Assembly: GCA_024239075.1 (NCBI GenBank)
Contig: JANBVI010000019.1
Span: 1 to 35,677, forward strand
Length of the DNA: 35,677 bases
DNA from: Fischerella sp. CENA71
GTDB lineage: Bacteria > Cyanobacteriota > Cyanobacteriia > Cyanobacteriales > Nostocaceae
Direction of reading: 5' to 3'
The notes beneath the pieces were generated by a model. It searched no databases. It had not been told where the DNA came from and was given only the letters and a program-made list of their open reading frames with translations. The translations under genes and the position numbers were made by a program. Below are positions 1 through 35,677 of the stretch, piece after piece. Position 1 is the first letter of the stretch. Every line of letters begins with the position of its first letter.

Positions 1-34
1 TCAAATTTTTATTGATAATTATAATCAAAAAACT

Positions 35-71
35 GGGGGAAGGAGGCTAGCGTCGCTCGCCTCCTTCCCCC
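35..71. repeat. GC-rich palindromic hairpin
   Basis: A perfect 13-bp inverted repeat (35-47 with 59-71, arm GGGGGAAGGAGGC) has an 11-nt loop. It lies just before the IS relic and looks like one of the short palindromic repeats scattered through cyanobacterial genomes. No run of T follows, so it is not a typical terminator. Confidence 0.7.
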
Positions 72-78
72 ACCCCTA

Positions 79-729
79 CGCACGATTATCATTCTTATTT
101 AAATTATTTTGAGTATTTTAACGGATTGACAAAATACCTTTTATCTTAACCTCTCACGGATGCCATTGCCCGAACATAGTAAAGTCAAATCTCCAAGTGC
201 TATCAGCCGATTTTTAAATGTTAATCCTTGGTCAACAAGGAAAATGATTCGGGTAGTTCGTCGCCATATATTACAAACAGTTTTAAAGATATTATCGTCA
301 TCAAGCCAAGGACGAAAACCTTTTTTACAAGTCATTATTGACTTAACAACTTTAGAAAAGCATTTTGTTTTGTCTACCCGTCCCATTAAAGCTTCTACTC
401 TTAAATGGTGGGGTAAGCGTCGTTGGCAAATCGAAGGTTGGTTTAAAACTGCAAAGCATCGCTTCGGTTTGCACCGTTTTGGACAGGGTTCTGTGCTTGG
501 TATGTATCGCTGGCTCATTCTTTCACTGACTGCTTACCTCATTGCCCATTGGACTTATCTGCATATTCAGCCTGAATCACCACCTGATTGGGGACAAGCT
601 GCACAAATTGCCCTTGAATCTATTTTCCCCGGAATAGTTGTGTCTCTTCTTTTACATGATATTGAACATCTCACTCCCCTTGCACGTAGTTGTGGTTTTG
701 ACATTTATCTTTCCAGGTGCAAGATTTGA
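79..729 (+). mobile_element. Internally deleted IS relic (cyanobacterial DDE transposase family)
   Basis: This IS remnant has a non-coding 5' part (79-159) followed by a shortened transposase frame. The 5' part and the last ~70 bp (about 653-719) recur at 28172-28396 in an even shorter relic, so both ends are shared by two copies. The element lies directly against a histidine-kinase fragment and probably disrupted it. I cannot define terminal inverted repeats or a target duplication, so the outer limits are approximate. Confidence 0.65.
160..729 (+). pseudogene. Transposase, central catalytic region deleted in frame
   Basis: The frame encodes 189 residues ending ISRCKI-like (LSRCKI), where I recall full-length relatives being much longer, roughly 350-400 residues. 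Residues 1-67 carry the N-terminal part (PSAISRFLN, STRKMIRVVRRHILQ, VIIDLTTLEK). The text then jumps to the C-terminal part (FVLSTRPIKASTLKWWGKRR, WQIEGWFKTAKHRFGLHRFG), which holds the glutamate of the DDE triad in WQIEGW. The segment between LTTLEK and FVLSTR, expected to hold another catalytic acidic residue and the RNase-H core, is missing. The frame is still open, so the deletion was in frame. The product should be inactive. The family assignment comes from recall of cyanobacterial transposases with the WWGKRRWQIEGWFKTAKHRFGL signature. Confidence 0.75.
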
Positions 730-1549
730 GTCAACGCCAAATCTTTGGACAGTCTTGGCAGATCCCACCCAAATCCATCAGGTGTTAATGAATCTGTGTG
801 TAAATGCTCGTGATGCTATGCCACAAGCGGGCACCCTCAGTGTTTCTGCCAAAAATTTCCACATTGAGCAAAACTATGCCTGCATGAATCTGGAGGCAAA
901 AGTAGGTGACTACGTGCTTATAACCCTGTCGGATACAGGATGTGGTATGCTACAAGAGTTATTAGAGCGAATTTTTGAACCCTTTTTCACAACCAAAGAA
1001 CCGGGCAAAGGCACAGGACTTGGGCTTTCAACTGTTGTTGGTATCATCAAAAACCATGGTGGTTTTGTCAACGTGCATAGCCAAGTGGGATTGGGCAGCC
1101 AGTTTCAGGTGTTTTTACCAGCCTTTCAAAAAGCGGCAACACATGAAGCAGAAGATTCACAGATGCCTAGAGGAAACGGCGAACTCATTCTGGTTGTGGA
1201 TGACGAAGCGTTTGTTCGAGATGTTGCCAAAACCTCACTACAACAGTTCAATTACAAAGTCCTAGTAGCCAGTGATAGTTTTGAGGCCTTCTCACTCTAC
1301 GTCCAAAACAAAAATGAAATCAGTGTAGTGTTGATGGATATACAAATGCCATCAATGGATGGATTAAATACTATTCGCGTTCTGCAACAAATCAATTCAA
1401 ATGTCAAAATTATTGTCATCAGCGGACTCGCATCCAATCACAAGCTTTTAAAAGATAGTCAGATTGACGTGCGAGCTTTTTTAATAAAACCCTACACTAT
1501 CAAAGAATTATTAAACACCATTAAAGAAGTCATAGTGGTAAATAAGTAA
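730..1549 (+). pseudogene. Hybrid histidine kinase, 5'-truncated (HATPase + receiver)
   Basis: This is the C-terminal part of a hybrid sensor kinase. It begins with an HATPase_c domain: N box in QVLMNLCVNARDAM, G1 box DTGCGM, F box FEPFFTTKE, G2 box GKGTGLGLS. A receiver domain follows, with the acidic pair in VVDDE, the phospho-acceptor Asp in LMDIQMP, the switch Ser in VISG and the Lys in KPY. There is no sensor, PAS/GAF or HisKA domain, so no phosphorylatable His. The open frame runs upstream to 638 only by reading through the transposase relic in another frame (hydrophobic residues ending in FPGAR). The kinase-derived part starts near 730, where the transposase stops. I infer the IS replaced the 5' half. 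If still made, the product could at most be a stray receiver. Confidence 0.75.
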
Positions 1550-1578
1550 TTGGACAGAATTCATTAAGTAGAACGACT

Positions 1579-1620
1579 CAAAAAAACCTAATTTTTTACC
1601 TAAATAGATAAGTTTTTTTG
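1579..1620. terminator. AT-rich hairpin after kinase remnant
   Basis: Arms CAAAAAAAC (1579-1587) and GTTTTTTTG (1612-1620) are perfectly complementary around a 24-nt loop, 30 nt after the kinase stop. The A/T stem is weak, so a terminator role is only a guess. Confidence 0.3.
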
Positions 1621-1700
1621 AACGCATTAATAACATATACTGAGCTATTTCTCTCCAGAAACAATATAACCTCAATGTAATAGTAAAAAATTTTACAAAA

Positions 1701-1931
1701 ATGCAATACAGTCAGGAAGCAAATTTTCCTGAAGCGGATTCACATTGCACTGACTCCGTTTCAGATGATCATAAGCTGTTGGTTATGCAGTGGGTTGATA
1801 GATTAAAATCAACCAATGACTTGCTAAAGGTTGTATCTGATTTAGAAAAAATGCCTTTAGAGTTTAGACGTGAAGTTCTGGAGATTGTTGTTGAAACTTA
1901 CATTCCCCACATTCCTAACTTAAGTCAATAA
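1701..1931 (+). CDS. Small hypothetical protein (76 aa)
   Basis: I do not recognise this protein. It is acidic at the N-terminus, then mostly predicted helix: HKLLVMQWVDRLKSTNDLLKV and DLEKMPLEFRREVLEIVVE read as two amphipathic helices separated by a short turn. It has no signal peptide, membrane segment or metal motif. The ATG follows an A-rich stretch without a clear Shine-Dalgarno sequence. The orderly amphipathic pattern and the lack of a competing frame support a real gene. It sits between the kinase remnant and the hairpin-rich region, which says nothing about its job. Confidence 0.45.
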   Translation: MQYSQEANFPEADSHCTDSVSDDHKLLVMQWVDRLKSTNDLLKVVSDLEKMPLEFRREVLEIVVETYIPHIPNLSQ

Positions 1932-2044
1932 TATTTTTAACTTGGCAGTTTCGTTTCTAGCTCACTAGTATTGCCTTTCCCGATAACGACTATCATACAG
2001 CACTCACTAGAGCCATCAATCTTTCTGGTAAGTACATGGACATT

Positions 2045-2143
2045 AAAAAACAGCCAACCTTGGCACAGCCCTTTAGGGGCTGTGCCGCCCACAGCGACAG
2101 TCTTTGAGACAAACAGATAACTCATTCTCGTTGGCTGTTTTTT
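2045..2143. repeat. Nested inverted repeat, family 1, copy a
   Basis: The outer arms AAAAAACAGCCAAC (2045-2058) and GTTGGCTGTTTTTT (2130-2143) pair perfectly over 14 bp and enclose 71 nt. Inside is a second perfect 10-bp hairpin (2062-2071 with 2077-2086, arm GGCACAGCCC). After the left arm it shares CCTTGGCA with the structure at 2478-2576, and then CCGCC and TCTT..GA islands, but the arms differ in sequence. The outer arm ends in a T run on the plus strand, so it could also stop transcription. Confidence 0.7.
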
Positions 2144-2477
2144 CAGGTGGATCTACTTAGTGTCGCCTAACCTCATAACACGACATCAGGCGATCGCGCC
2201 AACGACCAATAACAAACCCTTCCTTTTTGGAGGGGTTTGCAAAGTTAATGGAGAAACGGGGTTTTCTAGTACCACTGTTGTGTTTGCTTAAGCCTTGGTC
2301 ACATCCACCTACGCTTTTATTCTTACAATCCCAAAACACAGAAACTTCCCCCTTCTGATTTTTAAAAGTTAATTCAAAATGTAAACGTGATCGCACTAAC
2401 CACCAACTATTAGTTACTATCGCACCAACCGCCAACTACTAGTTATTGACACACGAACTGCTAAGGGAGGAGCCGTT

Positions 2478-2576
2478 AAAAAAAATCCCAGCCTTGGCAG
2501 CAAGGCAAGAGCCGGGAAACCGCCTCAATGATGAATCTTGAACGCTCGTACGAATAAATAAGGCTGGGATTTTTTT
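2478..2576. repeat. Nested inverted repeat, family 1, copy b
   Basis: The outer arms AAAAAAATCCCAGCCTT (2479-2495) and its exact complement (2560-2576) form a 17-bp stem enclosing 64 nt. A small inner hairpin, GCCTT with AAGGC, sits at 2491-2506. The layout is the same as in copy a: A-rich outer edge, CCTTGGCA just inside the left arm, a CCGCC island, and a T run at the right edge. The region is non-coding on both strands as far as I can tell. Confidence 0.7.
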
Positions 2577-2620
2577 AGGATGCAGATGCCTAACAACAAT
2601 GACCAGTCGCACGGCAAGAG

Positions 2621-2645
2621 GTTGATGGTCATTTTGACCATCAAC
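2621..2645. repeat. Perfect 11-bp hairpin
   Basis: GTTGATGGTCA (2621-2631) pairs with TGACCATCAAC (2635-2645) around a TTT loop. No T run follows. It lies within the gene-free, hairpin-rich region and has no evident target gene. Confidence 0.6.
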
Positions 2646-2859
2646 CAAAAGGCGATCCCACCTGGGACATGCCCGGAAGAAGAATCAGCTACAACTTGAC
2701 GCTACTGTTGGTGATGATTCATTACCAACCAGATGGACAGGATTCTCTGCACTGCTATTGCCCTTATTGACTGGTTTTGCGACTGGTATTTGAACATGAA
2801 GGCGGACTTGATAACTGAGGTCGTGACCAGACGCGAAAAACAGTAGTGCGATCGCACTA

Positions 2860-2972
2860 GGGATCTCCAAGAAATAAAATGAGAGCGCCCTATCAAATAT
2901 ATTGTGGCGAGTGTCCAAGGACTGGTAAGCGTTCCCACCTGGGTGGGAACGCGAGGGCGCTCTCCTAAAATA
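2860..2972. repeat. Nested inverted repeat, family 2, copy A
   Basis: The outer arms GAGAGCGCCCT (2881-2891) and AGGGCGCTCTC (2954-2964) pair perfectly and enclose 62 nt. Inside, GCGTTCCCACC (2929-2939) pairs with GGTGGGAACGC (2942-2952) with almost no loop. The left half (GGGATCTC, AAAATG, CCCTATCAAATATATT, GGCGAG, CCAAGGA) matches 31249-31310 base for base in most places. Both stems have different sequences there, yet are again fully complementary. Confidence 0.75.
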
Positions 2973-2987
2973 TTTTTTGGAAAGGCC

Positions 2988-3304
2988 TTAATAAGTTGTC
3001 TATGATAGCATAGACAGTAATTATTTCGTTTAACATCTATCCTCTCCATTTTTATCCCTAGAGAGGATTTTATTGCACAAAGTGATCGCCTAAGGATTAA
3101 TGAGCGTTCCGCCCCTCTAGGCGGAACGCAAGGGCGGCATATTTTATTACGAGGATTGGCCTAATAACTAGCAACTTGGATTGCTAGATCTAAACTCTGC
3201 ACTTTATGGATAGCCAAATTCCAGTTGAAATCTCGATAATATATAAATCTATACACTGTTCAGCCGCTTGAAATGTTACTGAAGTGTGCTTCTTTCCCAG
3301 CAAT
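2988..3304. repeat. Dispersed ~320-bp repeat, copy 1
   Basis: This non-coding block is nearly identical to 31142-31517. It contains a hairpin GTCTATG/CATAGAC (2998-3015), an ATCCTCTC/GAGAGGAT hairpin, and a stem GCGTTCCGCC/GGCGGAACGC (3104-3113, 3120-3129) with loop CCTCTA. A tail follows with GAGGATTGGCCTAATAACTAG and an AT-rich stretch. Compared with copy 2 it lacks 59 nt bounded by AAGG direct repeats, which removes the left half of the nested structure. It carries no frame I believe in. Confidence 0.8.
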
Positions 3305-3388
3305 TCAAGAGAATCAAGATTTAGGAGTAGTCAAATCTCTGCGGAAACCCGTCACCAAGCTGGATCTAGCCCCTTTTTTTGCACCCCC

Positions 3389-3425
3389 TTGACAAAGGAG
3401 CAATTCTCTTAACCTGTCACGGATG
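3389..3425 (+). mobile_element. Solo 5' fragment of the IS relic family
   Basis: TTGACAAA, 10 nt, then TCTTAACCTGTCACGGATG repeats with identical spacing the sequence just before the transposase start at 126-162 and in the relic at 28220-28251. No transposase follows here. It is either a solo IS end or a fossil promoter/leader of such an IS. Confidence 0.45.
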
Positions 3426-3471
3426 GGCATCAAGTGGATAGGCTTGTATATAATGAAGTGTATTTTTTATT

Positions 3472-3513
3472 ATGGTAGACCAACGGTATACTTTCAATTC
3501 ACCGTTCTACCAT
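3472..3513. promoter_or_regulatory. Imperfect dyad upstream of deiminase gene
   Basis: ATGGTAGACCAACGGT (3472-3487) pairs with ACCGTTCTACCAT (3501-3513) apart from a 3-nt bulge. It lies about 110 nt before the deiminase start in an otherwise featureless AT-rich leader. It could be an operator or an RNA hairpin; there is no T run to suggest a terminator. Confidence 0.35.
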
Positions 3514-3623
3514 TTTATTTTACCAGATGATATTTCGGACAAGTCTTCTAGTATTTGCCGAATATTGCCCAAAGCTAAAAAGGCATGAGGGACATTTTGT
3601 TATAGCATTACAAGGGTGTGTTT

Positions 3624-5621
3624 ATGAGAGAATTACTAGAGTTTGAAACATTCGATGCTCGCCACTCAAATTCTAGAGTATCAAGTAGGGACTTTGAAGA
3701 TATTTTAGTGGTCGGTCAGCCATTGCAAATCTCTTTAAATAAATTGGCTCCTTCCCAGAGTGAATTTCTTATTTTAAAGACAGTTGGAGAAATCGAAGTT
3801 TTTTCTGGTACCAACCAACCAATTTCTACACAAGTTCCTCTTTCTATTGCAGAAGTCCCAGAAATTAATCTCCTATCAAAAACTTTTAGCGATCAAATTA
3901 AAGACCGTTCTTTACAAATAACCTTTCAAGATAATAATCATCGTCCGCTGAGTCAAGTACAGCTAAACCTAACTGTAGTTCGCGTTTGTCTAGATATTGA
4001 TGCAGATCGGGATGGAATTATTGAAGAAGATAATCCCCATAAAGCTGATTGGCAGTGGGGAATCAATGGTCATGGTGCAATCTTATTAGTCAATAGCGAT
4101 CGCGATATTGTTTATTCTGATGGTCAAACTGATGGCGAAGAAAGCTTAATTAGAGGACTACTCGACCTAAAAGATTTTAACTTTATGATTGTTCGTAAAG
4201 TTGGTTTAAGAGATTTACCTTCTGGATACGAACTTTACTTATCAGTTAACAAAGATACCGCCGAACGTATTCGTATCTATGATGAATTAGATAGAAATGG
4301 CTATGAATTGATTGGTCCAGGCAGAACAAGAGCAAAAATTAGGGATACTGACCGAGACATTATTTTAGCTATTGAAGGATTAAGTTATCCTGATTTTGAC
4401 TTCGACGGCATAGTTGAGATTACTTTAAGTCTAGTCAAAGATGGCAAATCTCTCTACAGTGATCGAGTTATCTTCAAAGTCGCGCCTTGGATAATGACTC
4501 CTAATACTTTATCCCCGATCACTGTCTTTGTTTCTCGTTTATCTAATGGATTGAACAAAGAATTTATCGAGGAATTAAGAAAAGTTGTTGGCAAAGCTAA
4601 CGCGCAACTAGATATTGTTCCTTTTGAGTTTCATCAGGATGACCCTTGGATGCAAGACGAGATAGAAATTGGTTATACTCAAGCTCCAGGACATCTTATG
4701 CCCGTAGTCTTTGATTCGCCTCGCGATCGAGGATTAGTTGATTTCCCCAAACGCAAACTATTAGGACTTGACTTTGGCTATCTCACCCGCAAAAGCCGTT
4801 ATTTGGCTACAAAATTAGACTCTTTTGGCAATTTAGAAGTTTCTCCTCCAGTCACTGTTAAAGGTGTTGATTATCCCTTCGGTCGTCTTATCTTTGGAGG
4901 AACTCGCAAATCTATCATCCCTGAACCACGTCGTCGGATGTTGAAAGTCTTGCGAGATTTTCTTTATGCTCAAAAAATTCAAGCTCCTTTTGAAATCTTT
5001 TCCGATTGGCTGAGCGTGGGACATATTGATGAGTTTATGACTTTTGTTGGTGCTCCTACATCCAAAGGATTTAAATTACTTTTAGCCAGTCCAGACCGAT
5101 GTTATGACATTCTCAAAGATTTACAAAACCAAGGTCATGATCAACTCTTATTGCGACAAGGTAAACGATTTTCTTATGGCCCTGCTGATATTAGTGTGGC
5201 AGATATCCTTGCTGATGAAAAATTAGCTGCCCATAACCATCGCTTTCAAGAATATATTAATTGGAATCGAGAGGTTTTGAAACAAGAATTAGACTTAAGC
5301 GAACAAGATATTATCGAACTACCTGCTTTATTTGAAGATGATGGATATGGACGGGCCGAAACTTTTTTTCCTAATATGGTCAACATGATTGTTCTCAATC
5401 AGCATCTTGGTATTCCTAAACCATTTGGACCTAAGATTGATAATCAATGCCAATTTGAAGCTTATGTTAAAAACGTTTTAGAACCTTTGGGTAAGGAATG
5501 CCACTTTATTGATGATTGGGAACCTTATTTTCGAGGACGAGGCGAAATTCATTGTGGAACTAATACACGTCGCCAACCTTTTGCTCAAAAATGGTGGGAA
5601 ATTGAACCTGCCTTCTTTTAA
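3624..5621 (+). CDS. Protein-arginine deiminase (PAD family)
   Basis: Converts peptidyl-arginine to citrulline, releasing ammonia (EC 3.5.3.15); probably calcium dependent and cytosolic, as no signal peptide is seen. Residues ~1-115 form an N-terminal beta domain. Residues ~120-280 match PAD_M, with the acidic loop DIDADRDGIIEEDNPHKADW typical of its Ca2+ sites. The rest is the catalytic domain. All four catalytic residues of human PAD4 are present at nearly the same numbers: Asp345 (WMQDEIEIGY), His467 and Asp469 (SVGHIDEF), Cys644 (EIHCGTN). The C-terminal FFPNMVNMIVLNQHLGIPKPFGP block is also conserved. I prefer the ATG at 3624, 7-8 nt after AAGGGTG, over the GTG at 3618, which lies too close to that site. 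Vertebrate-like PADs are known in a few cyanobacteria. It stands alone, 77 nt before the pentapeptide-repeat gene. Confidence 0.93.
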   Translation: MRELLEFETFDARHSNSRVSSRDFEDILVVGQPLQISLNKLAPSQSEFLILKTVGEIEVFSGTNQPISTQVPLSIAEVPEINLLSKTFSDQIKDRSLQITFQDNNHRPLSQVQLNLTVVRVCLDIDADRDGIIEEDNPHKADWQWGINGHGAILLVNSDRDIVYSDGQTDGEESLIRGLLDLKDFNFMIVRKVGLRDLPSGYELYLSVNKDTAERIRIYDELDRNGYELIGPGRTRAKIRDTDRDIILAIEGLSYPDFDFDGIVEITLSLVKDGKSLYSDRVIFKVAPWIMTPNTLSPITVFVSRLSNGLNKEFIEELRKVVGKANAQLDIVPFEFHQDDPWMQDEIEIGYTQAPGHLMPVVFDSPRDRGLVDFPKRKLLGLDFGYLTRKSRYLATKLDSFGNLEVSPPVTVKGVDYPFGRLIFGGTRKSIIPEPRRRMLKVLRDFLYAQKIQAPFEIFSDWLSVGHIDEFMTFVGAPTSKGFKLLLASPDRCYDILKDLQNQGHDQLLLRQGKRFSYGPADISVADILADEKLAAHNHRFQEYINWNREVLKQELDLSEQDIIELPALFEDDGYGRAETFFPNMVNMIVLNQHLGIPKPFGPKIDNQCQFEAYVKNVLEPLGKECHFIDDWEPYFRGRGEIHCGTNTRRQPFAQKWWEIEPAFF

Positions 5622-5698
5622 AAAATCTAGTTGCGTAAGTCCTGTAACATAAAAATTAATTACCAAGTTAGATGATCCTCACAAGGGGGTGAATTCAT

Positions 5699-6748
5699 GT
5701 GGTCAGATTTACTTGGTTCGTGAGGAAATTACGGCAAAAAATTCGAGATTTGCTGGATATAGTCTGGTTTCGTGTTTTACTGGCCATCGTAATTGCTTAT
5801 TTGTTAATGCTGACATTCAGTCACATCGAACAGTGGAATAAGCAACAGCCTGTTTGTAAATCTCAATATTCATTCTTGCAGTGTTTCTACAAACAAGCAT
5901 TATCAGTCATTGAGGTGGCTAACATTGAAGCTTTTAGTATCTTAGCAGCAGCCAGCTTATATTTATTGGAAAGTCGGGAGCGCAGACGCAATACTATTTA
6001 TCAAGCATGGCAAGTCATTGATCATGCCGCTGCGGCAAATGTATCAACTAGCTACGCCAGAATCAAAGCATTGGAAGATTTAAATCAGTATGGTGTGTCT
6101 TTAAAAGCTTTAGATTTACCCAGTGCTGACTTACATGAAATTGATTTGGCTGGTGCGGATCTGTGTGTTGCTAATCTCAATTATGCCAATCTCATCTATG
6201 CTAACCTCAAGCAAGCAAATCTCACTGATGCCCAATTAGAGGGTGCGAACCTCAGTCGTGCCAGACTTAAAGAAGCTAATCTCACCTATGCTAACCTCAA
6301 TAGTGCGCAATTAGAAGCTGCTAACTTAACCCGTGCTAATTTAACTAATACAGACCTTGGTGGTGCTAATTTGGATGGTGCTGATTTACAAGCAGCAATT
6401 CTAGAATTTGCGGATCTCAACGGTGTGCAGTTAGAACTAGCTAATCTTACAGATGCTAAATTAAAAGGCGCTCAATTAGAAGGTGCAGACCTCAGTGATA
6501 CAAATTTAGAGGGGGCAGACCTAAAAAATGCATACCTCATCGATGCCAATTTCACCCGTGCTAACCTCAAAAATGCTGATTTGCGAGGGACTCAAGACCT
6601 CAGTGTTGAGCAAATTCAAGCAGCTCATAACTGGACACAAGCCAAGTACGATCCTTACTTTTGTATCCAATTGGGTTTACCTGTGGAACCAGAAAAATCA
6701 GTACAGCACAATCATATAGATATACCAGACACCAAAAGGCTTTTGTAA
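5699..6748 (+). CDS. Membrane-anchored pentapeptide-repeat protein
   Basis: 349 residues. A hydrophobic segment at ~24-42 (VLLAIVIAYLLMLTF) and a second at ~76-92 (AFSILAAASLYLL) flank a short loop with three cysteines. From about residue 135 to 305 runs an almost unbroken series of A(D/N)LxX pentapeptides, expected to fold as a right-handed quadrilateral beta-helix. The end (LSVEQIQAAHNWTQAKYDPYF) resembles the usual closing motif of cyanobacterial pentapeptide proteins. The GTG at 5699 is the only possible start: an in-frame stop lies three codons upstream and AGGGGG lies about 10 nt before it. The ATG at 5697 is in another frame and closes after 8 codons. Such proteins are mostly of unknown function, and the helix probably serves as a binding scaffold on the inner face of a membrane. 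Confidence 0.85.
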   Translation: MVRFTWFVRKLRQKIRDLLDIVWFRVLLAIVIAYLLMLTFSHIEQWNKQQPVCKSQYSFLQCFYKQALSVIEVANIEAFSILAAASLYLLESRERRRNTIYQAWQVIDHAAAANVSTSYARIKALEDLNQYGVSLKALDLPSADLHEIDLAGADLCVANLNYANLIYANLKQANLTDAQLEGANLSRARLKEANLTYANLNSAQLEAANLTRANLTNTDLGGANLDGADLQAAILEFADLNGVQLELANLTDAKLKGAQLEGADLSDTNLEGADLKNAYLIDANFTRANLKNADLRGTQDLSVEQIQAAHNWTQAKYDPYFCIQLGLPVEPEKSVQHNHIDIPDTKRLL

Positions 6749-6993
6749 ATCAGTTGGGCATATACCCAAGGTCGAAGGAACAAAGCACAACCTAATTCTG
6801 TGCAGATTGCACGATTGTATTAACATCATCTACTTGAGGGGAGGATTGCGATCGCCCTAACTGGGTACTCAACATTTGGTTTGGGCATTGGAAATTTCTG
6901 AATACTCAAAGTGCGAGTGTGCTACCTCTTATTGGATAGGATGTAAGCTAAAAGCACAGAAGATATAAAAGATATAAGTTATCCAACTATCCC

Positions 6994-7785
6994 ATGCAGC
7001 ATTCTCATCAAGGTAACTACCAAGATTTTCTCAGACAGCTTGTAACCCTAGCTGCAATCATCAGTGCTTTTGTTGTCAATGTCGCATCGAACTTTTTTCC
7101 GTTGAATGGACTCAGCATAGGGGAAATTTCCAATACTTTGTTCAAAAATGTCCTGATTATCCCTGCTAACTATGCCTTCGCCATTTGGGGACTAATTTAC
7201 CTTGGGTTATTTGCTTTTGGAGTCTACCAATTTCTGCCAAGCCAGAAACATGATTTAGATTTACGCAAGAGTGCATATCTGTTGGTGATTGCCTTGGTGT
7301 CTCAAAGTATCTGGGTATACTTCTTCCTATCTAGGCTTTTTGTACTTTCTGTAGTAGCGATGTTCTTGATTTTGTTACCCCTAATGGGTGTTTATTGGCA
7401 CTTAGGGATTGGCAACAAGCGTGTAGCTCGTACTAAAAAGTGGTGTCTCCACGCTCCGATCAGCATTTATCTTAGTTGGATTAGCGTAGCAACCATTGTC
7501 AATGTGGCATGTGCCTTATATTTTCAGGGTTGGAATGGTTGGGGCATTTCTGCTCAAGTATGGACTGTGATCATGTTGTTGGTAGCAACTGCAATTGCTG
7601 TAGTCATTGTCATCCAGCGCCGAGATATTGCTTATACGGGAGTAACTGTGTGGGCAATATTTGCGCTCGCAGTTAAGCACTGGAATAATCCAACACTTAG
7701 GAATGTGGCATTAGTTTTGACAATTGCCCTTGTCGTGATCACTATAATTAAAAGTTCACTTCCCCAACAAGAACATATTCAATAA
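6994..7785 (+). CDS. TspO/MBR-like (tryptophan-rich sensory) membrane protein
   Basis: 263 residues with about eight hydrophobic segments. NYAFAIWGLIYLGLFAFGVYQF near residue 60 is the strongest family mark, matching the 'FAIWGLIY' motif of cyanobacterial proteins annotated as tryptophan-rich sensory proteins. These are longer than classical five-helix TspO (~160 aa). Tryptophans cluster in the later helices (SQSIWVYFF, WNGWGISAQVW, VTVWAIFALAVKHW). TspO proteins bind tetrapyrroles and act in stress responses, but whether this longer branch does so is not shown by the sequence. It ends 26 nt from the convergent ligase gene. No Shine-Dalgarno is visible before the ATG. Confidence 0.65.
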   Translation: MQHSHQGNYQDFLRQLVTLAAIISAFVVNVASNFFPLNGLSIGEISNTLFKNVLIIPANYAFAIWGLIYLGLFAFGVYQFLPSQKHDLDLRKSAYLLVIALVSQSIWVYFFLSRLFVLSVVAMFLILLPLMGVYWHLGIGNKRVARTKKWCLHAPISIYLSWISVATIVNVACALYFQGWNGWGISAQVWTVIMLLVATAIAVVIVIQRRDIAYTGVTVWAIFALAVKHWNNPTLRNVALVLTIALVVITIIKSSLPQQEHIQ

Positions 7786-7811
7786 TTCAATGACGTTTTG
7801 AAATTAAGCGC

Positions 7812-10130
7812 TTACAAGCAAGGGGAGTACTGTTCACGCAACACGCGCCGCACAATTTTGTTAGAAGCGGTACGAGGCAAGGTATCAACTATAACAATAT
7901 CATGAATCTTAAACAGGGGATTGAGACGCTGGTTAATTGCTGCTTGCAACGATGCTATGAGTTTTGCTTTATTCTTTTGAACCTCTGGCTTGACAACCGC
8001 ATAGATTATTAATTGGCTTGGCCCCCCTTCGGGAGGAGAAATAGCAACAGCAGCATTTTCACAGACTCCTTCCTCGGCGTTGAGTGCTTGTTCAATTTCA
8101 GTGGAACTAACTTTGATACCGCCCAAGTTCATGGTGTCATCAACGCGACCGTGGGCGCGGTAGCAGTGATTTGGCAACCGTTCCATTTGGTCACTATGAC
8201 GGCGTAGGGAAATGGAGAAATAGGGAGTGTTAGCAAAATATACTTGGTGATGGTCTTTGTTTAACAACTCAGTGGAAAGTCCAATCGACGGAGGGATAAT
8301 AAATACCTCGCCTTTGTCAGCAAAATAACCGTCTGCATTGAGAATAACAACATCAAGTCCTAAGGCAGGTGTGCTAAAAGTTGAGGGGGCGCAGGGCTGT
8401 ACCAGAGTACCAGTCATATAGCCTCCACCAATTTCCGTACCGCCACAATATTCGATAACTGGTTTGTATCCAGCTAGAGACATCAGGTAGAGCATATCCT
8501 GAGGATTGGAACATTCGCCCGTCGAGCTAAACGCCTTAATGGCACTCCAGTCTAAACCTTGCATACAAGAAGTTGCTTTCCAGCTACTAACCAAACTGGG
8601 TACTACTCCAAGTATATTTACATGAGCATTACGTATAAATTGACCATATTCTGTGACTGTAGGTATCCCGTAGTAAAGAGCGATCGCAGCCCGATTGATC
8701 AGGGTAGCAAAAATTAACCACGGCCCCATCATCCATCCCAAGTTGGTGTACCAGGTTACTACATCATGAGGGTGGATATCGTGGTGCAAATACCCATCAG
8801 CAGCACATTTAATTGGGGTAGTTTGTGTCCAGGGTATTGCCTTGGGTTCTCCCGTGGTTCCAGAGGAAAATAAAATGTTGGTATAAGCAGCAGGATCAGC
8901 AGGGACGGCATCGAATTGTTCGTTGGCACTGAGAAACTCTTTCCAAGTCAAATCACCAGGACGCAGGTTTGAAGATGCGGTGAGTGGGAGACGCGGTGAC
9001 GCAAAGAGGGAGAGGTGTGAGGATGCGGTGAGAGGGAGAAACGGTGACGCGGAGAATCTATCAACAATACTCTCCGCGTCCCCATGTCCCCGTGTCCCCG
9101 CGTCTTCTCCTCCTATCTCCCCATATCCCCGTGTCCCCGTGTCTTCTCCTCCTATTTCCCCATGTCCCCGTGTCCCCGCATCTTCTCCTCCTATCTCCCC
9201 ATATCCCCCTGTCCCCATATCCCCCTGTCCCCGCGTCTCCGCGTCCCCGTGTCCTCTCCCTCTGTCAGTCTCTATGACAATTGCTCTAGGTGCATTGGCA
9301 TCAACTATTTTGGTGTATAGGGGTAACTGCTTACCACCACGCAAAATATAGTCCTGAGTAAAGATTGCTTTTGCCTTGGATAGATGTAGCCGCATAGCAA
9401 TTTCAGCAGCAACAAAACTGTCAGCAATGGAGACAACTATACAGCCAGCCTTAATAATACCTAGATAAATTGCCACAGATTCAGCAGTCATGGGCATGGC
9501 AATGGCAATGCGATCGCCTTTTTGAAAGCCAGCATCTACCAGTCCATTGGCAACTCGGTTAGTTAAGGCATGGAGTTCGCCATAGGTGAGAGTAGAAATT
9601 GAACCTCCTTCTGCCTGAAAAATAATTGCAGGGGCATCTACTGGTGCTTGAAAACAACTCTCAACAATGTTAAATTTAGCACCTAGCAGCCATTTAGGAG
9701 ATTCTACACCATCTGACAAGTCAACAACTTGAGTATACTTCTTGTGAAACTGGATACCCAAACGTTGAATTATTCTGTCCCAGAACTCAGCACGATGTTG
9801 TGTTGACCAAGTATGAAGTTCAAAATAGGAATTCAGCTTTAGCTCCTTCATCAACCTAGCAATATTAGTCTCCTGAATCTGCTCCGTGGAAGGAAACCAA
9901 GCGGGGGGAAATCCTTGGCTTTTGTCCCAATCAGAGAACGTAGTTTGGTAAAGAAGTTCGTGTAGTGCAAAGGGATGACTAGGCTTGAGGATGTGTTGAG
10001 TAAGGTGCTGCCAACAGTCGGCAGCAGGAAGAGAAGCAAGCCATTGATTGACCTGCGGTAAGATTGCGGTAGCTATGCTTGCTTCCACACCGCTATTGAT
10101 AACTTCTGCAAGTGATAGTTGCTTTGACAT
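7812..10130 (-). CDS. AMP-forming acyl-CoA ligase with in-frame repeat insertion
   Basis: ANL-superfamily enzyme: activates a carboxylate with ATP and transfers it to CoA. An acetyl-CoA-synthetase-type N-terminal domain (FWDRIIQRLGI, KWLLGAKFNIVESC) is followed by the AMP-binding core. The P-loop is SSGTTGEPKAIPWT, and EYCGGTEIGGGY, YRAHGRVDDTMNLGGIKVSS and a C-terminal Lys motif (RTASNKIVRRVL) are intact. The IPWT variant recalls plant acyl-activating enzymes AAE17/18. The substrate is unknown, but acetoacetate from the neighbouring tyrosine pathway is an obvious candidate. About 100 low-complexity residues, including three 13-residue repeats (GEIGGEDAGTRGH-like), interrupt the protein between AIVIETD and LRPGDLTW. 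Without them it would be ~670 aa. It follows the HDO gene at 6 nt. Start: ATG at 10130 or GTG at 10136; neither has a clear ribosome site. Confidence 0.85.
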   Translation of the reverse strand: MSKQLSLAEVINSGVEASIATAILPQVNQWLASLPAADCWQHLTQHILKPSHPFALHELLYQTTFSDWDKSQGFPPAWFPSTEQIQETNIARLMKELKLNSYFELHTWSTQHRAEFWDRIIQRLGIQFHKKYTQVVDLSDGVESPKWLLGAKFNIVESCFQAPVDAPAIIFQAEGGSISTLTYGELHALTNRVANGLVDAGFQKGDRIAIAMPMTAESVAIYLGIIKAGCIVVSIADSFVAAEIAMRLHLSKAKAIFTQDYILRGGKQLPLYTKIVDANAPRAIVIETDRGRGHGDAETRGQGDMGTGGYGEIGGEDAGTRGHGEIGGEDTGTRGYGEIGGEDAGTRGHGDAESIVDRFSASPFLPLTASSHLSLFASPRLPLTASSNLRPGDLTWKEFLSANEQFDAVPADPAAYTNILFSSGTTGEPKAIPWTQTTPIKCAADGYLHHDIHPHDVVTWYTNLGWMMGPWLIFATLINRAAIALYYGIPTVTEYGQFIRNAHVNILGVVPSLVSSWKATSCMQGLDWSAIKAFSSTGECSNPQDMLYLMSLAGYKPVIEYCGGTEIGGGYMTGTLVQPCAPSTFSTPALGLDVVILNADGYFADKGEVFIIPPSIGLSTELLNKDHHQVYFANTPYFSISLRRHSDQMERLPNHCYRAHGRVDDTMNLGGIKVSSTEIEQALNAEEGVCENAAVAISPPEGGPSQLIIYAVVKPEVQKNKAKLIASLQAAINQRLNPLFKIHDIVIVDTLPRTASNKIVRRVLREQYSPCL
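8965..9275. repeat. Low-complexity repeat inserted in ligase gene
   Basis: A run of CCCCGTGTC/CCCCGCGTC-type words, rich in C on the plus strand, includes three consecutive 39-bp units (9080-9118, 9119-9157, 9158-9196) and a decaying fourth. The left part (8965-9058) carries GACGCGGTGACG-type words partly complementary to the right part. The unit of 39 bp equals 13 codons, so the ligase frame is kept. The same word family lies between hppD and hmgA at 12325-12378. Confidence 0.85.
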
Positions 10131-10136
10131 AGCCAC

Positions 10137-11054
10137 TTATGTATAAACATGGTTAAGGCGATCGCTATTTAGTCCATCCCAAAACACAGCAATGGCATCG
10201 AGAATCTCTCGCCCCCCCTGAATAAACTTGGCTCGGTCAAAGTCTGGATGGAAGTAAACCTCTTCAAGTTCTTCTAGCGTATGTCCGGCGTGCTGTGCCT
10301 CGACACGGTTGTGCCAGGAGAAAAAGGCTAGGCGCAGATGTGGGTGTCGTGTTTGCTTAATACGTGTGAGTCCGTCCTCCAACTCCTGCCAGAAACCAGC
10401 CGCAGCCCAGTTTTCAACTGCAAAGCTAGCACCCTCAGCAATTTGCGGGTCATCGCTACCATAGAGACGTTGTAGTTCATCGCAGAAATGTAAAGTCGTA
10501 GGTCGTCCGTGCTTGCGCTTGCCAATGTCTTCGTAGTGCAAGCCCAACCCTTCAGCAACGCCAATCAGCCATTCAAAATGTGCTGCCCGGAAACGACAGA
10601 TACCACCATCTACCGTACCTTCGGTAATGACTAGTTCGGGGTCGCCTTCCCGGTCTTTATCTTCCTCTGTCTGAGCAATATTATTGCTAATTGAGTGTCC
10701 AAGCTGGCGGTAAATTACGCCTAGTTCGTTTAGTAGGATCTCGCGACTGGCACGGGACTGCTGGAGGCTGGGTGAGTTAATAACTTTCAACAGTGCGGCA
10801 ATCAGGAATTGGTTAGAAAAAACCGAGAATTGTTTAATGAAGTGCCGTAGTTCTTCATCTGTGGCAGTACCATTGCAAAACCAGCGAGTGTAGGCATTAC
10901 TAGTGATGATGCGATGCTGCAAAAATTCTTGGTCAACTTCGGTGAGGAAATCTTGGAAGTCATCTACCTGTTGGTAGGTAAGTTCGCCTCGGTGCAAGCG
11001 TTCTTTGATGCGTGACGAAATAGTGAGATGACCAGTATCAAGAGTTTGAGTCAT
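10137..11054 (-). CDS. Haem-oxygenase-like di-iron (HDO) family protein
   Basis: 305 mostly helical residues in the iron-containing redox enzyme / Haem_oxygenase_2 group. Candidate metal ligands are E110 and H120 (LLNELGVIYRQLGH), H159/E161 (AAHFEW), E214 (FAVENWAAAGFW) and H248, E252, H255, H258 in WHNRVEAQHAGH. The last group matches the HxxxExxH-type helix of this superfamily. Known members use O2 and two irons for N-oxygenation, C-C cleavage or decarboxylation. Its position between hmgA (48 nt upstream) and the ligase (stop codon 6 nt before the GTG) places it in the aromatic catabolic operon. A substrate is not evident. A GCAAGGTA site lies just before the ATG. Not a classical HO-1 haem oxygenase. 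Confidence 0.75.
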   Translation of the reverse strand: MTQTLDTGHLTISSRIKERLHRGELTYQQVDDFQDFLTEVDQEFLQHRIITSNAYTRWFCNGTATDEELRHFIKQFSVFSNQFLIAALLKVINSPSLQQSRASREILLNELGVIYRQLGHSISNNIAQTEEDKDREGDPELVITEGTVDGGICRFRAAHFEWLIGVAEGLGLHYEDIGKRKHGRPTTLHFCDELQRLYGSDDPQIAEGASFAVENWAAAGFWQELEDGLTRIKQTRHPHLRLAFFSWHNRVEAQHAGHTLEELEEVYFHPDFDRAKFIQGGREILDAIAVFWDGLNSDRLNHVYT

Positions 11055-11102
11055 ATTAAAATACCTTGCATCACAATCTAAAATCTAAAATCCAAAATAG
11101 TA

Positions 11103-12260
11103 TTAAGCAATCCAACTGTAGGCGTAGTCTTTGTCTTCCAACTCTATGGCGTGCTTTGTGAGTTGTAGGGGATGAAAGGTATCAATCATCACGGCTAACT
11201 CCTCAGTTCGTTCTTTACCAATTGACCCCTCGTACATCCCTGGGTGGGGACCGTGAGGAATACCACCAGGATGAATGGTTATTGATGCTTGTTCAATTCC
11301 TTTGCGGGACATAAAGTTTCCTGCAACATAGTAGATAACCTCATCCGAATCAACGTTGGAATGATTATAGGGAGCTGGAATTGCTTGCGGGTGATAATCA
11401 AAAAGACGCGGCACAAAGGAACACAAGACAAAGCCAGGAGCCTCAAAAGTTTGATGTACTGGAGGAGGTTGGTGAATTCGACCAGTAATTGGTTCAAAGT
11501 CCTCAATGTTGAGTGCAAAGGGATAGAGATGCCCATCCCAACCGACGACATCTAAAGGATGATAATGATAGAGGTAACTAGTAATTCTGTCCCTAGCTTT
11601 AACTCGCACCTCAAACTCTCCTGCTTCGTCGTGGCTAACTAGCTCTTCTGGTGGGCGAATGTCACGTTCGTTATAGGGGGCATGTTCGAGAAATTGTCCG
11701 TAACGATTGAGGTAGCGAGTTGGTGGCTCTACATGTCCATTTGCCTCAATCACTAGCATTCGCTGCTCCATACTGGTATTGGGTATTATTCGCCACAATA
11801 CACCTGTAGGAATGATCAAGTAATCACCTGCCCGATAGCGAAGAATACCGTATTGACTCTCTAATACACCAGTGCCGTTATGGATGAAAATTACCTCATC
11901 ACCGTGAGCAAAGCGATACCAGTAAGACATCGATTCAGTTGGTCGAGCAACTGAAATACAGACATCTGCATTCGTCAACAACGGGATACGAGCTTGGATA
12001 GCATCCTTCCCTGCTTCCACAGTTCCTGTGCGTAGATGACGGTGACGCAAGGGACTTGATTCTTCACACAGAATGTCCACCGTTGTTTGTTCCAAAATTT
12101 TATATATTTGGGTGGGTGGACGCAGATGATAAAGTAGGGATTGAATGCCGGAAAAACCACGCATTCCCATCAATTCTTCGTGATACAAAGAACCATTTGG
12201 TTGACGAAATTGAGTGTGCCGCTTATGTGGAATATTTCCCAACTTATAGTAATAAGTCAT
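11103..12260 (-). CDS. hmgA: Homogentisate 1,2-dioxygenase
   Basis: Opens the ring of homogentisate to 4-maleylacetoacetate (EC 1.13.11.5), an Fe(II) cupin-type enzyme of tyrosine breakdown. The C-terminal half holds the family iron site: NHSNVDSDEVIYYVAGNF (Glu) and the IHPGGIPHGPHPG block (His). WDGHLYPFALNIEDFEP and the PPPVHQTFEAPGFVLCSF stretch are also typical. I start at the ATG at 12260 (MTYYYKLGNIP), giving 385 residues, with AAGGGGAG about 8 nt upstream. The frame stays open for ~70 more codons, but that extension is translated repeat DNA (GNGETQGRGDTVTRR) and should not be included. Second gene of the hppD operon, 115 nt after hppD. Confidence 0.92.
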   Translation of the reverse strand: MTYYYKLGNIPHKRHTQFRQPNGSLYHEELMGMRGFSGIQSLLYHLRPPTQIYKILEQTTVDILCEESSPLRHRHLRTGTVEAGKDAIQARIPLLTNADVCISVARPTESMSYWYRFAHGDEVIFIHNGTGVLESQYGILRYRAGDYLIIPTGVLWRIIPNTSMEQRMLVIEANGHVEPPTRYLNRYGQFLEHAPYNERDIRPPEELVSHDEAGEFEVRVKARDRITSYLYHYHPLDVVGWDGHLYPFALNIEDFEPITGRIHQPPPVHQTFEAPGFVLCSFVPRLFDYHPQAIPAPYNHSNVDSDEVIYYVAGNFMSRKGIEQASITIHPGGIPHGPHPGMYEGSIGKERTEELAVMIDTFHPLQLTKHAIELEDKDYAYSWIA

Positions 12261-12324
12261 CGTCTCATCTCCCCTTTGTCTTCCTTGTCCCCCTTGTAGT
12301 CTGGCAATTTTGCTGGGTTTTAAA

Positions 12325-12378
12325 ACTCTCCGCGTCACCGTGTCACCGCGTCCCTGTGTCTCCCCATTCCCCGCGTCA
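12325..12378. repeat. Low-complexity CCGCGTCACCGTGTC tract between hppD and hmgA
   Basis: Imperfect repeats of CCGCGTCACC / CCGTGTCACC / CCTGTGTCTCC fill most of the 115-nt space between the hppD stop and the hmgA start. They are of the same word family as the insertion at 8965-9275. As the two genes probably share a transcript, the tract sits inside the mRNA. Confidence 0.75.
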
Positions 12379-13467
12379 CAAATTCCCCCGCAGTGCTTGT
12401 TCGCGTTCAATAGCCTCAAATAGAGATTTGAAGTTACCTTCACCAAAGCCCTGCGCCCCTTGTCGCTCAATCACTTCCAAGAAAAGCGTTGGTCTGTCTT
12501 GCACAGGCTGGGTAAAAATCTGGAGCAAATAGCCATCTTCATCCCTATCTACCAGTATGCCTAGTTCTTGTAATTGCTCGATTGGCTCATTGATCTTTCC
12601 CACCCGTTCTTCTAAGTTTTCGTAATACGTTCTTGGTACTTGCAGAAACTCAACTTCATTTTTTCTTAGCTTGGAAACCGTTTCGATAATGTTATTGGTA
12701 GCACAGGCAATGTGTTGTACTCCAGGTCCGTTGTTATATTCCAGATATTCTTCAATCTGAGACTTGCGTTTACCTTGGGCTGGCTCGTTAATTGGAAATT
12801 TAATCTTACCTGTACTATCCTGCATTACCTTGGACATCAATGCTGAGTACTCTGTAGAAATCGCCTGGTCATCAAAATGCACCAACAGACTAAAACCCAT
12901 CGTATCGGCAAAAAACTGTATCCATCTATCCATCGCGCCCAGCTCGACGTTTCCGACGATGTGGTCAATCGAATGTAAACCTGTAAAGTTGCCGTTGTTA
13001 ATATGGTGCTGAGGTCTGAAGTTAGGAGCAAATACTCCAGAGTAATCGTTTCGTTCCACAAACTTGATCAGCGTGTCACCATAGCAGTGGATGGCAGCAT
13101 AGCGCAATACTCCGTATCCGTCTTCTTCTTCTGTTGGCTCAATAGCTCCTACAGCACCTCGTTTGGTTGTTTCTTTATAGGCACTGACGACATCAGGTAC
13201 TTCCAAGGCAATAATGGCAACTCCATCACCATGTTTATGCACGCTTTGAAGAATGGGATGTTGTGGAAAGAGTGCTGCACTAAAGACAAAGCAGATGTCC
13301 CCTTGCTGCATGACATAGGATGCTACTTCTCGACTACCAGTTTCTAAACCACGATAAGCAATATTGTTAAATCCGAAAAATTTGGAATAGAACTGCGCTG
13401 CTTGCCTTGCATTTCCGACATAGAACTCAAGGTGGTCGAAGCGCTTTATGGGGCAAAAATCATTCAT
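12376..13467 (-). CDS. hppD: 4-Hydroxyphenylpyruvate dioxygenase
   Basis: Converts 4-hydroxyphenylpyruvate to homogentisate (EC 1.13.11.27). The 363 residues fit the family's usual ~350-400. It has two vicinal-oxygen-chelate modules. The three iron ligands are H169 (SIDHIVGNV), H252 (GVQHIACAT) and E331 (FLEVIERQG). GFGEGNFKSLFEAIEREQALRGNL is the standard C-terminal helix that closes the active site. AAGGAGG about 7 nt before the ATG is a strong ribosome site. First gene of a minus-strand operon with hmgA, the HDO gene and the ligase, divergent from an Lrp-type regulator. In cyanobacteria homogentisate also feeds tocopherol synthesis; the hmgA neighbour shows that here it is also degraded. 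Confidence 0.95.
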   Translation of the reverse strand: MNDFCPIKRFDHLEFYVGNARQAAQFYSKFFGFNNIAYRGLETGSREVASYVMQQGDICFVFSAALFPQHPILQSVHKHGDGVAIIALEVPDVVSAYKETTKRGAVGAIEPTEEEDGYGVLRYAAIHCYGDTLIKFVERNDYSGVFAPNFRPQHHINNGNFTGLHSIDHIVGNVELGAMDRWIQFFADTMGFSLLVHFDDQAISTEYSALMSKVMQDSTGKIKFPINEPAQGKRKSQIEEYLEYNNGPGVQHIACATNNIIETVSKLRKNEVEFLQVPRTYYENLEERVGKINEPIEQLQELGILVDRDEDGYLLQIFTQPVQDRPTLFLEVIERQGAQGFGEGNFKSLFEAIEREQALRGNL

Positions 13468-13576
13468 TTCAATTCCTCCTTATGCAGAGGAAATATTGAG
13501 AACTGGGAAAAAACGTTGTAAAGCTACCGATTTCTGATATGGGTAATGAGCAATATGCAACTTACGTATAAATACC

Positions 13577-13599
13577 TTTAGTTTTTAATTTTAACTAAA
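13577..13599. promoter_or_regulatory. Dyad in the hppD/lrp divergent promoter
   Basis: TTTAGTT (13577-13583) and AACTAAA (13593-13599) form a 23-bp dyad with an AT-only centre, like the AT-centred palindromes bound by Lrp/AsnC proteins. It lies 110 nt from hppD and 106 nt from the regulator gene. A TATAAT box sits at 13679-13684, 21 nt before the regulator ATG. Function as an operator is inferred only from position and shape. Confidence 0.4.
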
Positions 13600-13705
13600 A
13601 GCTTATAATAAAATTATAAAATTAATTTTTTGATTTGATATTGTATAGATTATTAACTTATTTGCTTAATTTGGTAGATATAATAAACTAAACTATCAAT
13701 AAAAC

Positions 13706-14248
13706 ATGCTGAACGAGTATACCTGGAGAGATAAATTGACTAAAAATCAAACTACCAAGGGGAAGAACTCGGAGCCATTCAAACAACTGGATGAGAAAGA
13801 TCGACTGGTGTTGCGCCTTTTGCAAGAGAATAGCCGCATCACTCATGCGGAATTGGCACGTCAGGTCAACCTCACTACGCCTGGGCTGCAAAAAAGGCTG
13901 AAAAAGCTAGAAGAAAACGGCTTTATTGACCGTTATGTAACTTTAGTTAATCGTGAGGCGCTAGGTTTTGACTTGTTGTGTTTTACACAGGTTACCCTTG
14001 CTCACCATCAGCCAGAGTGTGTCGGACACTTCTGCGAACGTGTAAAGGGGTTGTCGGAAGTACTGGAATGTCACCATCTCACTGGTGAATTTGATTATCT
14101 TTTGAAAGTTGTCGTTACAAACCATCAGCATTTGGAAAAATTGCTGAGTGAGAAAATTACGCAAATTCCAGGTGTGGATAAGGTGCGTACCAGTATTGTT
14201 TTGAATGAAATCAAAGCTTCAACTTCACTACCATTGGGTGAAGTTTAG
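13706..14248 (+). CDS. Lrp/AsnC family transcriptional regulator
   Basis: 180 residues. After a basic, variable N-terminus comes the Lrp opening LDEKDRLVLRLLQENSRI at ~28-45 and a winged helix-turn-helix (THAELARQVNLTTPGLQKRLKKLEENGFI). The RAM ligand-binding domain follows (LCFTQVTLAHHQ, LSEVLECHHLTGEFDYLLKVVV, IPGVDKVRTSIVLNEIK). Divergent from hppD and 18 nt before the unknown protein/fahA pair, so it likely controls both arms, perhaps with tyrosine or a pathway intermediate as effector. No Shine-Dalgarno precedes the chosen ATG. The native start could be slightly downstream, but no other ATG occurs before the HTH. Confidence 0.9.
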   Translation: MLNEYTWRDKLTKNQTTKGKNSEPFKQLDEKDRLVLRLLQENSRITHAELARQVNLTTPGLQKRLKKLEENGFIDRYVTLVNREALGFDLLCFTQVTLAHHQPECVGHFCERVKGLSEVLECHHLTGEFDYLLKVVVTNHQHLEKLLSEKITQIPGVDKVRTSIVLNEIKASTSLPLGEV

Positions 14249-14266
14249 GCAAGGAGGTAAAACCCA

Positions 14267-15136
14267 ATGCTCCCATCAGTAAAAGCACTTCTCACATCAA
14301 TCGTGGACTATGCTGGACTGTTCCCGCCAGCCAAGCTGAGTATGCAAGAAGCGATGAGCAATTATGCAAACTATCAATTAAGTTCCTACAGTTGGATGCT
14401 AAATTGCTTTGTGCTGCCAGTGTCCCGATGGAATGAATTTGCAGCATTTGTACCAACATTAGACTTAAAGCAGCGATCGCTTAGTTTAATTTTAAAAGAT
14501 TGGGAGACAGAGATAGACATAGTGCGATCGCTCATCAGCAATAACAATATCACTGTTACTGCCCTAGAATTTCCACCGCTTCCTCCCACAGAAATTAACA
14601 GAATACTTCCTCATCTACCAGCCAAAGTAAACGCATTTTTTGAAATTCCCCTTAGTGGGGACTTAAAACCATATCTAACAGTACTGCAACATAGCGGTGC
14701 AGCTGCAAAAATCCGAACTGGAGGTGTAACCGTTGATGCTTTTCCCAACTTTAAAGAACTTTGTCAGTGTATTTTGACGTTTACTGAAGCTAGAGTTCCA
14801 TTTAAGGCAACTGCTGGTTTACACCACCCCTTACCAGGTAACCATCGCGTTACATACGAGCCAAATAGCCCTAGCACACTCATGCATGGCTTTCTAAATG
14901 TTGCAGTTTTGGCAGCATTACTTTATCGGCAAAAAATCACACTACAAGAAGCAGTAGAAATTCTCCAAAATTTCAACAGCAATAGCTTCCAATTCACAGA
15001 CAATGCTATTACCTGGCGCGATTATCACCTAAATATTGGAGAAATTGAGCAGGTTCGACAATACTTCTTCCGCTCATTTGGTTCTTGCTCATTTCAAGAA
15101 CCAGTAGACGACCTCAAGGAACTAAAACTACTATGA
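14267..15136 (+). CDS. Uncharacterised conserved protein coupled to fahA
   Basis: 289 residues, not recognised as a characterised enzyme. The motifs VDYAGLFPPA at the N-terminus, KIRTGGVTVDAFP, VPFKATAGLHHPL, MHGFLNVAVLAALLY and RSFGSCSFQEPVDDL at the end look like active-site segments of an alpha/beta (perhaps TIM-barrel) enzyme. I recall such proteins next to fumarylacetoacetase genes in other bacteria. The stop codon overlaps the fahA ATG (ATGA at 15133-15136), so the two are translationally coupled. AAGGAGGT lies 7 nt before the ATG. No maleylacetoacetate isomerase gene occurs in the window, so a role in that step, or in handling a by-product of the pathway, is possible but unproven. Confidence 0.8.
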   Translation: MLPSVKALLTSIVDYAGLFPPAKLSMQEAMSNYANYQLSSYSWMLNCFVLPVSRWNEFAAFVPTLDLKQRSLSLILKDWETEIDIVRSLISNNNITVTALEFPPLPPTEINRILPHLPAKVNAFFEIPLSGDLKPYLTVLQHSGAAAKIRTGGVTVDAFPNFKELCQCILTFTEARVPFKATAGLHHPLPGNHRVTYEPNSPSTLMHGFLNVAVLAALLYRQKITLQEAVEILQNFNSNSFQFTDNAITWRDYHLNIGEIEQVRQYFFRSFGSCSFQEPVDDLKELKLL

Positions 15137-16467
15137 GCCGTTCTATTGATAGCACTCACAACCCAAATTTACGTAGTTGGGTGAAATCTGCCAATCAGAA
15201 AGATACTGATTTCCCTATTCAAAACCTACCGTTTGGTGTGTTTCGCCCTCAAGGTAGTGCTGAAATCTCACGCATCGGTGTCGCCATTGGTGACCAAATT
15301 CTAGATTTATCTCTTTGTTACAACGCAGGACTACTGCAAGAACTCCCAGAACATTTGCAAACAGCCTGTACAGCACCTAACTTAAATCAGCTGATGGCAA
15401 TGGGGAATGAGGCTGTATCAATGTTACGCCGTCACTTGAGCCAGCTGCTGGAATGGAATAAACAACCACCTTCAGCAGAAGCGATCATTATTCCCATGTC
15501 TAAGGCTCAAATTTTATTACCTTGCAATATTAGTAATTATACTGACTTTTACGCTTCAATTTTTCATGCTACCAATGTGGGGAAGTTGTTCCGTCCTGAC
15601 AATCCCCTCCTTCCCAACTATAAGTACGTTCCCATCGCCTACCACGGACGTGCTTCTTCAATTGTGCCTAGTGGTACTGCAATTAAGCGCCCAACAGGTC
15701 AGATAAAAAAACCATCAACGCCAGACCCTAGTTTTGAACCAACTCAGATGCTGGACTACGAATTAGAAGTTGGGTTATTTGTGGGTGCGGGGAATGAGTT
15801 AGGACAACCTGTTTCTGTAGATAATGCTGAAGAACACATTTTTGGGCTGTGCTTGGTCAATGATTGGTCAGCACGAGATATCCAGGCTTGGGAATATCAA
15901 CCTCTTGGGCCTTTTTTAGCTAAAAGTTTTGCTACTACAATTTCACCTTGGGTTGTGACTCTAGAAGCACTGGCGCCCTTCCGTTGTCCGGCTTTTGAGC
16001 GTACCGCAGGCGATCCCTTGCTGCTACCGTACCTTTCTTCCTCGTTCAATACTGAAATGGGTGGTATTGACATTACATTGGAAGTGCTGCTGTATTCATC
16101 ACAAATGCGTGCAGTAGGGATGGAACCGTTTCGTTTGAGTCGTGGGTCTTTCAAACAGATGTATTGGACAATAGCGCAGATGCTTACCCACCACACTAGT
16201 AATGGTTGTAACCTCATCACAGGAGATTTACTGGCTAGTGGAACAGTTTCTGGAGCTGAGAAAGGCACACATGGATGTCTGTTAGAGATTACTGAGCGTG
16301 GTACTCAGCCAGTAAAACTACCAACTGGTGAAGTACGCTCTTTTCTATGCGATGGTGATGAAGTTATCTTACGCGGCTACTGTGAGAAAGAAGGTTATAA
16401 AAGGATAGGTTTTGGAGATTGTCGAGGTGTAGTCCTAAGTACTAAGTACTTGACGGTCAAGCATTAA
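15133..16467 (+). CDS. fahA: Fumarylacetoacetase
   Basis: Hydrolyses fumarylacetoacetate to fumarate and acetoacetate (EC 3.7.1.2), the last step of tyrosine degradation. 444 residues with the family's N-terminal SH3-like part (FGVFRPQG) and the FAH catalytic fold. Present are DFYASIFHATNVG, the catalytic-His segment YHGRASSI, the metal-binding LDYELEVGLFVG and DWSARDIQAWEYQPLGPFLAKSF, GDLLASGTVSG, and the C-terminal IGFGDCRG. The ATG at 15133 overlaps the previous stop by 4 nt. The frame is open to 15085, but that would only re-read the upstream gene's end. A 7-bp hairpin (16544-16560) follows, without a T run. Confidence 0.95.
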   Translation: MSRSIDSTHNPNLRSWVKSANQKDTDFPIQNLPFGVFRPQGSAEISRIGVAIGDQILDLSLCYNAGLLQELPEHLQTACTAPNLNQLMAMGNEAVSMLRRHLSQLLEWNKQPPSAEAIIIPMSKAQILLPCNISNYTDFYASIFHATNVGKLFRPDNPLLPNYKYVPIAYHGRASSIVPSGTAIKRPTGQIKKPSTPDPSFEPTQMLDYELEVGLFVGAGNELGQPVSVDNAEEHIFGLCLVNDWSARDIQAWEYQPLGPFLAKSFATTISPWVVTLEALAPFRCPAFERTAGDPLLLPYLSSSFNTEMGGIDITLEVLLYSSQMRAVGMEPFRLSRGSFKQMYWTIAQMLTHHTSNGCNLITGDLLASGTVSGAEKGTHGCLLEITERGTQPVKLPTGEVRSFLCDGDEVILRGYCEKEGYKRIGFGDCRGVVLSTKYLTVKH

Positions 16468-16876
16468 CTCAAATAGTCATGTTTTCGTACAATAATGAAA
16501 ATTAAATGAAATTTTTCTAGCCTTTTAGATAGAAATGTGTATTCCTCCAATGGTTGGAGGCGATCGCTACTGCAAACCTTTAAAGTAATACCAGAGTCAG
16601 ATAAATAACTAAACATTAAATGTATAGTTTAAAACTTCTGACACAACTTAGGCTGTCAGATTGGTTCGCTTGGCATAGCAAAGGCAAGCAATTTCATGAT
16701 AGAAACTGTTAATTTGTACAGTATTTAAGTGTGAATGTAGCTGCACACTCCAGCAGAATAGGATTTTTGATGAGTAACTAAGTCATGTAAGTATTCATAA
16801 CTAAATAATTAACAAAATGAAACAAGCTTTTCTTCCTCCTGCCGTCTAGTACTAGCCAAAATTTTGAGGAACTTTT
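16468..16876. other. Intergenic region between fahA and SDR gene
   Basis: 409 bp without a believable gene. It holds a CCTCCAA/TTGGAGG hairpin (16544-16560) immediately followed by a GCGATCGC (HIP1) site, then AT-rich leader DNA. It probably contains the promoter of the sugar-enzyme block, but I cannot pick a convincing -35/-10 pair. Confidence 0.5.
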
Positions 16877-17689
16877 ATGAGCTATTCTCCTTACCTGCTT
16901 AAAGGTCAAAAAGCACTTGTAACAGGAGCTAGTTCTGGCATAGGTGAAGCTGTGGCTCGCTATCTAGCTTTATCAGGTGCAGCAGTAGCTATCAACTATC
17001 ATTCCGAAGCTGAGTCAGCCCAAAAAATTGTTGATGACATTAAAGCTAATAATGGTGAAGCTTTTGCTATTCAAGCTGATGTCAGCAAAGAAGATCAAAT
17101 AAAGGCGATGTTCAGTCATATAGTCAACCAATTTGGTACTATTGACATTCTGGTAAATAACGCAGGTATTCAAAAAGACTCACCTTTTGTAGATATGAGC
17201 CTCGACCATTGGAATGCAGTCATTGGGGTGAATTTAACAGGACAATTCTTATGTGCTAGGGAAGCTGCAAAAGAATTCTTGCGTCGGGGCGTACAACCGC
17301 AGATTTCATCTGCCGCAGGTAAGATTATTTGTATCAGTTCGGTACATCAGGAAATTCCTTGGGCGGATCATGTTAATTACACCGCTAGTAAAGGCGGTAT
17401 CAATATGATGATGCGAAGTATTGCCCAAGAACTTGCCCCTCATAAAATCCGTGTTAATAGTATTGCCCCTGGTGCAATCAAAACTCCAATCAATAAATCA
17501 GCTTGGGACACCCCACAAGCCGAGGCGAAGTTACTACAATTGATTCCTGCAAAACGAGTGGGTGAAGTGGAAGACGTTGCCAAAGCAGCGGTTTGGCTTG
17601 CTTGTGATGACTCTGATTATGTCAACGGTACAACATTGTTTGTAGATGGTGGCATGACTTTGTATCCCGGTTTTACGGAGAATGGTTGA
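16877..17689 (+). CDS. SDR oxidoreductase, glucose 1-dehydrogenase type
   Basis: Classical short-chain dehydrogenase of 270 residues. It has the nucleotide-binding TGASSGIG at 16-23, NNAG at 94-97, and the catalytic Ser155, Tyr168 and Lys172 (NYTASKGG). IRVNSIAPGAIKTPIN and the C-terminal GTTLFVDGGMTLYPGF are typical of bacterial glucose 1-dehydrogenases (EC 1.1.1.47), which oxidise glucose to gluconolactone with NAD(P)+. The INYHSE stretch after beta-2 suggests NADP(H) tolerance. GAGGAA lies 6 nt before the ATG. First gene of a block with glucan-degrading enzymes (6 nt to the next start), which supports glucose as substrate, though SDR substrates are hard to fix from sequence. Confidence 0.85.
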   Translation: MSYSPYLLKGQKALVTGASSGIGEAVARYLALSGAAVAINYHSEAESAQKIVDDIKANNGEAFAIQADVSKEDQIKAMFSHIVNQFGTIDILVNNAGIQKDSPFVDMSLDHWNAVIGVNLTGQFLCAREAAKEFLRRGVQPQISSAAGKIICISSVHQEIPWADHVNYTASKGGINMMMRSIAQELAPHKIRVNSIAPGAIKTPINKSAWDTPQAEAKLLQLIPAKRVGEVEDVAKAAVWLACDDSDYVNGTTLFVDGGMTLYPGFTENG

Positions 17690-17695
17690 GCGGTT

Positions 17696-19816
17696 ATGCC
17701 TACAAAAGTTACTGTCAACCCTGGTCTAATAACGATTAATGATGGTTCCTCATTTCTTGTAACAGCTAGTGATGGTTCCATCGACGATCGCCAAGCACAA
17801 GGTTTTTTTGTTCACGACACACGTCTAATTTCTTACTATGAGATTTCCCTCAATCGCTACCAACTTTTGCTGCTAGCCTCTAGCAATATCAATCATCATA
17901 GTGCGCTTTATCAATTTACCAATCCGCAACTTCCCACAGTCAACGGCATTTTACCTTCAGGTAGTTTGCTTGTAACTATCCGACGCGACATTGTAGGGGG
18001 GATGCATGAAGATATCGACATTACCAACCATTACCCAGAACCAGTTGAGTTTCAACTGATGCTGGCGATTCGTTCTGACTTTGCAGATATCTTTGAGGTG
18101 AAAGCAAAGAACATCTTGACACGGGGAGAGACAGCAACAACATGGAAAGATGGTGTACTCTTTACCGAGTACCGTAGCGGCTCTTTCTTACGAAGCATTG
18201 TGACTGAGCCAGTTTGTTTCAGTTCACAAGCAAAGTACGCCAACGGTCGTTTAATGTTTAATGTTGTCATTCCTCCTGGCAAAATATGGCACACCTGTAT
18301 CAACTTTACAGCTTTAGCTAATGGCGATATTTTCAAACCTCAACAAACCTGTGCTGTGTCTCACAGTACAGAGGCTAAAAAGGTAAGCGATGAGTTTCTG
18401 ACTAATGCGACAAAATTACAATCATCTAATGCCGAGATTAGGGGATTCTATCAGCAGGCACTTGTAGATATGGCAGCATTGCGAATTAAGGTAGAAGATA
18501 ATGATCAGCAATTTTGGATGCCTGCTGCTGGTATTCCCTGGTTTATGGCTGTCTTTGGACGTGACTCCATAATTGCCAGCTTGCAGACGATGGCGGTTTA
18601 TTATGAATTTGCCCGTGGCACACTTGTAAGGTTGGCTCAACTGCAAGCAACACAGTTAGATGACTGGCACGATGCCCAACCAGGCAAGATGTTGCATGAA
18701 TTGCGACGTGATGAGTTAACTAAATTACAACAACTACCGTACAATCCCTATTACGGAACAGTAGATACCACTATTCTCTGGATTGTTACCCTAGCTGAGG
18801 CTTATAGCTGGAATGCTAACCTCAATATGCTAAATGAGTGTCGATCGCCATTAGAAAAAGCACTAACTTGGATTGATAAATATGGCGATTTTGACAGTGA
18901 CGGGTTTGTTGAATATGTCACTCATTCTAGTCACGGATTACGCAATCAAGGCTGGAAAGATTCGGGTGAATCAATAGTTTATCCAAATGGCAAGTTAGTT
19001 GAGCCGCCAATTGCTTTATGTGAGGTACAAGGTTACGTCTACGATGCTTGGCTAAAGGCAGCTTTAATTTATGAGGTGTGGGGCGAACAAGAACAAGCCA
19101 AAAAGCTACGTCAAAAAGCTTTGGAACTTTATCAACGCTTTAATGATCGCTTTTGGATGGAATCAGAAGGCTTTTACTGTCTTGGCTTAGATAACAACAA
19201 GCAACAAATTCAGTCTATCGCCTCAAATCCCGGTCACTTATTATGGTCTGGTATTGTACCCCAAGAACGAGCAAAAAAGGTTGTTGACCGACTTTTTCAA
19301 GCAGATATGTGGTGCGGTTGGGGTTTGCGGACTCTAAGCGCGAAAAATCAAGGGTATAACCCAATTAGTTATCAACGGGGAAGTGTTTGGCCGCACGACA
19401 ATTCTATTATTGCGGCTGGATTAAAGCGATACGGCTACCACAAGGAAGCTAATCGCATTGCTGAGGGGATTTTTGCCGCTGCTAGTTATTTTCAAGCTGG
19501 GCGGATGCCAGAATTGTTTGCGGGAATTGAACGCCGAGACAACAACTTTCCTGTGCCTTACCCAGATGCGAATATACCCCAGGCTTGGGCGGCTGGTTCA
19601 ATTTTCTTACTCATTCGCAGCATCTTAGGACTTGAAGCCGATGCACCACAGCGCCAGTTAAAGGTACGGCCAAGTCTACCAGAGTGTCTGCCAGATTTAG
19701 AACTGACAAATCTAAGTGTAGGAGACGCTAATGTATCACTGCGTTTTTGGCAAGAAGGAGAACAAACCCACTGGGAAGTTACCCATACAGATGGGGAATT
19801 ACAAGTTTCAGGATAG
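17696..19816 (+). CDS. Amylo-alpha-1,6-glucosidase / glycogen debranching-type protein
   Basis: 706 residues. The N-terminal ~220 form the beta-sandwich seen in GDE_N_bis proteins (DGSFLVTASDGSI-like opening, GFFVHDTRLIS). The rest is an (alpha/alpha)6 barrel: WFMAVFGRDSIIASLQ, DTTILWIVTLAEAY, GWKDSGESIVYPNG, MWCGWGLRTLS and SYQRGSVWPHDNSIIA, with acidic residues at the mouth as in GH63/GH15-like debranching enzymes. It likely cleaves alpha-1,6 or related glucosidic bonds in polyglucan. No signal peptide is visible, so it is cytosolic. It follows the SDR gene by 6 nt and is in the same operon. The exact bond specificity cannot be read from sequence. Confidence 0.82.
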   Translation: MPTKVTVNPGLITINDGSSFLVTASDGSIDDRQAQGFFVHDTRLISYYEISLNRYQLLLLASSNINHHSALYQFTNPQLPTVNGILPSGSLLVTIRRDIVGGMHEDIDITNHYPEPVEFQLMLAIRSDFADIFEVKAKNILTRGETATTWKDGVLFTEYRSGSFLRSIVTEPVCFSSQAKYANGRLMFNVVIPPGKIWHTCINFTALANGDIFKPQQTCAVSHSTEAKKVSDEFLTNATKLQSSNAEIRGFYQQALVDMAALRIKVEDNDQQFWMPAAGIPWFMAVFGRDSIIASLQTMAVYYEFARGTLVRLAQLQATQLDDWHDAQPGKMLHELRRDELTKLQQLPYNPYYGTVDTTILWIVTLAEAYSWNANLNMLNECRSPLEKALTWIDKYGDFDSDGFVEYVTHSSHGLRNQGWKDSGESIVYPNGKLVEPPIALCEVQGYVYDAWLKAALIYEVWGEQEQAKKLRQKALELYQRFNDRFWMESEGFYCLGLDNNKQQIQSIASNPGHLLWSGIVPQERAKKVVDRLFQADMWCGWGLRTLSAKNQGYNPISYQRGSVWPHDNSIIAAGLKRYGYHKEANRIAEGIFAAASYFQAGRMPELFAGIERRDNNFPVPYPDANIPQAWAAGSIFLLIRSILGLEADAPQRQLKVRPSLPECLPDLELTNLSVGDANVSLRFWQEGEQTHWEVTHTDGELQVSG

Positions 19817-19898
19817 CTATATCAATTTGCCAGAATCAAACTACAATTCAAATCCAAAAACTTAAACTAAATTTAATTACGAATTATGAATTAGCATC

Positions 19899-20840
19899 AT
19901 GGCAACTGATTCATCTAAAAAAACAATCTTTGCGGCGATGGGAGCTAATTTAGCGATCGCAATTACTAAATTTATCGCCGCCGCCATTACTGGCAGTTCC
20001 GCCATGATATCTGAAGGTATTCATTCTGTTGTAGATACTGGCGATCAACTGTTACTTTTGCTAGGACTTCGCATGAGTCAAAAGCCAGCAGATGATAGCC
20101 ATCCTTTTGGTTATGGGCAAGAACTTTATTTCTGGACTTTAATTGTTGCTATCCTCATCTTTGCTATTGGTGGCGGCATGTCAATTTATGAAGGAATCAC
20201 TCATTTAATTAACCCCAGCCCTTTAGAAAACCCAATGTGGAATTACATTGTTTTGGGTGTAGCAATAATATTTGAAGGTTTTTCTTGGACTGTGGCTTTA
20301 AGAGAGTTTTTGCCAACTCAAGGTAAGCAACATTTTTGGCAAGCAATCAAAAATAGTAAAGACCCAACAGTGTTCACTGTATTATTTGAAGATACTGCGG
20401 CAATTTTAGGTTTATTTGTTGCCTTTATAGGAATCTTCTTAGGACATTTATTTAATAATGTTTATTTTGATGGTATTGCCTCGATTATTATTGGAATTAT
20501 CTTAGCTATAGTAGCAGTACTACTAGCTAGAGAAAGTAAAGGATTATTAGTTGGTGAAAGTGCGGCTCCTCAAACTATAGCTAATATCCGTTCTTTGTCA
20601 AAAACAGAACCAGGAGTACAAGAAGTTATACGTATTCTAACAATGCAGCTTGCTCCACAAGAAGTATTACTCAACTTAGAAATTCAATTCTATCAAAATC
20701 TCACAGGTGAAGAAATAGCATTAACTGTAGAAAATTTAGAAGCAAAAATTCGTCAAAAACATCCGGAGATCAAACAAATTTTTATTGAAGCAAAGTCTTT
20801 AGCTGCCACTCGCAAATCTTCTCAATTTCTAAAACAATAA
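19899..20840 (+). CDS. Cation diffusion facilitator family transporter
   Basis: 313 residues with about six membrane segments and a C-terminal cytoplasmic domain (from ~210: VQEVIRILTMQLAPQEVLLNLEIQF) of the ZT-dimer type. The metal-site helices show SEGIHSVVDTGDQ in TM2 and FEDTAAILGLFVAF in TM5. In the better-known members TM2 and TM5 carry HxxxD, so the TM5 Glu-Asp pair marks the ZnT9-like branch. HPFGYGQELYFW is the classic motif before TM3. It would export a divalent cation, probably Zn, Co or Mn, by proton antiport. It sits between two glucan enzymes, 3 nt before the GH15 gene, so it is co-transcribed, which is an odd pairing. Confidence 0.88.
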   Translation: MATDSSKKTIFAAMGANLAIAITKFIAAAITGSSAMISEGIHSVVDTGDQLLLLLGLRMSQKPADDSHPFGYGQELYFWTLIVAILIFAIGGGMSIYEGITHLINPSPLENPMWNYIVLGVAIIFEGFSWTVALREFLPTQGKQHFWQAIKNSKDPTVFTVLFEDTAAILGLFVAFIGIFLGHLFNNVYFDGIASIIIGIILAIVAVLLARESKGLLVGESAAPQTIANIRSLSKTEPGVQEVIRILTMQLAPQEVLLNLEIQFYQNLTGEEIALTVENLEAKIRQKHPEIKQIFIEAKSLAATRKSSQFLKQ

Positions 20841-20843
20841 ATT

Positions 20844-23267
20844 ATGGTAAAAATTATTGGTCAAGGACAGGCTTTTGGCTCACCGGGCATTACTCCTCGG
20901 TGGACTCATGCGAACAAAGATGGAGTCGGAACAGCTTACTCTACCTCTAGTCGTGTTTGGTTTACTATCTGGAACGGTGTTGTCACTGAAATCTACCATC
21001 CGACAGTAGACAGACCCCAAATTCGAGATTTACAATACCTCATTTCTGACGGGAAAAGCTTTTTCCACGAAGAGAAACGCCATCTCGAATCAAAAGTCGA
21101 ACCTATGTGGACTGATGGTTTAGGATACCGCATCTTTAATTCCGATCCACAAGGGCGTTATACCGTTATCAAAGAAGTGATTGCTGACCCGCATTTATCC
21201 TGTATTTTACAGCACACAAAATTAACAGGAGAGAGCGAGTTTATTTCCCAACTCAAGTTATACGCTTTATGTGCGCCGCATCTAGAGGTTGGAGGTAGAG
21301 GTAATAATGGTTACGCAGTAGAAGTTGCTGGGCAAAATATTCTCGTGGCAGAAAAAGGAGGAACTTGGCTGGTGCTAGGCGCAACAGTCCCGTTTACTCG
21401 TCTTTCCTGTGGCTATGTCGGTCAAAGTGATGGCTGGACTGATTTAGCTGATAATTTCCAGATGGATTGGCAGTTTGACAAGGCTCTGGATGGGAATTTA
21501 GCTCTGACTGGAGAAATAGACTTAGATGGTAGGGAAGAGTTTACTTTAGGACTAGCATTTGGTATAACACTGCACAATGCAATTTCTACACTGTTTCAGT
21601 CGCTCAATATTCCTTTTCAACAGCATAAGCAGCAATACAACGAACAGTGGAAGCGATGTCTAACGACAAGCCGCTCCGCGTCTACGCGCAACGGCATCCA
21701 CTCATTAGAAAATGTTTCTTATGATGATGGGAAGTTGTATCACAACAGCATTAGTCTGCTTTTAGCTCATGAAGACAAAACTTATCCCGGTGCTTTAATT
21801 GCATCTATGGCTATCCCTTGGGGTGAAGCCAAAGATGACCAAGACCAAGGAGGATATCATCTAGTCTGGACGCGGGATATGGTTAGCAGTGTAGCAGGTT
21901 TAGTAGCTGCTGGCGAAACAGATACAGCAGTGCGATCGCTGATTTATTTAACCACTAGTCAGCAAGAAGATGGCGGATTTGCTCAAAACTTCTGGGTTGA
22001 TGGCGAACCCTACTGGCAAGGTATTCAACTAGATGAAGTAGCATTTCCCATTCTTCTAGCATGGCTTTTACACCAGGAAAAAGTACCACTGCACTTTGAT
22101 ATTTATCCCATGATTCTACGGGCGGCGGGTTATTTAATTCGTCACGGACCTGCTACCCAACAGGAACGATGGGAAGAATGTAGCGGCTATTCGCCTTCTA
22201 CACTAGCTTCTAACATTGCTGCTTTAATCTGTGCTGCTCAATTTGTTCGTGAACGTGGCGATGAAGCAACAGCAAAGTTTATCGAAGAGTACGCTGATTT
22301 TTTAGAATCTCACATTGAAGCTTGGACAGTTACTACCGAAGGAACCCTAGTTCCTGGTATTAAACGGCACTATATCCGGATTACTCCTTCAGATATTAAT
22401 AATCCTCAACCCAACGAAAATCCTAACCAAGGAACTCTTTTTGTTAGCAGCCAGCCACCTGGTAAACCAACAGAATTTTCGGCCAAGGAAATTGTCGATG
22501 GCGGGTTTCTCCAATTAGTGCGTTATGGAATTCGTAAACCAGATGACCCGATTATCATTGATTCTGTCAAAGTTATTGATACAGTCTTGAAAGTAGATAC
22601 ACCCGTTGGGCCTTGTTGGCATCGTTACAACCACGACGGCTACGGACAGCAAGAAGATGGCAGTCCTTACGTTGGTTGGGGTAAAGGACGTGCTTGGCCT
22701 CTCTTAGCAGGGGAACGAGGACATTATGAACTAGCTGCGGGTGGCGATGTCAAAACATATATCAAGGCGATCGAGGGATTTGCTTCAGACACTTGTTTGC
22801 TGCCGGAACAGATTTGGGATGAAGCAGATAGACCTGAAATTCACATGTATTTAGGAAAGGCAACAGGTTCTGCAATGCCTTTAATGTGGGCACACGCGGA
22901 GTATATTAAGCTGCTACGGTCAAATCATGATGGTCAGGTATTTGATTTTATTTCAGAGGTGGCGAATCGATATTTAGGCGAAAGACAAGAGTGTAAACTA
23001 CTAGAAATCTGGAAATTTAACCGCCAAGTAGACAAAGTTAAAAGAGGTTATACACTGCGAATTCACGCTTTAGCATCTTTTCAGTTGCATTGGTCACAGG
23101 ATAATTGGCAAACCGTAAAAGATACGCCTTCTACTTGCACAAAGTTAAGACTATATTTTGTAGACATCCCAGTTTCAGATAACCAGCAACAGCCAATCAA
23201 CTTTACCTTTTTCTGGATTGACAGCAATAAATGGGAAAGGCGCAATTACACGGTTGCAGTTATATAA
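20844..23267 (+). CDS. Glycoside hydrolase family 15 (glucoamylase/glucodextranase type)
   Basis: 807 residues. A glucodextranase-type N-terminal beta domain (GQAFGSPGITPRWTHANKDGVGTAYS, SRVWFTIWNGVVTEIYHP) precedes the (alpha/alpha)6 catalytic domain. The general acid is in RWEECSGYSPST (E444/E445) and the general base is E655 in LLPEQIWDEADRP. GYHLVWTRDMV and WHRYNHDGYG are also family blocks. It releases glucose from non-reducing ends of alpha-glucans. No signal peptide is seen. Residues ~272-288 (TTSRSASTRNGIHS) come from an inserted palindromic repeat that keeps the frame, at the linker before NSISLLLAHEDK. Directly follows the CDF transporter gene. Confidence 0.9.
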   Translation: MVKIIGQGQAFGSPGITPRWTHANKDGVGTAYSTSSRVWFTIWNGVVTEIYHPTVDRPQIRDLQYLISDGKSFFHEEKRHLESKVEPMWTDGLGYRIFNSDPQGRYTVIKEVIADPHLSCILQHTKLTGESEFISQLKLYALCAPHLEVGGRGNNGYAVEVAGQNILVAEKGGTWLVLGATVPFTRLSCGYVGQSDGWTDLADNFQMDWQFDKALDGNLALTGEIDLDGREEFTLGLAFGITLHNAISTLFQSLNIPFQQHKQQYNEQWKRCLTTSRSASTRNGIHSLENVSYDDGKLYHNSISLLLAHEDKTYPGALIASMAIPWGEAKDDQDQGGYHLVWTRDMVSSVAGLVAAGETDTAVRSLIYLTTSQQEDGGFAQNFWVDGEPYWQGIQLDEVAFPILLAWLLHQEKVPLHFDIYPMILRAAGYLIRHGPATQQERWEECSGYSPSTLASNIAALICAAQFVRERGDEATAKFIEEYADFLESHIEAWTVTTEGTLVPGIKRHYIRITPSDINNPQPNENPNQGTLFVSSQPPGKPTEFSAKEIVDGGFLQLVRYGIRKPDDPIIIDSVKVIDTVLKVDTPVGPCWHRYNHDGYGQQEDGSPYVGWGKGRAWPLLAGERGHYELAAGGDVKTYIKAIEGFASDTCLLPEQIWDEADRPEIHMYLGKATGSAMPLMWAHAEYIKLLRSNHDGQVFDFISEVANRYLGERQECKLLEIWKFNRQVDKVKRGYTLRIHALASFQLHWSQDNWQTVKDTPSTCTKLRLYFVDIPVSDNQQQPINFTFFWIDSNKWERRNYTVAVI
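21660..21702. repeat. Palindromic repeat inserted within GH15 gene
   Basis: GACAAGCCGCTCCGCGTCTACGCGCAACGG-like DNA is a known style of short interspersed repeat in Nostocales. Its GCGTCTACG core reappears at 23441-23449. Its translation has no counterpart expected in GH15 enzymes. Confidence 0.6.
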
Positions 23268-23397
23268 TTCGCAATTTGTAATGCCTATCTGGAATACATC
23301 GACAAAATCATTCTATCAATCAGCAACGCCGTAACAAAATATAGCAGTTTGTAACGAAGTGGGGTACAAAAGCAAGGACTCTAAAATCAATCAAATT

Positions 23398-23505
23398 ATT
23401 CTTCTGCCCTTCGGGTACTCTACGAGTAGACGCCCTCCGGGCGTCTACGGCAGTCCCCCATCGACGGGAACCGCCAAGACGAGGGCTGCCTCACCTTCTG
23501 CCTTC
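23398..23505. repeat. Composite palindromic repeat before cupin gene
   Basis: Contains a TACTC/GAGTA dyad (23416-23428) and a perfect 10-bp hairpin GTAGACGCCC/GGGCGTCTAC (23426-23448). GC-rich words typical of cyanobacterial interspersed repeats follow. It fills most of the 265-nt gap between the GH15 and cupin genes. An open frame crosses it, but the codons are repeat-derived. Confidence 0.7.
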
Positions 23506-23532
23506 TCCACACAATTCAAGAGAGCTATTTTT

Positions 23533-23970
23533 ATGCAGAATAACTCATCACACAAACCAAAAATTGACTACTGGCACGTTTGGACAGACCAAAACGGTGT
23601 CAGCCACCAGTCCCGTCGTCAAATTGAGGATTTCATTCAGAAAGGTATAGCTCCGGATACCTCACCTCAGTGGCTTTCTAAATTGAAGCAGTCTGGTGCC
23701 ACAATTACCTTTACTGTGCTACCTGTTGGATGGGTTGGTAACTGGCATGAAAATCCAAAACCTCAGTGGATTATCCCATTGTCGGGACGCTGGTTTGTGG
23801 AGACTATGGACGGGCAACGAGTCGAGATGGGTGCTGGCGAGATTTCATTTGGAGAAGACCAAGATACGAAAGCGGACGCGCAAGGTCATAAAGGTCACTT
23901 ATCTGGAACAGTGGGTGATGCGCCAGCTGTTCTGATAATGGTGCAATTTGACGATAAGATTTTATGGTGA
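23533..23970 (+). CDS. Small cupin-domain protein
   Basis: 145 residues. The core WHENPKPQWIIPLSGRWFVETMDGQRVEMGAGEISFGEDQ matches a single-domain cupin. The first motif carries His (WHENP), and GAGEISFGED and KGHLSGTVGD form the second. Such proteins bind a metal or small molecule, but no reaction can be assigned. Start at the ATG at 23533 (MQNNSSHKPKIDYWHVW). The frame is open further upstream only through repeat DNA. It may be transcribed with the sugar block or from its own promoter beyond the repeat. Confidence 0.75.
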   Translation: MQNNSSHKPKIDYWHVWTDQNGVSHQSRRQIEDFIQKGIAPDTSPQWLSKLKQSGATITFTVLPVGWVGNWHENPKPQWIIPLSGRWFVETMDGQRVEMGAGEISFGEDQDTKADAQGHKGHLSGTVGDAPAVLIMVQFDDKILW

Positions 23971-24081
23971 AATTATATACCTTAATAATCCCCTTTTCTA
24001 AATGAAAGCCCGCAGGATTTGATCGAGGTTGTAAGCCTGGGGCTTCTAGCTTTATGAAGCGCGTTTCCAAGTGGCAGATGC

Positions 24082-25629
24082 TTAACGTCTAGCACCGCTA
24101 AAAACATCGTTCATCTTCTCTAGGGCCTGATCGATTGTGAAACTAGCTGGTTTCTGACGTGGCGGGAACTCCTTAAATGTCTCCAAGAACTGGGTCACAA
24201 TCGCCTGTGCTGCCAACACAATGTAGTCATGGTCGAGGAACCAGTCGTAGTAAGTGTTGGAGGTGATATCTGCTCGCTCGAAAGGATCGGTACGCAGGTT
24301 GTAAAGCTTGGGAACTCGCAGTGTCACGAATGGCTCTGCCCAGAGGCGTAGCGTTCCCTCAGCGCGCTGCTCCATGAAGACTACCTTCCAGTTGTCGAAG
24401 CGCAGGGCGACCAGATCGCCGTCGTCATTGAAGTAGATGAAGCCCTGGCGTGGGCTTTTTGCCTCCTGCCCGGTCAGATAGGGCAGCAGGTTGTAGCCAT
24501 CGATATGCACCTTGAAGGTTTTGCCCGCTGCCTGATGCCCCCCTTTCTTGAGCTTCTCAACGATGTCTGGATCACCCGCTGCCGCCAGTAACGTCGGCAG
24601 CCAGTCGTGGTGCTGAACAATTTCATTGGAGATCGTACCTGCCGGGAGCTTGTCAGGCCAGCGCAGCAACAAGGGGACGCGGAACGCACCTTCCCAGTTG
24701 GTATTTTTTTCGCTACGAAAGGGGGTGGTGGCACCATCGGGCCAGGAGTTGGCGTGGGGACCGTTATCCGTGCTGTACAAGACGATTGTGCCTTCGGCAA
24801 TGCCCAGTTCATCAATGAGATCCAGCAGTTCACCCACATTCTTGTCGTGGTCAATCATCGTGTCATGGTAAGGTGACTGCCACCTGCCTGCTTGACCGAG
24901 GCTCTCCGGCTTGGTGTGGGTGCGGAAGTGCATGTGGGTGGTATTAAACCAGCAGAAGAAGGGCGTGTCCGCCTCATGCTGGCGCTTGATCCAGTCCTTG
25001 GCAGCGGCAACGAACTCATCATCACAGGTTTCCATGCGCTTCTTGGTAAGTGGTCCGGTGTCCTTAATCTTCTGCTTACCCACCCTGCCCCAGCGCCGCT
25101 CTTCGGTCGGGTCGTCCGTGTCAGTCGCCCAGCAGTGAAGAACCCCACGGGGACCGAACCGTTCGCGGAAGTCGGGGAAGTCCTTCGAGTTTGGCCAATC
25201 GGGCAGTTCCGGTTCTTCTTCAGCATTGAGATGGTAGAGGTTGCCGAAGAACTCATCGAAACCGTGCACTGTCGGCAGGTACTCGTTGCGATCACCCAGG
25301 TGGTTCTTGCCAAACTGACCCGTTGCATAGCCGAGTGGTTTCAGGAGTTCGGCGATGGTCGGGTCCTCTGCTTTGAGTCCTACGGTGGCAGCAGGAACCC
25401 CAACCTTGCTCAATCCTGTACGAAACACACTTTGTCCAGTAATGAATGCTGCCCGACCAGCGGTGCAGCTCTGCTCGCCGTAGGAGTCGGTAAAGCGCAT
25501 CCCCTCCTTGGCGAGACGATCAATATTGGGTGTGCGATAGCCCATCATCCCGTCACTGTAGCAGGAGAGGTTCCAGATACCGATGTCGTCGCCGAAAATG
25601 ACAAGGATGTTTGGTTTTTTATCTGTCAT
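24082..25629 (-). CDS. Arylsulfatase (type I, formylglycine), GC-rich
   Basis: 515 residues of the sulfatase family (alkaline-phosphatase fold), hydrolysing sulfate esters. Metal-binding DD at 14-15 (IFGDDIG). The formylglycine motif is C55-T-A-G-R59, so activation needs a formylglycine-generating enzyme not seen here. GQFGKNHLGDRNEYLPTVHGFDEFFGNLYH and LYSTDNGPHANSWPDG are further family blocks. No signal peptide is visible, so the location is uncertain. Codons are GC-rich at third positions and there is no GCGATCGC site, unlike the neighbours, suggesting transfer from a high-GC bacterium. The same holds for the cassette at 31668-34657. No clear ribosome site precedes the ATG. Confidence 0.92.
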   Translation of the reverse strand: MTDKKPNILVIFGDDIGIWNLSCYSDGMMGYRTPNIDRLAKEGMRFTDSYGEQSCTAGRAAFITGQSVFRTGLSKVGVPAATVGLKAEDPTIAELLKPLGYATGQFGKNHLGDRNEYLPTVHGFDEFFGNLYHLNAEEEPELPDWPNSKDFPDFRERFGPRGVLHCWATDTDDPTEERRWGRVGKQKIKDTGPLTKKRMETCDDEFVAAAKDWIKRQHEADTPFFCWFNTTHMHFRTHTKPESLGQAGRWQSPYHDTMIDHDKNVGELLDLIDELGIAEGTIVLYSTDNGPHANSWPDGATTPFRSEKNTNWEGAFRVPLLLRWPDKLPAGTISNEIVQHHDWLPTLLAAAGDPDIVEKLKKGGHQAAGKTFKVHIDGYNLLPYLTGQEAKSPRQGFIYFNDDGDLVALRFDNWKVVFMEQRAEGTLRLWAEPFVTLRVPKLYNLRTDPFERADITSNTYYDWFLDHDYIVLAAQAIVTQFLETFKEFPPRQKPASFTIDQALEKMNDVFSGARR

Positions 25630-26122
25630 AAAGGTTTCGTTTCATAGTGTTTGCTGAGATGATCGCAAAGACGGAAAACAGGCAATGGAAGCCAGTATGA
25701 GATGTTCCCATATCTGGAGAAGTGCCACGGCGAGCGCTAGGTCGGTAACTTATGTTAGATTCACACTTACACCTGAGAATATTGTTGTAAGCAATAGACT
25801 TAAGAAATAAAGTAGTGCGAATAAATAAGAAACTTATAAGAGGACAATAAACTTAATATCTATCCTCATACTTATGTCAAACCCAATGAATGCTCCAGTC
25901 AAAGATTGAATGACAAATTTTCAGCAGTCTCACCAAGATTTCAAAATTCAGAACCGAGAAGACTGGCAAAACTATCTAGACAATGCACATGAGAATCGGC
26001 AAGTCATTATCAATGACATGGTGGTGTAACTACGTATTTACAGCTTACGCCCTGAGAGCTTTTTTTACTACCTAAGCGGCTTTTCAAACACCCTCTTAAC
26101 CTGTCACAAATGAATTTATTCG
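25630..26122. other. Intergenic region between sulfatase and membrane protein
   Basis: 493 bp between two divergent genes. It holds the split small ORF above and, at 26094-26112, TCTTAACCTGTCACAAATG, a near match to the IS 5' motif at 144-162 and 3407-3425. Otherwise nothing recognisable. Confidence 0.4.
25874..26029 (+). pseudogene. Small ORF split by an in-frame stop
   Basis: ATG at 25874 reads MSNPMNAPVKD then TGA. The very next codon is ATG in the same frame, reading MTNFQQSHQDFKIQNREDWQ and on through NYLDNAHENRQVIINDMVV to TAA at 26027-26029. Together this would be a 51-residue start of a protein with one stop mutation and a short tail. I do not recognise the family. It may equally be a chance frame in the 490-bp gap between the sulfatase and the membrane protein. 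Confidence 0.3.
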
Positions 26123-26854
26123 ATGAGATTATATCCAAGAATTCAAACTTATCTACATCAGAGGCTCTTTGATGGATTATTTGCAAGGTTTGTCGGAATA
26201 TTAATCATTGATATTCTCCTGATTCAGACTATCGGCTCAAAAGCTTTTGACAATTTTTTAGAGACTTTCAAGTATTACTTTGATAACTATTTTATCGGAG
26301 CAAACTTTATATCATGTGTCAAATTCTCAATGGCGGGTAGTTTTTCAAAATATCTCGTTCCTTTTGTTTTAATAATTTTATGGCTATTTAATCAAAGACA
26401 ATTATTAAAAATCTGTTTTTACTTGTACCTGTGCTGGGTAAATTTAAAATTTTTAATAGCCATGTTGTTTCTCGTGTTTGGACTTTGGAATCCAACAGCA
26501 AGTGGGCTGGATTATCTAGTGTTAGGCTGTTTGGCCTGGGTGACTAATGTATTGATTTTTGCTACTTGGTACTGGCTGATAGATAGAGATCATCAAAAGC
26601 TATTTATTCAAGATAAAACTGTTGCAATTAATTTTTTATTTATTCCTACTACCTCAGATTTGTCACGCTACCAAAATTGGGTGCCAAGTTTTTTTGATTA
26701 TTTATTTTTAGCCTTTAACACTAGCATTTCATTCTCACAATCTAATACTGGATATCTAACAAAAAAGGGGAGAGTTTTGACAATGTTGCAAGCGCTGATC
26801 GCTTTAATAATTAACGTTATTATCATCGCTAGAGCCGTTAGTTTGATTCGATAG
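26123..26854 (+). CDS. DUF1345-like integral membrane protein
   Basis: 243 residues with about five to six hydrophobic segments (FVGILIIDILLIQTIG; SKYLVPFVLIILWLF; YLYLCWVNLKFLIAMLFLVFG; LVLGCLAWVTNVLIFATWYWL; a C-terminal helix LQALIALIINVIIIARAVSLI). The last 60 residues (FFDYLFLAFNTSISF followed by TKKGRVLTMLQALIALI) resemble DUF1345 and two-helix ion-channel proteins: a re-entrant S/T-rich stretch before the final helix. Function unknown; transport or channel activity is possible. A good rho-independent terminator lies 120 nt downstream. Confidence 0.65.
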   Translation: MRLYPRIQTYLHQRLFDGLFARFVGILIIDILLIQTIGSKAFDNFLETFKYYFDNYFIGANFISCVKFSMAGSFSKYLVPFVLIILWLFNQRQLLKICFYLYLCWVNLKFLIAMLFLVFGLWNPTASGLDYLVLGCLAWVTNVLIFATWYWLIDRDHQKLFIQDKTVAINFLFIPTTSDLSRYQNWVPSFFDYLFLAFNTSISFSQSNTGYLTKKGRVLTMLQALIALIINVIIIARAVSLIR

Positions 26855-26973
26855 TTGCAATTTATTACCCTTTTCTGTGGTCATGTTGTAGATGAGTTGA
26901 AATAGATTTAAATCTCTAACCCAAATTCGTATCTATTGGTGCTTGGGTGATGGCGAGTTAGGTTAATTAGTAC

Positions 26974-27004
26974 AAGGGTAAGAAAAAAATTCTTACCCTT
27001 TTTT
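26974..27004 (+). terminator. Rho-independent terminator
   Basis: AAGGGTAAGAA (26974-26984) pairs with TTCTTACCCTT (26990-27000), a perfect 11-bp stem with a short A loop. A run of six T (26999-27004) ends on the plus strand, consistent with the end of the membrane-protein transcript. Confidence 0.8.
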
Positions 27005-27111
27005 GAGGATCGTCGGAAACTAAAAGTGTTGATTTTGCGCCATTTGGACACTTAACGTCGTTTGTGCATAAACGAAAAATCGTCAGCGAAACATTGTTTC
27101 CAAAGCGATTG

Positions 27112-27669
27112 CTAACTAGCAAGTGTCCGCCGAGCAGCTAGCGCCGCCGATAACAAGGAGATGCCGCTCATGAGCAGGCTAATACCCACGTATAGACCAA
27201 TCAGCCAGATAGCACTGAAGGGAAACTGATTCAGCACCATGATGCCCACAATCAGAGTCACGACTCCGTTTAACGCCACCAGCCAGGACATCCTGTGACC
27301 CGCACGGTTGGTAAACGCCATGATGATCGTAAAAATACCTTCAACAATGAACAGAACGCCAAAAGCAAAGGTCAACGCCAGCAGTGCGGCTCCCAAATTC
27401 AACAGAATGTAAATACCTGCAATGACATAAAAAATACCCACAATCAAATTCAGCCAAAAGCCTCTGACTGGTTTTGACTGAAACGATTGAACGATCATTA
27501 CAACGCCGCTAATGAGCGTAATCCAACCAATCACAGAGGTAAAAAATGCCGAGGCAATACCCGGCACGCTTATTGCCAACACGCCAAGAATAATCAGACC
27601 AATGCTCAGAGTGATCACCCAACCAGTCGATTTTTTGATATCGGCATCAGATAGAATATCAGAAGTCAT
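27112..27669 (-). CDS. HdeD-like membrane protein
   Basis: 185 residues, almost entirely six membrane helices in three pairs. Repeats are of the type WVITLSIGLIILGVLAI, LISGVVMIVQSF, GFWLNLIVGIFYVIAGIYIL, FIVEGIFTIIMAF, NGVVTLIVGIMVL and LIGLYVGISLLMSGISLL. The 'G(I/V)xxIxGI' rhythm and the length match the HdeD (DUF308) family, named for an E. coli acid-resistance membrane protein; the biochemical role is not established. Monocistronic and minus strand, convergent with the DUF1345-like gene. Confidence 0.85.
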   Translation of the reverse strand: MTSDILSDADIKKSTGWVITLSIGLIILGVLAISVPGIASAFFTSVIGWITLISGVVMIVQSFQSKPVRGFWLNLIVGIFYVIAGIYILLNLGAALLALTFAFGVLFIVEGIFTIIMAFTNRAGHRMSWLVALNGVVTLIVGIMVLNQFPFSAIWLIGLYVGISLLMSGISLLSAALAARRTLAS

Positions 27670-28012
27670 AATACAAACCTCGGTTGTTGAATAGGGTTGA
27701 TGCTGAGGTCAAATGAGCTTCCCCTTTGCCTTTAGTTTAGGAGAAACCTTCAAAAAAAATCTCAGCCTTTTGAATAAGCCGATTTATAAAAATGGGTGGG
27801 TGTAACGTGTGACTTAAAGGAATTGTTTGCCACAATGGCAAGCTTTTGCTTTAATTTGAAAGAGGAAACTTTATAGTTGAAACAGTTACTTGTTAATCTG
27901 TGAGATCAAAACCGCTGTTACTCTGACAAAATTATCAAGCAGCAAGTATAGTATAGTTATTTTCGATAATGTCAATGGACAAATGGCTTAAGTCACACAC
28001 ACAAAGCGCTTA

Positions 28013-28110
28013 TATAGTCCTTATTTTTGGTCTATAGAGTTATTATTATAAGCTGACCCTGGTAAAACAAACCTAGACTATTTACCCTCCTGTGTTGACA
28101 GGAGGTTTTT
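28013..28110 (+). ncRNA. Possible small RNA ending in a terminator
   Basis: In the gene-free 27670-28171 stretch, a near-perfect hairpin TATAGTCC/GGTCTATA (28013-28020, 28029-28036) is followed 50 nt later by a strong terminator. That terminator is CCTCCTGT (28086-28093) with ACAGGAGG (28098-28105), a 4-nt loop and five T. No gene on the plus strand ends upstream that needs it, so it may finish a short untranslated RNA. The unpaired CCUCCU-type arm could touch ribosome sites if opened. No promoter is convincing. The rest of this stretch shows nothing else. Confidence 0.3.
28086..28110 (+). terminator. Rho-independent terminator without upstream gene
   Basis: An 8-bp perfect stem CCTCCTGT/ACAGGAGG with loop GTTG is followed by TTTTT. 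The nearest gene upstream (HdeD-like) runs the other way. Confidence 0.65.
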
Positions 28111-28171
28111 GTTGATACGCCCCCTTATCGCCCTCCTATCTCTCATCTCCATGAAAAGCCCCTCCTCTCCG

Positions 28172-28396
28172 CACAATTATCATTTTTATTAGGATGTGTT
28201 TGAGTATTTTAATTGATTGACAAAATACGCTTTATCTTAACCTCTCACGAGTGGTGGTTAAGTCGGCATAAGCATCAAATCGTGAGTTGGTGTCAGTCTC
28301 TAATAATATAGAGTTACTGCTGAACAAGCACGATGATATTGAACCATTAATTCCTCTTGCACATAGTTATTGTTTTTACATCAGAATTTCCAGGTG
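28172..28396 (+). mobile_element. Short (MITE-like) relic of the same IS as at 79-729
   Basis: 28172-28251 matches 79-160 closely (CAATTATCATTTTTATT, GAGTATTTTAATTGATTGACAAAATAC, TTATCTTAACCTCTCACG). 28333-28396 matches the last ~70 nt of the transposase relic (GATGATATTGAAC, CTTGCACATAGTT, TTTCCAGGTG). About 80 nt lie between them instead of the ~490 nt in the other relic. A TGGTGG..AAG..CAAATCG..GTTGG stretch (28252-28293) may be decayed transposase sequence. It ends one base before the ATG of the sugar dehydrogenase. Confidence 0.65.
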
Positions 28397-28397
28397 A

Positions 28398-29852
28398 ATG
28401 AAAAAGTTATACGTTGTTTTTTGTATTTGCTTAGTTATTATTTCAATTTTAGCTTTTTCTAATATTTCTCAAGCCCAAATAACTGACCCGATTCCTGAAA
28501 AAATAGAAAAATCAAAACTAGCTGTAGGACTGCAAGAAGTTGTACAAATTCCTAAAAGTGGAACTGGGCGAGAAAGAGTAGCGCGATTGAATTTTTTAAC
28601 TCATGCAGGTGATGGTAGCGGCAGGTTATTTGTTAATGATATGCGAGGGAAGCTATATGTGATTGTCAATGGCGACGCTTCTTTATACATGAATTTTAAA
28701 AATGTAGTATGTTCAGGCTTTAGCTATGACACTTCACAACAGGGTTTTTCTTATTTTGCTTTTCACCCAGAATTTGCTAAAAATGGGATTTTCTACACTG
28801 TAGATAGTGAAGAAAAAGATAATCGTATTCCAGATTTTCCTGTTACCAAAAAGATTACTGATAACAAAGGTAATACTATAGAAAGTTCTCACCACGAAGT
28901 CATTCGGGAGTGGAAAGCTGCTAACCCTGCGGCAAATACTTTTTCCGGAACATTTCGGGAAATAATGCGTATTGAACAGCCCTACGAAGACCATAATACA
29001 GGACAATTAGGCTTTAATCCTAATGCTAAACTCGGAGATGCTGATTATGGGATATTGTATATTGCGTTGGCTGACGGGGGTAGTAACGGCTTTCCTGTCA
29101 GTGATACAGATCCTCTTGATAATGGACAAGACCTGAGTACACCTTTAGGTAAAATTCTCCGGATAGATCCTTTTGGTAAGAATAGGGCTAATGGCAAGTA
29201 TGCCATTCCTCGGGATAATCCTTTTGTTAATGATAGAAATCCAAAAACATTAGGAGAAATTTGGGCTTATGGACTGCGTAATCCCCATCGTTTTAGCTGG
29301 GATATGGGTGGTGATCGCAAAATGTTGATTGTTGATACTGGTCAGGCTTTTATAGAAGAAGTAAATCTTGGTATCAAAGCGGCTAATTATGGATGGGGGA
29401 ACCGGGAAGGGACTTGGGTTATAGATGAAAAAAATGAGAATGTCCTGTTTCCGTTACCTAAAGATGATGCCAAGTATGGTTACACTTATCCCGTTGCTCA
29501 ATATAGTCATTATGTACCAAAGGATTATCCAGGTTTTTATGGAATTGCAATTACAGGTGGTTATGTTTATCGGGGTAAAGCGATTCCTGAATTAATCGGT
29601 CAATATATTTTTGCTGATTTTGGCAGTGATGCGCGTTTTTTTCATGTACCTGTAGATGAACTTGTGAATGGTAAACAGGCAAAGATAAAAGAATTGAGAC
29701 TATTTGATCGCAAAAAAGAAGCTACTTTTCTGGAAATTATTGGTAGCAAACGTTCTGATGTCCGGTTTGGGATAGATGAACAGGGGGAAATATATGTTAC
29801 ATCTAAGAGCGATGGTAAAGTGAGAAAACTTGTTCCAACACTAAAAAATTAA
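28398..29852 (+). CDS. PQQ-dependent sugar (aldose) dehydrogenase, secreted
   Basis: 484 residues with an N-terminal signal peptide (MKKLYVVFCICLVIISILAF, likely cleaved after SQA near residue 26). The mature part is a six-bladed beta-propeller of the GSDH/soluble aldose dehydrogenase family: RLNFLTHAGDGSGRLFVNDMRG, GFSYFAFHPEF, PLGKILRIDPFG, WAYGLRNPHRFSWD, AANYGWGNREG and the C-terminal RFGIDEQGEIYVTSKSDGKV. It would oxidise aldoses such as glucose to the lactone in the periplasm with PQQ. Whether this strain makes PQQ is not shown. The ATG directly abuts the IS relic, so its leader is IS-derived. It is followed by a lactonase gene, a logical pair. Confidence 0.85.
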   Translation: MKKLYVVFCICLVIISILAFSNISQAQITDPIPEKIEKSKLAVGLQEVVQIPKSGTGRERVARLNFLTHAGDGSGRLFVNDMRGKLYVIVNGDASLYMNFKNVVCSGFSYDTSQQGFSYFAFHPEFAKNGIFYTVDSEEKDNRIPDFPVTKKITDNKGNTIESSHHEVIREWKAANPAANTFSGTFREIMRIEQPYEDHNTGQLGFNPNAKLGDADYGILYIALADGGSNGFPVSDTDPLDNGQDLSTPLGKILRIDPFGKNRANGKYAIPRDNPFVNDRNPKTLGEIWAYGLRNPHRFSWDMGGDRKMLIVDTGQAFIEEVNLGIKAANYGWGNREGTWVIDEKNENVLFPLPKDDAKYGYTYPVAQYSHYVPKDYPGFYGIAITGGYVYRGKAIPELIGQYIFADFGSDARFFHVPVDELVNGKQAKIKELRLFDRKKEATFLEIIGSKRSDVRFGIDEQGEIYVTSKSDGKVRKLVPTLKN

Positions 29853-29984
29853 TCTTGATGTGTTACGGATATGTCAATGCTGAATGGGTTGATGGCGTAG
29901 AAGATAATGCAAAAATTATGAATTATGCAATCATCCTGCTTTTCTGGATATGTTTAAAGAAAATGCGGTATCAGCATAGTATTA

Positions 29985-30980
29985 ATGTTAACGAATGGAA
30001 TTTTGGCTTCAGTTGGGCAGGTAAGATTGAAAAAAACTTTACGAATAGGTGCGTGCAATTTATTACTAAGCTTATTGATGGTACAGCAAAGCTGGGGGAA
30101 TACCTCTGCTAGCATACCAGCCATTATGGACAGTAACGCTAAGGTAGAAAAGTTATCTAGTGGTTTAAAATTTACAGAAGGACCAGTCTGGAATCCAAGT
30201 GGCTTTTTACTCTTTAGTGATATCCCTGCCAATACAATCTATAAATGGACAACTAACGGTAAACTTGCTGTATTTCGTCGGACTGCGGGAAATCCCAATG
30301 GTAATACTTTAGATAGGGAAGGACGATTAATTACTGCTCAACATAACCGCCAACTGACACGCACAGAAAAAAATGGTAAAGTCACTGTCTTAGCTGAACG
30401 CTACCAGGGAAAACGCCTCAATAGTCCCAACGATGTTGTAGTTAAGTCGGATGATAGCATTTATTTTACTGACCCCCCCTACGGTATTCAAAAGGAACAG
30501 GAAGAACTTGGGTTTTATGGGATCTATCACTGGAAACCAGATGGGACGCTGACTTTGCTCAACAAAGAGATGGTGCGTCCCAATGGAATTGCTTTCTCGC
30601 CAGATGAGAAAACATTATACGTTAGTGATTCTGAAAAATTACACATCCGCGTCTTTGATGTCAAGGCAGATGGCACATTAACTAACAGCAGGGTGTTTGC
30701 AGAGTTGCCTGGACCCACAGACAAAGGTGTACCTGATGGTATGAAGGTGGATGTCAAAGGCAATGTTTACTGTAGCGGTTCAGGAGGTGTGTGGATTTTC
30801 TCACCCACAGGTCAACTTCTGAGCAAAATTGCTGTCCCTGAATCAGTCACAAATTTAGCTTGGGGCAATAAAGATTATAAAACGCTTTATATTACAGCAG
30901 GAAATAGTATTTACCGCATTCGCTTGAATATTGCAGGGGTCAAACCGGGGCAGAATAATTTGTCATCATCGCAACCGTAA
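29985..30980 (+). CDS. SMP-30/gluconolactonase family protein, secreted
   Basis: 331 residues with a signal peptide (LKKTLRIGACNLLLSLLMV, then QQSWG/N). The six-bladed propeller has the family metal ligands: Glu in KFTEGPVWNPSG, Asn in LNSPNDVVVKSD, and Asp in GVPDGMKVDVKGNVY. ARYFTDPPYGI-like FTDPPYGI and RPNGIAFSPDEKTLYVSDS are also typical. It hydrolyses sugar lactones (EC 3.1.1.17 type). ATG at 29985 is used here, but a TTG at 30027 (reading LKKTLRIG) after GGCAGGTAAG would give a tighter signal peptide and may be the true start. It lies 132 nt after the sugar dehydrogenase whose product it would open, giving gluconate outside the cytoplasm. Confidence 0.85.
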   Translation: MLTNGILASVGQVRLKKTLRIGACNLLLSLLMVQQSWGNTSASIPAIMDSNAKVEKLSSGLKFTEGPVWNPSGFLLFSDIPANTIYKWTTNGKLAVFRRTAGNPNGNTLDREGRLITAQHNRQLTRTEKNGKVTVLAERYQGKRLNSPNDVVVKSDDSIYFTDPPYGIQKEQEELGFYGIYHWKPDGTLTLLNKEMVRPNGIAFSPDEKTLYVSDSEKLHIRVFDVKADGTLTNSRVFAELPGPTDKGVPDGMKVDVKGNVYCSGSGGVWIFSPTGQLLSKIAVPESVTNLAWGNKDYKTLYITAGNSIYRIRLNIAGVKPGQNNLSSSQP

Positions 30981-31027
30981 TTAGGAATTACGAGCTAACA
31001 CTGAAAAACAACTAGGTTGTGGACTAT

Positions 31028-31140
31028 TTGCAATTAATGTGAGCCAAAACGGATGATTGCAAGCTGGTTGCAGATTAATTTGAGCATAGTTGCAGTTAAT
31101 CTGAGCCGAAAGGCTTTTTCAGTTGCATTTTATTTGAGCA
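31028..31140. repeat. Four degenerate 18-bp direct repeats (IS21-end-like)
   Basis: TTGCANNTTAATNTGAGCC-type units occur at 31028-31045, 31068-31085, 31090-31107 and 31123-31140, all in the same orientation. Multiple short direct repeats of this look mark the ends of IS21-family elements. No istA/istB genes are present, so this would be an orphan end. Confidence 0.55.
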
Positions 31141-31141
31141 T

Positions 31142-31517
31142 TTAATAAATCGCCTATAATAGCATAGACAGTAATCATTTCGTTTAACATCTATCCTCTC
31201 CATTTTTATCCCTAGAGAGGATTTTATTGCACAAAGCGATCGCCTAAGGGATCTCGGTGAAAACAAAATGTGCCGCCCTATCAAATATATTTCGGCGAGC
31301 GCCCAAGGATTAATGAGCGTTCCGCCTAGAGGGGCGGAACGCAAGGGCGGCACATTTTATTACGAGGATTGGCCTAATAACTAGCAACTTGGATTACTAG
31401 ATCTAAACTCTGCACTTTATGGATAGCCAAATTCCAGTTGAAATCTCGATAATATATAAATCTATACACTGTTCAGCCGCTTGAAATGTTACTGAAGTGT
31501 GCTTCTTTCCCAGCAAT
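31142..31517. repeat. Dispersed repeat, copy 2, with full nested structure
   Basis: Nearly identical to 2988-3304 but 59 nt longer. The extra DNA (31246-31304) completes a nested structure. Outer arms AAAATGTGCCGCCCT (31265-31279) and AGGGCGGCACATTTT (31344-31358) pair over 15 bp. Inner arms GCGTTCCGCC (31317-31326) and GGCGGAACGC (31333-31342) have loop TAGAGG. It ends 150 nt before the GC-rich cassette; 31518-31667 shows nothing else besides an AAGGAAA ribosome site. Confidence 0.8.
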
Positions 31518-31667
31518 AATTACTGTCAGTCAAGGATTTACAGCGTTTCATAACAGATTTTATGCCCTTTGCCTTATCACAACAGTAAAGGTTATGAAGT
31601 ATCAAGAGATATTCAGCTAACCGTTTCTGGGGCAACCATTTAACTACAAAATTAAAAGGAAATCGAT

Positions 31668-32234
31668 ATGTCAGAAACAGCCCCGCATTACGACTGGACA
31701 AAACCCGCAGCTATGGCGATCCCGAAAGAGGGATTTTTCAAAGAGGAACAGGGACGATATGGTCCCATCTTCCCCAAGACCCCCGCATGCTATGGCTTCA
31801 CGATTATTGCGAAGATCAAGCCTGGTCGAGAGGAGACCATCCGCGATTATGGGAAGAAGCTCGAAGAAACGGTCGCCAATCTTCCCGATGCCCTTGCCGT
31901 GCTCAAGCTGCACTATCTGCGCTGGGTGCTCTTTGATATTGGTGTGGATACTTACTTTATGTACCAAGGAATCTTTGACACGGACTTTGACAAATACACC
32001 GAAGACGCCGTGGCCCTCTTCTCGAAGTACGGCATCAATACAGTCTTTGAAAACCTTGAGGGTTTTCCCGAAGACTGGAAGACAAACCCTGCGGCTTTCG
32101 TAAAGTTTGTCCGGGAACACGAGTGCCCGAGCTTCCTAGAATACGGAGAATACCCCTATGTCAGCTCTGACGAAATCAAAAAGGCCCTCAAACTCAAGGC
32201 GGCGTTCTCCAACATGCTCGACCAAATGCAGTAA
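31668..32234 (+). CDS. Hypothetical protein of the DyP cassette
   Basis: 188 residues, no signal peptide or membrane segment. I do not know a named family. The middle (YGFTIIAKIKPGREETIRDYGKKLEE, YLRWVLFDIG, YFMYQGIFDTDFDKYTEDAVALF) reads as a ferredoxin-like alpha/beta unit (dimeric alpha-beta-barrel type). FENLEGFPEDWKTNPAAFVKFVREHE, then the FLEYGEYP and IKKALKLKAAF segments, echo the 'CEGYP' region seen in some DyP-associated proteins. GC-rich codons as in the two following genes (18 nt to the peroxidase start). AAGGAAA lies ~10 nt before the ATG. Likely a partner or cargo of the peroxidase. Confidence 0.8.
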   Translation: MSETAPHYDWTKPAAMAIPKEGFFKEEQGRYGPIFPKTPACYGFTIIAKIKPGREETIRDYGKKLEETVANLPDALAVLKLHYLRWVLFDIGVDTYFMYQGIFDTDFDKYTEDAVALFSKYGINTVFENLEGFPEDWKTNPAAFVKFVREHECPSFLEYGEYPYVSSDEIKKALKLKAAFSNMLDQMQ

Positions 32235-32252
32235 TTCGTTATAAGGCTTGAT

Positions 32253-33575
32253 ATGCTTGAGTTCGATGACATCCAGCACATTCTATTGACTCGTGCACCC
32301 GCTCTCACCGGGCGGTACGAATTCCTGTCGTTCCGTAATCCTGCTGGCGGCCGGAAGTGGTTGTCCGCTATCCTCGAAACGGTAAAGTCTGCCCAAGAGG
32401 CCCGCGCTTCGATGGAGGAGGACAAGCGATGGGTGAGTGTGGCCTTCACCTGGAACGGTCTGCGGGCGCTGGGGGTTGATGAAGCCTCACTGGACACGTT
32501 TCCCGAGGAGTTCAAGCAGGGCATGGTTGCTCGTGCGGAAGTCCTCGGTGACACCGGCGCAAATCATCCGGACCATTGGGTCGGGGGTCTGGCCAGTCCA
32601 GATCTCCACGCCATCGTCATCCTCTTTGCTCGCGATAACGCAGAGCGCGAACGGTGTAAAGAAAAGCACCAGCAACTCGTCGCACAGTATGAGGGAGTCG
32701 AGGTCCTCTCGTCGCTGGATCTGGAAGCAACGCCGCCTTTCAACTACGCCCATGACCACTTCGGTTATCGCGATCGGCTATCGCAGCCGGTGATCGAAGG
32801 TACTGGCGAGGAACCAACCCCCGGTTCTGGTGCGGCGCTGAAAGCGGGCGAGTTCATCTTGGGCTACCCAGACGAAAACGGGCCTCCTGCCAATCTGCCG
32901 CAACCCGAGATCCTCTCCCGCAACGGCAGCTATATGGCTTATCGCCGCCTGCAAGAACATGTCGTTGAGTTTCGTGAATTTCTGCGTCAGCACGGTCAGA
33001 CGCCGGAGGAGCAGGAACTGGTGGCGGCGAAACTGATGGGTCGTTGGCGCAGTGGTGCCCCGTTGGTGCTTGCACCGGACAAGGACGATCCAGCACTGGC
33101 TACCGATCCGCAGCGGAACAACGACTTCAACTATAAGACGATGGACCCGCATGGTTATGCCGTACCGCTCGGTTCCCATATCCGTCGTCTCAATCCTCGT
33201 GATACGGCAGCCAACATGAACCGACGACGGATGATTCGTCGCGGGGCGACCTACGGCCCGCCACTTCCGGAGGATGCACCTGAGGACGGTGTAGAGCGTG
33301 GCATCGCGGCATTCGTAATCTGCGCCAGCCTCATTCGCCAGTTTGAGTTCGCGCAGAATGTGTGGATAAACGACAAAAACTTCCATGAACTTGGCAATGA
33401 GCGCGATCCGATCATCGGCACGCAAGACGGCACATTAGAATTCAAAATTCCGAAGCGTCCGATCCGGAAAAAAATAACTGGCATTCCAGCCTTCACCACT
33501 GTCCGGGGCGGAGCTTACTTTTTTCTGCCGGGACTCAAGGCACTTCGATACCTTGCGTCACTCGGTTCTGCCTGA
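32253..33575 (+). CDS. DyP-type haem peroxidase
   Basis: 440 residues. The family's distal motif GxxDG appears as FGYRDRLSQP: Asp174 is kept but the last Gly is Arg. The proximal haem His is H309 in PLGSHIRRLNPRDT, with RRMIRRGATYGPPLP and FVICASLIRQFEFAQNVWIND following, as in DyP enzymes that act on dyes and aromatics with H2O2. FLPGLKALRYLASL closes the fold. No Tat or Sec signal, so cytosolic or carried inside an encapsulin-like shell; no shell gene is in the window. GC-rich codons. An 11-bp tandem duplication (TGCCTGATGAA, 33569-33590) spans its stop codon. Confidence 0.88.
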   Translation: MLEFDDIQHILLTRAPALTGRYEFLSFRNPAGGRKWLSAILETVKSAQEARASMEEDKRWVSVAFTWNGLRALGVDEASLDTFPEEFKQGMVARAEVLGDTGANHPDHWVGGLASPDLHAIVILFARDNAERERCKEKHQQLVAQYEGVEVLSSLDLEATPPFNYAHDHFGYRDRLSQPVIEGTGEEPTPGSGAALKAGEFILGYPDENGPPANLPQPEILSRNGSYMAYRRLQEHVVEFREFLRQHGQTPEEQELVAAKLMGRWRSGAPLVLAPDKDDPALATDPQRNNDFNYKTMDPHGYAVPLGSHIRRLNPRDTAANMNRRRMIRRGATYGPPLPEDAPEDGVERGIAAFVICASLIRQFEFAQNVWINDKNFHELGNERDPIIGTQDGTLEFKIPKRPIRKKITGIPAFTTVRGGAYFFLPGLKALRYLASLGSA

Positions 33576-33637
33576 TGAATGCCTGATGAATCAAGACTCG
33601 TTCATTCCAAACGCAGCAACCCAAAAGGGGGTTACTC

Positions 33638-34657
33638 ATGAATGCTGTCATTTCAGCCGCACGCACTTACAACCAGAACCATGTGCCCCGCCAATACACC
33701 CCAGGTAAACGAAGGGTGAGCATCTATTGGACCTGGAGCTACCCGTGGGAAGCCAATCGAGATCTCACGGAAATGGATAATCGTTTCTCGACCATGACCG
33801 AGGTCCGCCGGGTAGCGTGGCCTGCCTATGAGTCACCGGAGTGGGGTGTGTCGCAATTTCTCCAGGGAATCGAGGGGACGCTGGAGTTGTTTCACCGCTC
33901 CACGCTCGACTTCCAGCAATTAGTGGGTGAGATCACCGATCATCCGGTTGCGGTGTTCCAGCGCGTTGATCAGGCGGGATATGGACTTCGGATCGACGAA
34001 CGGATTCTGGCGGATACGGACACGCTGATGGTGTTCGGACTGGATCATCTCATTTCTAAGCAGGAGGCTGCACCGGAGGAGATTGCGGCGATCCGCGAGT
34101 GGCTCAAACGCGAAGGCACCTGTCTGCTGATTGGGCCTCATCATGATGTTGGTTTCACCGATGACATGCAACAGCGTCAGATGGAGTACGCTCATCATGG
34201 TGACGCCCTTGTTCCACGCCAACAGCGGTTTGGCCAATATACCCGTTCGCTAATGAAGGCGCTTGGGGTGCCGGTGCTGAATCAATATGGACTTCGGCCA
34301 GCCCTTGTCGAAGGCACCAAGGAGATAACACCGCTGACGATCAACAAGGATCTGGACGAACTCGGATTGCTCAATGGGGTCACCACCTTCAATTTCCATC
34401 TCCACCTGCCCCATTATGCGCTGACCACCGATGACACAAACTCTATTCATGTGTTGGCACGCCAGCCTATTGACCTTAATCGGCCACACCCTTTCACCCA
34501 GGAGGGCAACACAGAATTCAACTCCTTCATTTGGATGCCTCCGAAAGACGAACGCGCCGGACATATCCTCCTGGCTGACTCAACCATCTTCACGACCCTG
34601 TTTGGCGGTACGGACAGCTTGAATAATTTTTGGAAGAATATCGCCGTGATGAAGTGA
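33638..34657 (+). CDS. Uncharacterised protein, amidotransferase/ThuA-like fold suspected
   Basis: 339 residues, no signal peptide. I cannot name a family. DTLMVFGLDHLISKQEAAPEEIAAIREWLKREGTCLLIGPHHDVG resembles the class I glutamine-amidotransferase-like / ThuA layout, where a strand ends, a helix runs with '(E)AIREWLKxGG', and a strand ends in 'GxH'. No nucleophile-elbow Cys is obvious there. HIHLPHYALTT-type and SIHVLARQPID segments and the closing GGTDSLNNFWKNIAVMK are distinctive. AAGGGGG lies 8-10 nt before the ATG, the strongest ribosome site in the cassette. It is 62 nt after the peroxidase gene, with the same GC-rich codons, so probably one transcript. Confidence 0.8.
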   Translation: MNAVISAARTYNQNHVPRQYTPGKRRVSIYWTWSYPWEANRDLTEMDNRFSTMTEVRRVAWPAYESPEWGVSQFLQGIEGTLELFHRSTLDFQQLVGEITDHPVAVFQRVDQAGYGLRIDERILADTDTLMVFGLDHLISKQEAAPEEIAAIREWLKREGTCLLIGPHHDVGFTDDMQQRQMEYAHHGDALVPRQQRFGQYTRSLMKALGVPVLNQYGLRPALVEGTKEITPLTINKDLDELGLLNGVTTFNFHLHLPHYALTTDDTNSIHVLARQPIDLNRPHPFTQEGNTEFNSFIWMPPKDERAGHILLADSTIFTTLFGGTDSLNNFWKNIAVMK

Positions 34658-34678
34658 ACTCCTAGCTCAGGGAGTTTT
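34657..34678 (+). terminator. Weak hairpin at end of DyP cassette
   Basis: AACTCC (34657-34662) pairs with GGAGTT (34671-34676), followed by TT, directly at the stop codon of the last cassette gene. Short stem and short T run. Confidence 0.4.
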
Positions 34679-34692
34679 GGTTAAAAGTTAGA

Positions 34693-35085
34693 CAGTATTT
34701 ATACGAGAGGACGAAAGATATGGGAACACAGACTCCATTGGCGACAGTGCATCAATAGTGGGAGTAGGAAACCTCAAGAAGCGAACGCCACCAACTGAAA
34801 GGTAACGGGAATACATAACCAGGTGGATAGGGTAATTACCCAAGCCGAAAGGCTGCTGACGTGAGATTGGTGAGTCTGTTGAATTTCAAAAGTTTAGACC
34901 CGAACTAAAAGGGAAAAGTTAGATGCAGACCGAATGTTTGTAAGCGTAACCTCTAGAACTACCGATTGGAATAACGTCAATTGGCGCAAAGCTAATCGAG
35001 TAGTTAGGAATCTAAGACGGAGAGTTGGCTAATATTGCGCTGCATGGAATGTCCGAGGCATTAGGCGTTAAATACAACTATCCCC
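34693..35085 (+). mobile_element. Group II intron fragment
   Basis: The RNA-like sequence GGTAACGGGAATACATAACC, then AGGTGGATAGGGTAATTACC, AAGCCGAAAGGCTGCTGACG and TGAGATTGGTGAGTCTGTTG follows the domain I pattern of cyanobacterial group II introns. GTGCATC near 34747 may be the degenerate 5' end. It leads into the first residues of an intron-encoded protein (34934-35032), which stops. Domains V/VI and the reverse transcriptase are absent, so it is a dead 5' fragment. Limits approximate. Confidence 0.65.
34934..35032 (+). pseudogene. Group II intron reverse transcriptase, N-terminal fragment
   Basis: ATG at 34934 encodes 32 residues, including TDWNNVNWRKANRVVRNLRR. This matches the start of group II intron proteins (the 'W..INWxKxxxxVxxLQxRIY' RVT_N motif). 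TAA follows and the polymerase and maturase domains are missing. Confidence 0.65.
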
Positions 35086-35224
35086 TTTTTGTCACTTTCA
35101 TCAGAGAATAATCTCTAACCCTTGTTTTTGCGTCTTTTCGCAACAATCATTTTTAAATGACAAAATTAGGATGCGATCGCGCAATTTATTCTTGTGTCTG
35201 GGATTCAGGATAGGCATGGTATTT

Positions 35225-35581
35225 TTATCTCTTCAGAGTGATAAATAAGGGATAGCTACGTAGAACACAGATATCGTCTTCTGGGCGAAAAGAACCTGAC
35301 AACAACCCATAGCTGTGCAACTGTTGCAGCCATTGACAATCTAAAACGTCTGTTTTACGTCCAGGCAAAGTTTTGACATGGTGAGCATTCACAAGTTTGA
35401 CTTCAAAACCACGAGTCTCTAGAATTTGAAACAATGGAATCCAATAAACACCTGTTGATTCCATTGCCACTGTTTCAACTTGACATTCAGTCAACCAATC
35501 AGCAATGGCATATAAATCAGCTGTGTAGCAGCCAAAACGTCGGACGCACTCCGCTTCCTGACGGGGCGACAAAAATAGCTA
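35225..35581 (-). pseudogene. IS110-family transposase fragment
   Basis: 115 readable residues of the N-terminal DEDD catalytic domain. AMESTGVYWIPLFQILETRG carries the Glu, and VNAHHVKTLPGRKTDVLDCQ-W-LQQLHSYGLL carries the two Asp of the KTDxxD motif. The start of the domain (the first Asp of DEDD) is lost: an in-frame TAG (35579-35581) lies just upstream. After LRSY the frame changes into unrelated residues and stops, so the C-terminal serine domain is gone. The frame starts with a TTG (35572) and is not a functional gene. Confidence 0.8.
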
Positions 35582-35677
35582 GGATACAGACATGATAAGC
35601 TTCATAGCGCTCAGACCTCGTTGATAATACTTCTGCTTATTGCGATTTAGTTTCATTAGCTCGGTCACGAACTCTGT
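35579..35677 (-). CDS. Possible C-terminal end of a gene running in from the window edge
   Basis: On the minus strand an open frame enters from the window edge and reads TEFVTELMKLNRNKQKYYQR, then GLSAMKLIMSVS, then stop, in the same frame as the IS110 fragment. It is basic and unrecognised. It could be the tail of a neighbouring gene or more IS debris. Confidence 0.25.
   Translation of the reverse strand, partial: TEFVTELMKLNRNKQKYYQRGLSAMKLIMSVS

Follow-up and report, generated by a model that had tools for sequence, protein, structure and literature searches.

A stem whose two arms have changed in step is commonly taken to prove a functional RNA. Two short elements in a 35,677-nucleotide stretch of the Fischerella sp. 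CENA71 genome (the whole stretch analysed, henceforth termed the window) raise the question of what such changes signify in a repeat. The elements, copies A and B, share their single-stranded text, differ in both their outer and their inner arms, and have every stem perfectly paired, as direct reading and predicted folds confirmed. A preliminary description had reported this layout and attributed it either to selection on the fold or to a replication mechanism that copies the folded form. It placed both elements correctly and slightly too short, since with their terminal repeats they extend over 2860-2987 and 31248-31374. Their parts are the following.

2857..2859, no strand: left target duplication of copy A, CTA (read directly)
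2860..2987, + strand: copy A, full element (BLAST match 2860-2987)
2881..2891, + strand: outer arm of copy A, 5' side, GAGAGCGCCCT (fold)
2929..2952, + strand: inner hairpin of copy A, GCGTTCCCAC, loop, GTGGGAACGC, with arms 2929-2938 and 2943-2952 (fold)
2954..2964, + strand: outer arm of copy A, 3' side, AGGGCGCTCTC (fold)
2988..2990, no strand: right target duplication of copy A, TTA, one mismatch to CTA (read directly)
31248..31374, + strand: copy B, full element, flanked by TAA (31245-31247) and TAA (31375-31377)
31268..31279, + strand: outer arm of copy B, 5' side (fold)
31317..31342, + strand: inner hairpin of copy B, with arms 31317-31327 and 31332-31342 (fold)
31344..31355, + strand: outer arm of copy B, 3' side (fold)

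Copy A reads as an A-type end (GGGATCTCCAAG), an AATAAAA spacer, the nested stems and a B-type end (GGCCTTTCC read inward). Measured against 200 shuffles, the folds of copies A and B reached z values of -5.6 and -6.2 on the + strand and -6.7 and -7.1 on the - strand, and for each copy and each strand none of the 200 shuffles was as stable as the real fold. Downstream of copy A, window positions 3618-5621 encode an enzyme most familiar from vertebrates, a protein-arginine deiminase (PF03068, E 3e-156; PF08527).

Copies of the element are numerous and dispersed among branching cyanobacteria. With copy A as BLAST query, 31 matches were found in its own genome (7.47 Mb, 95 contigs), and with a composed 123-nt query the five genomes of the genus yielded 58, 42, 50, 31 and 17, every one of the five being positive; these 198 matches include partial ones and cases in which one arm matched the other. 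In a family-wide sample in which only six candidates were scored per genome, the element was matched in 33 of 146 genomes and 18 of 56 genera. Plasmids of Fischerella sp. NIES-4106 also bear copies, one of them at 15 places, and the plasmid copy that we inspected had no annotated feature under the match. Scanning genome contigs for the core returned 66 stretches, of which 63 were cyanobacterial and all of these Nostocales by name; the remaining three, from Clostridium, Turicibacter and an uncultured Clostridia bacterium, were taken for chance matches. None of the 66 stretches named Anabaena sp. 90 or Dolichospermum, and phage records held no match to the element.

To describe the family, a script was used to extract 116 copies from the loci of these genomes; 110 were kept, and six were dropped by length, including one that was spurious (L086). 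Extraction required the core TATYAAATATATTT with one mismatch allowed, so the set is biased towards this core, and copy A, missed for its altered 3' spacer, lies outside the 110 and inside the covariation alignment discussed below. The kept copies are non-coding and measure 122-128 nt in 109 cases and 110 nt in one. They follow a common plan of end, AATAAAA-like spacer, outer arm, TATYAAATATATTTTGG...CCAA, inner hairpin, outer arm, spacer and end. Core and inner arm set apart two subfamilies, F2 (TATCAAATATATT, GCGTTCC...), to which copies A and B belong, and F1 (TATTAAATATATT, CGCTTTCGCC...). In three loci (L004, L005 and L007, at about 1170-1305 in the last) a second palindromic element, TTGCACTGTC...AATTGGGCAGGC...GCCTGCCCAATT..., lies inside or beside family copies and has the text CAAATATATTTTG in common with the family.

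The ends are terminal inverted repeats with GG-type termini facing each other, and by our grouping they fall into two kinds: an A-type end resembling GGGATCTCC, and a B-type end resembling GGCACTTCC, GGCCTTTCC or GGCCAATCC. Nearly every copy carries one end of each kind (99 of 110), despite the mostly matched arms next to them, whereas the ends of the related insertion sequence (IS) described below are alike on both sides; A+A occurs once, B+B twice, and eight copies were unassigned. All 48 F2 copies with one A and one B end have the A end on the core side. F1 shows both arrangements, in 29 and 22 copies, as if its interior had been turned round relative to the ends.

Target duplications and ends point to a mobile element. 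Exact 3-nt duplications flank 92 of the 110 copies, 64 of them in the form TNA, a count slightly inflated by the extraction, which chose among a few end offsets partly by target duplication; when the flanks of the same copies were mispaired 1000 times, 21 of 110 agreed on average and never more than 33. The only relative of a candidate transposase that a PF07592 profile search found in the own genome was partial and interrupted, and this degenerate copy seemed to speak against an ISAzo13 origin, until a full-length IS in another genome (G003) supplied the link. This 1595-bp IS, found by pairing terminal repeats, is present there in three full-length copies; it ends in GGGACTTCCAAGGAATAAAATC and GGGACTTCCAAATAATAAATTA, and the copies are flanked by the target duplications TAA, TTA and CTA. 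In all three its reading frame consists of two overlapping pieces, the second matching PF07592, the ISAzo13 transposase domain, at 4e-62 and the first matching the start of the same profile at 7e-8. Compared over 22 bases with the first end of this IS, the element ends agree at 19 (GGCACTT type), 18 (GGGATCT type) and 16 (GGCCTTT type) positions, and are not identical to it at positions 3-6.

Among IS loci from other genomes, 12 of 29 have the same kind of ends together with equal 3-nt flanks; the other 17 showed no such end pair, some being cut and some belonging to subfamilies with other ends, of which ISAzo13 has several. Relatives of the transposase occur in 79 of the 146 genomes of the family. 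They are commoner where the element is present, in 26 of 33 genomes with the element vs 53 of 113 without (Fisher p 0.0014, a hand count with relatedness uncontrolled), and in 7 of the 33 no relative was detected. An IS with exactly one A and one B end was found neither in the 16 stretches searched nor among the loci examined. Ends that face each other at greater distances and have equal 3-nt flanks do exist, at 1998 bp (L134), 1022 bp (L129), 521 bp (L173), 468 bp (L144) and 234 bp (L137); the first contains a 331-codon frame and the second no frame above 84 codons, and both were rejected as longer ISs with A/B ends and taken for separate short copies that face each other by chance. Two loci (L101, 1462-1528; L144, 463-930) have family copies inside or against remains of ISAzo13-type ISs. 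One locus from a distant genus (L179, 149-467) contains a composite element of 319 bp whose ends are of this kind too, with a TAA duplication and internal repeats; its genome (G010) has no detected relative of the ISAzo13-type transposase.

Because its ends and 3-nt target duplications resemble those of ISAzo13-type ISs, we file the element by these sequence features as a non-coding ISAzo13-type MITE of about 125 bp, and an ISAzo13-type transposase would be its mover. It resembles the PF07592-bearing ISs of Nostocales in its terminal repeats and its frequent TNA duplications, and differs from them in combining A and B ends and in having no gene, while the ISs are coding, about 1.6 kb long and of one end type on both sides. 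The earlier view that no named family fits holds insofar as we found no published name; as to class, ends and target duplications give the element a place among ISAzo13-type MITEs. The rule of one A and one B end raises the question of how the transposase tells the ends apart.

We then asked how consistently the stems are paired across the family. The search for further copies with covarying pairs, proposed in the preliminary description, was run on 53 of the 56 extracted F2 copies (L011, L018 and L158 were left out) and was positive, with a covariation score of 0.193 vs 0.073 in shuffled alignments. Paired cells amounted to 92.5% vs 84.3% and cells changed on both sides to 94 vs 33.6; for all three measures none of 500 shuffles was as high. 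Pairs with a change on both sides numbered 11 vs 8.2 (3 of 500 shuffles), and further pair types, at 23 vs 21.5 (131 of 500), were not above chance. G-U pairs, counted by us from the alignment table, are few (26 of 1343 cells).

For the outer arms we compared 7 nt in 109 of the 110 copies (L170 was left out), taking the 3' arm at its best-matching offset, which leans towards a match. The arms were identical in 73 copies by script and in 75 after reading by eye, which showed two mis-anchored copies (L018, L048) to be matched; random reassortment, run 2000 times against the uncorrected 73, gave 14.1 on average and at most 26. By script, both subfamilies exceed their random values, with 35 of 54 for F1 (20.3, maximum 29) and 38 of 55 for F2 (6.7, maximum 15). 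Arms that mutate without compensation, named beforehand as the contrary outcome, are thus present in part, 34 of the 109 copies being unmatched beside the 75 that are matched. Five of these differ by one or two bases and 29 by clearly different sequences. Exact target duplications are kept in 27 of the 34, and 16 unmatched copies that share one 5' arm class occupy 16 separate locations, so unmatched copies have spread too.

A second pattern concerns the orientation of the inner hairpin. A perfect inner stem of at least 10 bp occurs in 76 of the 110 copies, and for flip counts we used the 79 copies with a well-defined inner hairpin, leaving out 31 in which the search patterns found no perfect unit. 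Relative to the core read in one direction, 20 of the 29 different inner hairpins recur as their exact reverse complement, vs none of 29 for reversed loops and none of 29 for complemented loops. Seven of 16 loop types, spanning 68 of the 79 copies, occur in both orientations. Among 19 copy pairs identical outside the hairpin (pairs that share copies), 14 have a different hairpin, two an exact inversion and three the same hairpin. One pair with shared flanks in two genomes (L167 in G001, L168 in G004) differs in a short stretch of one end and is identical in the remainder. For the short TTGG/CCAA stem, 91 copies gave no inverted partner. An inverted loop on a short stem is nevertheless present in L020 and L150, both excluded from the counts, so that arm length sets no strict limit.

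The window itself contains what is the family's cleanest apparent case of a hairpin flip, in a duplicated locus with a third copy that the preliminary description had not mentioned at this point.

2988..3304, + strand: duplicated locus, copy 1, bearing the partial element (8 substitutions in 311 non-loop positions compared with 31142-31517)
about 3092..3161, + strand: partial element, of which the 3' half and the B-type end are left (comparison of the duplicated loci)
3104..3129, + strand: inner hairpin of the partial element, 26 nt, exact reverse complement of 31317-31342 (100%)
31142..31517, + strand: duplicated locus, copy 2, bearing copy B (similarity to 2988-3304)

A 59-nt deletion between AAGG repeats removed the 5' half of the partial element. 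Among hairpins with the same arms, its loop has no further occurrence in the own genome, so the flip probably took place in situ or between the two duplicates. Similar stretches recur in the same order about 28 kb apart, namely 68-158/28159-28249 (84%), 656-724/28333-28401 (75%) and 2988-3304/31142-31517 (about 97% outside the gap), an arrangement that resembles a single locus duplicated and later diverged.

Taken with the mobile nature of the element, these patterns probably reflect a MITE that is moved by an ISAzo13-type transposase and whose stems are kept and shuffled by replicative strand switching in and between DNA hairpins. The interior of the element would act as a set of nested palindromes on which a nascent strand, during DNA replication, could switch template within or between hairpin arms. 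A switch inside one copy would copy one arm onto the other, keeping or restoring perfect pairing, and could also turn the loop round. If the strand switched into another copy's hairpin, a different hairpin would be imported, and in either orientation, because the arms are palindromic. Swaps and chimeras would arise from switching into another copy or from short gene conversion, and recombination between copies would likewise yield chimeras with unmatched arms. As strand switching rewrites both arms, double compensatory changes would need no selection on an RNA.

Homogenised arms and inverted spacers are published marks of template switching at inverted repeats (PMC8604942, PMC8794818), and the mostly matched arms and inverted loops of the present family are in keeping with them. 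The hallmark of a template-switch hairpin, exact loop inversion between perfect arms, is present; a change of both arms in one event may lie behind the matched arm classes, which are found in 75 of 109 copies. The patterns are read from the sequences directly, and from them we infer that replication rather than another process was their maker. The excess of matched arms could be due mostly to descent from matched ancestors rather than repeated correction, and the 14 hairpin differences between otherwise identical copies could be short gene conversion by ordinary recombination. Of the two original alternatives, copying of the folded form gains ground at the level of DNA, through loops inverted in place, whole-hairpin differences and mostly matched arms; selection on the fold does not, with no Rfam match and with target duplications kept by 27 of the 34 unmatched copies.

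A bolder version of the strand-switching reading, which we hold to be unlikely, makes the hairpins exchangeable cassettes, the folded strand of one copy routinely templating another, either at replication or in a single-stranded transposition intermediate.

Quite unlikely, too, is an account in which ordinary recombination between dispersed copies shuffles the modules, with matched arms simply inherited and no special role for the hairpin. Four-gamete incompatibilities between most module pairs are in its favour, as are the unmatched copies that join clearly different arms, 29 of 34 in our reading and 14 under a stricter rule. Recombination alone, however, does not give the exact inversion of a 23-26 nt hairpin, and for the loop of the flip in the window no other donor was found in the genome.

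That the element is a transcribed, functional structured RNA, with both stems kept paired by compensatory mutation under selection, we regard as distinctly improbable. Covariation over the 53 copies is strong and the folds are very stable, as this explanation would have it; yet covariation does not discriminate between RNA and strand switching, because strand switching predicts the same signal. Against a structured RNA stand the nearly equal folding of + and - strands, the scarcity of G-U pairs, the outer arms that are unmatched in copies that mostly retain exact target duplications, and the exact loop inversion, which selection on an RNA does not predict. No Rfam family reached gathering score in the window; below that score there was one match at copy A (E 0.41), which we disregarded, and none at copy B.

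A dedicated enzyme, such as a REP-type tyrosine transposase or a site-specific recombinase, that cuts and inverts hairpins would account for inverted forms that are common and bounded by the hairpin, and is nonetheless very improbable, since no hairpin with these arms was seen to stand alone in the own genome, where 23 element matches together with the partial copy of the window account for the 24 GCGTTCC-type hairpins, and where each of the 11 GCGCTTTCGCC-type hairpins falls at an element match or end.

None of the components, MITEs, ISAzo13 or template switching, is new in itself. Likewise cyanobacterial, the MITEs of Anabaena sp. 90 measure 77-541 bp, are classed as type II with no related IS in that genome, and include a sample group shown with three sets of inverted repeats (PMC3542288). 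Nezha, cited in PMC10969869 and PMC3733652, is a cyanobacterial MITE as well. REP palindromes (PMC3733652) are also short and change stems and loops between copies, and differ in being 20-40 nt long with GTAG or CGTC tags, whereas the present hairpins were seen only within a larger element that has target duplications. A further likeness is to template-switch mutations at inverted repeats, for which the parts consulted report arm homogenisation, multiple compensatory changes and whole-loop inversion in RNA genes and yeast coding genes (PMC8794818, PMC8604942), here met in a mobile element family; bacterial loop inversions are included in a figure legend of PMC8794818. The literature searched contained no account of the family, nor any of inverted loops in a bacterial MITE.

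If the hairpins were indeed exchangeable cassettes, the family would amount to a machinery for shuffling, its stems being rewritten two matched arms at a time and its loops being about as likely to flip as to stay, and the asymmetric A and B ends would be kept by selection against homogenisation. Independently of that stronger reading, here a bacterial family of many copies carries the compensatory signal together with exact loop inversions and whole-hairpin differences, a combination that points to DNA strand switching. It comes with a warning that RNA genes should not be called from covariation in repeats, and it makes the family a natural record from which template-switching rates and arm-length limits in bacteria may be measured.
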